A stretch of DNA of 64,000 bases from an uncultured Sulfuricurvum sp. (GTDB lineage: Bacteria > Campylobacterota > Campylobacteria > Campylobacterales > Sulfurimonadaceae): assembly GCA_903844635.1 (NCBI GenBank), contig CAIMUF010000059.1, positions 62,001 through 126,000 of the forward strand, read 5' to 3'. The notes beneath the pieces were generated by a model, which did not search any database, was not told where the DNA came from, and saw only the letters and a program-made list of their open reading frames with translations. A program made the position numbers and the translations under genes. The number at the start of each line of letters is the position of its first letter. The first letter of the stretch is position 1. Below, in pieces: positions 1-64,000 of this stretch.

Positions 1-1098
1 AAAAATATAGCGACTCTCTTTTGGCCCCGGACTTGCCTCAGGGTGATGCTGGACTGAAAATACGGGAGAATTTTTATAGCGGAGACCTTCAATGGTATTA
101 TCAAAAAGATTCACATGTGTTACATCTGCAATTTCACGTACTGATTCGGGAACATTATAGTTATGATTTTGTGCTGTAATCTCTACCATACCCGTTTGAA
201 CATTTTTCACAGGATGATTTCCACCATGGTGACCGAATTTTAGTTTATGCGTATCATGTCCGTGTGCGATGCTAAGAAGCTGATGCCCCAAGCAAATACC
301 AAACAAAGGGATACGACGAGCAATAAGCTTTTTGATCTCTTCTTGCTCTTTTTTCAAGACTAATGGATCTCCCGGACCATTGGACAAAAACACACCATCA
401 ATCTCTTTATTATCGTAACGTGCAATTAAATCGTCGCCGTTAAAGCTATTAGGAAGCACTTCAACTTCTAAGCCCGCTTGCGTAAGTTCATTCAGGATAT
501 TACGTTTGACCCCAAAGTCGATTGCTGCAATGCGTGCTTTAGGTGCAGGTGCATCGTTGTAACGAAAACTAAACGGATCATACACACCATTACGGTGTGT
601 GTAAGCTACTTTTGTACTTACTTCTTCGATATAGTTCACTTCTTCAATACGAGGAGCTGCCTCAAGAAGGGCTTTAAGCTCCGCTTTGTCGCTCACTTGC
701 GTTGAAGCGATCATCATCATAGCACCTTGAGTGCGAAGCATTTTAGTCAAAAAACGAGTGTCGATATCACAAATACCTATAACTCCATGTTTTTCTAAAA
801 AGGTATGCAAAGCTTCTTGCGCTCTAAAAGAGGAATATTGACTTTGATATTGACGAACGATTACCCCTTTACAATGGGCAGAATTGCTTTCCATGTCTTC
901 ATCATTTACCCCAACATTGCCAATCTCAGGCATGGTAAAAGTAATAAATTGCCCCGCATACGAAGGGTCAGAAATAATCTCTTGATAACCAGTAAGTGAA
1001 GTATTAAAAACGATTTCACCAACGCTTGTTGTATCTGCTCCAAAGCTTTTTGCTTGAAGAAAAGTACCATTCTCGAGATAAATCCATACGTCACGCAT
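1..1098 (-). CDS. carA: Carbamoyl-phosphate synthase small (glutaminase) subunit, 3' end cut by window edge
   Basis: Hydrolyses glutamine to supply ammonia to CarB for carbamoyl phosphate (arginine and pyrimidine synthesis). The frame is open from an ATG at 1098 to position 1, giving 366 residues; CarA is usually about 375, so only the last few are missing. The class I amidotransferase domain shows the nucleophile Cys269 in GICLGH and the catalytic His and Glu in HHPEASPGP near the edge. The N-terminal CarA fold starts MRDVWIYLENG. The start codon overlaps the stop of the upstream DUF507 gene (TAATG), so translation is probably coupled. It is the last visible gene of a long leftward operon. 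Confidence 0.97.
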   Translation of the reverse strand, partial: MRDVWIYLENGTFLQAKSFGADTTSVGEIVFNTSLTGYQEIISDPSYAGQFITFTMPEIGNVGVNDEDMESNSAHCKGVIVRQYQSQYSSFRAQEALHTFLEKHGVIGICDIDTRFLTKMLRTQGAMMMIASTQVSDKAELKALLEAAPRIEEVNYIEEVSTKVAYTHRNGVYDPFSFRYNDAPAPKARIAAIDFGVKRNILNELTQAGLEVEVLPNSFNGDDLIARYDNKEIDGVFLSNGPGDPLVLKKEQEEIKKLIARRIPLFGICLGHQLLSIAHGHDTHKLKFGHHGGNHPVKNVQTGMVEITAQNHNYNVPESVREIADVTHVNLFDNTIEGLRYKNSPVFSVQHHPEASPGPKESRYIF

Positions 1099-1649
1099 TA
1101 CGCCATCCCCCGTTTTAGTAGTTCATCTTTGTATAATTTTTCATATAAGATTTCATATTCATCCGTTCCCGGAATCATACGACGCTTATAGCTTTTAATT
1201 TTTTCATAAACCGCATTTTCGATCTCACTGGCATCAGCGATAAAAGCTGTCATTGCATCATAAATGATATTCTTGATACGATTTTCACTGACATCGTAAT
1301 GAATTAAATCTTCTTCGTATAATGCATCCAAAATTTTATGTGCAATATCCGAATAACGATCTTCATACGAGAGAATAACGCCAAAATCAGGTGCTAATCT
1401 TTTTTTGATCATAAAAAAGAGTTGTCGTTCATCGGCTAAATAGAAATCAATCTGCTCCTCATTGGCATTGACGATTTCTTTAACTTTTTCTTCCAGCGCC
1501 ATTTCACGCTTAACGCTCTCAATCAATATTTTTTCAGCTTCATGTGCCGTTGCTTCCAAGCCATGAGTCATCGTAACTAATCCGCTACGGTTAAGATCTA
1601 CGGCAATGCGACTCGAAATATGAGGTAAATGTGCGAGTGAAACTTTCAT
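1098..1649 (-). CDS. DUF507 family protein
   Basis: 183-residue soluble, highly charged, mostly helical protein of the DUF507 family, whose function is unknown. Typical family features are the N-terminal segment with SRIAVDL and the C-terminal YEILYEKLYKDELLKRG. No signal peptide or membrane segment. In Campylobacterota this family commonly precedes carA, and here its stop overlaps the carA start by one base. The operon pairing suggests co-expression with pyrimidine/arginine synthesis but says nothing firm about its job. Confidence 0.85.
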   Translation of the reverse strand: MKVSLAHLPHISSRIAVDLNRSGLVTMTHGLEATAHEAEKILIESVKREMALEEKVKEIVNANEEQIDFYLADERQLFFMIKKRLAPDFGVILSYEDRYSDIAHKILDALYEEDLIHYDVSENRIKNIIYDAMTAFIADASEIENAVYEKIKSYKRRMIPGTDEYEILYEKLYKDELLKRGMA

Positions 1650-1704
1650 GAGTAGCCCTAGTGTACTTTTTTGTTATTGTACTTTAGATGACCTCTAAAA
1701 AGGC

Positions 1705-2385
1705 TTAGAAAGCTTTTTTGTGATGCCGTAATGTAAAAAATGCAGCTGCACCACCTAAAAGCAAGCCTCCCAGTACATCCAAAAAAACATGTTGTTTAAT
1801 TGCCATTGTCGAGTACACTATTCCCAAACACCATAGAGCATTTAACCCAATAATGATTTTTCTTCCCCGCATCTGCTTTAACTGCAAATGAAGCCAAAAA
1901 AAGGAAAAAAAAGCTGTTGCAACATGTAAGGAGGGAAAAGCATTTCCTCCCATATCTACTGATTTCAATAATTCCATATTAGACGATGCAGCCCAATCAT
2001 TACTGTTTTGAGGAATAACTGTTGGGAAAAAAAGATAAAAAAGTATTCCAATTATCGAAACTGAACCCACATACACACCATAGTAGAATAGCTCTTTTTT
2101 ACTCTTTATAAGTGCAGGAGGGAGTGATACATACACCCATAATGAGAGATAGAAATAGAGATAAAAATCATTAAAAGAAATCCATTTATCAATACGTACC
2201 AATGGAATTTGTGTCACTGGGTAAAAATGATGTGTTAAAAGGTAAAAATAGAGAGCAAAAAAAAGAGCAATAAAACTCATCGTTCCGACGGCTTTTAAAC
2301 ACCAATGTGACCATAATCGTAAAGCTAAATTTTTAATGAACGAAGGACCATCTTCTTGACAATCAATAGTACCGCAAATATTCAC
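1705..2385 (-). CDS. PAP2-superfamily membrane phosphatase
   Basis: 226 residues with about six hydrophobic segments. The PAP2 motifs C2 (PSLHVAT, residues about 150-157) and C3 (KQHVFLDVLGG, about 197-207) are clear and carry the two catalytic histidines and the aspartate; the lysine/arginine C1 motif is not obvious, as in the inositol-phosphorylceramide-synthase-like PAP2 subgroup. A lipid-phosphate phosphatase or phosphotransferase role at the inner membrane is inferred; the substrate cannot be told. The start is GTG at 2385, 15 nt after the motE-like stop, with a weak ribosome site. It lies between flagellar-type and carA genes of one operon. Confidence 0.8.
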   Translation of the reverse strand: MNICGTIDCQEDGPSFIKNLALRLWSHWCLKAVGTMSFIALFFALYFYLLTHHFYPVTQIPLVRIDKWISFNDFYLYFYLSLWVYVSLPPALIKSKKELFYYGVYVGSVSIIGILFYLFFPTVIPQNSNDWAASSNMELLKSVDMGGNAFPSLHVATAFFSFFWLHLQLKQMRGRKIIIGLNALWCLGIVYSTMAIKQHVFLDVLGGLLLGGAAAFFTLRHHKKAF

Positions 2386-2400
2386 ACTAGATCTTTGTGA

Positions 2401-2925
2401 TTATTTCGATGGTACAGGCGGCATACGACGTAATGCCACTGTCACTTCTGACGCTTTTTTAGGATCCATTTTCCCTAAAATTTGCCCAACAACTTTTGAG
2501 TTTAATGTACTCATAATCTCAGCTACTTCATCGGCTCCCATTTGAGAAAGAATCCCGGATGCTGCACCTGGTTTCATTTTCGCAAAAGTTTGAGAAACTT
2601 TGTCACTTTTAAGCTGTTTCATCTCTTCTAAAATTTTTTTATTCTCATCCGTCATTTTTTTTATTGATGCTTCTCGTGTTTTTATTTCTGCAAGCTTTTG
2701 GTCTACTGCCGTGCCCTTGCCCTGAACCAGTGATTCTTTTTTCTTTAATAAATCTTCAGTGGCTCTCTTGAGTGCGTCAAGTGACTGCTTTTGTTCATCA
2801 ATCTTTCCAAGCTCAATTAATAACTCATTTTTTCGAGATTCAAATATTTTTGTACATTCATATGATTTATTTTGTGCGCCAAAAACGGCACCAAACGATA
2901 GTAATAATATAAGTACAATTTTCAT
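2401..2925 (-). CDS. MotE-like periplasmic flagellar protein (MgtE N-domain-like)
   Basis: 174 residues: a signal peptide (residues 1-16, ending FGA), a long charged coiled coil (about 35-112), then a compact C-terminal domain resembling the MgtE N-domain (about 118-170, with LSQMGADEVAEIM and ILGKMDPKKASEV). This architecture matches the MotE/PDP family, periplasmic chaperones for the MotC stator part in alphaproteobacteria and common in flagellated Campylobacterota. It overlaps the FliJ-like gene by ATGA, which supports a flagellar role. The exact partner here is inferred. Confidence 0.75.
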   Translation of the reverse strand: MKIVLILLLSFGAVFGAQNKSYECTKIFESRKNELLIELGKIDEQKQSLDALKRATEDLLKKKESLVQGKGTAVDQKLAEIKTREASIKKMTDENKKILEEMKQLKSDKVSQTFAKMKPGAASGILSQMGADEVAEIMSTLNSKVVGQILGKMDPKKASEVTVALRRMPPVPSK

Positions 2926-3341
2926 AAAGGCTCACTTTTGTAGATCATAACACCGATTTCATCCAGCATTTTAGCCTCTTCTTTTTTAATTTTCACACTG
3001 TGTGCTTGCGTCTCTTGCAATTCGAGATATTTGAACTTTTCATATTCAATCATAGCATTTTTAAAGCGCTGCTGCATCTGAGATAAATTTTGTTGCGCTT
3101 TAGCTAGATTAAGTGCACACTGTTCTATCTCATAATGTTGAGCTTGGATGAGTATTTGCGATTGAGTAAATTCACTAACTGTACCGCTAGTAGGAAGACC
3201 AAGAGATTGAAGTAGAAGGTATGCATTATCAAGTGCAATTGAAGCAAGCGTTAGTGTGCTATTCGCACTGACAAGGTCACGCTCGGCATGATCAAGATCT
3301 CTTTTTTTGAGTTTGACCAGAGGAGTGTATTTTGATTTCAC
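2922..3341 (-). CDS. fliJ: FliJ-like flagellar export protein
   Basis: 139 residues, almost entirely heptad-rich helix with no signal peptide, the size and character of FliJ, the central stalk of the flagellar type III export ATPase FliI. The start is GTG at 3341, 3 nt after the purA stop, with no clear Shine-Dalgarno, so re-initiation after purA is likely. It is followed with a 4-nt overlap by the MotE-like gene. The call rests on length, predicted coiled coil and neighbour, because FliJ sequences diverge strongly. Confidence 0.65.
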   Translation of the reverse strand: MKSKYTPLVKLKKRDLDHAERDLVSANSTLTLASIALDNAYLLLQSLGLPTSGTVSEFTQSQILIQAQHYEIEQCALNLAKAQQNLSQMQQRFKNAMIEYEKFKYLELQETQAHSVKIKKEEAKMLDEIGVMIYKSEPL

Positions 3342-3344
3342 AAT

Positions 3345-5451
<2,107 letters not shown>

Positions 5452-5452
<1 letters not shown>

Positions 5453-6558
5453 TACAGCCCAAAGTAAATAGTGTTAAAGATACGGTTTGCCGTTCCGTCA
5501 AAGGCTCTTCGACCCATTTTATCCAATGCAAGTTCTACACTATTAACAACCCACGCTGCTTCATACACACTTATAAGTCCCATGTGATTGATACGAAAAA
5601 TTGTGTCTTTAATATGATCCTGTCCGCCCGCGACATTGACTTCAAACTCTTTTTGAAGCAACGAGCGAATTTTTTTGGCTTCAGGATCTCCGATGGTTGT
5701 CATCGAATCAGCAGGAGTTATCGGATAAATACTCAAGCCGATTGCCACCATTGCTTCTCTCGTTGCGCGCGCACGAAGTGCTGTTTGGACATACAATTTT
5801 TCAAGTCCGCCTTCCGCTTTGATACGGTTTAAAATACTCTCTAAACCAATCGTGATCGTCGTAGCAGCCGTCCAAGCGGTGGTATTTTTACGCTGATTTT
5901 TAATCTCGGTGGCAAGGTTAAAATAATATCCTTTGCCATTGCCAATTTTCTCAATCGCTGCGTTGCTAAGACCCATGATAGCAAGCCCAGGAGGGAGCAT
6001 TAATGCTTTTTGGCTTCCTGAAATCAAACAGTCGATATTGGTTACATCGATTTTCTCAACGCCCACCGCTGTAATACCATCAGCTATAACCATAATAGCA
6101 GGATTGTACGCTTTTACTGCACGTGCAATGGCTTCAACACTGTGACGAAGTCCGCCTGCGGATTCACAAATTTGAATCGCGATGGCATCAATGTCAGGGT
6201 TTGCAATCAAAGCTGCTTGAACTTCTTCTACGGTTGCAGGCGTGTCCCATTCGTGTTTAATCTCAACGTTTGCAATTCCATGAGCCTGTGCAATTTTACC
6301 AAAACGCTCACCGAATTTCCCCGAATTAATAGAAAGAAGTTTGGAGTGAGCAAGATTAATAACCGCCCCTTCCATCGCTCCTGTACCCGAAGAGGCAAGC
6401 ATCAACACTTCGTCCATTCCAAGTAATTCAAACAACAATGTGCGCGTTCGCTCAAAAATCGCTTCAAACTCCGGTGTGCGGTGATGAATGGTTTCACCAG
6501 CCATAGCGACACGGACAGATTCGGGTACTGGGGTAGGTCCTGGAGTAAAGAGGAGCAT
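5452..6558 (-). CDS. Class V aminotransferase (serine-pyruvate / alanine-glyoxylate type)
   Basis: PLP-dependent aminotransferase, 368 residues from the ATG at 6558, which follows an AAGGA site by 6 nt; a longer frame to 6600 adds 14 residues without family resemblance. Start MLLFTPGPTPVPESV, then HHRTPEF, an SSGTGAMEG phosphate-binding loop, ADGITAVG, and the PLP lysine in SGSQKALMLPPG. This subgroup covers serine-glyoxylate, alanine-glyoxylate and phosphoserine-like enzymes; the exact substrate cannot be fixed from sequence alone. First gene of the leftward operon with hisZ and purA. Confidence 0.9.
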
Positions 6559-6643
6559 GTTTTTCCTTGCAATGTTTATAGAGTATATTATTAATACCAA
6601 ATGTTCGAATTATAGCCAAGAGGAAGTTAGGGGAGGTTTAAGC

Positions 6644-6649
6644 TATAAT
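6644..6649 (+). promoter_or_regulatory. -10 box (TATAAT) for uppP
   Basis: AGCTATAAT 25 nt before the uppP start. A perfect -10 without a convincing -35, as is usual in Campylobacterota. Confidence 0.55.
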
Positions 6650-6673
6650 ACCATCAAAAAAAAGAGCCTTATT

Positions 6674-7453
6674 ATGACGTTATTTGATGCCTTGCTTTTA
6701 GGTGCCCTCGAGGGGGTAACCGAATTTCTTCCTGTCTCTTCCACAGGTCACCTCATTTTAGTTTCTCAACTTTTAGGACTGGAACAAACCAATGCACACA
6801 AAGCATTTGAAGTAGCTATCCAACTGGGAAGTATCCTTGCAGTACTATTCTTGTATGCCAAAGATCTTATCAAAGATAAAACACTCTGGATTAAACTTGC
6901 CATTGCTTTTGTTCCTACCGGAGTTCTTGGATTTTTATTCTATAAGCAGATCAAAGGTCTATTTGGAGTGGAAACCGTAAGTATTATGCTCATCGCAGGG
7001 GGAATTATTTTCTTAATCGTTGAATATTTTCGTCGGGACAAAGCCATCGACTCAGGAAAAGAGCTTAGTGAACTCACTTACAAAGAAGCTTTTTTAATCG
7101 GTGTTTTTCAAAGTCTCTCTATGATTCCGGGGACAAGCCGCTCAGGAGCAACGATTATCGGCGGATTATTACTGGGACTCAAACGTAAAAGTGCGGCAGA
7201 ATTTTCGTTTCTTTTGGCAATTCCTACGATGATGATTGCTACCGCTTACGATTTGATCAAACATCGCCATGAAATGATCGTCGATGATTATTCAATGCTT
7301 GCTGTTGCCTTTGTAACCGCATTTATTTTTGCTTTTTTTACAGTTAAACTTTTTGTAGGGTTTGTTAGCCGTCATACCTTTACACCGTTCGCAATTTACC
7401 GAATTATTGTGGGAATACTTTTCTTTTACTTTATTGTATCAATACCGGCGTAA
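6674..7453 (+). CDS. uppP: Undecaprenyl-diphosphatase
   Basis: Integral membrane enzyme that recycles undecaprenyl diphosphate to the carrier phosphate for peptidoglycan and glycan synthesis. 259 residues from the ATG at 6674; the open frame runs back to 6488 but that part overlaps the divergent aminotransferase gene and lacks family resemblance. Both signature motifs are intact: EGVTEFLPVSSTGHL (residues about 13-27) and PGTSRSGATIIGGLLLG (about 155-172). Seven to eight membrane segments. Its last 28 bases overlap the end of the convergent rdgB gene. Confidence 0.97.
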   Translation: MTLFDALLLGALEGVTEFLPVSSTGHLILVSQLLGLEQTNAHKAFEVAIQLGSILAVLFLYAKDLIKDKTLWIKLAIAFVPTGVLGFLFYKQIKGLFGVETVSIMLIAGGIIFLIVEYFRRDKAIDSGKELSELTYKEAFLIGVFQSLSMIPGTSRSGATIIGGLLLGLKRKSAAEFSFLLAIPTMMIATAYDLIKHRHEMIVDDYSMLAVAFVTAFIFAFFTVKLFVGFVSRHTFTPFAIYRIIVGILFFYFIVSIPA

Positions 7454-8058
7454 GAACGCTGTGTTTTGATCTGCTCGATTAAAATCTTTGCTAAATTCAA
7501 TCCTTTTGAACGGTGAGAAAGTCCAACTTTGATCTCACTTCCTAATTCTCCCAATGTTTTTTCAAATCCGCTTGGAATAAAAATCGGATCATATCCAAAT
7601 CCATTTTCACCTCGTGGATAGATTGAAACATCTCCATGCATCCATCCATGAACACAACTCTCTCCCTCACGTGTTACGATGGCAATCGCTGCAGTGTAAT
7701 GCGCCTTTGAAGAGTCCAATCCTTGCTGCTTTAAGGCATCGATTAGTTTGTTCACATTCTCTTTATCGGTTGCATTCTCACCACCGTAACGAGCACTGTA
7801 AATTCCTGGTTGTCCGCCCAATGCATCAACACTAATACCGCTGTCATCCGCGATAATAATGGCATCAATGTCGCCTAGTGCGTGATAAACCGCGCGGGCT
7901 TTTATGAGAGCATTTTCTTTGAATGTCTCCCCGTCTTCAATAATCTCAAATCCTTCTATCAAATCAGTATACGGATATACCTCATGGTCATGAAGAAGCT
8001 CAATAATTTCGCGTACTTTTCCTTTATTCGACGTTGCTAAAACGATTTTCATTGACAT
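7426..8058 (-). CDS. rdgB: RdgB/HAM1-type XTP/dITP pyrophosphatase
   Basis: House-cleaning enzyme that hydrolyses non-canonical purine triphosphates (XTP, dITP) to monophosphates. 210 residues; TSNKGKVREI at the N-terminus, DDSGISVDALGG with the catalytic acidic pair, GFGYDPIF and the C-terminal SHRSKGLN. Two in-frame ATGs (8058 and 8052) share one AAGGA site; the second, giving MKIVLATSN, has the better spacing. The gene converges on uppP. Confidence 0.96.
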   Translation of the reverse strand: MSMKIVLATSNKGKVREIIELLHDHEVYPYTDLIEGFEIIEDGETFKENALIKARAVYHALGDIDAIIIADDSGISVDALGGQPGIYSARYGGENATDKENVNKLIDALKQQGLDSSKAHYTAAIAIVTREGESCVHGWMHGDVSIYPRGENGFGYDPIFIPSGFEKTLGELGSEIKVGLSHRSKGLNLAKILIEQIKTQRSYAGIDTIK

Positions 8059-8117
8059 ATATCCTTAGACTAGACTTAGTAATTCTTTCTTCAAATAATC
8101 GTGTTACATGAATATAC

Positions 8118-8123
8118 TATAAT
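8118..8123 (+). promoter_or_regulatory. -10 box (TATAAT) for the MFS gene
   Basis: TATAAT 33 nt before the GTG start at 8156; no matching -35 is seen. Confidence 0.45.
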
Positions 8124-8155
8124 GACAAATATTTTATCTCATCTAAGGTCACAAT

Positions 8156-9484
8156 GTGTTTAAAACAGTTATGCCTCTTTCCGCGATTTTATCGCTTCGT
8201 TTTTTCGGTCTTTTTCTAGTTTTACCCGTTCTTTCGGTGTATGGACTCACTCTTTCCGGCGCAACACCTCTTCTTATTGGTATTACAGTCGGAGGATATG
8301 CACTTACTCAAGCAATTTTCCAACTCCCTTTTGGAATTATGAGTGATAAAATCGGTCGTAAACCCACCATTCTTATTGGTCTGGTTATTTTTCTCGTAGG
8401 GTCTATTATCTGTGCCGTGAGCAACGATATTTATACACTCATGTTTGGACGATTCTTACAAGGTGCAGGTGCCATTGGTGCCGTTATTCCTGCTATGATT
8501 AGCGATTTAGTCAACGAAGAGTCTCGTGGTAAAGCCATGGCACTTATGGGTGGAACGATTGCGATTAGTTTTGCAGCTGCGATGGGTCTTGGACCTGTTA
8601 TTGCTGCACATTATGGACTCTCTTCATTGTTTTGGATCACCGCTATTTTGTCGATTCTTTCCATGATTGTCCTCTTTACGAAAGTCCCGACTCCTCCGCG
8701 TATCCGCCATATCTATCACTCTACTACTAATACACGAGATATTCTTAAAGATCCAAATCTTCTCAATATGGTTATCATCAATGGAATGCAAAAAGGGCTT
8801 ATGACGATTGCATTTGTTCTCATCCCAGTATTGTTGATCGGTACAGATACAATAAAAGGATTTGACTGGGTAGCCGCTGATTTGTGGAAAGTTTATGTTC
8901 CGGCGCTATTAGCAGGATTGGTTGCTATGGGACCCGCTGCCGTATTTGGCGAAAAATACAACAAACCAAAACAAATATTTCTCATCTCTATCGTCCTGTT
9001 TATTGTAGCTTTTACCCTTATGGGATTTGCGACGCAAAGCTGGCAGTTTGTTTTAGGCGTTGTTAGTTTCTTTATCGCTTTTAATATGATGGAGCCTTTA
9101 GTACAATCGATGATTAGTAAATTTGCAAAAGTCCACCAAAAAGGTGCTGCACTAGGTATTGCCAACGGATTTGCGTATCTAATGACGTTTATTGGCGGTA
9201 TTGTGGCAGGTCTTGCATTGCAGTATTCCAACAAAGAGACATTGGCTATTTCATTGGTTATCGTTTCGACGCTGTGGCTTTTATGGACAATGAAACTGAC
9301 TAATCCACTGCGTTTTTCACACCTTTATATCTCTATAGATCATGTGGATATGGAAAAACTGAACAACTTGGAGCATGAGCATATTGCAGAATGGTACATC
9401 AATGAGACCGAAAATCTTGTCGTAGTTAAATACCGAAAAGACATGATGGAAGAAGAGACGATTAAAGAAAAAATTGTTAAATAA
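8156..9484 (+). CDS. MFS transporter, YajR-like with C-terminal ferredoxin-like domain
   Basis: 442 residues, twelve predicted membrane helices (about 1-385). MFS motif A is present after helix 2 (GIMSDKIGRKPT). The last about 55 residues (from HLYISIDHV) form a soluble beta-alpha-beta tail, as in E. coli YajR, where a YAM domain follows the transporter core; YajR-type proteins are drug/efflux-like. The start is GTG at 8156 with AAGG about 7 nt upstream; an in-frame ATG five codons later is possible. Substrate unknown. Confidence 0.85.
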   Translation: MFKTVMPLSAILSLRFFGLFLVLPVLSVYGLTLSGATPLLIGITVGGYALTQAIFQLPFGIMSDKIGRKPTILIGLVIFLVGSIICAVSNDIYTLMFGRFLQGAGAIGAVIPAMISDLVNEESRGKAMALMGGTIAISFAAAMGLGPVIAAHYGLSSLFWITAILSILSMIVLFTKVPTPPRIRHIYHSTTNTRDILKDPNLLNMVIINGMQKGLMTIAFVLIPVLLIGTDTIKGFDWVAADLWKVYVPALLAGLVAMGPAAVFGEKYNKPKQIFLISIVLFIVAFTLMGFATQSWQFVLGVVSFFIAFNMMEPLVQSMISKFAKVHQKGAALGIANGFAYLMTFIGGIVAGLALQYSNKETLAISLVIVSTLWLLWTMKLTNPLRFSHLYISIDHVDMEKLNNLEHEHIAEWYINETENLVVVKYRKDMMEEETIKEKIVK

Positions 9485-9506
9485 TTCCCGCTTTTGCGGG
9501 AATTAT
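9481..9506. terminator. Bidirectional hairpin terminator
   Basis: Perfect 11-bp stem (ATAATTCCCGC/GCGGGAATTAT) with a TTTT loop between two convergent genes. A T-rich tail follows on the + strand, and the stem includes the MFS stop codon. Confidence 0.75.
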
Positions 9507-10702
9507 AACTTTATTACTCTAACCAAAGTTCCTTCTTCCAAATCCCCATCATCTTCGCCACATATCATTAATGCGGCATTTCCTAAAAGATTAGTCAAAA
9601 TAGCTGAGCTTCCTGATTTTTTGCCTTCAAAATCGACCCAATAACGCCCATCAAGAAATGTGAGATTACACGCAGTGAATTCACTTTTGTTCGAGCGTTT
9701 GGCAAACGGCACTTTGAGTGTTGCTTCGATGGGCTCATAAGGGTTTGCATTTCCTAACATCCGAGAAATAAGCGGTGCGACATAGAGGATAAACGTTACC
9801 GTTGAAGAGTACGCAAATCCCGGTAATGAAACAATAAATTTCTTTCCTCGCTGCGCTACCATCACGTGTTGTCCGGGTTTGATATTGACTCCTTTGAAAA
9901 TCACCTCAGCCCCAAGTTTAGGGACGATATGTTTGACAAAATCATAATCACCAACACTCACTCCACCCGTACTGACGACAATATCACTACAGCGGAGAGC
10001 TTCTTCAAACCGCTCCATAATGGCATTTTTATCATCTCCGATAATCCCCATTCCAACTGACTCTCCGCCGAGACTATTCACGAGAGCTTCGAGGGTATAG
10101 CTGTTAGAGCTGCGAATTTGCCCGCCATGACGCTGTGTTTCGCCAATATCTATAATCTCGCTTCCCGTTGCAATAATGCTAACACGAGGACGTTGCGCCA
10201 CCCAAATCATCACACGGTTAATCCCAGCCAAAACGCCAATCTCAGCAAAACCAATAGTTGTTCCACGCGAAATTAAAACCTCACCTCTTCGGTAACTTTC
10301 CCCAACTGGACGAACAGCAAAGCCAACTGGAACCGTTTTTTCGATAAGAATCTGCCCCTCTTTAACCGATACATTTTCAATCGGAATAAGAGTATCTGAA
10401 CCCTCTGGCATCAGTGAGCCTGTAAAGGTTTTGATACAAATTCCGTTCTCTACGGCATCTATTTCATCTGCTCCGGCAGGATTATCACCTAAAATTGCCA
10501 ATGCTTTATAGTCTGAAAAATCGGCATGAATCACCGCATATCCATCCATTGCCGACGTGGGATGTGTCGGATAATCTTCTTCTGCAACAATATCTTCTGC
10601 CAAAATTCGCCCTAAAGCACTACTGATAAAAAGTCGTTCACTTCGAATTGTCCCCATCGGTAAAAGACTAATCATATTTTGAGAGGTTTCATACGAAATC
10701 AT
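9503..10702 (-). CDS. moeA: Molybdopterin molybdenumtransferase
   Basis: Inserts molybdenum into adenylylated molybdopterin in Moco synthesis. 399 residues, normal length. Seen in order: the MoeA N-terminal region with AMDGYAV (about 51-57), MPEGSDTLIPIE, RSSNSYTLEAL at the start of the MogA-like domain, STGGVSVGDYDFVK (about 245-258) and the SLPGFAYSS segment, then the beta-barrel domain IV. It overlaps moaE by four bases (ATGA), forming a moaD-moaE-moeA unit that would serve molybdoenzymes such as nitrate or polysulfide reductases. Confidence 0.96.
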   Translation of the reverse strand: MISYETSQNMISLLPMGTIRSERLFISSALGRILAEDIVAEEDYPTHPTSAMDGYAVIHADFSDYKALAILGDNPAGADEIDAVENGICIKTFTGSLMPEGSDTLIPIENVSVKEGQILIEKTVPVGFAVRPVGESYRRGEVLISRGTTIGFAEIGVLAGINRVMIWVAQRPRVSIIATGSEIIDIGETQRHGGQIRSSNSYTLEALVNSLGGESVGMGIIGDDKNAIMERFEEALRCSDIVVSTGGVSVGDYDFVKHIVPKLGAEVIFKGVNIKPGQHVMVAQRGKKFIVSLPGFAYSSTVTFILYVAPLISRMLGNANPYEPIEATLKVPFAKRSNKSEFTACNLTFLDGRYWVDFEGKKSGSSAILTNLLGNAALMICGEDDGDLEEGTLVRVIKL

Positions 10703-11145
10703 TGCTCACTCCCTAATAATCCTGCCCCCGCAATAGCAGTTGAGCGTTCACGGGCATAGAGTCGTTCACCTGCACGAAGATCATATTTCCAAATGGGTGC
10801 TGAAGCTTTGAAGTCTTCAACAAACTGTTCAATCGTCTCTAATGCTACACGACGTTTTGGAGAAAATACCGCTGCAATATACGAAGATTCATGCACCAAC
10901 ACATCTCCACGAGAGTGTGCCATTTTCAATGTTGCCCCCAATGGTGCCACTTTTGCACTCCACGCATCAAACCATGATGTAAGAATGGGCTCATAAACAT
11001 CAAAGCTCAATCCCTCGATCCCATCTTCATCCCGTACAGTTCCGACAAAAGGGATATAGGCTCCGTAATTGCTAGCACTTTCACTGGCATACCAACGGGT
11101 TAAAATCTCAGGAACATTCAATGCGCCATCGTGTAATTCCAACAT
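10699..11145 (-). CDS. moaE: Molybdopterin synthase catalytic subunit
   Basis: Large subunit of molybdopterin synthase, which puts two sulfurs carried by MoaD into precursor Z. 148 residues from the ATG at 11145, preceded by GGAGG at the right distance; a GTG five codons upstream is open but would lie inside that site. Motifs: GTVRDEDGIEGLSFDVYEP, HSRGDVLVHESS, VFSPKRR, and the catalytic lysine region KASAPIWKYD. It starts two bases after the moaD stop and overlaps moeA. Confidence 0.95.
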   Translation of the reverse strand: MLELHDGALNVPEILTRWYASESASNYGAYIPFVGTVRDEDGIEGLSFDVYEPILTSWFDAWSAKVAPLGATLKMAHSRGDVLVHESSYIAAVFSPKRRVALETIEQFVEDFKASAPIWKYDLRAGERLYARERSTAIAGAGLLGSEQ

Positions 11146-11147
11146 CT

Positions 11148-11369
11148 TCAGCCTCCGCACACAGGAGGAAGAAGGGAAATTTTATCACCATCGCTTAAGA
11201 GCGTATCCAAAGAAGCGACCAAGGTATCATTGACTGCCACTGCACAACTGTCAATCCATTGCGCCATCTCAGCATCTTGTTTCAATGCCTCAGCCACATC
11301 ACGCAGCGTTGATGCTTCCATAGTTAGGATAGGACGACCAATCGGTCCTAAAAATTCGATTGTCACCAT
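11148..11369 (-). CDS. moaD: Molybdopterin synthase sulfur-carrier subunit
   Basis: 73-residue ubiquitin-like sulfur carrier ending in the diagnostic diglycine (PPVCGG), which is adenylylated and thiocarboxylated and feeds sulfur to MoaE. First gene of the moaD-moaE-moeA unit. Confidence 0.94.
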   Translation of the reverse strand: MVTIEFLGPIGRPILTMEASTLRDVAEALKQDAEMAQWIDSCAVAVNDTLVASLDTLLSDGDKISLLPPVCGG

Positions 11370-11400
11370 TTAGACACCCTTACGTTAGTGAAGTTTTTAG

Positions 11401-11406
11401 TATAAT
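11401..11406 (+). promoter_or_regulatory. -10 box (TATAAT) for mqnA
   Basis: TATAAT 30 nt ahead of the GTG start at 11436, in the divergent gap between moaD and mqnA. Confidence 0.5.
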
Positions 11407-11435
11407 AGCACCTCTTATATGAAAAGGTCTTGATT

Positions 11436-12122
11436 GTGATATTCGGAAAAATAGATTTTATTAATCTCTTACCCTTTCACGTTTTTATGAAACGTTATGC
11501 TCGAACCTCGCAAGCACAGCAAAGTCTTCATTATCACAAAGGTGTCCCCTCAACTCTTAACCGTGCATTTGCCGCACGACGCATTGATGCCGCTTTTATT
11601 TCAAGCATTACAGCTCGTAACTGCACGCATTTCAATGTCGGAATCGTTGCTAAAAAAGAAGTCCTAAGCGTCTTATCTCTTCCCTGCAATGAGAATAAAA
11701 AAGACACCGATTCCGCAACCTCGAACCTCCTCGCCCAACTGTTAAATATTCAAGGGGAAATTCTCATCGGCGATAAAGCCTTACGCTATTATTACAGTGG
11801 TGGGGAACATACCGATTTAGGAAAAATTTGGAATGAGAAAACGGGATTACCCTTTGTCTTTGCCCTTTTATGTACCCATAATCATACGAATGAACTCAAA
11901 CGTCTTAGTCGTGCTTTTGTCCGTAAACCAATCAAAATCCCTTACTATATTCTGATTGAAAATGCCCGAAAATCTGATTTGACAGCTGCACAAATCACCC
12001 ATTATTTACAGTACATCAGTTACAAAATCGGTAAAAAAGAAAAACAGGGATACAAACGGTTTTTAAAAGAGTCAAAAGAGAGAGGATTGACCCCCTCGAT
12101 GAGGGAGATACGTTATCGCTGA
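11436..12122 (+). CDS. mqnA: Chorismate dehydratase, futalosine menaquinone pathway
   Basis: MqnA/MqnD-fold (DUF178) protein; in Campylobacterota, MqnA makes 3-enolpyruvyl-benzoate from chorismate, the first step of the futalosine route to menaquinone. The N-terminus FGKIDFINLLPFHVF matches the family's start, followed by the characteristic SxAEY-equivalent region RIDAAFISSITAR. About 228 residues, slightly short. GTG at 11436 is preferred because AAAGG lies 8 nt upstream; TTG at 11430 is too close to it. The gene converges on gltX with a 10-nt overlap. Confidence 0.8.
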   Translation: MIFGKIDFINLLPFHVFMKRYARTSQAQQSLHYHKGVPSTLNRAFAARRIDAAFISSITARNCTHFNVGIVAKKEVLSVLSLPCNENKKDTDSATSNLLAQLLNIQGEILIGDKALRYYYSGGEHTDLGKIWNEKTGLPFVFALLCTHNHTNELKRLSRAFVRKPIKIPYYILIENARKSDLTAAQITHYLQYISYKIGKKEKQGYKRFLKESKERGLTPSMREIRYR

Positions 12123-13498
12123 ATCAACGTGTTGATTCGAGCCAATGTCTCCTCAACTCCGATAATCGCCATAACACTATCTAATCCCGGACCTGATAAT
12201 TTTCCCAATAACGCAATGCGTAACGGCTGACCGATTTTACCAAATCCAATTTCAAGCTGTGCTACAACGCTCTCCATCACATGATGATAATCACTTGGCA
12301 AATGAGGTTCTGATGCATTTTGCAAGGCGAGCGCAAACGCTTCTAAAATAGCTCGGCTCTCCTCTTTGTAACCTTTTTTGAGTACCGCTTCATCAAACTC
12401 TGCAGGAGCCACCAAAATTTCCCCTGTAAGCACTGCCATTTCCGCCAATGTCTTTGCACGCTCTTTGACTGCATCCAGTAAAATTTCGCGCTTGTCATGA
12501 CTGATCAACATTACTCCGTGAAATTCAAGAAGTTCACACAGTTGTTCATTGGACATATTTTTAAGATAATGACTGTTCAGCCAATCGAGCTTTTCAGTGT
12601 TATAAACAGAAGCAGAACGGTTAATGTCTTTTGGATCGAACAGTTCCAGCATCTCTGCCATTGAAAAAATCTCTTGATCTCCATGACTCCATCCCAAACG
12701 TACTAAAAAGTTGAGTAACGCTTCAGGGGTATAACCCATCGTTTTATACATCATCACATCGGTTGCGCCATCGCGTTTGGAGAGCTTTTTTCCCTCGCTG
12801 TTATGGATCATCGGAACGTGGAAAAATTTAGGCAAAGGGAAGCCTAAAGCATTATAGACAACGATTTGTTTAGGAGTATTAGAGAGATGATCATCACCTC
12901 GAATAACATCGGTAACCCCCATCAACGCATCATCAACCGCAACGACGAAATTATAAGTCGGAGTACCATCTGCACGAGCAATGATAAAGTCGTCAAGAAT
13001 ATCAGCAACATTGAAAACAACATCTCCCTTAACTCCATCATGAACCGTAATTGAACCCTCTAGCGGTGCTTTGATACGAATAACCGCTTCACACCCTTCC
13101 GGAGGAGTTCCGGTAAAATCGCGGTAACGATTGTCATATTTAGCCCGTTCTTTACGAGCCGTTTGCTCTTCACGTAATGTGTCTAGCTCTACTTTTGACA
13201 TATAGCATTTATAGGCTTTACCCTCATCCAGTAGCTTTTGAGCGTACTCTTGGTAAATTGCTAAACGGCTTGATTGATATTCGATAACACCATCATGTTC
13301 TAGTCCTACCCATTTAAACGCTTCCACAATGGCGAGTGCTGCCGCTTCATCATTACGACTAAAATCAGTATCTTCTATACGAAGTAAAAACTTTCCGCCA
13401 TTGCGACGTGCCCAAAGGTAGCTCAATAATGCAGTACGTAAACCGCCAATGTGCAAATATCCTGTCGGGCTTGGAGCGAAACGTGTTACTATCATCAA
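12113..13498 (-). CDS. gltX: Glutamyl-tRNA synthetase
   Basis: Class I synthetase of 461 residues. HIGH motif in PSPTGYLHIGGLRTAL (about 9-24) and KMSKS equivalent KKLSKRDGA (about 237-245), with the Rossmann core and C-terminal anticodon-binding helices. Campylobacterota often carry two GluRS copies, one charging tRNA-Gln as a mischarging enzyme; which one this is cannot be decided here. Monocistronic by layout. Confidence 0.96.
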   Translation of the reverse strand: MMIVTRFAPSPTGYLHIGGLRTALLSYLWARRNGGKFLLRIEDTDFSRNDEAAALAIVEAFKWVGLEHDGVIEYQSSRLAIYQEYAQKLLDEGKAYKCYMSKVELDTLREEQTARKERAKYDNRYRDFTGTPPEGCEAVIRIKAPLEGSITVHDGVKGDVVFNVADILDDFIIARADGTPTYNFVVAVDDALMGVTDVIRGDDHLSNTPKQIVVYNALGFPLPKFFHVPMIHNSEGKKLSKRDGATDVMMYKTMGYTPEALLNFLVRLGWSHGDQEIFSMAEMLELFDPKDINRSASVYNTEKLDWLNSHYLKNMSNEQLCELLEFHGVMLISHDKREILLDAVKERAKTLAEMAVLTGEILVAPAEFDEAVLKKGYKEESRAILEAFALALQNASEPHLPSDYHHVMESVVAQLEIGFGKIGQPLRIALLGKLSGPGLDSVMAIIGVEETLARINTLIQR

Positions 13499-13580
13499 TA
13501 ATCCTTTTTTGGTTGTCTAATTTTAGTTAAGGCTATGTTAAAAGCGGGTAAAATAGAGAACTTTACCTCAGGAGCAACAA

Positions 13581-14414
13581 TTGCGTTCACTGCTACTCTC
13601 ATCCCTACTCCTTGCATCACTTTGGAGTGCACCCATCGGCGGAGTTGCCATCATGGTCAAAAACAGCCCTATCACTCTCTATGAAGTACAAAAAGAGATG
13701 AAACAAAGTAAAACATCAGCCCAACAAAGTGCCGATACTCTTATTCGTAAAAAACTTGAACAACTCGAAGCCAGTGAAAAAAAGATTACCGTCACTGCAG
13801 CTGAAGTCCAAGAAGAACTAGAGAGAATGGCGAAACAAAATAATCTCTCACTGGAAAAATTTCTGGATGCCATGCAAACTGCACGGGGAATTAGTCAAAG
13901 CGAACTAAAATCAAAACTAGAAGAGAGTCTGACGGGGCAAAAGCTTTACAATGCTATTGCATTTTCCAAAATGGCACAACCTACCGCTAGTGAAGAAGCA
14001 GAATATTATCAGCTTCATCTTGATGAATTTTCACAACCTGAACAATACGTCGTCACGACTTATATAGCTGCCTCTGCTGAAGCACTGCAAGCCAAAATAG
14101 AAGACCCGATGCGCAATGTCGAAAGCGTAGCTTCCAAAGATGAAACGATCCCTTCAAAAGCAATCAATCCCCAACTGTCTCAAATTCTCAATAAAATTGA
14201 AGTGGGTAAATTTGGTCCTATTCTTCCCAATGGGAAAAATGGTTTTATGAGTTTTTACATGAAAGACAAACCTAATCTTGTGACTGAAAATCTTGACTCA
14301 GTACGACCACAAATCAGCAATGCGATTATGGGAGAAAAACGAAATCAAGTGCTTAACGATTATTTTACGCGGTTACGATTAGGTGCAGATATTCAAGTGG
14401 TACGATTGCCGTAA
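13581..14414 (+). CDS. SurA-like periplasmic chaperone / peptidyl-prolyl isomerase
   Basis: 277 residues: a signal peptide (1-17, ending WSAP), a SurA N-terminal-like helical domain (about 18-130; AIMVKNSPITLYEV, RKKLEQL), then a degenerate parvulin-like region (about 145-250) and a C-terminal helix. Likely helps outer-membrane proteins fold in the periplasm. The start is TTG at 13581, six bases after AGGAG; no better start lies nearby. Parvulin catalytic residues are not clear, so chaperone activity is safer than isomerase activity. Confidence 0.75.
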   Translation: MRSLLLSSLLLASLWSAPIGGVAIMVKNSPITLYEVQKEMKQSKTSAQQSADTLIRKKLEQLEASEKKITVTAAEVQEELERMAKQNNLSLEKFLDAMQTARGISQSELKSKLEESLTGQKLYNAIAFSKMAQPTASEEAEYYQLHLDEFSQPEQYVVTTYIAASAEALQAKIEDPMRNVESVASKDETIPSKAINPQLSQILNKIEVGKFGPILPNGKNGFMSFYMKDKPNLVTENLDSVRPQISNAIMGEKRNQVLNDYFTRLRLGADIQVVRLP

Positions 14415-14422
14415 AGGCAATC
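14404..14422. terminator. Hairpin between convergent genes
   Basis: GATTGCC-GTAAA-GGCAATC, a perfect 7-bp stem covering the stop of the SurA-like gene and sitting just before the accC stop. No strong T run follows, so termination is plausible but not certain. Confidence 0.45.
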
Positions 14423-14423
14423 C

Positions 14424-15764
14424 TTACCCTTTATAATTTTCGAGGTATTTTGTATCGAAGTTGTTGTTAATGAAATCAGGGTTTTTCATCATTTTCTGAT
14501 GAAATGGAATCGTTGTTTTAATTCCTGTAACCGTAAATTCACTCAATGCACGGTGCATACGAGCAATCGCATCATTACGATCTTTTCCGTATACGATGAG
14601 TTTTCCAATCATTGAGTCATACGTAGGAGGAACCATATATCCTGCATGTACATGTGTGTCGATACGGACATTGCGACCACCCGGTGCTATCCACTCGGTA
14701 ATTCTACCTGGACATGGCAAAAATCGGATAGGATCTTCCGCTGTAATACGACATTCAATAGAGTGCCCGCTAAGAACCACAGTATCTTGTGATGGCAAAG
14801 CTTCACCCTCGGCTACACGAATCATCATCTCGATAAGATCTAATCCGCTTACCATTTCAGACACCGTATGTTCTACTTGAAGACGAGTGTTCATCTCCAT
14901 AAAATAGAAATTTTTGTCCGCATCCAAAAGGTATTCAAACGTTCCTGCACCCTCGTATTTAATAAACTTCGTTGCACGAACAGCAGAGGCATGAAGCTCT
15001 GCACGAATTTCAGGAGTTAACGCAACTGCAGGAGATTCCTCGATGAGCTTTTGATGACGACGCTGCATAGAACAATCACGCTCACCGATATGCAATACAT
15101 TACCATGACTATCCGCAATGATTTGAACTTCGATATGGCGCGGGTTTTTGATGAATTTTTCCATATAAATGGTTCCATCGCCAAACGCCGTAATCGCTTC
15201 TGCTTCTGCTGCTAAAAAGGCATTTTCAATACCGCCTTCTTCTTCAACAACACGCATTCCGCGTCCGCCACCGCCAGCTGCCGCCTTAAGGATGATAGGG
15301 AAACCAACCTCTTTAGCACGAACACGAGCTTCAGCGATATCTTTGATTGCACCATCAGAGCCCGGTACAACAGGGACTCCGGCTGCGATCATGACATCTT
15401 TGGCTTTGGATTTATCGGACATCATCACCATAACTTCCGGAGTCGGTCCGATAAATTTGATCCCGTGATGGGTACAAATCTCTACGAAATGTTGATTTTC
15501 ACTCAAAAATCCATATCCTGGAAAAATGGCATCACAATTACTAATTTCTGCCGCAGCAATAATAGAGGGAATATTTAGGTAACTACTCGAACTTGGTGCG
15601 GCACCGATACAAATAGCAGCATCCGCAAGTTTAAGATACGAAGCATCTTTATCCGCAGTCGAATAAACGGCAACAGCCTCTTTACCCATCTCTTGGATCG
15701 TACGAATGGCACGAAGAGCAATTTCGCCGCGATTTGCGACTAAAATTCGTTTAATTTCCGCCAT
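14424..15764 (-). CDS. accC: Acetyl-CoA carboxylase biotin carboxylase subunit
   Basis: Carboxylates BCCP-biotin with bicarbonate and ATP, the first half of malonyl-CoA synthesis. 446 residues, family-typical. Seen: start KRILVANRGEIALRAIR, the ATP-grasp glycine loop AAAGGGGRGMRVV, RDCSMQRRHQKLIEE, and EMNTRLQVEHTVSE with the catalytic Glu/Arg. It is 2 nt downstream of accB in the usual accB-accC operon. Confidence 0.98.
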   Translation of the reverse strand: MAEIKRILVANRGEIALRAIRTIQEMGKEAVAVYSTADKDASYLKLADAAICIGAAPSSSSYLNIPSIIAAAEISNCDAIFPGYGFLSENQHFVEICTHHGIKFIGPTPEVMVMMSDKSKAKDVMIAAGVPVVPGSDGAIKDIAEARVRAKEVGFPIILKAAAGGGGRGMRVVEEEGGIENAFLAAEAEAITAFGDGTIYMEKFIKNPRHIEVQIIADSHGNVLHIGERDCSMQRRHQKLIEESPAVALTPEIRAELHASAVRATKFIKYEGAGTFEYLLDADKNFYFMEMNTRLQVEHTVSEMVSGLDLIEMMIRVAEGEALPSQDTVVLSGHSIECRITAEDPIRFLPCPGRITEWIAPGGRNVRIDTHVHAGYMVPPTYDSMIGKLIVYGKDRNDAIARMHRALSEFTVTGIKTTIPFHQKMMKNPDFINNNFDTKYLENYKG

Positions 15765-15766
15765 GA

Positions 15767-16219
15767 TTAAAGCTTCTTAACAGCGTACAATGGCATATCG
15801 TATTCAACTGCTTGCCCATCAGATTTTAGGATCTCAAGGATTTCACAGTCGAACTCAGCTTCAAGCTCATTCATAATTTTCATTGCTTCTAAAATCGCAA
15901 CAACTTGACCTTTTTTAACACGATCACCGACTTTAACAAAAGCCGCTGAGTCAGGAGAAGGAGAAGAATAAAATGTCCCTACCATGGGTGATAAAATCGC
16001 ATCACCGCTAATCGGTGCAGATACAGACTCTGCGCTAACTGCTGCTGCAACAACAGGTGCACTTACTGTGGCTACAGGCGCTGCCATCATTATAGGCGCT
16101 TGAACTACGCCAACATTTTTTTCTAACTCAATCGAAAAAGAGTCCAAAGTGATTTTTAATTTTGAAAGAGTACTTGCGTCAAACTCTTGTACTAGTGTCT
16201 TAATTTGTTTCATATCCAT
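15767..16219 (-). CDS. accB: Biotin carboxyl carrier protein of acetyl-CoA carboxylase
   Basis: 150 residues: an N-terminal helix (MKQIKTLVQEFD), an Ala/Pro/Val-rich flexible linker (about 40-75), and a biotinyl domain (about 76-150) with the biotinylated lysine in LEAMKIMNEL. The ATG at 16219 follows AGGAG by 10 nt; a second ATG is two codons in. Operon with accC. Confidence 0.97.
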   Translation of the reverse strand: MDMKQIKTLVQEFDASTLSKLKITLDSFSIELEKNVGVVQAPIMMAAPVATVSAPVVAAAVSAESVSAPISGDAILSPMVGTFYSSPSPDSAAFVKVGDRVKKGQVVAILEAMKIMNELEAEFDCEILEILKSDGQAVEYDMPLYAVKKL

Positions 16220-16292
16220 GGGTGAATCGCTCCTAAAAGTAGGGTAATAGATATGCTATACTACCATAAATTAAATTAACATTGGATAGTAC

Positions 16293-16853
16293 ATGGGCCT
16301 CAAAAGTGATGGATGGATTCGAAAAATGGCACTCGATGAGGGGATGATTTCCCCATTTTGTGAGGATCAAGTAGGAGTAGGAGTAGTTAGTTACGGACTT
16401 AGTTCGTATGGATATGATATTCGTGTAACAAATGAATTTAAAATTTTTACTAACCTAAATTCGACAGTTGTTGACCCAAAACTCTTTGATGATGCCAATG
16501 TTGTAGATTTTGTCGGGGATGTATGTATCGTCCCTCCTAACTCGTTTGCACTGGCAAGAACTGTAGAGTATTTCAAAATTCCAAGGGATGTACTTGCCAT
16601 TTGTTTGGGAAAATCAACTTATGCCCGTTGTGGTATTATCGTCAACGTCACTCCGTTTGAACCTGAGTTTGAAGGTCATATTACCATCGAGATTTCCAAT
16701 ACAACTCCTCTTCCAGCTAAAATTTATGCCAATGAAGGGATCGCACAAGTTCTCTTTTTACAAGGTGACGAAGTGTGTGAAAAGAGCTACAAAGACAAAA
16801 GTGGAAAGTACCAAGGGCAAGAGGGAATCACACTTCCACGAATTTTGAAGTAA
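16293..16853 (+). CDS. dcd: dCTP deaminase
   Basis: Deaminates dCTP to dUTP for thymidylate synthesis. 186 residues; the family block [19 protein letters not shown] (residues about 108-126) with the catalytic Glu in [12 protein letters not shown], followed by [22 protein letters not shown] extended -10 lies at 16254-16262. Divergent from accB. Confidence 0.96.
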
Positions 16854-16858
16854 TTTCT

Positions 16859-16879
16859 CCCATATCCGAAAGATATGGG
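16859..16879 (+). terminator. Hairpin just after dcd
   Basis: CCCATATC-CGAAA-GATATGGG, a perfect 8-bp stem six bases after the dcd stop. It lacks a T tract and runs directly into the 75-nt repeat, so it could be a terminator or part of that element. Confidence 0.4.
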
Positions 16880-16953
16880 TAGCTTCAGGGGGTGCAGGGA
16901 AATTTGTCCCTGCCACTTTGTGGGCTTTGCCCAAAAAAAGTGTATAACATCAG
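16879..16953 (+). repeat. Intergenic 75-nt hairpin repeat, copy 1
   Basis: Starts GTAGCTTCAGGGGG and ends TAACATCAG; closely similar to 52325-52399. It contains two hairpins: CAGGGA/TCCCTG, and CACTTT..GGGC TTT GCCC..AAAGTG. Non-coding on both strands. It lies between dcd and the DUF465 gene. Confidence 0.8.
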
Positions 16954-17004
16954 CAAAAAAGTGCTAAAATTCCAAAAGTTTATTAAATATTACAAGGAGC
17001 TACC

Positions 17005-17241
17005 ATGTTACATGAATACCGTGACGTTATTACCCATATGAAAGAAAACAATGCGGCAAATGCCCATTTTTTGAAAATTTTCGACCGTCACAACAGTTTA
17101 GACGATCAAATTACTGAAGCTGAAAAAGGGAATGTTCCTTTAACCGATTTGGAGCTTGAAAAACTCAAAAAAGAAAAATTATTGCTTAAAGATGAAGCGT
17201 ATGCAATGATCATCGACTACAAAAAAGAGCACAGCCTCTAA
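17005..17241 (+). CDS. DUF465 (YdcH-like) small helical protein
   Basis: 78 residues, two long charged helices typical of DUF465/YdcH: start MLHEYRDVI, middle FDRHNSLDDQI, later LKKEKLLLKDEAYAMI. Function unknown; such proteins are small and cytosolic. Good site CAAGGAG upstream. Probably transcribed alone and ended by the hairpin at 17241. Confidence 0.85.
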   Translation: MLHEYRDVITHMKENNAANAHFLKIFDRHNSLDDQITEAEKGNVPLTDLELEKLKKEKLLLKDEAYAMIIDYKKEHSL

Positions 17242-17265
17242 AAGTCGCCTCTGACGAGGCACTTT
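17241..17265 (+). terminator. Rho-independent terminator after the DUF465 gene
   Basis: AAAGT(c)GCCTC-TGAC-GAGGCACTTT hairpin followed by a pyrimidine/T-rich tract. Confidence 0.7.
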
Positions 17266-17326
17266 CTCCTTTTCCCTCCTCTCTATTGATATTATTTTTT
17301 GATACATTCTTGGGTGTACTTTCAGC

Positions 17327-17355
17327 TTGACAGTGATAGCATTACTTTTTATTGT
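17327..17355 (+). promoter_or_regulatory. Sigma70-type promoter for the GAF gene pair
   Basis: TTGACA at 17327-17332, a 17-nt spacer, TATTGT at 17350-17355. The gene starts 26 nt further on, after AAGGAAA. One of the few promoters in the window with a good -35. Confidence 0.6.
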
Positions 17356-17380
17356 GCAAAATTATTAATAAGGAAAATTT

Positions 17381-17908
17381 ATGGATTCAAACCCTACGTT
17401 TAGCAAATTAGCCGATTTCGGGCGCGCTCTATTAACTAAACCTACTTTAAATGAGGGGCTTCCGATCATTTCTGAATACGCTAAGGGCGTCAGTGGTGCC
17501 CAGCGATGCTCTATTTTTATTCGTAATTTTACGAATAAAACTCTCTGGACGACACTTGCCGATGAAACTGACACCATTACACTTCATGAAAATGACGGTA
17601 TAGCAGGGCAAACCATCAAAGAAGGCAAACCTCTTCTCATTAATGACCCCTACAACGATGACCATTTTTTATCTACTGTTGATGACAAAACAGGTTTTAT
17701 TACTAACAATATTGCTTCTATCCCTATTTTTGATTCCAATCGACGAATTATAGGAGTATTTCAGCTGCTCAATAAACCTAATGGGTTTAGTGTTGAGGAT
17801 ACCAAATCAATGATTTTCTTTGCACATTATATTAGTACGTACTTGGAACTGGCCCTCTCATTCGACAATCAAGGAACATTACTAAAAAAGGAAACACATG
17901 GGGATTGA
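17381..17908 (+). CDS. Stand-alone GAF domain protein 1
   Basis: 175 residues, essentially one GAF domain (about 10-160) with no output domain, signal or membrane segment. Conserved GAF features: QRCSIFIRN, DGIAGQTIKEGKPLLINDPYND, SIPIFDS..IIGVFQLLNK. The cyclic-nucleotide-GAF motif NK(x)nF(x)3DE is incomplete here (NK..F...DT). It overlaps its paralogue by 11 nt, so the two are made together and could heterodimerise. Ligand unknown. Confidence 0.85.
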   Translation: MDSNPTFSKLADFGRALLTKPTLNEGLPIISEYAKGVSGAQRCSIFIRNFTNKTLWTTLADETDTITLHENDGIAGQTIKEGKPLLINDPYNDDHFLSTVDDKTGFITNNIASIPIFDSNRRIIGVFQLLNKPNGFSVEDTKSMIFFAHYISTYLELALSFDNQGTLLKKETHGD

Positions 17909-18398
17909 AATTTACCAACGCATTGCACAATTTGGAAAAATGTTAGCTCAATTTGACACTATCGACACGACACTGCCTTCCATCGCCGAAGAAGCAAAAG
18001 CTATCATTAATGCAGAGAGATGTTCAATCTTTATTGTCGATCACTCTACCGACATGCTCTGGACAAAACTCAGCGATGGGATTGGACGTATTGCTATTGC
18101 TCTTGATTCAGGCATCGTCGGACTGTGTGCTTCCTCTGAGCAATCCGTTATTGTCAATAATCCTTATGAAGATAGCCGTTTTTTATCCAAGATTGATGAA
18201 AAAAGCGGCTTCGTCACCCGAAACATTCTTACCATTCCTATTTTTAATTCCAAACAAAATGTTGTTGGAGTCATTCAATTACTCAATAAATACAATGGCG
18301 ATTTTGATGAAAGTGACGAAGGAATTATGGGATTTTTTGCGAACTACGTCAGCGGAACATTGGAATTGGCACTCTTGATGGAGGAAAATAAGAAGTAA
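17898..18398 (+). CDS. Stand-alone GAF domain protein 2
   Basis: 166 residues, a single GAF domain closely similar to the preceding gene product over its whole length: ERCSIFIVD, SGIVGLCASSEQSVIVNNPYED, TIPIFNS..VVGVIQLLNK. It carries the complete NK(x)4F(x)3DE motif seen in cyclic-nucleotide-binding GAF domains (NKYNGDFDESDE). ATG at 17898 after AAGGAA, within the end of gene 1. A tandem duplication. Role inferred only as small-molecule sensing. Confidence 0.85.
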   Translation: MGIEIYQRIAQFGKMLAQFDTIDTTLPSIAEEAKAIINAERCSIFIVDHSTDMLWTKLSDGIGRIAIALDSGIVGLCASSEQSVIVNNPYEDSRFLSKIDEKSGFVTRNILTIPIFNSKQNVVGVIQLLNKYNGDFDESDEGIMGFFANYVSGTLELALLMEENKK

Positions 18399-18413
18399 TT
18401 TTTTTATCTCCAG

Positions 18414-18435
18414 CATTCCCGTCTTCACGGGAATG
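18414..18435. terminator. Bidirectional hairpin, half copy of a palindromic repeat
   Basis: CATTCCCGT-CTTC-ACGGGAATG between the convergent GAF gene and asnB, preceded by a T run on the + strand. The core is identical to 37165-37185, so it belongs to the same repeat family. Confidence 0.65.
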
Positions 18436-18441
18436 ACGACA

Positions 18442-20226
18442 TCACAATAATTCTTTCTTCATCCAATGGCTTAAGCAGTACAGTCCCCATGTGTGCTGTT
18501 TGAACTTTCCTCGATGTGCCATCTCAATGTATTTTTCCAGTTCCTGAGTATGAAACAATCCCGTTTGCGCATTAACCTCCCGTATTAAATCAATCCGATT
18601 TGAGGCAATCAACCACTCCATATAGGGATTTGCAAACCCTTTTTTCTTCCGATTTAAAATCTCATCACTCAAATATTTTTTTCCCATCTGTTTGAGTAGG
18701 TATTTTGTTCCCCCCTCTCCAATACGGGTTTGAGAATCAAGAGAAAAAACAGCCTCTGCAAAACTGTGATCCAAAAAAGGGGCTCGTGCTTCAAGCGTAT
18801 GTGCCATTGACATTCGATCCAGCTTCGTCAAAAAATGCTCCCCCACAAAAAGTTTTAAATCGATAGCGCTGTACCAATGTGAGGGATGCGTATAATTGCT
18901 CTCCTCGAATTTTTGTCGATAAACCTCTATAAATCGTAATGATTCGTTATCCCGCACATTTTGTCGTAACAACAAATTTTGCTGTAAATCGGTGAATTTT
19001 TCTCCCGACGTACGGAAAAGTAATGACTCATCAAAAATTCGCTTGTACCATTCCCATTCACGGTTCATCGAAAAGTTGCTGTGAAAATACTTTTTGAGCC
19101 AATTTTTATGGTGAAGAGCAGACGCTTTTTCGATGTCAAGATACTCAAAATACTGTCGATAGCCAAGAAAGAGCTCATCTGAACCCTCCCCGCTTAGAAC
19201 AACTTTATATCCTTCTGAAGCAATTCGTTGCATCAATAGATACAACGGCAACGCAGCAGGGTCATTAAGCGGCTCGTCCATTTGATCCAAAACCATATCT
19301 AAGTTTTCATCAAAATCATGACGTGAAATCACCACTTCGGTGTTTTCTAACCCCAACTCATCGGCCGTAACTTTTGCATTTGCACGCTCATCATACCCAC
19401 TGTATTCATCGTATCCGAGAGTAAATGTTGGCAGTTTTCGACCTTGTGCTTTTGCAATAGCACAAATCATCGCACTGTCAATCCCTCCAGAGAGCAAAGC
19501 ACAGGTAGGGACATCCGTATCCAATCTTTTTTGGATGCTTTGATGGAGTAAGTCTTCGATATTTGACTGGGAGTTTTGCGGTGCATCCAAAATAGTGTAA
19601 TAACTTTGCTTGATGATCCTACCTTGTTCAAAACAAAGATACTCCCCCGAGTCAAGTTTAGAAACCCCATCATAAAATGTGTATGGTGACGTAGGGGCTA
19701 AAAACGAGAGATACGAACGCATCGCATCTTCGTTCATTTTGACAGAGGATAAAAATGGTTTTATTGCTTTAATCTCTGAAGCAAAGACAAATGCATCCGC
19801 TCCTTGATAATAAAACATCGGCTTTTTTCCAAACCGATCCCGCACCAAATAAAGCTTATTTTCATCCACAAGTGCAAACGCAAACATCCCCTCAAAGTGC
19901 CTGATGCATTCAATTCCCCACCGTTGATATGCTGCTAAAACAACTTCCGCATCGCTGTGTGTCTGCCAAGAAAATCCTTCCAATTCAAGACGCAATTTTT
20001 TATGATTGTAAATTTCACCATTAAAACTCAAAAGAAGATTTTTGTATCGTAAAGGCTGGTGAGATCGGTGATGATTATCCGTAACTGAGAGACGCTGATG
20101 AGCTAAAAAAAAACCTCTTTCTTCAACGATACCGCAATGATCCTGACCACGATGCGCCAATGTTGCCAAAGCCCTACGAGCTTTTTGCGGAGTATAATCA
20201 CCAATAATTCCAAATACTCCACACAC
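18442..20226 (-). CDS. asnB: Glutamine-dependent asparagine synthase
   Basis: 594 residues. The N-terminal class II amidotransferase domain starts with the catalytic Cys2 (MCGVFGI) and holds SFNGEIYNH; the C-terminal synthetase domain has the PP-loop LLSGGIDSAMI (about 240-250) and the GEGSDELFLGY motif. The start is GTG at 20226 after AAGGGG. It could make asparagine, or like several family members beside glycan clusters amidate a sugar or peptide; its position next to the pgl operon permits the second, but sequence does not settle it. Confidence 0.9.
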   Translation of the reverse strand: MCGVFGIIGDYTPQKARRALATLAHRGQDHCGIVEERGFFLAHQRLSVTDNHHRSHQPLRYKNLLLSFNGEIYNHKKLRLELEGFSWQTHSDAEVVLAAYQRWGIECIRHFEGMFAFALVDENKLYLVRDRFGKKPMFYYQGADAFVFASEIKAIKPFLSSVKMNEDAMRSYLSFLAPTSPYTFYDGVSKLDSGEYLCFEQGRIIKQSYYTILDAPQNSQSNIEDLLHQSIQKRLDTDVPTCALLSGGIDSAMICAIAKAQGRKLPTFTLGYDEYSGYDERANAKVTADELGLENTEVVISRHDFDENLDMVLDQMDEPLNDPAALPLYLLMQRIASEGYKVVLSGEGSDELFLGYRQYFEYLDIEKASALHHKNWLKKYFHSNFSMNREWEWYKRIFDESLLFRTSGEKFTDLQQNLLLRQNVRDNESLRFIEVYRQKFEESNYTHPSHWYSAIDLKLFVGEHFLTKLDRMSMAHTLEARAPFLDHSFAEAVFSLDSQTRIGEGGTKYLLKQMGKKYLSDEILNRKKKGFANPYMEWLIASNRIDLIREVNAQTGLFHTQELEKYIEMAHRGKFKQHTWGLYCLSHWMKKELL

Positions 20227-20256
20227 TTGACAGCCCCTTGATATTAAAGTTTTCAG

Positions 20257-20263
20257 TATTATA
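20257..20263. promoter_or_regulatory. Divergent -10 boxes between asnB and the pgl-side gene
   Basis: TATAAT reads leftward at 20258-20263 (for asnB) and TATTAT rightward at 20257-20262, in the only 82-nt gap between the divergent genes. Confidence 0.4.
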
Positions 20264-20308
20264 CGCTATCATAAGAAAATCACATTTTTATTCAAAGAAC
20301 ACAATACG

Positions 20309-21175
20309 ATGATACCCGTCTCTATCTCTCAAAAACAAATTGTTCTTGATTTCTTTGCCAATGATATTAAAGTAGTCAAAAAATACTTCAATGCCATTGG
20401 TTTTGATTTCGATGAACGTTTTCGTTTTGATGTTTTTAAAGAGTTCATCTATTCCGCCGCTGGAATGTTCAAAGACATCGACCCTACCATTTACAATCAA
20501 GAGCTTATCAGTCAATTCAACACCATTCGCTATTTAAATGAGAGATACAGTGACTTCGAACAGCGCAGCCAGCACGTTCAAAAAGTGTATATCAAAGATT
20601 TTCTCTGTGCTCAAGAATCTTATATGCACGAAAAAAAAGAGTTTGATACCCTAAAAAGCGAGCTGCAAATGCTCATTGCCAAAGAACAAGTCGTTACCGC
20701 TAAACGAGATCTTATGGAAAAGCAAATCGGGAATATTTCTCCGGAAGCTCGTAATGAATTCGAACACGAACTCAAAAAAATCCGCCGTGAACAAGTGGAT
20801 ACCATCCATTTTATCGGAACACACCGACAAGAACTCGAAGAGCACCAAGTCAATCTAAAAGCATTCGAAGATCTGCACCGCGAAGAGTTTCTCAAGTATT
20901 TTAATGAAATTAAAGAAAAATTAACCCACCAATATACCGAATCCCTCAACTATTTTGGATTTGATTTTAATGAAGCGCTCTTTCGTAATTCTGAACGCTC
21001 TCACGCCATTCAAAAATTTAAAACCGAGGCAGGAATACAAGGAAATATCAATCTGTGTAAATACGTCGAATATTATTTGCGGAATGTTGTTCCTGAAGCG
21101 TTGGCGGATGCAGGGCATAAAGAACGGCTTTTGAATGCGAAGCGATATTGTGAACAGAATAAAATGCGGTCCTAA
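20309..21175 (+). CDS. Coiled-coil protein of unknown function at head of pgl operon
   Basis: 288 residues, soluble, not recognised. A central coiled coil (about 80-200) is flanked by two short similar modules: KKYFNAIGFDFDERFRF (about 25-41) and ESLNYFGFDFNEALFR (about 213-228). No signal peptide or catalytic motif. It ends 6 nt before pglK, so it is probably cotranscribed with the glycosylation genes. The start ATG at 20309 has only a weak ribosome site. Function unknown. Confidence 0.7.
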   Translation: MIPVSISQKQIVLDFFANDIKVVKKYFNAIGFDFDERFRFDVFKEFIYSAAGMFKDIDPTIYNQELISQFNTIRYLNERYSDFEQRSQHVQKVYIKDFLCAQESYMHEKKEFDTLKSELQMLIAKEQVVTAKRDLMEKQIGNISPEARNEFEHELKKIRREQVDTIHFIGTHRQELEEHQVNLKAFEDLHREEFLKYFNEIKEKLTHQYTESLNYFGFDFNEALFRNSERSHAIQKFKTEAGIQGNINLCKYVEYYLRNVVPEALADAGHKERLLNAKRYCEQNKMRS

Positions 21176-21181
21176 TTTACT

Positions 21182-22879
21182 ATGAAACAATTTTTTTCTA
21201 AACTTTTTTCTATTCTTACTCGACATGATAAAAAATTTCTTATTCTTTTAATTTTTATCTCGATTGTAATTTCAATGATCGAAATGGTCGGAGTTACTGC
21301 TGTCTTGCCATTTATAAATATTGCTAGTAATTTTTCGGCTATTCACAGCAACCATTATCTCAATCACATCTACATATTCTTTAATTTCCACAGTGACATT
21401 GATTTTATTATTGCTACTGGAGTTATTCTTTTAGTTTTTTATTTTCTACGAAGTTTACTCAATCTTGGATATTTTTACCTCCTTGCAAAGTTTTCAAAAG
21501 GGCGCTATCACCTTATTGCCTATCGGCTCTTTGAAAATTATCTGGGGATGAGTTATCGTGCTTTCATAGAAAAAAATAGCTCTGAGCTTAGTAAGGCGAT
21601 TATTAATGAAGCTCAAAATATGACGGCTTTAATTTCTGGTCTTTTACTGATGTTAAGTGAAAGTTTTGTTGTAATCTTCATTTATTCTATCATGCTGTAT
21701 ATTAATTGGAAAATCACCCTACTCATCAGCACGATCCTCATCGTCAATGCCTTTTTTCTGATGATGACAGTGTCGCGCGCAATCAAAAAAGCAGGGATTT
21801 CTCGAGAAGAACACCAAAAAAAGTTTTTTGAAATCATTCAAAGCAGTCTCGGTAATTTTAAACTGATGAAACTCACATCCAATACTGAATTAATTCTTGA
21901 AAAATTCGACCAAGCCAGTTCAGGTTATGCGCAAGCCAACATCAGAAATGAAACGCTTTCTCATTTTCCAAGACTGTTTTTAGAGGCATTGGGCTTTGGA
22001 ATAGTTATCTTTATGGTTATTTATCTCGTAAACAAGTACCAAAGTGATATTTCAGGAACGTTGGCTCTTATATCAATGTTTGTATTAGGATTGTATCGCC
22101 TAATGCCATCTGCTAACCGTATACTCTCAGGCTACAATCAAATCCTCTTTTATAAAAGTTCCCTTGATATTATTCATAATGATTTGATGTACGATGCCGA
22201 ATACTTACAAGATATCCCAATCACGTTCAAACACTCAGTCAAACTCGATCATGTCTACTTCGAATATAATGAAAATAAATCCATTTTAGAGGACCTTTCT
22301 CTCACAATTCATAAAGGAGACAAAATTGCTTTTATCGGTGAAAGTGGTAGCGGAAAGTCGACCCTTATCGATCTTATCATCGGGCTTTATCGACCAAAAA
22401 GCGGAACGATTTGCGTGGACGATATAGCGCTAAATGAAAGCAACATCAAAGCATGGCGAAGTAAAATCGGATACATTCCCCAAAGTATCTATCTCTTTGA
22501 CGGTACAGTAGCTCAAAATGTCGCTTTCGGAAAATCCATTGATAATGTTCAAATCAAAGAATCTCTCCGACAAGCTAATATTTTAGAATTTTTAGAAACG
22601 CACCACGAGGGGATAGACACTCTCGTCGGTGAAGGCGGGACCAAACTAAGCGGAGGTCAACGGCAACGAATCGCTATTGCTCGTGCCCTCTACGGAAACC
22701 CTGAAGTTTTAGTCCTTGATGAAGCAACCAGTGCTCTTGATACTGATACCGAAGCCAAAATTATGGAAGAAATCTATAAACTATGTGAAAATAAAACTCT
22801 CATTATTATCGCTCATCGGCTCAGTACGGTAGAAGGGTGTGGAAAAGTTTATAGGATTGAGAGCACTAAAATATCATGA
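21182..22879 (+). CDS. pglK: ABC-type lipid-linked oligosaccharide flippase
   Basis: Half-size ABC exporter, 565 residues: six membrane helices (about 1-310), then an ATPase domain with Walker A GESGSGKSTLID, signature LSGGQRQRIAIARAL, Walker B VLVLDEATSALD and H-loop IIIAHRLST. The membrane part matches Campylobacter PglK in family landmarks such as KFSKGRYHLIAYR. It would flip the undecaprenyl-PP-linked glycan to the periplasm for PglB. It overlaps the next gene by ATGA. Confidence 0.93.
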   Translation: MKQFFSKLFSILTRHDKKFLILLIFISIVISMIEMVGVTAVLPFINIASNFSAIHSNHYLNHIYIFFNFHSDIDFIIATGVILLVFYFLRSLLNLGYFYLLAKFSKGRYHLIAYRLFENYLGMSYRAFIEKNSSELSKAIINEAQNMTALISGLLLMLSESFVVIFIYSIMLYINWKITLLISTILIVNAFFLMMTVSRAIKKAGISREEHQKKFFEIIQSSLGNFKLMKLTSNTELILEKFDQASSGYAQANIRNETLSHFPRLFLEALGFGIVIFMVIYLVNKYQSDISGTLALISMFVLGLYRLMPSANRILSGYNQILFYKSSLDIIHNDLMYDAEYLQDIPITFKHSVKLDHVYFEYNENKSILEDLSLTIHKGDKIAFIGESGSGKSTLIDLIIGLYRPKSGTICVDDIALNESNIKAWRSKIGYIPQSIYLFDGTVAQNVAFGKSIDNVQIKESLRQANILEFLETHHEGIDTLVGEGGTKLSGGQRQRIAIARALYGNPEVLVLDEATSALDTDTEAKIMEEIYKLCENKTLIIIAHRLSTVEGCGKVYRIESTKIS

Positions 22880-23844
22880 TTCCAAACCCACTTTTATCCA
22901 TTACGATGCCTACCTACAATCGAGCTGATTTTTTAAATTATTCTCTTGAAGTGCATATCCCTTTGGTGAGAGAGCATGCTGTACAAATTTATATTTCTGA
23001 TAATGCTTCGACAGACACCACCAAAAAGATTGTTGAAAAATGGCAAAAAGAATACCCATTAATCCACTATTTTTGTAATGAGTGTAATGTAGGTGAAATA
23101 AATTTTGAAATCGCTCTGAAACTTCCTTCAACAGAATATGTTTGGCTTTTGGGGGATACGTATCAAATTCCCCCTGATGGGATCAGCTGCCTTATGGATA
23201 TTTTGGAAAAAAAGAATCACTATGACGCTATTATTGTTGACGTTATAAAGCGTGCATCCGATATACCTCAACAAGAGTATTCCAATCAAAATAAATTATT
23301 GTCTGATCTAGGATGGCATATGACGTGCCTTGCTAGCCTTATTTATACTAAAAAACTTATCCTTCACGCTAATTTTGAACGCTATTATGATACATATTTT
23401 ATACAAACAGGAATTATCTTTGAATACATAGCAAAGAAAGATTTTTTAATTTATTGGGAATCAAACATTTCAGTCAAAGCGCTTGAACACCCAAAATTAT
23501 TACCTAAAAAGAGTTGGCAGCATCAATCCATTGTCTTTGATATCGCTTGTATTTCTTGGATAAACTTTATTTTTTCTCTCCCCTCTTCTTACGATTTAGA
23601 GATAAAATTACAATGTATTTTGGATCATGGCGATAAATCAGGACTGTTTTCACAGAAAAATCTTTTCTATTTAAGAAAACTCAATATTCTGAACTACTCT
23701 AGCTATAAAAAATATGCTCGTTATTTTCCATTCACTCTTAAGTATCCCTCATATATCATCGTATTCATCAGTATATTGCCTCAAAAAAGTTATGATTTTT
23801 TAAAATTTATTAAAAATAGATGTTGTACTGCCGATGCAAAATAA
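22876..23844 (+). CDS. Family 2 glycosyltransferase
   Basis: 322 residues. GT-A fold start LLSITMPTYNRADFLNYSL with the YISDNASTD segment; the usual DxD appears replaced near LLGDTYQIP. No true membrane anchor, but a basic, aromatic C-terminus may touch the membrane. Very AT-rich. It adds one sugar to the lipid-linked glycan, identity unknown; it has no counterpart in the C. jejuni pgl locus. Coupled to pglK and to the next gene by overlaps. Confidence 0.82.
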   Translation: MIPNPLLSITMPTYNRADFLNYSLEVHIPLVREHAVQIYISDNASTDTTKKIVEKWQKEYPLIHYFCNECNVGEINFEIALKLPSTEYVWLLGDTYQIPPDGISCLMDILEKKNHYDAIIVDVIKRASDIPQQEYSNQNKLLSDLGWHMTCLASLIYTKKLILHANFERYYDTYFIQTGIIFEYIAKKDFLIYWESNISVKALEHPKLLPKKSWQHQSIVFDIACISWINFIFSLPSSYDLEIKLQCILDHGDKSGLFSQKNLFYLRKLNILNYSSYKKYARYFPFTLKYPSYIIVFISILPQKSYDFLKFIKNRCCTADAK

Positions 23845-24778
23845 TCTTGTCTCTATCGCTATGGCGACCTACAATGGTGAACAGTTTATTGCCAAACAAC
23901 TTGATTCGATACTTGCACAGTCCTATAAAAATTTAGAAATTGTTATTTGCGATGACCGATCAAGCGACTCCACTCCTGCGATTCTTAAAAATTATGTCAT
24001 GCAGGATCGAAGAATCAAACTTTTTTTCAATACCGAAAATCTCGGCCTCGTCAAAAACTTCGAACAAGCCCTCTTGTTATGTAGCGGAGACTATATCGCC
24101 TTTTCTGATCAAGATGATCTTTGGGAAAAAGAGAAGATTTCATCCCTGCTTCAGGAGATAGGAGAATTTTCGCTTATCCATTCGGATGCGTCCTTGATCA
24201 ACACCGATGGGGAAATATTTGCCCGTTCCTACTCACGCTATTCGCGCAAAATCCTCGGCAAAGATATCTATTCGTATCTCCTACACAACAACGTAACCGG
24301 ATGCACAGCGCTGTTTTCCCGAAAACTTCTGGAACACGCGCTCCCATTTCCGGACCATATTTTCGTTCACGACTGGTGGCTAACGCTATGTGCCTATAAA
24401 TTTGGCGGTATTACCTACGTCGACGAGCCGCTTATCCGATACCGTCAGCACGGACGCAATCAGATCGGCGCAGCCGACGCACGCAAAATTCACCCTTTCA
24501 ATGCACGGGAAAAAGCATACAAAAAAACATTGATGTTTATGAAAACCCTTATGAACGTTTCCTTTTTTTCATCACAAGAAAAAAAATTTATTACAGAAGC
24601 ACACTCCTATTTTTCAGAATTCTTCTCAAATCGTTTAAGACCACGCTCCTTTCTTTTTCATTTGCGCTATTTTAACTATTTCAATGAAGGAAAACCATTT
24701 TTATACAAACTCATTGGGCTTTTTTTATCCTTCTTCGGAGATAAAATCCAACGACTGATGTGGAGGTACCGCACATGA
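23834..24778 (+). CDS. Family 2 glycosyltransferase with GC-rich mosaic core
   Basis: 314 residues. SIAMATYNGEQFIAKQLDSI at the N-terminus, ICDDRSSDST, and the DxD-type motif FSDQDDLWEKEK (about 95-106), typical of rhamnosyl/galactosyl GT2 enzymes; the conserved VHDWWLTLCAY follows. The middle of the gene (about 24155-24510) is clearly richer in G+C than both ends and its neighbours, which suggests a recombined segment. The 3' end overlaps the next start by ATGA. Confidence 0.87.
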   Translation: MQNNLVSIAMATYNGEQFIAKQLDSILAQSYKNLEIVICDDRSSDSTPAILKNYVMQDRRIKLFFNTENLGLVKNFEQALLLCSGDYIAFSDQDDLWEKEKISSLLQEIGEFSLIHSDASLINTDGEIFARSYSRYSRKILGKDIYSYLLHNNVTGCTALFSRKLLEHALPFPDHIFVHDWWLTLCAYKFGGITYVDEPLIRYRQHGRNQIGAADARKIHPFNAREKAYKKTLMFMKTLMNVSFFSSQEKKFITEAHSYFSEFFSNRLRPRSFLFHLRYFNYFNEGKPFLYKLIGLFLSFFGDKIQRLMWRYRT

Positions 24779-25833
24779 CTAATCTCTCATTCTTCACAAA
24801 ATATTCAACCCAGGGCGCGACTAGCCGTTATAGGAGTTTTTCATTTGCCTCCCGTTTAGCCGAGCTAAATTACAACCTTGAAATTTACTCTTTCATGGAT
24901 ATTTATTATCTTTCAAATCTCTTTGCTAAAAAACCAAAAAACAAGTGGCGAATTTTCCTGTCTTATTGTCAGCGGCTTTTCGCTGTGTTACGATCTTCAG
25001 ACAACATAATTATCGAACGAGAGCTTTTCCCCTATCTTCCGTATGAATTCGAAAAATTGTTTCTGCGTAATAAACGATATATTCTGGATTTCGATGACAA
25101 TGTCTGGGAAGATTATCGTGGAAAACTATTGCTAGATGGAAAATATGATCATCTTGTTAAAAATGCCGCCGGAGTTATTGTTGGTAATCATTATTTAGAA
25201 CACTATGTAAAAAAACTAAATGATACTGTGATTACAATTCCGACAGTAATCAATCTTGACCACTACCAACCGGATAAGTCTGTACAAAAATTTGACCGCT
25301 TTTCACTCGTATGGATCGGCAGCAGCGTAACCTATCGTTACATAAAATCGTTTTCTCCGATGTTTCAACAACTCTCAAAACTAATCGATTTTGACCTCAT
25401 CATTATCGCATCCAGACAACTTGAAATCGAAAAAATCGAGGGTGTATCAATGAAATTTTATGACTGGTCTAGTGAAACTGAAACAGTTCTTTTACAACAA
25501 TGTCATGTAGGGATTATGCCTTTGGACAACGACGATTTTAGTCAGGGGAAATCAGGATTTAAACTTATTCAGTACCAAGCTGCAGGGCTGCCTATGATTG
25601 CTTCCCCTATCGGTGAAAACACTCATATTATTACAGACACAATAAATGGATATTTAGTATCTAGCACATCCGAATGGGTCACTGCCGTACAAAGCCTCGC
25701 ATCCGATACGGAACTTTATAACCGTATGTCTACTGCATCAAAAGAGAAGAGTTGTCAATATTCTTTTCAACATTACTTTCCAATTTATAAACAATTCATA
25801 GATACCACATTTAACGAGACGAGCGCTCAATGA
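24775..25833 (+). CDS. GT-B-type glycosyltransferase (GT4-like)
   Basis: 352 residues from the ATG at 24775, eight bases after GGAGG; an upstream GTG at 24760 overlaps that site and is less likely. N-terminal region with GATSRYRSFSFA, an LDFDDNVWEDY segment also seen in several GT4 proteins, and a C-terminal nucleotide-sugar domain with GIMPLDNDDFSQGKSGFKLIQ and SPIGEN. No membrane helix. Its sugar donor is unknown; it is an addition compared with the C. jejuni locus. Confidence 0.83.
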   Translation: MTNLSFFTKYSTQGATSRYRSFSFASRLAELNYNLEIYSFMDIYYLSNLFAKKPKNKWRIFLSYCQRLFAVLRSSDNIIIERELFPYLPYEFEKLFLRNKRYILDFDDNVWEDYRGKLLLDGKYDHLVKNAAGVIVGNHYLEHYVKKLNDTVITIPTVINLDHYQPDKSVQKFDRFSLVWIGSSVTYRYIKSFSPMFQQLSKLIDFDLIIIASRQLEIEKIEGVSMKFYDWSSETETVLLQQCHVGIMPLDNDDFSQGKSGFKLIQYQAAGLPMIASPIGENTHIITDTINGYLVSSTSEWVTAVQSLASDTELYNRMSTASKEKSCQYSFQHYFPIYKQFIDTTFNETSAQ

Positions 25834-26939
25834 CATTCGGCTTTCTCTCCCACCTCGACCTCAACCTTTGGCTCTTTCGCCTCCCCATCATGCAGGAACT
25901 GGTACGTCAACGGCATACGGTGTATGCGATATGTCCTCCGGGTGAAAAAAGTGATGATTTTACACGTCATGGGATTACTCACATCTCGTATGACATAAGC
26001 CGATCTAGTCTTAATCCGATTAAAGAGCTCCAAGCCATTCGAAATATCTATACTGCCATCCAACCGCTCAATCTCGATATCCTCCATACCTTTACTGCTA
26101 AGCCCAATATCTATGGAACACTTGCGGGAAAATTGGCAAAAATTCCTCGCATTATCAACCTCGTAGAGGGATTGGGGAGTTTTTATCTTGAGAATGATCT
26201 CAAAAGTCGCATCGTACGGACGGTGATTGAATTTTTTTACACCCAAATTTTCAAACTCTCCGATACCGTTATGTTTGTAAATCATGATGATCCAGCCTAT
26301 CTGATATCCAAAAGCATTGTCTCACCCAAAAAAGTTTTCATCATGAAAGGAGTAGGAATTGATACAAATGAGTGGAAACCTTTACCAAAAGAAGATGAGT
26401 GGATTCGTGTAACGATGATTGCGCGTGCGCTTAAGCATAAAGGGGTAATAGAATTTATCGACGCGGCGACCATCCTGGGGAAAAAATATCCTGAGATTTC
26501 ATTTCAATACGTCGGCTCCCCAGATGAAGGAAACCGTTTTAGTATCACAGAAGAATTTATGAAAGCCCAATCATCCATAAACTATCTCGGTCAACAAAAC
26601 AATATTCGCCACATCCTCTCACAAAGTACTGTTTTTGTCCTCCCTAGTTATCGAGAAGGACTCCCTCGCACCTCTATGGAAGCAGCCAGTATGGGATTAC
26701 CGATCGTTACCGCCGATGTCGTTGGATGCAGAGAAACGATTGATCAGGGAATAACTGGGTTTTTGATTCCGCCACAAAATGCTCAAGTATTGGCAGAAAC
26801 AATCGAAATATTGATTATTAATCCCTTATTACGCGAAAAAATGGGTAAAGCCGGAAGAGAAAAAGCAATTCGCGAGTTCGATATCAGGGCAATTATTGAA
26901 AAACATTTTGAAGTCTATGGATTAAAATATGTACATTAA
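25830..26939 (+). CDS. pglA: PglA-like N-acetylgalactosaminyltransferase (GT4)
   Basis: 369 residues, GT4. The start [19 protein letters not shown], the [13 protein letters not shown] stretch and [18 protein letters not shown] with the conserved Glu-x7-Glu match the PglA family, which adds the second sugar to undecaprenyl-PP-diNAcBac. It starts inside the previous stop (ATGA) and overlaps pglC by 11 nt, the same order as in Campylobacter. Donor specificity is inferred from the family. Confidence 0.88.
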
Positions 26940-27534
26940 TTTTTTTAAACCACTTAGTGATCGAATAGGTGCATTGATTCTCTTGATACTATTTGTTCCT
27001 CTTATAGTTATAACGGCACTTATTGTTTTACTAAAACTAGGACGACCTATTGTTTTTGCCCAAAAACGCCCGGGAATTCATGGTAAAACTTTTACTATTT
27101 ACAAGTTTCGGACAATGAGCAATGAATACGACAATCACGGAGAACTGTTAAGCGATGAAGCAAGATTAAAAGGAGCAGGAAAGCTCATCCGTAGCCTTAG
27201 TCTCGATGAACTTCCGCAACTTCTCAATGTCCTTAAAGGGGAGATGAGTTTTATAGGACCTCGCCCTTTACTCGTCGAATATCTTAGCCTCTATACACCA
27301 GAACAATCCAAGCGGCACAACGTAAAACCAGGGATCAGCGGATGGGCGCAAGTGAATGGACGCAATGCAATTAGTTGGGAAGAAAAATTTCGATATGATG
27401 TCGAATACGTTGAAAATATATCATTCTGGTTTGATTTAAAAATTATTGTTCTTACCATCTTAAAAGTATTCAAAACAGAGGGAATTTCCCAAGAAGGAAA
27501 TGTAACAATGGAGAAGTTTAATGGCGCCAACTGA
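26929..27534 (+). CDS. pglC: Monotopic phosphoglycosyl transferase (diNAcBac-1-P transferase)
   Basis: 201 residues, the minimal monotopic PGT. N-terminal reentrant membrane helix (about 12-38), then [19 protein letters not shown], the catalytic Asp-Glu dyad in [19 protein letters not shown] and GPRPLL. It links phospho-diNAcBac to undecaprenyl phosphate, starting the glycan. Size equals C. jejuni PglC (200). Confidence 0.95.
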
Positions 27535-28138
27535 CATCTTCATTTACGGTGCAAGCGGGCATGGAAAAGTGGTTGCTGATATTATCCGTTGTTCCGGCCA
27601 CACTTTTGTCGGCTGGATTGACGATAAACCAAGCACAAATGCTTTTACTTGGGAACAGTTTTGTTCCCTCCATCCGCATGCTACTATTGCTCTTGGGATT
27701 GGAGAGAACACAGCACGAGAAGGTATTGCCAAAAGAGTCCTGGATGCCGGCTATTTACTACCCATTTTAATCCATCCAAGCGCGATCATTTCAGATTCGG
27801 CGAACATCAAAATGGGGAGCGTCATTATGCCTCTCGCTGTTGTTAATGCCGATGCTCTAATCGGTGAGGGGTGTATTGTAAACAGTGGTGCGATTGTTGA
27901 GCATGATTGTATTCTCGAAAACTATGTCCACATTTCTCCTAATGCTACATTAGCAGGCGGTGTCCACATCAAAAAAAGCACTCACATCGGAATGGGGGCA
28001 CTGATCCTCCAAAACATAACAGTAGGCGTAAATTCCATCGTTGCTGCTGGAAGTGTAGTAACAAAAGATATCTCGAACAACGTTCTCGTAGCAGGTATTC
28101 CAGCCGTCATTAAAAAAATATTTTGCAAGGATAATTAA
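27521..28138 (+). CDS. pglD: UDP-4-amino-sugar N-acetyltransferase
   Basis: 205 residues. N-terminal Rossmann-like part ([15 protein letters not shown]) and a C-terminal left-handed beta-helix of hexapeptide repeats (about 90-195). The catalytic His of PglD is in SGAIVEHDC. Acetylates the 4-amino sugar made by PglF/PglE to UDP-diNAcBac using acetyl-CoA. It overlaps pglC by 14 nt. Confidence 0.94.
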
Positions 28139-28141
28139 ACT

Positions 28142-30247
28142 ATGAAACTTCAGCTCCCCAATGAGTCGATCAATACAAAGACCGTTCTCCTCTTCATCCT
28201 GATCGCCTACCTCTTTGCACTTTCAATGCGTTATATTTGGGTCATGGATATCCAAGGAGTTTCCTCTTTTTATTGGAATCATGCGCTAATGATCAATACC
28301 AATGATGGGTATTTTTTTGCAGAAGGGGCGCGTGATATTCTTTCTGGTGCGCATCAACCAAATGACCTATCCCCTATTAATGAGCCAATCTCACTCTTAA
28401 CGGCATGGCTATTAAAAATAATTCCTGTCAGCTTTGAAACATTGATTCTCTATATGCCGGCTTTTATTGGCTCACTCATCGTTATTCCTCTGATTTTAAT
28501 GGGGCGCACGCTCGGACAAACGACTCTAGGCTTTGTTGCAGCACTTTTGGCAAGCATTGCTAACAGCTACTACAACCGCACTATGACAGGGTATTACGAT
28601 ACCGATATGCTTACAATTGTTTTGCCTTTATTTGCACTTTATTTTATGCTTTTAGCCATTACTCACCAACGAAACCGTTTTCTCATCCCCATCACCGTCA
28701 CTTTTGCTCTTTATCAATGGTGGTATCCTCAAAGCTATTCAGTCAATACTGCTTTATTGATTGCAATGCTGTCTTACACAATGCTCTTTGATCGCACAAA
28801 CCATCATTTTTATAAAATAGCGCTCTTTATCATTATCGGTATTTTATCCCTTCCAATATGGATTAAAATCACTGTTGCGTTAGCTATCTTTTCTTTTTTT
28901 CATTTCCGACCTGCTCTCGATCAAAAATGGTTTTGGGCACTGTTTAGCGTCATTTTTATCATCTACTTTGCAACAGGGGGGATTGATCCGATTTGGGGGC
29001 AGCTTAAAGCATACTTGATTCGAGATACGGTATCCGACAATGCCAACTTACACTTTTATAATGTCGCCCAAACCGTTCGTGAAGCAGGAAATATCCCTTT
29101 TACTGTTTTTGCTGAACGCATTAGCGGGCACACAATCACTTTTTTACTCGCATGTATCGGTTATGTCTTAGCAGTCATTGCTTACAGACCGCTGTTAATC
29201 ACTCTTCCCTTGGTAGGGCTTGGCTTTATTGCTATGTCTGCGGGATTGCGTTTTACTATTTATGCCGTTGCACCAATGGCAATCGGATTTGCGTATCTAT
29301 TATTACTCATCACTCAATCCATAGAAAAAAAATGGTTGCGCAGTATTGTTGTAATGGTTTTTACAAGCGTTGCTCTTTATCCCAACTATCTCCATATCAA
29401 AGAGTATATGACGCCTACGGTATTTACCACAAAAGAGATTAGTGGTTTAGATCAGTTGGGTAAAATTTCCAATGGAGAAGATTATGTTATCAGTTGGTGG
29501 GATTACGGATATCCTATCCGCTATTACAGCGATGTCAAAACACTGGTTGATGGTGGAAAACACAGCGGCGATGTCAATTATCCTGCAAGTTATATTCTGA
29601 CTCAACCCCAGCAAAATGCAGCAATTATGGCTCGACTAAGTGTTGAATACACCGAAAAAGGGTTTGAAACCAACAAGTCAAATGAAATTATTTCAAGTAT
29701 GCTCAAAGATTACAAAGCGGACAGTATCGATGATTTGATGGTCAATATCCAGCTCAACCCGCAATCGTTGCCCAAACCAACTCGAGATGTGTATCTGTAT
29801 TTACCGCTTCGAATGATGGATATTTTCCCTACGGTAACGTTATTTAGTTATTTGGATTTAAAAAATCCTGCTAATAAACCTGAACAACCATTTTTCTATA
29901 TGACCCAGTCGATTCAAGATACGGGAAAAACGGTTGAACTTGGTAATAACATTTCGATCATTAAAGAAAAAAGTATCCTAAAAATTGGAAATCAAGAAGT
30001 CCCAATCAAAGGATTTTATCAAGTCGGTTATGACCAAAAGATGAAGCTCCAAATAAATGAGCAACATTTTGCTTCTGAGGGTATGAATGTCATTTTCATG
30101 TCAAGTTATGGACGTTTTCTCATAGTGGATGATTTTTATTTGAATTCTGCCTATATTCAAATGTTTGTTTTTGATCATTACGATCCAAAACTTTTTGAAC
30201 CCGTACTCAGTGACCCAATGAGTAAAGTCTATAAACTAAAAGTGTGA
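28142..30247 (+). CDS. pglB: Oligosaccharyltransferase, STT3 family
   Basis: 701 residues, close to C. jejuni PglB (713). About 13 membrane helices (to about 430), then a periplasmic domain. Catalytic features: the metal-binding Asp in NDGYFFAEGARD, the second acidic motif GYYDTDML, and the WWDYG sequon-binding motif (SWWDYGYPI, about 455). Transfers the lipid-linked glycan to Asn in D/E-x-N-x-S/T in the periplasm. Central gene of the cluster. Confidence 0.97.
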   Translation: MKLQLPNESINTKTVLLFILIAYLFALSMRYIWVMDIQGVSSFYWNHALMINTNDGYFFAEGARDILSGAHQPNDLSPINEPISLLTAWLLKIIPVSFETLILYMPAFIGSLIVIPLILMGRTLGQTTLGFVAALLASIANSYYNRTMTGYYDTDMLTIVLPLFALYFMLLAITHQRNRFLIPITVTFALYQWWYPQSYSVNTALLIAMLSYTMLFDRTNHHFYKIALFIIIGILSLPIWIKITVALAIFSFFHFRPALDQKWFWALFSVIFIIYFATGGIDPIWGQLKAYLIRDTVSDNANLHFYNVAQTVREAGNIPFTVFAERISGHTITFLLACIGYVLAVIAYRPLLITLPLVGLGFIAMSAGLRFTIYAVAPMAIGFAYLLLLITQSIEKKWLRSIVVMVFTSVALYPNYLHIKEYMTPTVFTTKEISGLDQLGKISNGEDYVISWWDYGYPIRYYSDVKTLVDGGKHSGDVNYPASYILTQPQQNAAIMARLSVEYTEKGFETNKSNEIISSMLKDYKADSIDDLMVNIQLNPQSLPKPTRDVYLYLPLRMMDIFPTVTLFSYLDLKNPANKPEQPFFYMTQSIQDTGKTVELGNNISIIKEKSILKIGNQEVPIKGFYQVGYDQKMKLQINEQHFASEGMNVIFMSSYGRFLIVDDFYLNSAYIQMFVFDHYDPKLFEPVLSDPMSKVYKLKV

Positions 30248-31356
30248 TGATGACGCCTCGTCTCTTCCTTTCCCCGCCTCACATGAGCGGCAACGAATTA
30301 AAGTACATAGCCGAAGCTTTTGAGAGCAACTACATTGCTCCTCTTGGACCTATGGTGGATCGGTTTGAGCAAAGTATCCATGATCTCACCCTTACGCCTC
30401 ATGCTCTCGCACTTTCATCTGCCACAGCAGCGCTTCATCTTGCACTGCGCGTGTTGGGAATCACATCTGGGGATATCGTATTGGCTTCTTCTTTTACTTT
30501 TATCGGTTCAATTACTCCGATTTTGTATCAAAATGCAATCCCCTATTTTATTGACAGCGATACACAAAGTTGGAATATCGATCCTGATTTATTGGAAAAG
30601 GCAATAGCCGCAGCTCCTAAAAAACCAAAAGCTCTGATTCTCACCCATCTTTACGGTCAATGCGCTGATCTTCAAAAAATTATCCAGATTTGTGACGCAC
30701 ATGGAATCTATCTCATCGAAGATGCGGCAGAGAGTCTTGGGGCTTCTTATGATGGAAAACAAAGTGGCACCTTTGGGATTTTCGGTGTTTACAGTTTTAA
30801 CGGCAATAAAATTCTGACTACTTCTGGCGGAGGAATGCTCGTTTCCACAAATAAAAAGCTTATCGATAAAGCTCGTTTTTATTCAACACAAGCCCGTGAC
30901 GATGCACCGCATTACGAACACACAGATTTTGGCTACAACTATCGCATGAGCAATATTTTAGCCGCGATAGGCGTGGCACAAATGAAAGTTTTAGAGGAGC
31001 GAATAACTTCTCGGAGAAAAATTTTTGACTGGTATAGTGAGGAGTTAAACGATATTTCCGAAATTACCTTTATGCCTGAACTTTCCAATACGAGAGGAAA
31101 CCGTTGGCTTTCAACCCTTACGTTTGAGCGCACGGATCCCAACACCATCCGTCTAGCACTGGAAGAACACAATATCGAAAGCCGTCCACTCTGGAAACCG
31201 ATGCACCTGCAACCACTCTTTAAAGACTCCCTTCGCACCCAGAACGGCACAGCACAAAGCTTATTCGAAAAAGGGCTCTGTCTTCCAAGCGGTACACAAA
31301 TGACCCGAGAGGATGTAACACGCGTATCTTCTCTTCTCAAAAAGGCACTTAAATAA
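30247..31356 (+). CDS. pglE: UDP-4-keto-sugar aminotransferase
   Basis: DegT/DnrJ/EryC1 PLP aminotransferase, about 369 residues. Seen: NYIAPLGPMVDRFE, SSATAALHLALR phosphate loop, EDAAESLGASY, and the PLP lysine in YSFNGNKILTTSGGG. Adds the 4-amino group to the PglF product. Several adjacent starts exist (GTG 30244, ATG 30247, ATG 30250); ATG at 30247 overlaps the pglB stop (TGATG). Confidence 0.95.
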   Translation: MMTPRLFLSPPHMSGNELKYIAEAFESNYIAPLGPMVDRFEQSIHDLTLTPHALALSSATAALHLALRVLGITSGDIVLASSFTFIGSITPILYQNAIPYFIDSDTQSWNIDPDLLEKAIAAAPKKPKALILTHLYGQCADLQKIIQICDAHGIYLIEDAAESLGASYDGKQSGTFGIFGVYSFNGNKILTTSGGGMLVSTNKKLIDKARFYSTQARDDAPHYEHTDFGYNYRMSNILAAIGVAQMKVLEERITSRRKIFDWYSEELNDISEITFMPELSNTRGNRWLSTLTFERTDPNTIRLALEEHNIESRPLWKPMHLQPLFKDSLRTQNGTAQSLFEKGLCLPSGTQMTREDVTRVSSLLKKALK

Positions 31357-33128
31357 TGCAGTGGCTTCGTCCAAGCAGTGCAACACGACTGACTTTTTTT
31401 GTCCTTTCGGATATCTTGCTCTTTTTTTTTACCCTTTACAGTGCGTATCTGCTCCGTTTTAATTTCAGTATTCCAGAAAATTTTCTCTTCCCCTTTTGGC
31501 ATGTTGCATTTTTGATTATTGTGTTAAAAATATCTACAATTGCTCTCCTTGATGGCTACCGTTTCATTTGGCGTTTTTTTGCCCTAAATGATGCTAAAAA
31601 ACTTTTTTTTGCGCATCTTATAGCATACACTCTATTTTCTTTACTCTTTTTGGTTTTTCCCGAACCTTTTAACCCCTTTCCCAGAAGTGTTATTATTATT
31701 GATCTGCTTCTCTCGTTTATTGTCTTGGGAGCACTGCGTTTTTCTAAACGGCTTATGATGGAGTCAATGGGCAATATTGGAAAGCTTAAGCCAACTATTA
31801 TTATAGGAATATCTTCCAATACCGATACTCTCATCAAGAGTTTATTAAAAGGGGATCACTATCCCGTTGCTATTATCGCGGTACTGGACAAAAATCAAAA
31901 TATGATTGGCTCAACCATTCATAATATTAAAGTTTTTGATTTTCGTGACCTTCCTGGACTTATTACCAAGCATTCTATACGAACGGCCATCATCGAGGAA
32001 TCATTACCTCAAGAAGCATTGCAGCACATCTATGCCCAACTCAAAGAAACTTCTATTCAAGAGATAAAACGCTCTGTTACCTTAGACAATACAATGAGCC
32101 GTATTGAATCTCTTTCCATCGAAGATCTTCTCGCCCGTCATCCTAAAGACCTCGATACCCAAACTATTGGGAACTTTATACAGGGTAAAACAATTATGAT
32201 CACTGGTGCAGGAGGAAGTATTGGAAGCGAAATTGCCTTGCAATGTCATCTTTTTGGGGCAGCAGAACTCATCTTAATCGATCACAGTGAATACAATCTT
32301 TATCAAATCGGCGAAAAACTTCCTTCTGCGCGTCTTCGATTGTGCAATATACTCGATCGTACTATGCTCGACTCTATTATCCGTACCGGTAAGCCTGATA
32401 TACTGATTCACGCTGCCGCCTACAAGCACGTTCCTCTGTGCGAGTCCAACATCCAAGCCGCAATCACCAACAACATCATCGGAAGCTGTAACGTTATTAA
32501 CAGTGCCATCGAGCATAATATTTCTAAGATTGTCATCATATCAACCGATAAAGCAGTCCGTCCTACTAATATCATGGGAACAACAAAGCGTATCGTGGAG
32601 CTTTATGCTCAGAATGTTGATTCACGAAATAGCGAGATTGTGGCCGTTCGCTTTGGCAATGTTTTGGGTTCCAGCGGAAGCGTTATACCGAAATTCAAAG
32701 AACAAATCGATGCAGGTGGCCCTATTACCCTGACACATCCTGATATTACCCGCTACTTTATGCTCATTGGCGAAGCGTGTCAACTCGTCCTTCAAGCCGC
32801 AGCTATTGCCCGTGGAGGGGAGCTTTTTATCCTTGATATGGGAGAACCCATTAAAATCATTGATTTGGCTCGCACGATGATTCGGCTTTATTCTCATAAT
32901 GAAATTGAGATACTCATAACAGGGTTGCGTCCTGGAGAAAAACTGTATGAGGAATTATTAATTGATGAGAGCGAACAAAAAACCGCTTTTGATTCCATTA
33001 TGATAGCAGGATCAACGGTGTATCCCATCGAGCAGTTGCGCAACGATATTCAAACGCTTCTGCTCTCAGATGAACCAATTAATGCTCTTCGTCAAATCGT
33101 CCCCGAGTTTACAAACCCTGCGGTGTAA
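31356..33128 (+). CDS. pglF: UDP-GlcNAc 4,6-dehydratase, membrane type
   Basis: 590 residues, the same as C. jejuni PglF. N-terminal four-helix membrane part (about 10-120), a CoA-binding-like Rossmann domain, then a catalytic SDR domain with TGAGGSIGSEIALQ (NAD binding), the HAAAYKHVPLCE stretch and the atypical active site STDKAVRPTNIMGTTKR. First step of UDP-diNAcBac synthesis. Last gene of the operon; 20-nt convergent overlap with the next gene. Confidence 0.95.
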   Translation: MQWLRPSSATRLTFFVLSDILLFFFTLYSAYLLRFNFSIPENFLFPFWHVAFLIIVLKISTIALLDGYRFIWRFFALNDAKKLFFAHLIAYTLFSLLFLVFPEPFNPFPRSVIIIDLLLSFIVLGALRFSKRLMMESMGNIGKLKPTIIIGISSNTDTLIKSLLKGDHYPVAIIAVLDKNQNMIGSTIHNIKVFDFRDLPGLITKHSIRTAIIEESLPQEALQHIYAQLKETSIQEIKRSVTLDNTMSRIESLSIEDLLARHPKDLDTQTIGNFIQGKTIMITGAGGSIGSEIALQCHLFGAAELILIDHSEYNLYQIGEKLPSARLRLCNILDRTMLDSIIRTGKPDILIHAAAYKHVPLCESNIQAAITNNIIGSCNVINSAIEHNISKIVIISTDKAVRPTNIMGTTKRIVELYAQNVDSRNSEIVAVRFGNVLGSSGSVIPKFKEQIDAGGPITLTHPDITRYFMLIGEACQLVLQAAAIARGGELFILDMGEPIKIIDLARTMIRLYSHNEIEILITGLRPGEKLYEELLIDESEQKTAFDSIMIAGSTVYPIEQLRNDIQTLLLSDEPINALRQIVPEFTNPAV

Positions 33129-35235
33129 ATAATATTTCGATCGGAAACGGACGATCGATATGGTACCCCTGCGCAAAATCCACATTAAGCTCATTAAGCA
33201 CATGTAAGACTGCAGCAGTCTCAACATACTCACAAATGGTTGCGATACCCATAACGTGTCCTATTTGATTGATGGCATCTACCATTGCGCGGTTAATCGG
33301 ATTAAGATGAATATCATGGACGAAGGAGCCGTCTATTTTTAAATAATCGATCGGCATGTTCTGCAAATACGAAAACGATGAGAGCCCGCATCCAAAATCA
33401 TCCAATGCAAAACGGCATCCCAATGCTCGAAATTCGTTAATAAACTCCAAAGCATTCGTCATATTCCCTACCGCTTCGGTCTCTGTGATTTCAAACGTTA
33501 TCGTGTGATAAGGGACACCATAATTTCCGAACAATCCACGTATAAAATCTTTTGTCCTCGCATCCCCCAAAGACGCGCCTGAAACATTGATACTAAAATA
33601 TGTCTCTTCGTTCACTTCATGCCAAATCTTTGTAAAGCTTTTAAAGGTGTTCTCTATCACCCATCGATCGAGTTTGGGCATAAAACCATAGCGCTCGGCT
33701 GCGGGTATAAATGCCATAGGCGGAATAATCTCTCCACTCTCTTCACGCAGCCTGACTAAGACTTCATAATGGCGACGTTGAAGCGGATCTAAAACGGGAA
33801 CAATAGGTTGCACGTACAAAACAAATGAATTCGTAATCAGGGCTTCTTCGAGTCGTCCAATCCACTGCATTTGGTTACGTCGCTCTTGAATCGTAGTATC
33901 TTCAGGATGTGCCACATGAATACGATTTCGGCCACCGTCTTTAGCTGCATAGCACGCAGCGTCCGCTTGAGATAAGAGATTGGTCAACGTGCAACACTCC
34001 TTTATAATCCCTACCATCCCTATGCTTGCCCCTATTCGAAAGGTATTGCCTTGATAATTAAATCGATATTCACCTATCGCATTAAGTAACCGCTGCCCCT
34101 GTAGTTGAGCATCTTCAAGGGTCGAATCAATATAAATAATCCCAAACTCATCGCCGCCTAAACGCGCAACCACATCAGTCTCGCGCGCAGAACGCTTTAA
34201 AACAAGAGCAATCTGACGTAAAAGCTCATCTCCTGCAATGTGCCCGCACTTGTCATTGACAATCTTAAATTGATCTAAATCGATGTAACACATTACGTGG
34301 GTAGCTTCCTCATTTTTCGCACTCTCAATAACCGCTTTAAGGCGTTGCTCAAATTCATAGCGGTTGACCAAACCCGTAATCGAATCCAGCTTAACCATTT
34401 TTTCCAGATCGTATGTACGGCGCGAAACTTCCGCTTCAAGCGATTCATTGTAGTTTATAAGCTGTGAATTCAATTCTCGGTTCTCAAAATCAGCACGAGC
34501 AAGATGATCGGTATTGATCGTCACTTTATGTGTGAGCCAAAATAAAAGAGCACTAATGACAATAATATTAAGATCGCGCCACAAGGGATCCGATAAAAAC
34601 ATAAAAAGTGCTGCTAGAAATCCGATAGCAAATACAAACCCATTAAATTGCATTCCCGTACATTGAGGAGCCGTAAGAGTGCAATAATCACACCTCGCAT
34701 AAGGCTTAAAACCATTTCGAGCAAGAATACAATTTTTATTGGTTGTCAAATCCTGTAGATCACTTGAAGATGATGAAGATTTTTGTAAACTCCTAAAACC
34801 TATATAGCCTAACGCTGAAAGACAAAATCCAAAGAAGGTGCTAATCATCATAAACACTCCCATAAATGTCCCAATCAACCATGTAGCGAGAGGATAATAG
34901 AAGAAAAGTCCAATAGCCAGAGAAGAGACGAACAAGCGTGCAAACAGTTCAAACCATTCACTCTCTCGATTCATAAAATAGGAGCGTTTATACGCAGGAG
35001 AAATAGTACAGATGGGTCGCTTGAGGATCAGTTCAATAAGGTGTAAAAGCCAACTGGTCGGAGAAAAGTGAACCGTTGTAATGAAAGTAATTAGATTGAT
35101 AGCAAAATAAAAATAAAAATAATTGATATTTTGAAAAAATACTCCAAGAATGATAATAAAACCTAAAACCAAGCGATTAAATTTAACTTCACCTGACGTC
35201 GGTGATTGATACGAGAACCACAACATACTCTTCAT
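33109..35235 (-). CDS. DUF4395-like membrane domain fused to GGDEF and EAL
   Basis: 708 residues. N-terminal DUF4395-like module (about 15-160, four helices), a short Cys-containing loop (CDYCTLTAPQC), two more helices (about 200-240), a coiled linker, GGDEF (LGGDEFG, about 375) and EAL (about 450-700). The EAL signature reads EVL, but the downstream catalytic residues are present (INVSG, FEITETE, LDDFGCG, LKIDGSFV, CEYVET, AQGY). Likely makes and/or breaks c-di-GMP in response to a membrane signal. Stand-alone gene facing pglF. Confidence 0.88.
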   Translation of the reverse strand: MKSMLWFSYQSPTSGEVKFNRLVLGFIIILGVFFQNINYFYFYFAINLITFITTVHFSPTSWLLHLIELILKRPICTISPAYKRSYFMNRESEWFELFARLFVSSLAIGLFFYYPLATWLIGTFMGVFMMISTFFGFCLSALGYIGFRSLQKSSSSSSDLQDLTTNKNCILARNGFKPYARCDYCTLTAPQCTGMQFNGFVFAIGFLAALFMFLSDPLWRDLNIIVISALLFWLTHKVTINTDHLARADFENRELNSQLINYNESLEAEVSRRTYDLEKMVKLDSITGLVNRYEFEQRLKAVIESAKNEEATHVMCYIDLDQFKIVNDKCGHIAGDELLRQIALVLKRSARETDVVARLGGDEFGIIYIDSTLEDAQLQGQRLLNAIGEYRFNYQGNTFRIGASIGMVGIIKECCTLTNLLSQADAACYAAKDGGRNRIHVAHPEDTTIQERRNQMQWIGRLEEALITNSFVLYVQPIVPVLDPLQRRHYEVLVRLREESGEIIPPMAFIPAAERYGFMPKLDRWVIENTFKSFTKIWHEVNEETYFSINVSGASLGDARTKDFIRGLFGNYGVPYHTITFEITETEAVGNMTNALEFINEFRALGCRFALDDFGCGLSSFSYLQNMPIDYLKIDGSFVHDIHLNPINRAMVDAINQIGHVMGIATICEYVETAAVLHVLNELNVDFAQGYHIDRPFPIEILFTPQGL

Positions 35236-35366
35236 CCTATTATCACAAATATATCACATTTATTTATAATACTCAGAAAAGTAGAAAAAGGAGCTTAAAA
35301 GGCATCAAGGCGATGGATACTCCGTACTTCATGCTCCCATTAGGGTAAATACGGAATATAAAGTTT

Positions 35367-37055
35367 TTAGAGTTCTGTTTTTAACGCAGCTCCATTAGAA
35401 GCATTGGAAACAAGAAGGCTGTAACGTTTAAGCCATTTGGACGTGATCTCTTTTTTGTGAGGTTTCCACGCCGAACGACGCACAGAAAGTACTTCTTCAT
35501 CAACATTCAGCTGCAATAAATGGGTATCGACATCCAGTTGAATCTCATCCCCATCTTCGATTAGAGCAATAAGTCCACCCTCAGCAGCCTCCGGACTCAC
35601 GTGCCCGATGGATGCTCCGCGCGTTGCTCCGCTAAAACGTCCATCTGTGATAAGCGCCACGCTCTCGCCCAGACCCATCCCCATAATCAATGCCGTAGGA
35701 GCGAGCATCTCTTGCATCCCAGGGCCACCTTTTGGTCCTTCGTAGCGGATAACGACGACATCACCTGCTTTGACTTTGTGACTCATAATTCCGGCAATGG
35801 CTTCGTTCTGAGAGTTAAAACAAATCGCTTTTCCCGTAAACTGACGCATATTAGGGGTGATTCCAGCTGTTTTAACAACCGCTCCCTCTAATGCCAAATT
35901 TCCAAAAAGAATCGATAACCCGCCAACAGGAGAAAAAGCATTTTCATTCGTGTGGATGATGCTTGTATCTTTGATAACGGCATCTTTAATCCGCTCACCC
36001 AGTGTTTCACCCGTAACCATCATTGCATCCAAATGTAAAACACCGCCTCTGCGGCTCACCTCTTTCATAACGGCATTGACTCCGCCTGCACGGTTGATGT
36101 CGTCCATATGAACGGTCGAAAGTGATGGAGAAATTTTTGCGATATGGGCAACTTTCTCCGAAATTTCATTGATTTTGTGAATACTGAAATCAACTTCAGC
36201 CTCTTTGGCAATGCTCAACAAATGTAAAACAGTATTAGACGAGCCGCCCATCGCCATATCGATAACAAATGCATTGTGAATTGCTTTGTCATTTAGAATG
36301 TTGCGCATATTCCACTTCTCACTGTTTTTATCCAGCGTCATCTCGACAATACGTTTCGCAGCAACTTTGACCATCGCAATACGCTCAGGCGTCATCGCCA
36401 AAACCGTACCATTACCCGGTAATGCAACACCCATCGCTTCACAAAGGGTATTCATAGAGTTTGCTGTAAACATACCTGAACATGATCCTCCGCTCGGGCA
36501 CGCTTCACATTCGATCTCATACAGTTCTTCATCACTCATTTTGCCGTTAGCATGTTGACCCACGGCTTCAAATGCTGTTGCAAGGTCGATAGGTGTCCCG
36601 TCTTTTTTATGTCCCGCCTTCATAGGCCCGCCTGAAACAAAAATCGTCGGAACATTGACACGTAATGCACCCATTAACATTCCCGGTACGATTTTGTCAC
36701 AGTTAGGGATACAAATCAATCCATCAAGCTTATGCGCATTCATCACTGTTTCGATGCTGTCGGCGATCAACTCACGACTTGGCAAGCTATACAGCATCCC
36801 ATCATGACCCATCGCGATACCATCATCCACCCCGATAGTATTAAACTCAAACGGCACACCACCTGCTTCTCGAATGGCTTCTTTTACAATGCGACCGTAC
36901 TCTTGGAGGAAAAAATGCCCTGGAATAATGTCAATATGAGAGTTTGCAACACCAATAAATGGCTTATTAAAATCTTCGTCTTTTAATCCCGTTGCCCGCA
37001 ACAAACTTCGGTGAGGAGTCTTGTCAAACCCTTTTTTAATCGTATCGCTTCGCAT
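35367..37055 (-). CDS. ilvD: Dihydroxy-acid dehydratase
   Basis: Fe-S enzyme of valine/isoleucine (and pantothenate) synthesis. 562 residues. Fe-S cysteines in [12 protein letters not shown] and [28 protein letters not shown] and the C-terminal [20 protein letters not shown] with the catalytic serine are intact. No attenuator or leader peptide is visible upstream. Confidence 0.98.
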
Positions 37056-37125
37056 AAAAATTCCTTTATTATCAACTAATCTTACGAATTATAATGTTTT
37101 TCCTCCATAAAAAGCTTATGTTGGC

Positions 37126-37188
37126 CGTCATTCCTGCGAAGGAGGGACAATTTAAAGAGACTGGATTCCCGTCTTCACGGGAATGACG
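37126..37188. repeat. Palindromic intergenic repeat with inverted ends
   Basis: 63-nt unit with 9-bp inverted ends (CGTCATTCC/GGAATGACG); the right half contains ATTCCCGT-CTTC-ACGGGAAT, also found at 18415-18434. Lies between ilvD and the tRNA cluster. Confidence 0.7.
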
Positions 37189-37240
37189 AGAAAAAAGTTT
37201 GAACTTTCATCCCCCACCTCTTTACACGCCTACTTTTTTT

Positions 37241-37249
37241 TGCTATACT
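37241..37249 (+). promoter_or_regulatory. Extended -10 promoter of the tRNA cluster
   Basis: TGCTATACT after a T run, 18 nt before the first tRNA base. Confidence 0.6.
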
Positions 37250-37266
37250 TCCAGTCCACAAAAAAT

Positions 37267-37341
<75 letters not shown>

Positions 37342-37402
37342 TATACCTCAGTTAAAATATCGAAATACGATGTCTTAGTTGAGGTATTTTTTTGTTATCG
37401 TT

Positions 37403-37490
37403 GCCCGGATGGCGAAATCGGTAGACGCAAGGGACTTAAAATCCCTCGGTGGTAACACTGTGCCGGTTCAAGTCCGGCTCCGGGCACCAC
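37403..37490 (+). tRNA. tRNA-Leu (TAA)
   Basis: Class II tRNA with acceptor GCCCGGA/TCCGGGC, anticodon loop CTTAAAA (TAA), long variable arm, T loop TTCAAGT, encoded CCA. Confidence 0.97.
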
Positions 37491-37502
37491 AATTACATGG
37501 AT

Positions 37503-37576
37503 GGTGGCATGGCCAAGTGGTAAGGCGCTGGTTTGCAAAACCTTGACCCCCAGTTCGAATCTGGGTGCCACCTCCA
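37503..37576 (+). tRNA. tRNA-Cys (GCA)
   Basis: Acceptor GGTGGCA/TGCCACC, anticodon loop TTGCAAA (GCA), T loop TTCGAAT, encoded CCA at 37574-37576. Confidence 0.97.
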
Positions 37577-37604
37577 AGATGTAAAAAATACGCTCCTTTT
37601 ATGC

Positions 37605-37692
37605 GGGTCACTGGCAGAGTGGTCGATTGCACCGGTCTTGAAAACCGGCGAGGGTTAAACCTCCTAAGGTTCAAATCCTTAGTGGCCCGCCA
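37605..37692 (+). tRNA. tRNA-Ser (TGA)
   Basis: Class II tRNA: acceptor GGGTCAC/GTGGCCC, anticodon stem CCGGT/ACCGG with loop CTTGAAA (TGA), long variable arm, T arm TAAGG/CCTTA, discriminator G and encoded CCA at 37690-37692. A shifted acceptor from 37603 also pairs but would misplace CCA. Confidence 0.95.
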
Positions 37693-38000
37693 CCTACACA
37701 CAAAAACAACTCCACAACTTTCTTATTAACATTACTTTAAAATATTTTCGCTCATTCAACAATCAATTTTCCAGTCATGAAACCCATTCAACTTTTACCG
37801 GCGATCAAGTATATCTTCGGTTTCAATTCTAATATATGGGGAATATTGACTCTGTTGAGCATCTCAAACTCCATCTGATTCCAAAATTATAATTTATAAT
37901 TTATAATATGAGTATAACGCTAATCGTTCATCTTTCATGTATAGAATTCAATAGTATAATAAACCATTATTCTTTCTAATATCTACTCAAGGAGTTTACT
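37693..38000. other. AT-rich spacer of about 300 nt without a gene
   Basis: No supported coding frame or RNA. It holds direct A/T repeats (TTATAAT-like units, 37886-37907), a TATAAT box at 37955-37960 and the AAGGAG site of the CDGSH gene. The A/T repeats could be UP-element or regulator binding sequence; nothing more can be said. Confidence 0.5.
37955..37960 (+). promoter_or_regulatory. -10 box (TATAAT) for the CDGSH gene
   Basis: AGTATAATAAACC, 41 nt ahead of the ATG at 38001; no -35 recognised. Confidence 0.5.
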
Positions 38001-38237
38001 ATGGAAACCAAGTTTATAAACGAACCGTTTAAAGCGTCGTTGGATGCCAATAAAGAGTATTGGTACTGTACCTGCGGTCTATCCCAGACATTCCCGTTTT
38101 GTGATGGAAGCCATGAAGGAACCGATAAAATACCCATCAAGTTTTCTGTCAATGTTGAAACCGATAAATGGATATGCCGTTGCGGACGCTCAGGAAGAAA
38201 ACCGTATTGCGATGGCTCACACCAGCAAGGCAGCTAA
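38001..38237 (+). CDS. Double CDGSH-type iron-sulfur protein
   Basis: 78 residues containing two complete CDGSH motifs (C-x-C ... CDGSH): residues about 23-41 (CTCG..FPFCDGSH) and about 60-75 (CRCG..KPYCDGSH), each able to bind a [2Fe-2S] cluster with three Cys and one His. No membrane anchor, unlike mitoNEET. Likely a cytosolic electron or cluster carrier. Ribosome site AAGGAG is ideal. The 3' end overlaps the convergent AEC gene by 4 nt. Confidence 0.93.
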   Translation: METKFINEPFKASLDANKEYWYCTCGLSQTFPFCDGSHEGTDKIPIKFSVNVETDKWICRCGRSGRKPYCDGSHQQGS

Positions 38238-39121
38238 AGTAACTTCTCCATCAAATACGCAATAATCGGTAGTGTGACCAATGAGATAACAATCCCATAC
38301 CCAACCAAGGCTGCACTAAGTGCGGGAGCGAATCCTGCGGCGATTGCGAGTGCTCCGGCGGTAATCATAGAAGGCATCCCTGATTCTAAAACCGCTGTCT
38401 TCATCGCGAGCGGTTCTACTCCCATCGCATACAAAAGCCCAAATGCAAAAAATGGCATCAAAATGAGTTTAAGAACCAAAGCTTTGGATAATAGCAGATA
38501 ATCAAGCTCTCCTCCAAATCGCATTGAATATCCAACAGACACCAAGGCTAACGGTACTAATGTCGATGAGAGCAGTTGCAAATAAGGTTGTGAAATCAGT
38601 GGCATTTCGCCAAATACGAGGGCAAAAACAAGAAAGATAAAGGGTGGGAAAAAGAGAAGTTTTTTGACAATCAATCGTTTATGAAAGGAGCCTGTCTCGT
38701 AACGGGCAATCACCGCCGCTCCATACAAAGAGAGGATTAAAAACGTCCCAAACTGATCATACATCAAAACGTAAGGAATTGCATTTTCACCCAAGAGTGT
38801 GTGAACGATCGGAATTCCGACAAACGAGGTATTTCCCAAAGGCATAACCAAAAGGAGCGCTGCACGAACATGCGGTGGATAATTTTTTGTCATAGCAATA
38901 ACGAGGGCAATCACAATGGGAAGCAATAGCCAAGGGATCAGAATCACACTTAATGCTGAAAAATCCAAATTAATTTTAGGGACTTGTATTAAAACCGTCG
39001 CGGGGAGTGAAACATAAATAACAAAAAAATTAAGACTTTTAGAAAAATCAATCGGAGCATCCGCTTTTTGAAGGATTATCCCGATAAGCAGCAGTGCAAT
39101 GATAAAAACGAATTGCTCCAT
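38234..39121 (-). CDS. AEC-family permease (auxin-efflux-carrier superfamily)
   Basis: About 295 residues with ten hydrophobic helices in two fivefold halves, e.g. LNFFVIYVSLPATVL and MPLGNTSFVGIPIV in the first half and ESGMPSMITAGALA in the second, the family's usual Pro/Asn-containing crossover regions. Secondary transporter for small organic acids; substrate unknown. ATG at 39121 has GGGAG 5 nt upstream; TTG at 39133 would include that site. Confidence 0.88.
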   Translation of the reverse strand: MEQFVFIIALLLIGIILQKADAPIDFSKSLNFFVIYVSLPATVLIQVPKINLDFSALSVILIPWLLLPIVIALVIAMTKNYPPHVRAALLLVMPLGNTSFVGIPIVHTLLGENAIPYVLMYDQFGTFLILSLYGAAVIARYETGSFHKRLIVKKLLFFPPFIFLVFALVFGEMPLISQPYLQLLSSTLVPLALVSVGYSMRFGGELDYLLLSKALVLKLILMPFFAFGLLYAMGVEPLAMKTAVLESGMPSMITAGALAIAAGFAPALSAALVGYGIVISLVTLPIIAYLMEKLL

Positions 39122-39248
39122 AATCTCTCCCAAGAAGAATAAAGCGCATACTAACGCTATCCCCCTTTTAATTTTCTAATGACATTGATATTCGTACTTT
39201 TTACCCTCTGACTCTAGGTTACTCTTATTGGTTGAATTAGCGATTTTA

Positions 39249-39273
39249 TAAAAATCTCATTTTGTCCGATATA
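39249..39273 (+). promoter_or_regulatory. Sigma28-like flagellar promoter for the YjfB-like gene
   Basis: TAAA at 39249-39252 and CCGATATA at 39266-39273, close to the flagellar consensus TAAA-N15-GCCGATAA (spacer here shorter, 13 nt). It ends 27 nt before the start of a putative motility protein. Confidence 0.5.
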
Positions 39274-39300
39274 GATATAACTCCAAATAAAGGAGAAAAA

Positions 39301-39480
39301 ATGGATCCTATTAATTCGAACACAATGACTGCTTCTAGTGTATCTGCTTTGAAAAAAGCAATAGATTTAGAAGGTCAGGGAGTAATGAAAGTGTTGGAGA
39401 GTGCGCAAGTGCCTGCTCCTCAACAAAATTCAGGTTCGTCAGTTACCGGCATTGGTCAAACACTTGACATTCGTGCCTAA
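39301..39480 (+). CDS. YjfB-like putative motility protein
   Basis: 59 residues from the ATG at 39301, preceded by AAGGAG; an upstream start at 39262 would overlap the promoter. Shape of YjfB family: a short helix (SVSALKKAIDLEGQGVMKVLES), then a Pro/Gln/Gly-rich tail ending GQTLDIRA. Such proteins are annotated as putative motility proteins, role unknown. The sigma28-like promoter supports late flagellar expression. Hairpin terminator follows. Confidence 0.75.
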   Translation: MDPINSNTMTASSVSALKKAIDLEGQGVMKVLESAQVPAPQQNSGSSVTGIGQTLDIRA

Positions 39481-39484
39481 TCTT

Positions 39485-39504
39485 CTCGCCATTTTTATGG
39501 TGAG
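39485..39504. terminator. Hairpin terminator after the YjfB-like gene
   Basis: CTCGCCAT-TTTT-ATGGTGAG, 8-bp stem with one G-T pair, between convergent genes. Confidence 0.6.
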
Positions 39505-39508
39505 TTGG

Positions 39509-40279
39509 TTAGTTTGACAATTGGTTTGTAAGTAACCGCATTTCCTCTTTCATCTTATCTCCACATCCCTTAAAGTCGAATCCTTCATTGCAACTTTTTG
39601 CTGAAAGCTCCAATTCTCTTGCTAACTCATACAGTTTCATAAACTGCATATTCCCGGCACTGCCCTTTAGAGAATGAGCATATTTTTCAATTTTAAAATA
39701 CTCTTTTGAGTCCAAAATTGTATGTAATGTTGTAATTATTGCGTCTGCTTCCTCTAAAAAACACGAAATAAGAGCTGGAATATGTTTTACTTTTACCCCT
39801 ATTTTCATCGCTAATGCTTCATAATTCACGGAATCGCTCTTTGCCGTGGAAGCAATGCTGCTTTTGACTGTTTTTTCAATAATAGCATTCTCTTGATTTT
39901 TATTATTTACCTTTGCAATCTCATGGGCAACAAAATGGTTAAAATGTTTGGTATTGATCGGTTTGCGTAGGAATCGTTTCGCTCCGATATGTTTCATGTG
40001 CATAATGTCACTATAGTGTTCATCTGCACTGACAATAAAGAGCATGGAAACAAACCGTTGTGAAAGCTCTAAAAGTTTCCCAACAAACTCGAAGCCATCC
40101 ATTCCCGGCATGTTGATATCGCTAAAAATAATATCCGCGCCGTTTTTTTCAATGTATTCCAGCGCATTATATCCATCACTAAAAAGAGAAATACCTTTAT
40201 CCGGGGCTCCCAACTCCAGTAAAAGGGCATGAATCGTTAACAATACCGTCTTGGAGTCGTCGAGTACCACAATTTTCAT
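39509..40279 (-). CDS. Response regulator receiver fused to Hpt domain
   Basis: 256 residues from the ATG at 40279 (AGGA 6 nt upstream); the open frame extends to 40615 but that part overlaps the divergent gene and is not protein-like. REC domain (1-120): VLDDSKTV, phospho-Asp in DINMPGMDGFE, Lys in RKPI. Hpt domain (about 160-250) with the phospho-His in YAHSLKGSAGN. A relay protein without a DNA-binding output, probably passing phosphate within a multi-step phosphorelay; no kinase is adjacent. Confidence 0.9.
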   Translation of the reverse strand: MKIVVLDDSKTVLLTIHALLLELGAPDKGISLFSDGYNALEYIEKNGADIIFSDINMPGMDGFEFVGKLLELSQRFVSMLFIVSADEHYSDIMHMKHIGAKRFLRKPINTKHFNHFVAHEIAKVNNKNQENAIIEKTVKSSIASTAKSDSVNYEALAMKIGVKVKHIPALISCFLEEADAIITTLHTILDSKEYFKIEKYAHSLKGSAGNMQFMKLYELARELELSAKSCNEGFDFKGCGDKMKEEMRLLTNQLSN

Positions 40280-40361
40280 TGTATTCCTGATGAAAAAATT
40301 TAATATACTAGCGTACCATAATATTACTATAATGTCATAACTTTTAGTAACTGAGATATTG

Positions 40362-41276
40362 ATGCACCTTGAATACACCTCTCCTCGAACGTCTTTTATG
40401 ACGATCTTAAAATGGCAACTCTCCAAGCGATTAATGGCCAAGGATTCATCGAGGACTTCGATGATTACACACCACCTCGATAAACTCCCGGAGGGTGAAT
40501 ATACGTTATGGCTTGGGCATGCAACCCTTTGGATTGGTTTGGAGAACAAACACATCGCTATTGACCCTGTTTTAGATTCTATTCCTCTGTTTAAACGATT
40601 TACTGAGCTGCCCATCCCTCAAGAGCAATTGCACGCGGATGTAATCCTCCTCACCCATGCCCACTACGACCATTTTGACAAGCCCTCGGTTTTGAGTCTG
40701 CTGAAAAAAAATCCTGAGAGCATCATCGTAGCACCTGTAGGATTTTGGCGTTATCTAAAAGGACATATTTCCCGAGACAAATGTTTTGAGCTGGAGTGGT
40801 GGGAGTCGGTCATGATAGGGGGACTTTTTATTACCTTGACCCCTAGCAAGCACTGGAGCAAACGAACTCCTTTTGATACCAACAAGGCACTGTGGGGAGG
40901 ATATGTCATTCAAAATAATGAACAATGTATTTATCACAGTGGAGATACGGCGATTGGAGATCATTTCAAAGAGATAGGGGAAAGATTCGAAATTAACGAA
41001 GCATTTTTACCCATCGGAGCCTATCGGCCAGAAGAGATAATGAAACACAATCACACAAACCCTCCCGAAGCGCTGGAGGCGTGTGAACTGTTGGGAGCTA
41101 AAATACTCATACCCATCCATTATGGAACGTTCAGGCTCTCGGATGAGCCCTTAGATGAGCCACTGGAGTGGTTTAATGCTTTGACGAGTGAGAATACCTA
41201 TCCCTTTGAGACTATAGCTCTAGGGATTGGGGAGGTTTATCGTTTTAGTAAAACGTCCACATTTAAATCAATCTGA
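40362..41276 (+). CDS. Metallo-beta-lactamase-fold hydrolase (UlaG/NAPE-PLD-like)
   Basis: 304 residues. The metal site is THAHYDHFDKPS (HxHxDH, about 103-114), with further ligands in HSGDTAIGDHF and IPIHYGTF; LGHATLWIGLE precedes it, as in the UlaG and NAPE-PLD-like group. Cytosolic, substrate unknown. ATG at 40362 chosen over the TTG just before it. The 3' end overlaps the convergent yceI-like gene by 40 nt. Confidence 0.87.
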   Translation: MHLEYTSPRTSFMTILKWQLSKRLMAKDSSRTSMITHHLDKLPEGEYTLWLGHATLWIGLENKHIAIDPVLDSIPLFKRFTELPIPQEQLHADVILLTHAHYDHFDKPSVLSLLKKNPESIIVAPVGFWRYLKGHISRDKCFELEWWESVMIGGLFITLTPSKHWSKRTPFDTNKALWGGYVIQNNEQCIYHSGDTAIGDHFKEIGERFEINEAFLPIGAYRPEEIMKHNHTNPPEALEACELLGAKILIPIHYGTFRLSDEPLDEPLEWFNALTSENTYPFETIALGIGEVYRFSKTSTFKSI

Positions 41277-41764
41277 TCACGTACTTTCATAAACATCATA
41301 CTGGGTGGTATGATTCCAAAATCGGACATTTTCATGCCGCCTGTTGCTTTAATACGTACTTTATTTCCTTCCTCGACAATGCTTCCGTCAAAGCTCATCG
41401 GTTTACTCACACCATGCAAACTCATTGTACCTTTAAGGGTATAGTTGTCTCCACTTTTAGCTACGACATCTTTGACTTCAAAAACCGCTTTTGGAAACAA
41501 TGAAGATTCTACTGTCTCGTGCATATGTTCGTCGCGTTTTTTATTGTCACTGTAAAGATCACTCATTGATATTTCAATTGACCCTTTGAGCGTTGAAGGG
41601 TTGGCATCCATGGCTAAATGCGACGTTGCTTTTTTAGTGAATGGGTCGATGGTACTATCGGCAACCATTTCGGTATGGGCTCTAATAACTCCTGATTCAA
41701 AACTTAAATTACCGGCATACATCGATGCAACTAAAGCTAACACTGCGAGACTTACTTTTTTCAT
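41237..41764 (-). CDS. YceI-family periplasmic lipid-binding protein
   Basis: 175 residues with a signal peptide (1-18, ending SMYAG) and a YceI lipocalin-like barrel: SFESGVIRAHTEM near the start, then SIEISMSDLYSD, KAVFEVKDV, LKGTMSLHGVSKPMSFDG and a C-terminal DQIDLNVDVLLKR. YceI proteins bind isoprenoid-type lipids in the periplasm. Last gene of a six-gene coupled operon; its start overlaps the preceding stop (ATGA). Confidence 0.9.
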   Translation of the reverse strand: MKKVSLAVLALVASMYAGNLSFESGVIRAHTEMVADSTIDPFTKKATSHLAMDANPSTLKGSIEISMSDLYSDNKKRDEHMHETVESSLFPKAVFEVKDVVAKSGDNYTLKGTMSLHGVSKPMSFDGSIVEEGNKVRIKATGGMKMSDFGIIPPSMMFMKVRDQIDLNVDVLLKR

Positions 41765-42714
41765 ACTGTTCTCCTAAAATAAAATGGATAGATAAGAGCA
41801 AAAGCTCCTAAGATAACAAGGCTAATCCAAAGCTGATGATCGAGTGCAACCAAATTTGCCATCGACGATGCGCCCCAGCCTACTCCCACCATGGCGATTC
41901 CGATACTTCGGACATCCCCCATCTGCGTCAACTCACGAAACAGTAAAACATTATAGAATGAAATAACAATCGGATAGATAACCGCAAGTACTATCGGCTG
42001 ATGCGCATAAAATACCCCATAGCTTAGAGTAAAAAGTCCCAGTATGACCCATGTACTTTTCATCAATGTTTTGCCATAACGAAACGCCAAATAAACACCA
42101 AGTAGATGAGATACAATAATCAGGGCTGTATAATGACCCCAAATATCCATTTCACCTGAGCGACTCAGCGTCTCAAACAAAGCGGAATCTGCAAAAATCC
42201 ACACCATCATTACGCCAATCATTGTCCAGTTCATCGAATGGATTTTAGACTTTGATTTTATCGGAAGTGTCGAAAAATAGAGCGCAATCAGTGAAATACT
42301 GGGCAAAACAATGGCTATGATTCCCCGCTGTTGGAACGGATACGTATAAAGAGCTGTTCCTACAGCGTACGAGAGAGCAAGTCCCAGTGCGAGATTTTTT
42401 CGGCTTTGTTCGCGAAAGACATAAAGCATTAACGGTGTTGTATACCCTATCATAAATCCAAAAGCCAACAGGACGCCCAGTGAATAATCGGGATAAAACC
42501 ACGAGATCATAATCTGCGTACCGAACATAAAAAAAAGCTCTTCTTTGATTTCCAGATGCTTCCAGTATGCTGCAAGCAAACTCCCCAAAACTCCTCCGAT
42601 TGGAAGCGTATAAAGATCGTGAAGGTGAGAGTTAAATGCTCCCACAACTCCCGTTTGTGCAATTAGGAGATAATAAAGCAACTGAGAACTAAGAACAATG
42701 ACGAGCATATTCAT
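41761..42714 (-). CDS. Polytopic membrane protein of unknown function
   Basis: 317 residues with about nine to ten hydrophobic helices and short loops; MFS-like in feel but with no recognisable MFS motif. Notable: NSHLHDLYTLPIGG (about 28-41) with two His near the membrane, and SGEMDIWGHYTALIIVSHLLG. No soluble domain. Embedded by ATGA overlaps between the oxidase-subunit-like gene and yceI, so it works with them. Transport of a metal, haem or lipid is only a guess. Confidence 0.65.
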   Translation of the reverse strand: MNMLVIVLSSQLLYYLLIAQTGVVGAFNSHLHDLYTLPIGGVLGSLLAAYWKHLEIKEELFFMFGTQIMISWFYPDYSLGVLLAFGFMIGYTTPLMLYVFREQSRKNLALGLALSYAVGTALYTYPFQQRGIIAIVLPSISLIALYFSTLPIKSKSKIHSMNWTMIGVMMVWIFADSALFETLSRSGEMDIWGHYTALIIVSHLLGVYLAFRYGKTLMKSTWVILGLFTLSYGVFYAHQPIVLAVIYPIVISFYNVLLFRELTQMGDVRSIGIAMVGVGWGASSMANLVALDHQLWISLVILGAFALIYPFYFRRTV

Positions 42715-44246
42715 TTACGCAAGCCTAAGAAATAAATCATGGCATACAAACCATCATAAAAGGCAATCAACAATGCCAGTTCATCCAAAATTCCTGCCAT
42801 ATACAAAGCGGCGAACGTCGAAGAGATGAGGAGACGGATGATGGCGCTGAGGCTTGCGAGACGATCTTCATCCTCATGCAGTCCAAACCAATGAATTATC
42901 CCCGTTCCCATGACAAAGGCAAACACAACATACTCATACGTTCCAGTAAACGTGAATCCAAGCAATCCAAAAAGCCAACCCCCTGCGATCAGCAAAGCCA
43001 ACCCTCCCAGTGCGTCCCCTAAAAATCCTATCAAATGATAAATTTTTAACGGAGTATTGATAGGAATAATCAATCGGTCGTACAGTATTTTTGCGACTAA
43101 AACAACAATCAACACTCCGAAAATAGCACGCAGGATCAAAAAGGGTTCAATGCTTCCGCCAATCAATCCCGCCTCAATAAGACCTGCGAAAGAAAGAGAC
43201 AGTGCCATTAAGCCAATCAGGAATGTCCAGAGCGTTGCGTACAACCGTTTAAAAAGTGACGGCAAAAGATGGTAAGCGATAGAGAGTGCCATAAACGCCA
43301 CTCCCAAGCCCATGGCGATATGCGCATGTCCCACGACCAAGTCGTTACGATGTATCAGAGCTCGAAGCTCAGGGATAAAAAGGATATTTCCCTCAATATC
43401 GACAAAGATAAACGCCGCAATGGAAAGGATCAGATAAGGATTTATTTTAAATCGTATTCCCGCATCCCGAAGCCAAATCCACAATAGCGGCAGATACAAT
43501 AACGTCAAATACTGAAAAAACCACTCTTCATGGTAGCTCAGAGTGTGGAAAAAATTACGAATTATCAGTGAAGTGACATATCCTGCCAGCGGGGCAATCC
43601 ACAACCAATGAAAACGTGGTGTAAAAGCTTTAGGTGCAGAAAGTTTAATAAGCAGATAATAAATCGGAATAAGGGCAAAACTCATTCCCAGCGTATTGTC
43701 CCCGTGAGGTCCTACGAGAGTTTTTTCTACCTGACCGTATTGAGGATTCATCAAAACTACCAAAGCGATGGGGGCGGCGATGACCGCTAAAAGCGACACG
43801 TTCACCCATAATGGACGTTTTTCATAACGCTTCAGTGCATCCAAAAGTGCCAAGAGATAAAACAGCCCGCTAAAGGCGAGGAGAAAGTTCAGCTGATACG
43901 GAAAATCGTAAAACGGCAATCCTCGAATGTTTCCAAAAAGAAGTGCCATGCTCATGAAGAGTAAAAAAACATTCCAAACGACGAAATATCGTGCCAAATG
44001 CTTCAAACCGTTTTGACTCAAAACACCCTCTTTTTCAAACAGCGCAAAAGGCAACAATGAGAGAATGAGCGGAAAGAAACCGTACAACATTTGTGAAATA
44101 TGAAGAGATCTAGCCCGTTCAGGGGAAAGCAGGGTCATGGAAGCATCCAATCCTAGCACTTCCACTGCGTACACAAGACCTGCAAAAAGTCCTAAAAAGA
44201 GCCAAAATAAAAGAAGAGGGAGATTATCGTTTAAGAATTTTGACAA
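42711..44246 (-). CDS. cbb3-oxidase subunit I (CcoN)-like membrane protein lacking one CuB histidine
   Basis: About 511 residues, twelve or more helices. Landmarks line up with CcoN: RSLHISQMLYGF (low-spin haem His, helix II), GPHGDNTLGM (aligns with GHNAVGF, first CuB His), RNFFHTLSYHEE (aligns with PHHLHY; the first His of the pair is Phe, codon 43548-43550), and VGHAHIAMGLGVAF (aligns with GHVHSGALGWVGF, helix X haem ligands). No CcoO/CcoP genes are adjacent. TTG at 44246 is the best start (GGAGG 9 nt upstream); ATG 44255 abuts that site. Enzymatic activity is doubtful. Confidence 0.7.
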   Translation of the reverse strand: MSKFLNDNLPLLLFWLFLGLFAGLVYAVEVLGLDASMTLLSPERARSLHISQMLYGFFPLILSLLPFALFEKEGVLSQNGLKHLARYFVVWNVFLLFMSMALLFGNIRGLPFYDFPYQLNFLLAFSGLFYLLALLDALKRYEKRPLWVNVSLLAVIAAPIALVVLMNPQYGQVEKTLVGPHGDNTLGMSFALIPIYYLLIKLSAPKAFTPRFHWLWIAPLAGYVTSLIIRNFFHTLSYHEEWFFQYLTLLYLPLLWIWLRDAGIRFKINPYLILSIAAFIFVDIEGNILFIPELRALIHRNDLVVGHAHIAMGLGVAFMALSIAYHLLPSLFKRLYATLWTFLIGLMALSLSFAGLIEAGLIGGSIEPFLILRAIFGVLIVVLVAKILYDRLIIPINTPLKIYHLIGFLGDALGGLALLIAGGWLFGLLGFTFTGTYEYVVFAFVMGTGIIHWFGLHEDEDRLASLSAIIRLLISSTFAALYMAGILDELALLIAFYDGLYAMIYFLGLRK

Positions 44247-44859
44247 TTTTTCCATCCTCCATTTCAATGATTGTATCGGCGTAGTCCGCTATTTTTTTAT
44301 CATGGGAAGCGACCACAAATCCTGTCCCTTCCTGCGAAAAATGCTTGAACAATTCATACACACCCAACGCATTTTTCGTATCCAGATTACCCGTTGGTTC
44401 ATCCGCAAACACTACGGCAGGACGGTTTACCAAAGCTCGTGCGATAGCGGCGCGCTGACGCTCTCCTCCTGAAACTTCATCGCTGTAACGAGCTGCTAAG
44501 CGCCCAATTCCTAAACTTTCCATGAGCGATTCAACGCTGTCCTCATCCAAAGCAGAAAGGGCAATGTTTTCCCGCAACGTCAAATAAGAGATAAGATAGT
44601 GAAACTGAAACACAAATCCGATGTTGTGCCGTCTAAACACATCAATATTTCCTAGCTCGCTGATGGCTTTTTCATCAAAGGTCACTTCTCCGCTTGTCGG
44701 ATTAAGAAGGGTTGATAGAATCGACAAAAGTGTTGTTTTTCCGCTTCCGCTCTCTCCGATAATTGCCGTAAAACTCCCTGCTTCAATTGAGATGTCGACA
44801 CCGCGTAAGACATGTTCAATACCATAATAATGCTCTATATTTTTAGCTTGGATTCTCAT
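44224..44859 (-). CDS. LolD/MacB-type ABC transporter ATPase
   Basis: 211 residues: Walker A GESGSGKTTLLS, Q-loop FVFQFHYLISYLT, signature VSGGERQRAAIARAL, Walker B VVFADEPTGNLD, H-loop VASHD. The sequence type is that of type VII (LolD, MacB, FtsE-like) ATPases that work with FtsX-type permeases; the permease is encoded directly upstream with an ATGA overlap. The 3' end overlaps the start of the oxidase-like gene. Confidence 0.93.
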   Translation of the reverse strand: MRIQAKNIEHYYGIEHVLRGVDISIEAGSFTAIIGESGSGKTTLLSILSTLLNPTSGEVTFDEKAISELGNIDVFRRHNIGFVFQFHYLISYLTLRENIALSALDEDSVESLMESLGIGRLAARYSDEVSGGERQRAAIARALVNRPAVVFADEPTGNLDTKNALGVYELFKHFSQEGTGFVVASHDKKIADYADTIIEMEDGKIVKILKR

Positions 44860-45935
44860 GCCCCGCCTCGCTGTATCAGTGTCATTGGATCAATACGAGC
44901 GGCATAGATCGCAGGAAGTAACGTCCCCAACATCGCCATCACGACTGAGACCACGAAAACATTGACTACCAATGAGACTGTGATTTCACCGTTAATGTAC
45001 CCTTGAAACTTATCCGCATGCTCTATCAGCTCTAAAACACCAAGCGACAAGGCCAAAGCGAAAGAAAACGCAACCAATGCAATAATCAATGTTTCCGCCA
45101 AAAGCTTTTTGATAATCACCCACGAGGAGAGTCCGATGGAACGCATAATTCCAAACTCCGTTTTACGATCATTGACCACCATGCTCATCATGCTCACAAT
45201 CCCCAAAATTCCCATCAAAAAGGCCATCGCTCCAATCACATCGGAACTTGTTTTTATGATTTTGAACTGATTATAGGAATCGATGAAGCTATCCGTGGTT
45301 TTGGCTTCTATGTCGGGATTTAAAGTATTGATTTTTTTTACGACCCTATCACTTTTTGCCAAATCATCCAAACTGACCAAAAAAATCGATGCACTTTTGT
45401 GAAACAATACTCCGCCATCGTGTAAATTCATCACCACACCACCATCTTCAAACCCGATACGGCTTTTAAACACACCACTTACGACAAATTTTTGCTTGGA
45501 GAGGATGATTGTTTTTGGATGCTTAAGAGTCTCATAAATTTTAGAACCCAGTATCACTTCACCGTTTTTTGGCGTAGAGCCTTGGGTCAACGTATAGCTC
45601 TTAAAACGGTTTTCACTGACCCCATAAATCCCCACAATAGGAAGAGGCTCAACCGGTGCAGCTCCTAAAATCAAAGCACCTGCTTCACGTACACCCTCTA
45701 TCTGAGCGATATTATCTACCATCGAACGATTAATGTCACTGAAAAAAGTATCGGCGATCCCTTTTTGCGTGACGATAATGTCCCCATCGGTTTTGAGCAT
45801 TGCCGAATACATACTCACTACCCCGCCTGAGATAGCGCTGATGAGAAAAATGGCCGCAATAGAGACACTCATGCTCATAAAGATGAGTGCGGTCTTAAAG
45901 CGGTTCTTTCGAAGCGCCTTAATCGGGGTTATCAC
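44856..45935 (-). CDS. FtsX/MacB-type ABC transporter permease
   Basis: 359 residues: N-terminal helix (about 16-38), a MacB-type periplasmic core domain (about 45-225), then three helices (about 235-350) in the FtsX arrangement, ending LLPAIYAARIDPMTLIQRGGA, the common MacB/LolC C-terminal box. With the downstream ATPase it forms a mechanotransmission-type transporter acting in the periplasm. Overlaps neighbours by ATGA on both sides. Confidence 0.9.
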   Translation of the reverse strand: MITPIKALRKNRFKTALIFMSMSVSIAAIFLISAISGGVVSMYSAMLKTDGDIIVTQKGIADTFFSDINRSMVDNIAQIEGVREAGALILGAAPVEPLPIVGIYGVSENRFKSYTLTQGSTPKNGEVILGSKIYETLKHPKTIILSKQKFVVSGVFKSRIGFEDGGVVMNLHDGGVLFHKSASIFLVSLDDLAKSDRVVKKINTLNPDIEAKTTDSFIDSYNQFKIIKTSSDVIGAMAFLMGILGIVSMMSMVVNDRKTEFGIMRSIGLSSWVIIKKLLAETLIIALVAFSFALALSLGVLELIEHADKFQGYINGEITVSLVVNVFVVSVVMAMLGTLLPAIYAARIDPMTLIQRGGA

Positions 45936-46390
45936 TGCTCGATCGCTTGTTTGAGTTCTGTTGTGGTGGAGACAAACTGGATTTGTGTCAAGAAATTCCC
46001 CCGAAATTTCATGACCGTGATTTTTTCTTCTTGGGCAGGAAATTTTAGCCCCTGCTCTTCATCACGGATCAACAAAACAGTATGGGCATATTTGCGCATT
46101 TTTGGAAGAGCAAATGCTTCGGTGATAAAATTGGGCATTTGGCTAATATCCGCAACAAATGCTGAATTGTTCTTTTTTAAATACCCTTTATCCTGTGTGG
46201 ACAAATACTCATTGACGGTCGCTCCTGTACCTTTTTCAAATGCCATAATCAACGTTTTTGGCATCACTTTAAGGGTGCTTTTTTTCCCAAACTGATCTTG
46301 TAAATCCAATGGCATAACCGATTGCCCCATTTTATAAGGAGCTCCAAAAAGACTTATCGCAACAAGAGCAAACATAACAACTTTTTTCAT
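45932..46390 (-). CDS. Periplasmic thioredoxin-fold-like protein without cysteines
   Basis: 152 residues with a signal peptide (1-16, ending LFGAP). The mature part resembles a thioredoxin/AhpC-type domain (LDLQDQFGKKSTL, then KTLIMAFEKG) but has no CxxC or peroxidatic cysteine, so it is more likely a binding or chaperone protein than a redox enzyme. First gene of the six-gene operon, overlapping the FtsX gene by ATGA. Confidence 0.6.
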   Translation of the reverse strand: MKKVVMFALVAISLFGAPYKMGQSVMPLDLQDQFGKKSTLKVMPKTLIMAFEKGTGATVNEYLSTQDKGYLKKNNSAFVADISQMPNFITEAFALPKMRKYAHTVLLIRDEEQGLKFPAQEEKITVMKFRGNFLTQIQFVSTTTELKQAIEQ

Positions 46391-46542
46391 AACAATCCTT
46401 TAGTTAATTCAATAAAAGTGTAACCTATCAAGGGTAAATGGTTTGCTTTTTCGCGAAGAATACAAATGGTTTATGAATTTTTAATGAAGAAGAATCTTAA
46501 CGGCGATGTAAAGATTAATATACAATTATAAGTAATAATATT

Positions 46543-46571
46543 TTGTTATTTTAAGTTTATGTTAGTATAAT
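46543..46571 (+). promoter_or_regulatory. Promoter of the broken secretion locus
   Basis: TTGTTA at 46543-46548, 17-nt spacer, TATAAT at 46566-46571, 43 nt before the ATG at 46614. It appears intact although the genes behind it are broken. Confidence 0.55.
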
Positions 46572-46613
46572 TCAAAAAAACAATTAAAAACCTTATTCTA
46601 TTTAGGCTTAAAA

Positions 46614-46832
46614 ATGACGCATAGGCAACTTTTTACTTTTTCTCTCTTGTTTTTTTCCGTTTGTATGTACGGAGCTCCTATCTTGGATACTCCTCTTAAA
46701 AATGAACAGCAACGTCAAATTTTTGAACAACTTCAGAAAATTGATACAACAATTCCCTCCTCATCTCTTAAAAAAGTGGATGAAAATCATACTGTACCCA
46801 TCATCTGTCAACACCAACTACAGTTCGAGTAA
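46614..46832 (+). pseudogene. N-terminal remnant of a two-partner-secretion transporter (TpsB/FhaC-like)
   Basis: 72 codons: a signal peptide (residues 1-20, ending MYGAP), then a Gln-rich helix (KNEQQRQIFEQLQKID) and a Pro/Ser linker, the layout of the N-terminal plug helix and linker of ShlB/FhaC-type TpsB proteins. The POTRA and barrel domains (about 500 residues) are missing; the frame stops at 46832. From about 46800 the DNA encodes exoprotein sequence in the +1 frame instead. Read as the 5' scar of a deletion; TpsB identity rests on pattern, not a search. Confidence 0.55.
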
Positions 46833-48015
46833 CAGCATGAACGTAGGAGCATCCTATTCGGATACACTCAACAAAGAGAAGAACGAACATAAAGATAAGA
46901 CCACCCTCACCACCAGTTTCAGTACAGGTATGACCTACGAGCGGACAAAAACACTCGCCACTCTCGGACAAGGTAATATCAATATCACCGACAAAGAGAA
47001 CAGTGACGATCTAGCACGTCTCAACACCGACACCACCCAAGTGGATAAATCGCTCATTAAAACCTCTATGGGGACTAAAGTCGATGCGACACTGGATACA
47101 CGGTTGCTGACTGAGGATGGACGGAAGGAGATTAAAAATGAAACCAAAGAACTTGTACAATCTCCAGGAAAAGCATATGATACGATGTTTGTTCAAACTG
47201 CGGACGTATATATCGTCGAACAAGATGGAACAAGTCGAAAACTAACTGAAAGTGAAAAATCAAACTTTATTCAAAGTAGCGATGGAAAAGTGCATATCGC
47301 TACAAATGGTATTTTTAATGATCAAATGGCAGCAGCTAAATACGCTGCACAACATAGTAGTTCGGAGGGTGCGCAATATGTTGTTTATTTTCCACAAGCA
47401 GACAATGCAGTTTCGGAACTGCTGGTTGCAGGGTATCAGAAATTTTTAGAAGGGGATACCATTGGTTTAACAAATGCAACACAAGAGATTAAAAATTTGA
47501 CGAATAAGTACGGACAAGAAGGATTACAATTGGATGGACACAGTCGAGGAAGTTTAACAATTGGTAATGCACTTGATTCTATAGCTACCCAACCTAATGC
47601 GCAAGGAAGTCTCAGTAATACAACCATCAACTTTTTTGGTCCTGCACAAAACGTTCTTAATGCCGATGAACAACTTAGTTATTTACAAAACCGTGATGCC
47701 GCTACCAATCTTGATACGAAAAACAATATGGTCATTCACTATATGAACAATGCAGCTGATCCCGTCGGAACCTACATCGGCGGCAATGCACCTACCGGAG
47801 GGACGATTCCTCAAACAGAGCCGATTACGACCACAATCGTTTCAGGTATCCCCGTGAGTAATGCCAATACTAATCTCAATGAGATGGTTAGGGCTGGAAC
47901 GGGGCAAGCAAATACTTCGCATAACTCATATGGAAATGCAAAGCAAGAGAGTTTAGATAGCTTTTGGGGTGGAAAAACTCCAAACCTGACACCAATCCGA
48001 ACGTATACCAAATAA
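46702..48015 (+). pseudogene. 3' fragment of a haemagglutinin-type exoprotein (TpsA) with lipase-like effector domain
   Basis: Open to 48015 (up to 437 codons), but exoprotein-like sequence starts only at about 46804 (VNTNYSSSNSMNVGASYS); before that it is the tpsB remnant read out of frame. The first part (to about 47130) is typical filamentous-haemagglutinin C-terminal repeat (LATLGQGNINI). The rest is an alpha/beta-hydrolase-like domain: GHSRG nucleophile elbow (47537-47551), ADPVG, and SHNSY as possible Ser-Asp-His triad. No start or signal of its own, so probably not exported. A lipoprotein gene follows after 9 nt. Confidence 0.7.
47685..47721 (+). repeat. 37-nt duplicated segment, copy A (inside effector domain)
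   Basis: Encodes QNRDAATNLDTK. 35 of 37 bases equal 48364-48400. Confidence 0.9.
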
Positions 48016-48024
48016 GGAATTCTA

Positions 48025-48375
48025 ATGTATAAAAAAATGCTTATCTTTATATTAATGCTTATCCTGTTCGCAGGGTGTCACGGTAAACCACCAGCACCAC
48101 AAACACATGAAGATTGGGTTAAATTAGGGTATTCACCATCGGATGTTTATAACGCATTATTAGCCTGCGGGTTTAATAGAAGATACAATCAAATATATGG
48201 ATTAACACATGAACAAATTGCCGAAGGGGAGTTTTGTATGACTCGAAATGGGTTTAAATTAAAAGAAGGGCATCACATTACATGTGATTTTTATTCCTCA
48301 AAAGACCTCTCAGCATGTCAAGAATATATACGCCAAAAAGGTGTAGAAAATTTGATCACAGTAACAAAACCGTGA
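48025..48375 (+). CDS. Small lipoprotein, candidate immunity protein
   Basis: 116 residues. Signal peptide II with lipobox LFAGC (Cys18), then a small domain (HEDWVKLGYSPSDVYNALLACGF, GEFCMTRNGF) with four further cysteines, of a type often seen beside polymorphic-toxin genes. Directly follows the lipase-like exoprotein fragment, as periplasmic immunity lipoproteins follow lipase effectors. Its last codons (TKP-stop) lie within the 37-nt duplicated segment, so its original C-terminus may have been replaced. No experimental function known to me. Confidence 0.65.
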   Translation: MYKKMLIFILMLILFAGCHGKPPAPQTHEDWVKLGYSPSDVYNALLACGFNRRYNQIYGLTHEQIAEGEFCMTRNGFKLKEGHHITCDFYSSKDLSACQEYIRQKGVENLITVTKP

Positions 48376-48400
48376 TGCCGTTACCAATCTTGATACTAAA
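48364..48400 (+). repeat. 37-nt duplicated segment, copy B
   Basis: Differs from 47685-47721 at two positions; here it joins the lipoprotein 3' end to an orphan exoprotein tail. Confidence 0.9.
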
Positions 48401-48565
48401 GAGGGATTAGGTGGAAATAGCGGTGCAAATGGACAAGATTCATTCACTGACCAAATCAATCTCATTAATGTAGGGAGACTGTTTGGCGGAGATTCATCTC
48501 CACACAGTAGCTATAATCCAGCCAATTATAAAGAGCTAAAAAATGTTGTGGGGTATAAAAAATGA
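48365..48565 (+). pseudogene. Orphan exoprotein C-terminal tail (displaced toxin-end cassette)
   Basis: 67 codons open in the exoprotein frame with no start codon: QNRDAVTNLDTK (matching the effector at 47686) then a different end, with SPHSSY comparable to SHNSY of the full copy, finishing VVGYKK. The stop TGA overlaps the ATG of the next lipoprotein gene (ATGA), an arrangement of toxin and immunity genes. It has no promoter or start, so it is silent unless recombined onto an upstream exoprotein gene. Confidence 0.65.
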
Positions 48566-49293
48566 GGAATATACTATTTTTAGTAATAAGCGTATTGTTT
48601 ATAGAGGGGTGTTCTTCTGGAATAAAAAGACTAGAGCTAGAGCCATATGCAAAATTATCAATTCCAAGTATTTCACTAAATGCTCCAAGCAACTTTCCTA
48701 AAGATAAATGGATAACGTATGGAGATTCTTTATATGATAGTGGTAATGTAATACAACTTTTCCGCCACCTTCCCAACATGATGAGTGAGGAGGTGAGGAT
48801 AACGGTTTATGTTCCTGAAACAAGAATCAATATTGATTATTTATTGGATAAAAAAGACAGTGATGACTTAGAACGTCTCACTCACTTGCCTCCAAGTGAA
48901 CACAATAAAAAAAATATGGAAGAACGAGGTGTAGCCTACAATAGAGACTATGTGGATTTCATTGGTGGATTAAAATGTGTTACTGATGTCGAATCCTCAT
49001 CTCCCGCACAAGGTGTTGGATTTAAAAAATATTATACAGTCTGCGGATACTACGATACAAACGGCAACAAAAAAAGAGTAGACATTATGTACCATTATAT
49101 ATCTTCATTTAATGGCACAAAATTCCAATCAGATACTACATCAACCATAACATCCGGCAAAGACATAGATGCATTATTCAAACAAGACATGAAAGCGATA
49201 TTCGATTCACTTGTTATTCACGATATGGATAGGGAACGGATGAGTAAAAATGGGTTATTACCTAATAAAAAATACGAGATACAAGAGTGGTAA
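48562..49293 (+). CDS. Lipoprotein of unknown function, candidate cognate immunity protein
   Basis: 243 residues; signal peptide with lipobox FIEGC (Cys17). The mature part is a soluble, mixed alpha/beta domain with two cysteines (GGLKCVTDV, YYTVCGYYD), probably a disulfide. No family recognised. Its start overlaps the orphan exoprotein tail by ATGA. AT-rich like the rest of the island. Confidence 0.65.
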   Translation: MRNILFLVISVLFIEGCSSGIKRLELEPYAKLSIPSISLNAPSNFPKDKWITYGDSLYDSGNVIQLFRHLPNMMSEEVRITVYVPETRINIDYLLDKKDSDDLERLTHLPPSEHNKKNMEERGVAYNRDYVDFIGGLKCVTDVESSSPAQGVGFKKYYTVCGYYDTNGNKKRVDIMYHYISSFNGTKFQSDTTSTITSGKDIDALFKQDMKAIFDSLVIHDMDRERMSKNGLLPNKKYEIQEW

Positions 49294-49302
49294 GGAAAAT
49301 AA

Positions 49303-49734
49303 ATGACATATAAAAAATATAGTTTAGCGATTTTGGTAGGTTTATTACTGCAAGGTTGTGTAGCAAAAAATCTTTCCGATAGTGAGGTTCTAGGTAAAGC
49401 CATGAGCCAATGTCCAAGCCTTGAAGTTTCTATTATACGAATACCATCAAGGGGTACACTTGCAGATACGATGATGGCACAATCAGTCAAAACAACACAT
49501 AATGATGGCGGATTTCTTCGTGAATTTGTACAGCTTATAAGTTCAGGGAGTAAAAACATAGCAGTAGAATGCCCAAGCCAACAAAAACTAGAAGCAATTG
49601 TGGCTAATGGGCTTAATGGAATTAAAGATGGTAAGCTAAAAGGGATTTCATTATGCCTTATAGGTATTTCAGAAAGTGAAGAATTAGTCAGCCAAGCTAC
49701 AAGAACTGGCGCGACTTTAACTATGCACAAGTAA
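49303..49734 (+). CDS. Lipoprotein of unknown function
   Basis: 143 residues; signal peptide with lipobox LLQGC (Cys19). The mature part has a Ser/Thr-rich middle and two cysteines (QCPSLEV, VECPSQ); KLEAIVANGLNGIKDGKLKG resembles a small helical hairpin. Not recognised. It starts 9 nt after the previous lipoprotein gene, with AAGGAAA as ribosome site, so it belongs to the same short transcript. Confidence 0.6.
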   Translation: MTYKKYSLAILVGLLLQGCVAKNLSDSEVLGKAMSQCPSLEVSIIRIPSRGTLADTMMAQSVKTTHNDGGFLREFVQLISSGSKNIAVECPSQQKLEAIVANGLNGIKDGKLKGISLCLIGISESEELVSQATRTGATLTMHK

Positions 49735-49746
49735 AAAAGGAAAAAC

Positions 49747-50820
49747 ATGAACAAAAAATTGATTTATCTGCTTGCGGTATCGTTAGCTTTTGGTAGTAGT
49801 GATATGAAATTAGCCAGCAGCCATACCACCTCGATAGAGACACTGGTTTCTCTAAGTAAAGATAGTGATGAGGATGTGAGAATGGCGGTAGCTGCAAATC
49901 CAAATACGCCAGTGGAAGTATTAATAGAGCTATGTAAAGATAAAGAAGAATATGTTGTCGTGAGTGCTATTGTGAACAAAAAAACACCCTTAGCTACTGT
50001 CGTATCATTTGTCAATCACAAAGAGAATGATGTAAGAAGTGCTATTGCTAGAAACCCGAATTTGCCAAAAGAGAGTATGGAAATATTGGCTAACGATAGT
50101 GATGATGGAGTGAGAGAGGCACTAGCATCTAATGTAAATGCTGGTGATACAATATTGACACTATTATCTAACGATAAAGAAGCAGATGTGGTAAAGGCAG
50201 TAGTCACAAACCCTGCATCACCATCAGATATACTAGAACGATTTGTAAATAATGAAGATTATCAGATGAGTCTTGCAGCAAATATTAGTTCAAGTCCAGC
50301 AATATTAGATAAACTTAGTGATTCTAAATATTCTATTGGTATCAGAATGACTGTGGCAAAAAATAGCAATACGGCATTAAAAACTATGGAAAAAATGCTA
50401 GACAATAATGAAAACGATACGATGTTTATAAAACCTGCATTGGCGCGAAATCCAAATGCTACAGCTGATATGTTGGCTAAGTTGTCGACTTTTGATGATT
50501 TTTCATTTGTGCGAGGTGCAACTCGCGTGGGTGTGGCTTCAAATAAAAATACTCCTCCAGAGGTTCTAGACAAATTGGGGACTGATGAAAATTATATTGT
50601 CCGTGCGATTGTTTACAAAAACACCAAAACACCAGCTAGTAGATTGGCAGTTCTGGAAAAAGACGATGATTTCAAGAAGTTTCATTCGATAGACCAAAAT
50701 GATGATATATTTCGTGGAGTGCTTGGCGTTAATTACGCGTCTAATACTAGAGATACTTTTTTTCTTTTAGGTAGACCTGATATAGCAAGAGCTCTAAATA
50801 TTATCCATGTTAGACCATAA
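49747..50820 (+). CDS. LRV-type repeat (solenoid) protein, exported
   Basis: 357 residues. Probable signal peptide (about 1-20), then roughly ten repeats of 24-26 residues from about residue 27 to 310 with pattern VRxAxAxNPNTPxExLxxLxxD, e.g. VRMAVAANPNTPVEVLIEL and VRSAIARNPNLPKESMEIL, the leucine-rich-repeat-variant/HEAT-like solenoid. No catalytic domain; the C-terminal 50 residues differ. Such solenoids bind proteins. It follows the lipoprotein genes by 12 nt; a role in the toxin island is possible but unproven. Confidence 0.75.
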   Translation: MNKKLIYLLAVSLAFGSSDMKLASSHTTSIETLVSLSKDSDEDVRMAVAANPNTPVEVLIELCKDKEEYVVVSAIVNKKTPLATVVSFVNHKENDVRSAIARNPNLPKESMEILANDSDDGVREALASNVNAGDTILTLLSNDKEADVVKAVVTNPASPSDILERFVNNEDYQMSLAANISSSPAILDKLSDSKYSIGIRMTVAKNSNTALKTMEKMLDNNENDTMFIKPALARNPNATADMLAKLSTFDDFSFVRGATRVGVASNKNTPPEVLDKLGTDENYIVRAIVYKNTKTPASRLAVLEKDDDFKKFHSIDQNDDIFRGVLGVNYASNTRDTFFLLGRPDIARALNIIHVRP

Positions 50821-51075
50821 TGAAGATAGGGGGGCAAATCCCTTGTCTTATGCTGTATATTTGGAATGAATAAGTAAAGTTAGGGTTAGAAACCTCTGCC
50901 CTTAGCGTTACCGCTCCATTGAATCTATAATAAGTCATAATCACAAAGAGATTTTTTTTAAAATCCTAAGTGGTAAAAAAGGTGGTGGAATGATGTCAGT
51001 AATATCGCTTGGATGGAAGAGCCTATCATAGAGAGGCAAAAGTTTTTGGTTCGACATGCTCACCACTAATGGGGC

Positions 51076-52221
51076 TTACTTATGCATAATCGTCTTGAGG
51101 GTTTTCTCTATTTCATTGTGCTGATCCAGCGTTAGGGCAAAACTCTCATCCATCATTTTGTCCAAATGATTCATCTCGGTGAGAGTAATGCCTAACGGAT
51201 CTTTTTTCGCTACTTTGGCAATACCCGAAGTCACTGTGATATTATCGAGCTTTTTACCCGAATGTCGGACAAAATAGGTGAGAAAATAACCGCCCGTATG
51301 ATCTTTTTCAATGGCGACAACCGCCCGCTTAGCCTGAGAATTCTCAAACTGCACGCTTGGTACAATAGTGCTAAAATCCTCTATGCTGACATATCCGATA
51401 TAAACTTTGGTGTAAATATCGTGATAACGCTGCGTGGCACTTTTACGGAAAAAATCCCAATCAATCGGTTTGCCCCCACGAAGAGAGCGCAGCATCCACG
51501 ATAACGTTGCATAGTATTTAAAGGATGCGATTTTAATCTCTTCCGCATGGGCAATTTTGTCACTCTCAATGCGTACCATCGGAGCTTTTGGAGCATTTGT
51601 GCTGAGGCTTTCCAGCAAATGTTGTGCACTGTACGCTTCGGTAAACCATACGCTGGCATAGGGTGGCAGATCGGTTGTTCCCGTCGCCCCTTCATTCAGA
51701 ACTAAAACCGCTCTGACGTTATAGCGAGGAAATAAAACTTCCAAAAGAGCCCGTTTTTTACGAAGCCGTTTTTTGAGGCTTGTTGCCGATTTTACCAACG
51801 TCATTTCCATAAAATACAGCTCTTTGTCGGTAAAAAGAAGTCCGTCAAATTCTCCGATTTCCTTATGGCGGGCACGGTAAATAATCTGCCCTTTCCAGCT
51901 CACAGAGAGGGCATCGCTTTGCGCATGGGTTCGATTTTTGTGCGGCCCTTTGATGATAAAACTTTTAATCTCAGGCTCATTTGCTGCATAACGAAGAAGC
52001 TTCTCATAGATGTAATTCTCATACACTTCACCCTCAAAAGAGCGAAAAGCACTAACATAGGATTCATCTTCCATCGTCTGCCCTTTGGCTTGAAGAGAGA
52101 GCAAATGCCCGATATTGTAGTCGTAATAGAGAAGATTATCCCCGAGATCCGTGTCTCCGTTGGGGATTACACTAGAATTAATGATTAACAAATGGAGCCT
52201 TTTAGACGTTTCTAGGCACAT
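51076..52221 (-). CDS. Protein of unknown function with a nuclease-like acidic motif
   Basis: 381 residues, soluble, basic, not recognised. Residues about 115-150 read GEFDGLLFTDKELYFMEMT, an Asp then Glu-x-Thr pattern reminiscent of the PD-(D/E)XK nuclease core (missing the usual Lys in that place; KSATSLKKRL follows). A second half (about 230-381) has no landmark. No signal or membrane segment. Stand-alone gene next to the island and the 75-nt repeat. The nuclease idea is weak. Confidence 0.6.
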   Translation of the reverse strand: MCLETSKRLHLLIINSSVIPNGDTDLGDNLLYYDYNIGHLLSLQAKGQTMEDESYVSAFRSFEGEVYENYIYEKLLRYAANEPEIKSFIIKGPHKNRTHAQSDALSVSWKGQIIYRARHKEIGEFDGLLFTDKELYFMEMTLVKSATSLKKRLRKKRALLEVLFPRYNVRAVLVLNEGATGTTDLPPYASVWFTEAYSAQHLLESLSTNAPKAPMVRIESDKIAHAEEIKIASFKYYATLSWMLRSLRGGKPIDWDFFRKSATQRYHDIYTKVYIGYVSIEDFSTIVPSVQFENSQAKRAVVAIEKDHTGGYFLTYFVRHSGKKLDNITVTSGIAKVAKKDPLGITLTEMNHLDKMMDESFALTLDQHNEIEKTLKTIMHK

Positions 52222-52324
52222 TTCTCTAATGCCCAGTGTATTTTAGCGAAATTAATGAAGTTAAGAATTAAAACACGCAAACATATCTTTTGGCTCGTTT
52301 GTAAATCTCGAAAACAAAGTTTTC

Positions 52325-52399
52325 GTAGCTTTAGGGGGATGCAAGGGACATTTGTCCCTGCCACTAAATGGGCTTTGCTCATTTAGTGCGTAACATCAG
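52325..52399 (+). repeat. Intergenic 75-nt hairpin repeat, copy 2
   Basis: GTAGCTTTAGGGGG to TAACATCAG. Hairpin 1: AGGGACATTTGTCCCT. Hairpin 2: a 12-bp stem CACTAAATGGGC/GCTCATTTAGTG with one G-T pair. It ends at the base next to the response-regulator stop, so it could act as its terminator when read leftward. Confidence 0.8.
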
Positions 52400-53770
52400 T
52401 TAAAAAAACTCTATCTCCCCTTCATCCCCCAAATCTACTTCGGTTCCCGTAATGATTGATTCTATACTCATGCACGAACTAAAAAATGAACCATCCAAAT
52501 AGTGAATATCCTGTGTGTCTTGGAGATCAAACACATGAACAATCCACGAAGACATATCATTTTTAAACCCTTCGAGAAACATTAACACTTTCGCTCTTTT
52601 TTCATCATCATGTGCCAAAAGCTCCCCATTGGCTTTTAATACCGTGGCAAGAGAAACAATCGCGTACGAAAGACCAGAAAATTCATACAAAGCGCCTAAT
52701 GCATTTGAATACGCACCTAACACGTCATTCGCAAAATGATTGAAATTTTCTGTACTTCCTTCCTCTTTTAACGTATGGAGCCACGAAGCCCATTCAAAAG
52801 CCGCATCGCGTAAATCACTAACTTCCCCAAAAGCATCACTGTCAATACTTGCAACATAATCAGAAGCTGTGATCTTATGGACAAAACTCTCTCGCAATAC
52901 TTGATGCTCTATAGCTCCGAGACTGCGAGTCTCGCCTTCCTCTTTATGCACCTCATGCACGGTATTTTCTACGAAAACTTCTTTGCCCGCTCCCTTTTCC
53001 TCGCTCAGTGCAATCCTAAAATCTACTGACGTGTCCCCAATTCGACAGTGATCTCCTAATCCTCGTATCAGATGTTCAATTGTCGCATCTCTCTCTATTT
53101 TCTTGGGGAGAACAGCGTGGATAAACACCTCATCAAAACTTTCTTCGATGGTAATATTGGCGCTCTCACCGCTCTTTATTTTTTGATTTAACAATGCATA
53201 GAGCAATTCGACAACTCTATCAATATTAGGACAGACCCTTGCATTTGCACATTCAAACCGCACTAAAAGCCACATTCCAAAATCCATAATTGCTTCGATA
53301 CTGTGAATGGTAAAAATGGTTTTAAAGTTACGGATTTCATTGCTAAAAGGATTGACAGCAGTACTGTTTGAACGTATCTTTTTCTCACGAGAGTGGATGG
53401 AAAGCGCCCCCGCATAACTTTGAAGTTTCAGACGAATCAACTCTTTATCGATGGGTTTTCGAATATACGCCGCGACACCGATGGACGCCATATTCTCTTC
53501 CATTTTTGGATCGATAACTGCCGTTACTGCCATGACAATCGTGTCAGGATAACGCTCCTTGATAAGCTTGGTGGCTTGAAACCCATCCAATCGAGGCATC
53601 ATCACATCCATAAGGATGATATGCGGACGAAGTGTTTCACATTGATCTACCGCATCCCGGCCATCTACCGCCTCGTATATCTCAAACCCTTCTAATTTAC
53701 GGCAAATTGCTCGTAAGACCAAGCGATTATCTTCCACATCGTCTACGATGAGCAGCTTTATCTTATCCAT
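52400..53770 (-). CDS. Response regulator with long uncharacterised C-terminal region
   Basis: 456 residues. REC domain (1-125): LLIVDDVEDNRLVL, phospho-Asp in MDVMMPRLDGFQ, Lys in IRKPI. Residues about 140-270 form a mixed domain and 270-456 a helical region ending in an acidic tail; neither is recognised and no DNA-binding or GGDEF output is seen. The ATG directly follows the kinase stop (TAA-ATG), so the kinase upstream is the partner. Confidence 0.88.
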   Translation of the reverse strand: MDKIKLLIVDDVEDNRLVLRAICRKLEGFEIYEAVDGRDAVDQCETLRPHIILMDVMMPRLDGFQATKLIKERYPDTIVMAVTAVIDPKMEENMASIGVAAYIRKPIDKELIRLKLQSYAGALSIHSREKKIRSNSTAVNPFSNEIRNFKTIFTIHSIEAIMDFGMWLLVRFECANARVCPNIDRVVELLYALLNQKIKSGESANITIEESFDEVFIHAVLPKKIERDATIEHLIRGLGDHCRIGDTSVDFRIALSEEKGAGKEVFVENTVHEVHKEEGETRSLGAIEHQVLRESFVHKITASDYVASIDSDAFGEVSDLRDAAFEWASWLHTLKEEGSTENFNHFANDVLGAYSNALGALYEFSGLSYAIVSLATVLKANGELLAHDDEKRAKVLMFLEGFKNDMSSWIVHVFDLQDTQDIHYLDGSFFSSCMSIESIITGTEVDLGDEGEIEFF

Positions 53771-55354
53771 TTAAATCTCCTCGTTTATCTTATTTTCTAT
53801 TGGCAGTTTGAGGGTAAAACAGCTTCCCTGCCCCAACGTCGAGACCACATCCAATTCCATGCCCATGCCCTTGGCATATTCATTCACAATACCAAGACCA
53901 AGCCCTGTTCCCAAATCGTGAGCGCTCACTTGCTCAAACGGCTCAAAGATCGCGGCGAGCTTATCTTCCGGTATTCCTGCTCCTGTGTCTTCAATCTCAA
54001 TCCAACATGCACTGGGCAGAAGAACGACACGAATGCATACCTTTCCTTGGTCGGTAAATTTAAGTGCGTTTGAAAGAAGATTTGTCAATATTTGCTGCAA
54101 GCGCAATACATCACACTCAACGGGTATCACCATCTTTGGAACGTCTAAAAGATAGTCCAAACCGCGTTTAGTATTTAATCCGCTTGTTGCTTCATAGACA
54201 TCACGTACCAGAGAAACGACATCCGTCGTGACGATCTCATATCGCTCTTTCCCTGATCGAAGCTTTGCCATATCCAGTAATGAATTAATCAATTTCAAAA
54301 GATGCTGAGAATTTTTATGGGAACGCTCAATGTACATCCGAACCAGATCTCGACTCTCATCGTCGATGAAAATGTCATCAAAACTCTCCAGGGCACTGTC
54401 GGTAAAGTTAATAATCGCGTTTAGAGGGGTACGCAGTTCATGCGACACTTGATCAAAAAACTTATTTTTAGTTTCCAGAGTTTTAATGGCGGCCTCTTTT
54501 GCCTCCATGACTTCGGTGATTTCGTGAGAAAGGGAGAAAAACTCAATAATTTCTCCCTCTTGGTTGATGATGGGAATAAGCGAAGCATCCAAATAGCGTG
54601 ATCCCCCCAGCTTATCTGAGAGTTCCAAAAATCCTCGATAGATTTTCCCCGCCTTGACTCTTTCCCAGATTGCCATATGAATCGCATCTGTAATGCTTTT
54701 TCCTCGTAAAATCGAAAAGTGTTTACCTATCAATTCTCCATAGGCATACAAGAACGTTTCGCTCAAAGCTCGATTTGCAAAAGTAATAATGCCATCAGGG
54801 TCACATTTGAAAACCAGAGTTGCGGCTTCTATCGCTTTATCGTACTGACGGAGTAAAAACTGTGTTTTATCACGATCTTTGACGCTGCTTTTTATCCCCT
54901 CTTCCAATGCCGATTTATACCCCATCATCTCGGTGACATCACTGAGCGTCATCACGTAAATATTATGAAAAAACTCCAGTGATCGCAAGGTAATATTAAA
55001 TGTTCGAAGCGTCCCCTCTTTCATAATTCCTACACGATAATCGCTTTTTTCACCCTTCAAAACATTCTCGCTCCAAGAATGATCTTGATACCCATCATAA
55101 ATGTATCCAAATTTTTGAATTGGCTCAAACAAAGAGGCAAAAGAAAATGCTTTATCAAGAATATCAAAATGGATAGACTCACAAAACTCAATTAATGCTT
55201 TATTTGCATCAATGATTCGTTTTCCATCCGTAATAGCAATCAAATCGGTGGTCGTATTAACGATGGCTTCATAATATCGGCACCGTAAATCTTTAGTGCG
55301 CAAATCCTGTTTTATAGACTCTTTGGTCACTTCCGCATACGGTTCTTGAGTCAT
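53771..55354 (-). CDS. PAS-PAS sensor histidine kinase, cytosolic
   Basis: 527 residues, no membrane helix. Two PAS domains (about 25-140 and 175-290), HisKA with the phospho-His in VSHELRTPLNA (about 312), then HATPase with N-box TNLLSNALKF, G1 EDTGAGIPED and G2 GTGLGLGIVNEYA. Phosphorylates the response regulator encoded next. Good ribosome site AAGGTGAT. The signal is unknown. Confidence 0.94.
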   Translation of the reverse strand: MTQEPYAEVTKESIKQDLRTKDLRCRYYEAIVNTTTDLIAITDGKRIIDANKALIEFCESIHFDILDKAFSFASLFEPIQKFGYIYDGYQDHSWSENVLKGEKSDYRVGIMKEGTLRTFNITLRSLEFFHNIYVMTLSDVTEMMGYKSALEEGIKSSVKDRDKTQFLLRQYDKAIEAATLVFKCDPDGIITFANRALSETFLYAYGELIGKHFSILRGKSITDAIHMAIWERVKAGKIYRGFLELSDKLGGSRYLDASLIPIINQEGEIIEFFSLSHEITEVMEAKEAAIKTLETKNKFFDQVSHELRTPLNAIINFTDSALESFDDIFIDDESRDLVRMYIERSHKNSQHLLKLINSLLDMAKLRSGKERYEIVTTDVVSLVRDVYEATSGLNTKRGLDYLLDVPKMVIPVECDVLRLQQILTNLLSNALKFTDQGKVCIRVVLLPSACWIEIEDTGAGIPEDKLAAIFEPFEQVSAHDLGTGLGLGIVNEYAKGMGMELDVVSTLGQGSCFTLKLPIENKINEEI

Positions 55355-55495
55355 TAAAACATCACCTTTTTTTGATATGTGTTAAGTTTGTAACATATAG
55401 TTTACATTATTAATCCTAATAAATTCTGAAAAAATAATGTTTATTTTTTAGTCCTTTTAATCTCCTCTTTCATCAGAAAATGATACACTTATTGT

Positions 55496-56095
55496 ATGCA
55501 ACCATTCACCCCAACCGATGATCAGATTCGCACCCAGTTTGTCACATCGTTGATGAACTATTTCAAAATAGATGAGGATGTATTTTTACGTTCCCACATC
55601 GACGAACTTATCCGTCCTATTAGCACGGCTCGTTACAGTGAATTCTTGCGTCGACTTTCAAGCCGTGATTTTGCCTATAAAACAGGAATTGAAAAAATTT
55701 CTCTCATTGCTCACGAACTCTACGAAGAGCAGCTCTCTCCTTTGGAAATGCAAGCGCATGAACGAACGCAAAAACTGTATGCCCTCATGTATGATTTACG
55801 TCGCACTATCACCGAGGTAAAAAACAGTGAGAGCAGTGCTTCCCAACGATTTGAAAATGTTCGTTTTACCTCCATCAAACATGCTGACTCCGCCGAACCT
55901 CTTTTAGATTCACTGGACATTGACGTTATCCGAATTCTCACAAAACGATGGATTTACGATTATGTCGCGAACGATCGCGGATTATTTGAAGCGCGGGTTG
56001 AACACGAATACCTCAACTTGTTAATCGAACAAGAACGATTGGCAAGACAGCCACTCATCGCAAAAACCACCAAAAAAGCTCTAAAACGCTCATGA
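55496..56095 (+). CDS. Unknown helical protein, gene 1 of a two-gene unit
   Basis: 199 residues, soluble, helix-rich and highly charged, with a basic C-terminus (TTKKALKRS). No motif recognised. It ends in an ATGA overlap with the winged-helix gene, so the two products are likely to act together. Phage-like or replication-linked function is conceivable from the partner only. Confidence 0.65.
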   Translation: MQPFTPTDDQIRTQFVTSLMNYFKIDEDVFLRSHIDELIRPISTARYSEFLRRLSSRDFAYKTGIEKISLIAHELYEEQLSPLEMQAHERTQKLYALMYDLRRTITEVKNSESSASQRFENVRFTSIKHADSAEPLLDSLDIDVIRILTKRWIYDYVANDRGLFEARVEHEYLNLLIEQERLARQPLIAKTTKKALKRS

Positions 56096-56970
56096 TAGGA
56101 ATCCCCGCTTCCCTCATCGACCGTAATGACTTGAACCTCTTAGAACGCGCTCTTCTTCCGCTGATCATACGGCACAGTCTCATTTGGGGAGAGAAGCCAA
56201 AAGCGTTAAGTGCCTCGTTCTTGGCAGAGCTTTTACGCCACAGCCCTAGAGAAGTAGTCGAAGCATTAGACGCCTTAGTGGTAAAAAAAATAGTCAAAAC
56301 TACCCGTGAAAAAACGGCTAACGGGGTAATGATCCTCTACGTCCTTGAGCCGATAAGTGCCCTTCCAAGTGCCACGACTTTGGTCTCCTCACAGTACACG
56401 GACAGCAACTATTACCTCAACCTTTCCAACGATTTTTTCCAAGAACTTCACGCCTATGCTCTTGAAGTATGTGATCGAGAAGGGCTGCGACGGGAACTAT
56501 TTGAAGATTTCAACCTCTATCAACGAGGGCAAAACCGCCGATCATTTGACTGGTTTGCCGAGTTTGAACGATGGATTCGGCGTGAAGTAAGCTCCAATGC
56601 GCCCGCAATCGCCAATCCAACGCAAGTCGAAGAAGCAAAACCCAGCACTCAAGAATTTGAGATGGCGCAGTATTTTATTCGTCGTCTTTCCTCTATCGAT
56701 CCGCAGTTTGAAGAGCCGTTTGATGTGATGAGCTGGGCGGGGCAGATTAAACTTTTGAGCGAGACGGGAGGATATTCTCTGCTTGAGATCAAAGCGGGAA
56801 TTGATTGGCTCTTTAGCAGTAAAGGAGACTGGTTCCGTCCCAATGTCCCAGATGCTTATCATTTGAGAAAACATTTTAAACGGCTCATCTCTAACACTCG
56901 AAGTTTCCGAGACGGAGAGACAAAGCTCCCCGATGGAATTAATATTTTCGATATTATTGGGCGAGAATAA
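56092..56970 (+). CDS. Winged-helix protein resembling phage/plasmid replication proteins
   Basis: 292 residues. The N-terminal about 90 residues look like a winged helix (SASFLAELLRHSPREVVEAL, then a VKKIVKTTREKTANG wing), as in RepO/DnaD-type proteins; the C-terminal part (from about 195) has a DnaD/RepO-like pattern ending FRPNVPDAYHLRKHFKRLI. Between them a Pro/Ala/Glu linker. No nearby phage genes. DNA binding is a fair inference; a replication role is only suggested. Confidence 0.6.
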   Translation: MIGIPASLIDRNDLNLLERALLPLIIRHSLIWGEKPKALSASFLAELLRHSPREVVEALDALVVKKIVKTTREKTANGVMILYVLEPISALPSATTLVSSQYTDSNYYLNLSNDFFQELHAYALEVCDREGLRRELFEDFNLYQRGQNRRSFDWFAEFERWIRREVSSNAPAIANPTQVEEAKPSTQEFEMAQYFIRRLSSIDPQFEEPFDVMSWAGQIKLLSETGGYSLLEIKAGIDWLFSSKGDWFRPNVPDAYHLRKHFKRLISNTRSFRDGETKLPDGINIFDIIGRE

Positions 56971-57898
56971 TTTCCGTTTCAACTCGTGTTTTTTGAAGCT
57001 TATCCTCGATCACTTTTATTTCTATCCGGCTCGTCTCTATCCCTAAAGATATTAACTGTTTTTTTATCTCTTCAGCGCGTGCTACTGAAAAAAGATGGGC
57101 ATTTGGATAGCTCCCGACCAATCGTACAGGAGCAACCGTGTCTTGAAATACACGCATCGAGAGGTTATCTCCACCCTGTATCGAATCCGTCAATTTTTTC
57201 AATTCTCTTTTTCCCAATATACTCAAAACGACATCCCCTTTTACAAAAAAATCTTTATTTTGATATACATGAAGGTTAGGAGTTTTTACTATCACCTTTT
57301 CACTTTTAGCTTCACTTTTTTCATGGAGCAGTTCGTTCTTTTCCAATTTCATAGAAATACACGCTCCTTTTACATTGGGAGCAAAAAGAGTATACGCACC
57401 ATCCCGGATTTTCCACTCTTTGGTTTTTAACTCTTTGAGATTGTCATCAAGCCCTTTATAGCTTAAAATACTATATCCTTGCGGCACCATCAATGTCAAA
57501 ATATTTTGTTCAGTAACACACGTTTTCGAACTCGAGCAATCGCCACCGCAGACAAGTAACACACTTATCTTTCCTGTACTCTCTGCGATAAAATCATCTC
57601 GCTGCATCTGTTGCATATAGGAATAACGGTCTGTTGAACTAAACCGCAGTTGCACTTTGCCGTCTTTTTGCGTTTCTATCGTATAGTTTTGGGGCTGTGC
57701 ATAAAGAAGCTGCTCTTGCTGAAATCCCTGATCAAACATAAATCCATACTGTTCTGCTTTTTCACCTTGGTGATGAAAATGAGCAACGGCAGAAGATAAA
57801 TCGGCTTTAGGATAAAACACCATTTCCGTAGTATTCGCCTGTGCGGCACTGATTCCCATATATGCCACTAAAAATATCAATACGCTTTTTTTCATCAT
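56954..57898 (-). CDS. Periplasmic protein with OmpA-like C-terminal domain
   Basis: 314 residues; signal peptide (1-21, ending AQA). A beta-rich middle with two Cys pairs (CGGDC, and CVT..CIS) and a C-terminal OmpA-like part (about 225-310): DVVLSILGKRELKKL, then NAHLFSVARAEEIKKQLISLG and ETEIIL, matching the peptidoglycan-binding fold in outline, although the usual Asp/Arg of the DAP site are not both clear. No outer-membrane barrel. The 3' end overlaps the convergent gene by 17 nt. Two adjacent ATGs after GAGG. Confidence 0.65.
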   Translation of the reverse strand: MMKKSVLIFLVAYMGISAAQANTTEMVFYPKADLSSAVAHFHHQGEKAEQYGFMFDQGFQQEQLLYAQPQNYTIETQKDGKVQLRFSSTDRYSYMQQMQRDDFIAESTGKISVLLVCGGDCSSSKTCVTEQNILTLMVPQGYSILSYKGLDDNLKELKTKEWKIRDGAYTLFAPNVKGACISMKLEKNELLHEKSEAKSEKVIVKTPNLHVYQNKDFFVKGDVVLSILGKRELKKLTDSIQGGDNLSMRVFQDTVAPVRLVGSYPNAHLFSVARAEEIKKQLISLGIETSRIEIKVIEDKLQKTRVETEIILAQ

Positions 57899-58005
57899 AA
57901 CCTCAACGTAATTTCATAGCTCACATACTAATTCTAAATACCTTAAAAACTATCTTTTATTCATTTACGTGATACAATAAAACATCTCAATATAAGAATT
58001 TTATA

Positions 58006-59292
58006 ATGTTTAAAACTGAATCTTATCTCCCTATTATTGAATCCAGTATTCATGATTTTTACAGTGATCTCGAATATGAGGGGTATCTTGGCAATAGTAA
58101 TTTCGACTATGCCCGCGCTATCAACCACCATAAAGAGTTTTTTATTGCACTGCTTGCATCCACCAATGCGGAGGATGCAACGGACAAAACCGAAGAGTTC
58201 GTACACTTTTGTGTTACGCACGAGATTCCGTATATGTTCGTGTATGGAGAGCTTCTCACTATTGCTCGAAATTTAATGGGAATTCTGGCAGAAGAAGGAG
58301 ATCTTGAAAATCTAAAAAAACTCAATATCTATTTTGACAACCTTGAACATGAGATTACCATTGCTTATTTTCATAAATTTCTCAGGCGTCTTGCTGCCAA
58401 AAACCACCTCCGCCTCTCCCATATTGCCAACCTCGTTGAAAAAAATCTAATGATTCACTATCAACAGCATATAGAGTGGCTCATCTCTCTTATTTCTTAC
58501 ATTGAGAATCACTGTAAAACTTCATATCCAGAACTCGATCATTGTCTCTGTAAATTCGGAAAATGGCTTCATAATACTTCTATCCCCTATATCGTCACCA
58601 CAAGCCACTTTAAAGAAGTAACACGATTGCACCAAAGTTTGCATGATGCAGCAAGCGACGTAGTAGGGCAGTGCCAGCAGCTCATTCAAAAGCCTAAACA
58701 TTTGATCCATCTGCTCCAACGCCTTGACTACATCTCATTGGAAATTGGAAATGAGATTGCTATTTTAAATGATATGATGCTTATTGAAGAATATTCCAAA
58801 GATCCACTGACGGGACTACTAACGCGCCGACTGTTTGATAAAGTGATGATGGGGCAAATCGAAATAGCGAAAGCTACAGAGAGTCAATGCTCTCTTATCA
58901 TGTGTGATTTGGATCACTTCAAAGTGATCAATGATACCCACGGTCACCTCGCAGGAGATGCCGTTATCCAAAACTTTGCAGCTGTACTAAAAAAAATATT
59001 ACGAAAATCGGATTTTATTTTCCGTTATGGAGGGGAAGAGTTCATCGTTCTTCTCCCTGCCACTTCCAAAGATCAAGCGCGGACCATTGCCCAAAAAATT
59101 TGCAATGAAGTTGCAACCCAAATCGTTCCTTTTGATACCGTTGCATTGAATTACACCGTCAGTATCGGAGTCTCTCCCGTTATAACCGGTGACACCTCAT
59201 ACATTTTAAAAGAGACAATTCAAAGTTACGTTTCAGAAGTCGACAGCAAGCTCTATCTTGCCAAACAAAATGGGCGCAATCGAGTGGAATAA
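58006..59292 (+). CDS. Diguanylate cyclase with CZB zinc-sensing domain
   Basis: 428 residues, no membrane helix. N-terminal helical bundle (about 1-140), CZB domain (about 145-235) with its zinc set: H in QHIEWLI, C in CLCKFGKWLH and H..H in RLHQSLHDA; GGDEF domain (about 265-428) with active GGEEF in YGGEEFIVLL and the DLDHFKVINDTHGH block. This resembles E. coli DgcZ, where zinc binding inhibits the cyclase. Hairpin terminator follows. Confidence 0.9.
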   Translation: MFKTESYLPIIESSIHDFYSDLEYEGYLGNSNFDYARAINHHKEFFIALLASTNAEDATDKTEEFVHFCVTHEIPYMFVYGELLTIARNLMGILAEEGDLENLKKLNIYFDNLEHEITIAYFHKFLRRLAAKNHLRLSHIANLVEKNLMIHYQQHIEWLISLISYIENHCKTSYPELDHCLCKFGKWLHNTSIPYIVTTSHFKEVTRLHQSLHDAASDVVGQCQQLIQKPKHLIHLLQRLDYISLEIGNEIAILNDMMLIEEYSKDPLTGLLTRRLFDKVMMGQIEIAKATESQCSLIMCDLDHFKVINDTHGHLAGDAVIQNFAAVLKKILRKSDFIFRYGGEEFIVLLPATSKDQARTIAQKICNEVATQIVPFDTVALNYTVSIGVSPVITGDTSYILKETIQSYVSEVDSKLYLAKQNGRNRVE

Positions 59293-59306
59293 AACTCGAT
59301 TTTGCG
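59276..59306 (+). terminator. Hairpin overlapping the DGC stop
   Basis: CGCAATCGAGT / ACTCGATTTTGCG pairs around GGAATAAA, with the stop codon in the loop. Weak T tract. Confidence 0.4.
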
Positions 59307-59477
59307 ATTCCAACAGCCAAATACAAAGAACTTAATCTATTCATAACAACAAACAATATATAATTCATAAAATTTTTTAAGGATATCTTTTGTTCCTATG
59401 AGTGTTCACTTGTTTTATGATCAAATCAACACCTCCGCTTTGTGCGCTTTCGACATCTTACCTATCCTTTTCGTATA

Positions 59478-60776
59478 ATGACACGCTTGTCTATCACAGT
59501 ACTTCTTATCATTATGGTACTATGGATCATCCATAGTTTCATCCTTAACCGCCGGCTTATTCAAAGCCAAAGCCGCTACCAACAATTTTTTAGTGATTCA
59601 CTCGACGCTCTTATTGTTATTGATAAATATTACCATATCATCGAATGGAATCAAAGCGCTAAAACTATTTTTGGCTGGAGCGCCAAAGAAGCTTTAGGGA
59701 AAGACATTATGGATTTTATTGTCCCCTCTTTCGAAACTGCACAGGTATTAAAAGTATTACAAAAAGCTACCACAAAAGGGGTGAGTCAATCAAAAAATTA
59801 CAATACCACAAAAAATAGGAACGAAATTTTTTGCGAATGGCGCAATCGATTATTGGAAGAAACGGATGGACATATTCTCTGCATCGCACAAAACATTACC
59901 TCCTCGAAAAAGGTCCTTGATGACCTAAGTAAACGCTCCAGCGCTTTAGATAATGCTGGGGATTCCATCCTTTATACAGACCATAAAGGATTTATCGAGT
60001 ATGCCAACCAAAGTTTTTTCTTTCTCAATCTAAGTGATCCTGATGATGTTTATGGCTCCCATATCGGCAGCTACCTTTTTAAAGAGAGATTAACATTTAG
60101 TGCCTTGCAGTCCCAATTTAATACCAACCGCACATGGAAGGGGCAAATCACAAAACTCTCTAAAAATGGCAATAAAATCCTCAGCGTCACCATCACTGCA
60201 ATTTATAATGACCAGAGGCTCCTTGGCTATGTGGCTAACCTCCACGACATTACAGAGCTAAGTGTTCATGTCGATGCAATGACGCACCAAGCACATCATG
60301 ATCCCCTCACGGGAGCAACCAACCGAAACGCCATGAATGACCGCTTACGCCACGCCATTGATCGAGCAAAAAGAGCAGAACAAAAGATTGCCCTCTTTTT
60401 TATTGATCTTAATGATTTTAAAATGGTCAATGACACTTACGGACATGAAACAGGAGATAGACTTTTATTGGAAGTAGCAAGAAATTTACGCCAATACCTA
60501 CGAACCAGCGATACTATTTGCAGATATGGAGGAGATGAGTTTGTCATTATTATCGAAGAAATACAAGGTCAAGAGCACATCAAGATGGTCTTTCAAACAA
60601 TACAAAAAGCCATCAACAAACCCATAATTATCAATACACAAATAACCCTCCAAGCAAAAGCGAGTATCGGAATGGCACTTTATCCTGACGATGCTACGGA
60701 TGCACAAATACTAATAAAAGCAGCAGACATGTCAATGTACCGCATTAAACGAAAAAAAGCCGAATCCTCACACTAA
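59478..60776 (+). CDS. PAS-PAS diguanylate cyclase, membrane anchored
   Basis: 432 residues from the ATG at 59478: one membrane helix (about 3-22), PAS 1 (about 30-145), PAS 2 (about 150-265), GGDEF (about 275-432) with FIDLNDFKMVNDTYGH and active-site YGGDEFVIII. No EAL. The start is uncertain: a GTG 12 codons upstream is in frame but has no ribosome site; the ATG overlaps the stop of a 26-codon leader frame (TAATG), suggesting coupling. Makes c-di-GMP under an unknown, possibly redox or ligand, cue. Confidence 0.87.
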   Translation: MTRLSITVLLIIMVLWIIHSFILNRRLIQSQSRYQQFFSDSLDALIVIDKYYHIIEWNQSAKTIFGWSAKEALGKDIMDFIVPSFETAQVLKVLQKATTKGVSQSKNYNTTKNRNEIFCEWRNRLLEETDGHILCIAQNITSSKKVLDDLSKRSSALDNAGDSILYTDHKGFIEYANQSFFFLNLSDPDDVYGSHIGSYLFKERLTFSALQSQFNTNRTWKGQITKLSKNGNKILSVTITAIYNDQRLLGYVANLHDITELSVHVDAMTHQAHHDPLTGATNRNAMNDRLRHAIDRAKRAEQKIALFFIDLNDFKMVNDTYGHETGDRLLLEVARNLRQYLRTSDTICRYGGDEFVIIIEEIQGQEHIKMVFQTIQKAINKPIIINTQITLQAKASIGMALYPDDATDAQILIKAADMSMYRIKRKKAESSH

Positions 60777-60787
60777 ACAAGAATCCC

Positions 60788-61129
60788 TTAACGAATGCGG
60801 ACCAACACTTTACGCTGACAATCACAGTTCCCAAAATAGACCCATTGCTCTTGATACATCGGCTCGGGTGCGTACACAACAGGTGCTTGAACATTTTGTA
60901 CATAGGCTACTGATTCTCTTTGGGGTGAAGAGAGGGCATACCCGATAACACTTCCGACAACCAAAGGGATAACCCAGTTATTACGATGTCCTCCCCCTTC
61001 ATACGACATCCGCTCGTGATGATAACCACGACCACCTCCTCCGCGTTCATAGCCGCGATCAGCATAAAGTGACGTAGAGAGAATGGCAGATGCACTTAAA
61101 ATAGTGACGAAAAGTTGTAATGGTTTCAT
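60788..61129 (-). CDS. Small exported Gly-rich protein of unknown function
   Basis: 113 residues: signal peptide (1-23, ending LYA), a Gly/Arg/His-rich stretch (RGYERGGGGRGYHHE), one hydrophobic segment with glycines (VIPLVVGSVIGYALSS) and a C-terminal region with CDC. It looks like a small periplasmic or outer-membrane-associated protein. No family recognised. Ribosome site AGGAG. Confidence 0.65.
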   Translation of the reverse strand: MKPLQLFVTILSASAILSTSLYADRGYERGGGGRGYHHERMSYEGGGHRNNWVIPLVVGSVIGYALSSPQRESVAYVQNVQAPVVYAPEPMYQEQWVYFGNCDCQRKVLVRIR

Positions 61130-61228
61130 TGGAAACTCCTACTTTTTAGATAGTCGTATTATTACCCTTAACTGTGAAGCCATTGTGGAATGGTATAATT
61201 GCCCAAATAAATATAGGAGAGTGTCGTA

Positions 61229-61990
61229 ATGAACTATCAATGGTTAGGATTATGGGTTCTTACGGCATCACTGTACGCTTCCCCTCAATGTTACACACAA
61301 GGCTATGGTACCCTCATCACTTCCGCCAACGAAACCTCCCTGGTCCTCAAAGATGGTACTCAATTGCCGTATCATACCGACAGCGCAAAGACGTCATGGG
61401 ATGAAAAAATCAATAATGCCGATTTGGAGATGCAGCTTGCACAAGCGTACGATGCAGGCGGGATTGAAACTCCACCTCCCTATCTCTTCGATCCAGGACG
61501 TTTGCGCTATCAGCCTTTTTTTCAAGCCCTCTACGGCAAAGATAAAAAAGCAATCGAAAAAAATCTTGTCACGATCCAATGGCCAACACTCAAAGGTTCC
61601 GTAAAACTCCCCGTCAACAAAGTAGGCGAAGTGGATAAAAAACTTTATGCAATCGGTCAAGAGATTGCAAAACTTCCTAAAAAAGATCGGATTTGGGCTG
61701 AGGGTGCAACGACCTATTGCTATCGCGTCATCAAAGACACTGACCGCCTTTCCATGCACAGCTTTGGTATCGCCATCGACTTAGCCCCAAACACGACTCA
61801 GTACTGGAAAGACGAAGCCCCGAGCGAAACAGCAAAAATCGGTTACAAAAATACAATGCCTATGTCCATCGTTCGCATTTTCGAAAAACATGGCTTTATT
61901 TGGGGAGGACGCTGGTACCACTACGATACGATGCACTTCGAATATCGTCCGGAACTTTTGGCTCCAGCGTGTGCTAGAAAGGGCATATAA
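61229..61990 (+). CDS. M15-family (VanY-like) D-Ala-D-Ala carboxypeptidase
   Basis: 253 residues, signal peptide (1-18). The zinc-peptidase motifs are present: SMHSFGIAIDL (SxHxxGxAxD, about 175-186) and the C-terminal WYHYDTMHFEYRPE with the catalytic Glu/His pair. Periplasmic enzyme that trims peptidoglycan stem peptides or acts as an L,D/D,D-carboxypeptidase. AGGAG lies 9 nt before the ATG. Stand-alone. Confidence 0.9.
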   Translation: MNYQWLGLWVLTASLYASPQCYTQGYGTLITSANETSLVLKDGTQLPYHTDSAKTSWDEKINNADLEMQLAQAYDAGGIETPPPYLFDPGRLRYQPFFQALYGKDKKAIEKNLVTIQWPTLKGSVKLPVNKVGEVDKKLYAIGQEIAKLPKKDRIWAEGATTYCYRVIKDTDRLSMHSFGIAIDLAPNTTQYWKDEAPSETAKIGYKNTMPMSIVRIFEKHGFIWGGRWYHYDTMHFEYRPELLAPACARKGI

Positions 61991-61993
61991 GTT

Positions 61994-63328
61994 TTAGCAG
62001 CTCGTGCACGTAATCGTTTGGTTACGCCCTTGATGTTTGGCTGCGTAAAGTGCTTGGTCTGCTCGTTCAATCGCCACACGAAGAACATCATCTGGGTTTA
62101 CCCTTGTTACCCCGATACTGCATGTGATGCGCCCTGCTTGATTAAAAGTATGGGCTTCAACTGCGAGACGAATTTTTTCAGCCGCGACGTATGCTTGTTC
62201 ACAATTCGTATGGTGTAACAGCAATACAAACTCTTCCCCTCCCCATCGAGCGAATACATCTGCCTCTCGAATTAACTTTGTGACAATTGAACTAAACGTC
62301 TTAAGGACATAATCGCCAATATTATGACCATAGGTATCATTGACCTTTTTAAAATCATCCAGATCCAGCATCAAAAGCGATACATCTATCCCGTATCGTT
62401 TGGATGTTGCCAATTCTTTCTCGTAAAGCTCTGCGAACATATGCCGATTATTAATGGAAGTCAGAGAATCTTTGGTTGCCAAAGTGGTTAAATGTTTATT
62501 CTTTTGTTGAAGGATTTGGTTCAGTTCCTCAAATTTATCGTAATGCGTATTCACCAACTGCGACCACTTTAAATACGTTCGTGAGATAAGATCTTGCTGT
62601 GTCACAATGCCGATTATAATCCCATTTTCATCCACCACAACAATCCGTTTGTAGTGATGACTTTTAAAAAAATCAAGGGCATCACTGATCGTGGCTGTTG
62701 AGGACATTGTTTCCAATGGTGAAGACATCACCTCTCCAGCAGTAATACTGGAACAATGATCATCATCGATAAATTTCAAAATATCTTTGGAGGTAACAAT
62801 TCCAACAGGAAGACTTTTATCTTGGATAATGACACAATCTGAAAGAGCATCTTTCATGTATTCCAGAACATTATCCATGTTTTCCGTACAATCAAAGCTT
62901 TTAAATCCAAATTTCTTATCGAAAATAGTTCCAAGCTGCAAACTTTCCAAAACGACCTGAGGATCCACACTTGCCACAATATCACTGTTGGTAACCAATC
63001 CATATAATGAGCCATCCTCATTGCAAACACAAATATACTCACCTGTTTTGTCGGTCATATTAAGAGCATTAATAACATTACTCTCTTTGCTTAAACGTGG
63101 AAGTGTCTGCAATGAAATTTTTGATAGCGGTGTCGAAAAATCAATTTTTTCTACTTTTAAACGAATCAAATCTTTCGAAGTAATGATGTGGTGAAGGGGT
63201 CCATTCACAACGACAATACTGCGATGCTCATATTCATGCATCTTTCTTAATGCATCGTTAATGGTATCGTTAATATCAGCACAGATAACATCCGTGGAAG
63301 CAATCAATTCAAGGGTGGGGAAAAACAT
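61994..63328 (-). CDS. Four-CBS-domain diguanylate cyclase
   Basis: 444 residues, cytosolic. Two CBS pairs (about 10-135 and 145-265; e.g. HHIITSKDLIRLK, GLVTNSDIV, GIVTSKDILKF, GIVTQQDLISR), a short coiled linker, then GGDEF (about 285-440) with LDLDDFKKVNDTYGHNIGD and the active RWGGEEFVLLL. CBS pairs commonly bind adenine nucleotides, so the cyclase is probably tuned by energy state. No EAL domain. It converges on the M15 gene. Confidence 0.92.
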   Translation of the reverse strand: MFFPTLELIASTDVICADINDTINDALRKMHEYEHRSIVVVNGPLHHIITSKDLIRLKVEKIDFSTPLSKISLQTLPRLSKESNVINALNMTDKTGEYICVCNEDGSLYGLVTNSDIVASVDPQVVLESLQLGTIFDKKFGFKSFDCTENMDNVLEYMKDALSDCVIIQDKSLPVGIVTSKDILKFIDDDHCSSITAGEVMSSPLETMSSTATISDALDFFKSHHYKRIVVVDENGIIIGIVTQQDLISRTYLKWSQLVNTHYDKFEELNQILQQKNKHLTTLATKDSLTSINNRHMFAELYEKELATSKRYGIDVSLLMLDLDDFKKVNDTYGHNIGDYVLKTFSSIVTKLIREADVFARWGGEEFVLLLHHTNCEQAYVAAEKIRLAVEAHTFNQAGRITCSIGVTRVNPDDVLRVAIERADQALYAAKHQGRNQTITCTSC

Positions 63329-63530
63329 ACGGTAAACTCCTCTATATGTTTTATTATACCGCCTATTGTCATAAAAATTAATTCTCCATTGAAAAACGAC
63401 GAAGACTTAACCCGCCACCTAATTAAAAATAATAAGTCAGCTTTTTCAAAATTGTATGTGCATTCAACACTGTATTGATATTGTAATTATTACATCGTAG
63501 ACTTTTGCATTATTTAGCAAGGTATACTTA

Positions 63531-64000
63531 ATGTCAACAACTCAATCATCATCATTTTTTTCCCGCCTATCCATCAAACAAAAGATCAGTCTCATTGTTA
63601 TACTAACCCAGCTCTTTGCGCTAGTTGCCATATCCATCGGCGTTATTGGGATGTTTCTCTCCAACACATCCATTCAAACCATACACACCCAAAGTCTTCT
63701 CCCCTTACAACAACTTAGAACTTGCAAAAATATTATCGACAAAGAGATCACCAAAACAGCCATCGATGTCTCAGAAGGAGTTGGAGATTTTGACAAAGCA
63801 TCAAAAATAATCAAAATTTCTCATGAGCATTTCAATACAACATGGGCATTGTACTCAAGTGCAAAATTGACCGGACAAGAATCAAAAAACCTTCCAGAAA
63901 TAAAAGCATCGATGGAGCGTGCGAGCCGATCCATTACTCTTTTAGAAGAAAAAATTGCCGTTAAAGACCTCATGGGTGTCCTCGACCTCATCCAAAGTGA
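63531..64000 (+). CDS. Methyl-accepting chemotaxis-type receptor, 5' part only
   Basis: Open from the ATG at 63531 to the window edge (156 codons). Short cytosolic start (SIKQKISLIVIL), membrane helix (about 17-42), then a periplasmic four-helix-bundle-like sensor region (LLPLQQLRTCKNIIDKEITK, IKISHEHFNTTWALYSSAK) as in MCPs. The signalling domain is beyond the window, so a receptor histidine kinase or cyclase cannot be excluded. Confidence 0.7.
   Translation, partial: MSTTQSSSFFSRLSIKQKISLIVILTQLFALVAISIGVIGMFLSNTSIQTIHTQSLLPLQQLRTCKNIIDKEITKTAIDVSEGVGDFDKASKIIKISHEHFNTTWALYSSAKLTGQESKNLPEIKASMERASRSITLLEEKIAVKDLMGVLDLIQS

Follow-up and report, generated by a model that had tools for sequence, protein, structure and literature searches.

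Two overlapping genes in a stretch of 64,000 nucleotides from an uncultured Sulfuricurvum sp. (hereafter the window, to which all positions refer unless a locus is named) encode small paralogous proteins, each consisting of a GAF domain alone and hereafter referred to as GAF-A and GAF-B. The pair is real, conserved and mildly unusual. The explanation considered best here, which we hold with about even confidence, is that GAF-A and GAF-B act together as a cytosolic sensor of two subunits, which binds a nucleotide-like ligand and regulates a separate partner. The evidence comes from the conservation of the pair and of its ligand pocket, predicted structures, the distribution of cyclases and the comparison with known GAF systems.

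The gene pair

The pair and its immediate surroundings comprise the following features:

17381-17908, forward strand: GAF-A, stand-alone GAF protein of 175 aa (open reading frame; Pfam GAF, E 1.1e-11)
17898-18398, forward strand: GAF-B, stand-alone GAF protein of 166 aa (open reading frame; Pfam GAF, E 8.5e-16)
17898-17908, forward strand: 11 bp shared by the 3' end of GAF-A and the 5' end of GAF-B (sequence)
17327-17355, forward strand: promoter-like TTGACA-17-TATTGT, 5' of GAF-A, 10 of 12 matches, weak

An earlier note on this DNA had described two overlapping paralogues made of a GAF domain only, and this description holds: both open reading frames were recovered at its coordinates with the 11 bp overlap, GAF (PF01590) is the sole Pfam family type in either protein, with scores of 45.9 bits for GAF-A and 59.1 bits for GAF-B against a curated cut-off of 22.4, and the two proteins are 44% identical over 154 columns. 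No HD-GYP domain was found by Pfam on either chain, which sets both apart from proteins of the PmGH type. An AGG stretch, noticed by eye, lies six bases 5' of the GAF-B ATG. The two genes overlap by 11 or 4 bp (13 and 12 loci, respectively) in all 25 Sulfuricurvum-type two-copy loci measured, including the window, and this overlap suggests translational coupling. The promoter-like pattern is weak, as five such sites were found where 5.3 are expected from shuffled sequences. Sulfuricurvum-type is used here as our own grouping for loci L033-L058, L081 and the window, in which GAF-B is at least 69% identical to that of the window; some of these records carry wider names, such as Campylobacterales.

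The genome of the window (2.67 Mb, 96% complete) is Sulfuricurvum-type, and the closest named record found for GAF-B is its counterpart in a Sulfuricurvum metagenome-assembled genome, at 97% identity. Eight PF01590 matches, one of them below the curated cut-off, are present in the genome; GAF-A and GAF-B alone are in short open frames, of 170 and 178 codons, against 485 to 1155 codons for the rest. Among the papers listed on GAF with Sulfurimonas, Campylobacterota, Sulfuricurvum or Epsilonproteobacteria, on stand-alone GAFs and on adenylate cyclase with Sulfurimonas, no description of the pair was found.

Distribution and phylogeny

Co-occurrence of the two paralogues across relatives, which the earlier note had put forward as a check, was borne out. 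The pair is present in 35 of the 41 genomes of the genus (26 of the 29 high-quality ones), with exactly two matches in each at E <= 1e-20. Of the 101 family genomes sampled, 68 had some match, as had 58 of 397 genomes across the phylum at E <= 1e-25; both counts take in GAFs that are fused to other domains. Since two copies recur in the genus and the family, the pair is not a product of chance, and spurious open reading frames are ruled out.

Gene order is also conserved, GAF-A preceding GAF-B in 55 of the 57 two-copy loci. At the remaining two, L074 and L085, BLAST assigned both copies to B; the tree places the first copy of each in the A clade. Of the 57 loci, 49 have a gap of -20 to +12 bp between the genes, and in the other eight it is wider, up to 2.4 kb. 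Open frames of 354 aa in the relatives G037 and G094 were considered as possible output fusions and rejected: with A and B in different frames in these genomes, they were taken for a B frame that stays open through the A gene, as judged by coordinate arithmetic and not by translation.

A phylogenetic tree was rooted on the GAFs of GAF-HD-GYP proteins, with the long-branch rows L129, L095 and L130 omitted from its final version. One branch (97/81) separates 29 B rows from the rest, and another (97/89) separates 44 A rows and single copies; GAF-A and GAF-B are thus two ancient paralogous clades. Three rows typed as B by BLAST (L074_6, L085_8 and L102_1) grouped with the A proteins in the first tree; they were counted as A in the final tree and omitted from the count of paralogue-specific positions, and they remain B in the motif and pocket counts given below. 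The outlying single copies L123 and L128 were included in the final tree and lie outside the motif and pocket counts; the former has lost the motif Lys and the latter both the motif Lys and the pocket Arg, and by their residues both are degenerate.

All 11 single-copy relatives in the tree lie on the A side, which indicates that A is able to do without B. Several genomes have an A-type GAF without B, and B was seen alone in one genome, G006, together with locus L069, whose B is identical. A heterodimer is therefore not obligate everywhere.

The NKFDE motif

The motif regions of the two proteins are as follows:

17771-17803, forward strand: GAF-A residues 131-141, NKPNGFSVEDT, that is NK(x)3F(x)3DT (sequence)
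18285-18320, forward strand: GAF-B residues 130-141, NKYNGDFDESDE, that is NK(x)4F(x)3DE (sequence)

GAF-B carries the perfect NK(x)4F(x)3DE that had been ascribed to it, and this is the only strict match in a six-frame search of the window. The DT reported in place of DE in GAF-A is likewise present, and GAF-A departs from GAF-B not only at the last residue but also in the spacing of the motif. Among the A-type rows, Asn is found in 60 of 61, Lys, Phe and Asp in 61 of 61 each, and the final Glu in none of the 61. Among the 64 B-type rows, of which one has a gap, Asn, Lys and Asp are each found in 63 of 63, Phe in 61 of 63 and the final Glu in 26 of 63. All 26 belong to the 28 Sulfuricurvum-type rows; the Glu is found in none of the 35 B rows elsewhere, 25 of which have Leu. 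The final Glu is missing from 98 of the 124 rows with letters in both paralogues taken together. Loss of the motif in orthologues had been named in advance as evidence against a nucleotide sensor, and the outcome is divided: the full five-residue motif is not conserved among orthologues, while Asn, Lys, Phe and Asp are kept in both paralogues. As the Glu is confined to Sulfuricurvum-type B proteins, DE versus DT is a trait of one B lineage and not the defining difference between A and B, and the asymmetry proposed on this residue does not extend to the family.

These counts weigh on the asymmetrical sensor implied by the earlier note, in which GAF-B binds the nucleotide and GAF-A is a motif-degenerate, non-binding partner. 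The DE of GAF-B and the DT of GAF-A in the window are what this explanation was built on. The absence of the Glu from every B row outside the Sulfuricurvum type and the equal retention of Asn, Lys, Phe, Asp and the pocket in A stand against it, as does the grouping of the 11 single-copy rows with A when G006 is the sole B-only genome seen; because the single-copy relatives group with A, the supposedly degenerate A is the usual stand-alone copy. We regard such a division of roles as very unlikely.

According to one study, the NKFDE residues make no contact with the ligand and are deemed necessary for stabilising the fold (PMC11977230). For Dcsbis, which has a degenerate NKFDE, no binding of cAMP or cGMP is reported to have been seen (PMC4937426). 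As the pair shows, the final residue of NKFDE is by itself no sufficient basis for calling a GAF subunit live or dead.

The ligand pocket

The positions aligned with the ligand pocket of solved GAF domains span the following stretches:

17504-17704, forward strand: GAF-A pocket span, R42, S44, D101, T104 and T108 (alignment to CyaB2, 1ykd; conservation)
18018-18218, forward strand: GAF-B pocket span, R41, S43, L58, D100, S103 and T107 (alignment to CyaB2 and PDE2A; conservation)

The CyaB2 contacts were taken from PMC4411481. In the alignment, R291, T293, I308, D356 and N359 of CyaB2 correspond to R41, S43, L58, D100 and S103 of GAF-B, respectively, and this register is confirmed by the constant difference of 57 between the chain index and the numbering of the paper. 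The position of I308 is mostly Leu in the family, that of T293 is Ser and that of N359 is Ser or Thr, so that the chemistry is similar and not identical. Given in GAF-B numbering, the pocket Arg (R41) is found in every row that has a letter there (60 of A and 63 of B), the Ser (S43) in 60 of 60 and 62 of 64, the Asp (D100) in 61 of 61 and 64 of 64, and the Thr (T107) likewise in 61 of 61 and 64 of 64. The Thr is aligned with a Thr of PDE2A which we take to be T492. The Arg, Ser and Asp positions that align with CyaB2 contacts are thus nearly invariant in both paralogues and, being kept alike in A and B, indicate that the two pockets are equally intact as far as their residues tell.

A consistent asymmetry between A and B does exist in the aligned residues, at seven positions other than the last one of the motif: B positions 9, 32, 57, 59, 103, 135 and 149 are paralogue-specific in the comparison of 61 A and 61 B rows, and positions 57, 59 and 103 lie in or beside the pocket. 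As the pocket residues are also found in the cAMP-binding CyaB2, the sequence alone offers no argument for another ligand. An RxxD pattern is present in 4 of the 61 A rows and in 20 of the 64 B rows, with 13 of the B cases at one N-terminal place. A c-di-GMP site identified by RxxD was therefore rejected, there being no such site common to the family; other binding modes are allowed by this result.

The invariance of the pocket also bears on the possibility that the pair has no regulatory ligand and serves as a dimerising scaffold or adaptor, with the pocket kept for folding. Many GAF domains have no known ligand, and the NKFDE residues, lying off the ligand and deemed fold-stabilising in the study cited above (PMC11977230), are compatible with such a role. 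The invariance nevertheless reaches R41, S43 and D100, which align with direct contacts, and so would go beyond the expected demands of folding. A scaffold of this kind is considered unlikely.

Predicted structure and related GAF systems

The AlphaFold2 models have a pLDDT of 83.3 and a pTM of 0.79 for GAF-A, which has weak ends, and of 90.8 and 0.87 for GAF-B, and both match solved GAF domains. The best structural match of either protein is the GAF of PmGH (4mcw), with Z 23.7, rmsd 2.2 and 165 aligned residues for GAF-A and Z 22.6, rmsd 2.9 and 166 aligned residues for GAF-B, the latter tied (Z within 1) with the PDE5 and PDE2 GAFs. The CyaB2 GAFs are also among the structural matches of the models.

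PmGH of Persephonella marina, a c-di-GMP phosphodiesterase with GAF-HD-GYP architecture, is the best profile match as well (E 7e-43 for B and 4e-43 for A), and its GAF shows the same R, S, D and T pocket letters and the NK-F-D residues in the alignments; however, it carries the HD-GYP output on its own chain, whereas GAF-A and GAF-B stop at or shortly past the C-terminal GAF helix. PmGH has been reported to dimerise via its GAF domain and the long alpha-5 helix (PMC4159591). CyaB2, an Anabaena adenylyl cyclase (1ykd), resembles the pair in having two GAFs and in the aligned R291, D356, T293 (Ser here) and I308 (mostly Leu here), but both of its GAFs precede PAS and cyclase domains on one chain while GAF-A and GAF-B are separate proteins. 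The PDE2A and PDE5 GAFs share the fold and the pocket positions and differ in belonging to eukaryotic phosphodiesterases, fused to catalytic domains; the second GAF domain of PDE2A (its GAF-B) has Ile at the place of the Arg that is invariant in both proteins of the pair. The GAF of Lcd1 from Leptospira interrogans, solved as a cAMP complex (5w10), has the fold of our GAF-B and 25-27% identity to it; unlike the pair it is linked to a GGDEF domain, and activation of Lcd1 by cAMP has been reported (PMC8846402).

A further protein without an output domain is CvnF8 of a Streptomyces conservon, a stand-alone protein consisting mostly of one GAF, which interacts with a separate kinase and stimulates it according to PMC13343842; in the same source it is without a conserved NKFDE, and its gene shares an operon with cvnA8-D8. 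In contrast, GAF-A and GAF-B keep NK-F-D and are duplicated, and no cvnA-D genes (kinase, roadblock, CvnC and GTPase) are among the named neighbours of the pair in the window, so that the pair does not belong with the CvnF proteins.

Free methionine-R-sulfoxide reductases (fRMsr) are stand-alone GAF proteins whose activity needs a set of catalytic cysteines. Such an enzyme, 3mmh, is among the structural matches (Z 18.8, rmsd 2.8, 156 aligned, 17% identity), which raises the alternative that the pair consists of enzymes of this type. GAF-A has one Cys and GAF-B two, of which only C43/C42 is conserved, so that the set of cysteines is lacking; fRMsr is also absent from the listed sequence matches at E <= 0.01 or 0.001, which are led by the CyaB2, PmGH and PDE GAFs. 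An fRMsr-like enzyme was ruled out on the cysteines and the sequence matches, and we hold it to be extremely improbable.

Related GAFs are fused to HD-GYP-type HD domains or to HATPase, and signalling outputs are therefore usual for the branch to which GAF-A and GAF-B belong. At locus L130 (4786-6015), a GAF-HATPase_c kinase-like protein of 409 aa was observed, the GAF of which is 43% identical to a member of the GAF-A/GAF-B family.

Cyclases and the supply of cyclic nucleotides

The genome of the window has no match to class III (PF00211), class I (PF01295) or CYTH (PF01928) cyclases, and has five CRP-type cNMP_binding matches and 61 GGDEF matches. Four of the 61 GGDEF matches lie in the window (33922-34392 and 62018-62476 on the reverse strand, 58801-59283 and 60291-60761 on the forward strand), three of them within 4 kb. 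In the genus as a whole, class I cyclases were found in 0, CYTH in 1 and class III in 9 of the 41 genomes; 8 of the 35 pair-bearing genomes have a class III cyclase, and 27 are without a match. Outside the genus, a class III cyclase was found in 28 of 37 genomes with a stand-alone GAF versus 11 of 39 without one (Fisher p 4e-5, uncorrected for relatedness, the genomes having been sorted by hand).

A cyclase gene adjoins the GAF gene at two of the 12 single-copy loci examined. In genome G333, a co-directional run is made up of FecR, a CHASE2 class III cyclase, PDEase_II and, last, a stand-alone A-type GAF, the open reading frames of the last two overlapping as called. In G401, the A-type GAF gene is divergent from a run ending in FecR and a CHASE2 protein (CHASE2 assigned by Pfam on part of the open reading frame, and the cyclase half by similarity to the G333 cyclase), after which PDEase_II and GAF-HD-GYP genes lie on the other strand. 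When compared with the 88 loci of at least 5 kb, the two cyclases matched only L096, L098, L122, L124/L137 and L136, and no A-B pair locus among the 88 carries such a cyclase. The same type of cluster occurs with a GAF-HD-GYP protein in other genomes of the family (L136 by Pfam; L098 and L105 by resemblance).

Genes for a CHASE2-class III cyclase, a GAF-HD-GYP protein and a class II cAMP phosphodiesterase adjoin at L098 (2012-7216), L105 (3-3360), L136 (2558-6499) and L137 (1286-5285), the L136 cluster and part of that at L137 being assigned by Pfam. The GAF-HD-GYP-like open reading frame of L098 runs on, by eye, into a metallo-beta-lactamase-like stretch, and is possibly a cAMP/c-di-GMP crosstalk protein. 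According to PMC9239204, 21% of Campylobacterota species have an adenylate cyclase, which is invariably found with CHASE2, in most cases lies in a cluster with genes for a cAMP phosphodiesterase, FecR and TPR proteins, and shows signs of having been transferred horizontally; the term GAF is absent from the main text of that paper.

The scarcity of the three searched cyclase families makes cAMP or cGMP unlikely as the general ligand of the pair in Sulfuricurvum. In some relatives, cAMP may well be the ligand, given the co-occurrence outside the genus, the G333 and G401 loci and the GAF-HD-GYP clusters of the family. It is a puzzle that the pockets are unchanged where the searched cyclases are missing. 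One answer would be that GAF-A and GAF-B do bind a cyclic nucleotide as their signal, cAMP being the most likely one, that the pair is ancestral to the cAMP system of these bacteria, and that in Sulfuricurvum it reads cAMP from a cyclase outside the three families or persists after cyclase loss. This is consistent with the NK-F-D residues and the CyaB2-like pocket, intact in both proteins, with CyaB2 being among the best sequence and structural matches and cAMP-bound Lcd1 among the structural ones, and with the A-type GAFs within the cyclase-PDEase_II run of G333 and divergent from the cyclase-type run of G401, in addition to the co-occurrence outside the genus. The 27 pair-bearing genomes of the genus without a class III cyclase, the near absence of the other two classes, the small share of single-copy loci beside a cyclase (2/12), the lack of any such A-B pair locus and the loss of the final Glu from most rows argue against it. 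It is a real possibility about which we are doubtful.

Neighbouring genes

In the window, the neighbours of the pair are genes for dCTP deaminase and asparagine synthase, and presumably biotin carboxylase-like and biotin carrier-like genes, named from their sequences. No constant partner gene was found beside the pair, the neighbours shifting between lineages; apart from genes syntenic within the genus they vary, and a function based on neighbours was rejected accordingly.

Several features of these neighbourhoods were observed in passing. A DUF1538 gene is present in 5 of 68 neighbourhoods, with a P-II gene in four of the five and a CBS-domain gene in two (Pfam, one example each). At L085-L088 the two GAF genes are separated by the DUF1538 membrane protein gene, which is accompanied mostly by P-II-like and sometimes by CBS-domain genes, and at L069 it lies just before GAF-B, no A having been found there; the literature matches listed for DUF1538 or P-II concern other subjects only. 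Beyond the biotin carboxylase-like gene, a dCache_3-HAMP-MCP-CZB chemoreceptor gene (Pfam, one example) is found in 13 loci, including L036-L038, L040, L041 and L045, and the window has no chemoreceptor gene at that place. A protein of 288 aa encoded at 20309-21175 of the window has no Pfam match at E <= 1 and a weak NCBIfam match of DUF559 type (E 0.0044, below the cut-off); its cluster recurs at 15 loci, close to the gene for asparagine synthase. Just 3' of the pair, at 18414-18435, is a perfect palindrome, CATTCCCGT-CTTC-ACGGGAATG, with a one-mismatch copy at 37164-37185; with 4 matches (two places, both strands) against 0.01 expected, it looks like a dispersed intergenic repeat.

Proposed role and significance

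In the two-subunit sensor that we favour, GAF-A and GAF-B would be produced together and serve in the cytosol as a small sensor that has no output domain, with each subunit having the predicted GAF fold and pocket of the CyaB2/PDE/PmGH branch. They may pair as a heterodimer, which is proposed because PmGH dimerises via its GAF domain and long helix. The ligand would be nucleotide-like and, in Sulfuricurvum, probably neither cAMP nor cGMP, and the signal would be passed in trans to a separate partner, as with CvnF8. Since the genome has many c-di-GMP enzymes and related GAFs are fused to HD-GYP-type domains or HATPase, we would infer c-di-GMP enzymes, HD-GYP-type proteins or kinase (HATPase) proteins as the first partner candidates.

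A more specific version, which we consider rather unlikely as a whole, is that of an orphan receptor: a cAMP-type GAF pair would have outlived the loss of the cAMP system in most Sulfuricurvum, its pockets now responding to some other nucleotide-like signal and the paralogue-specific residues 57, 59 and 103 giving A and B different affinities or ligands. Having no output of its own, the pair would regulate c-di-GMP enzymes or kinases as a subunit that can dissociate from them.

Most work on GAF sensors concerns domains fused to their output, and GAF-A and GAF-B represent a conserved two-gene version. The pair offers a clean route to the ligands of such pockets in organisms where cAMP and cGMP may be unavailable, and also a view of how a detached sensor reaches its target.
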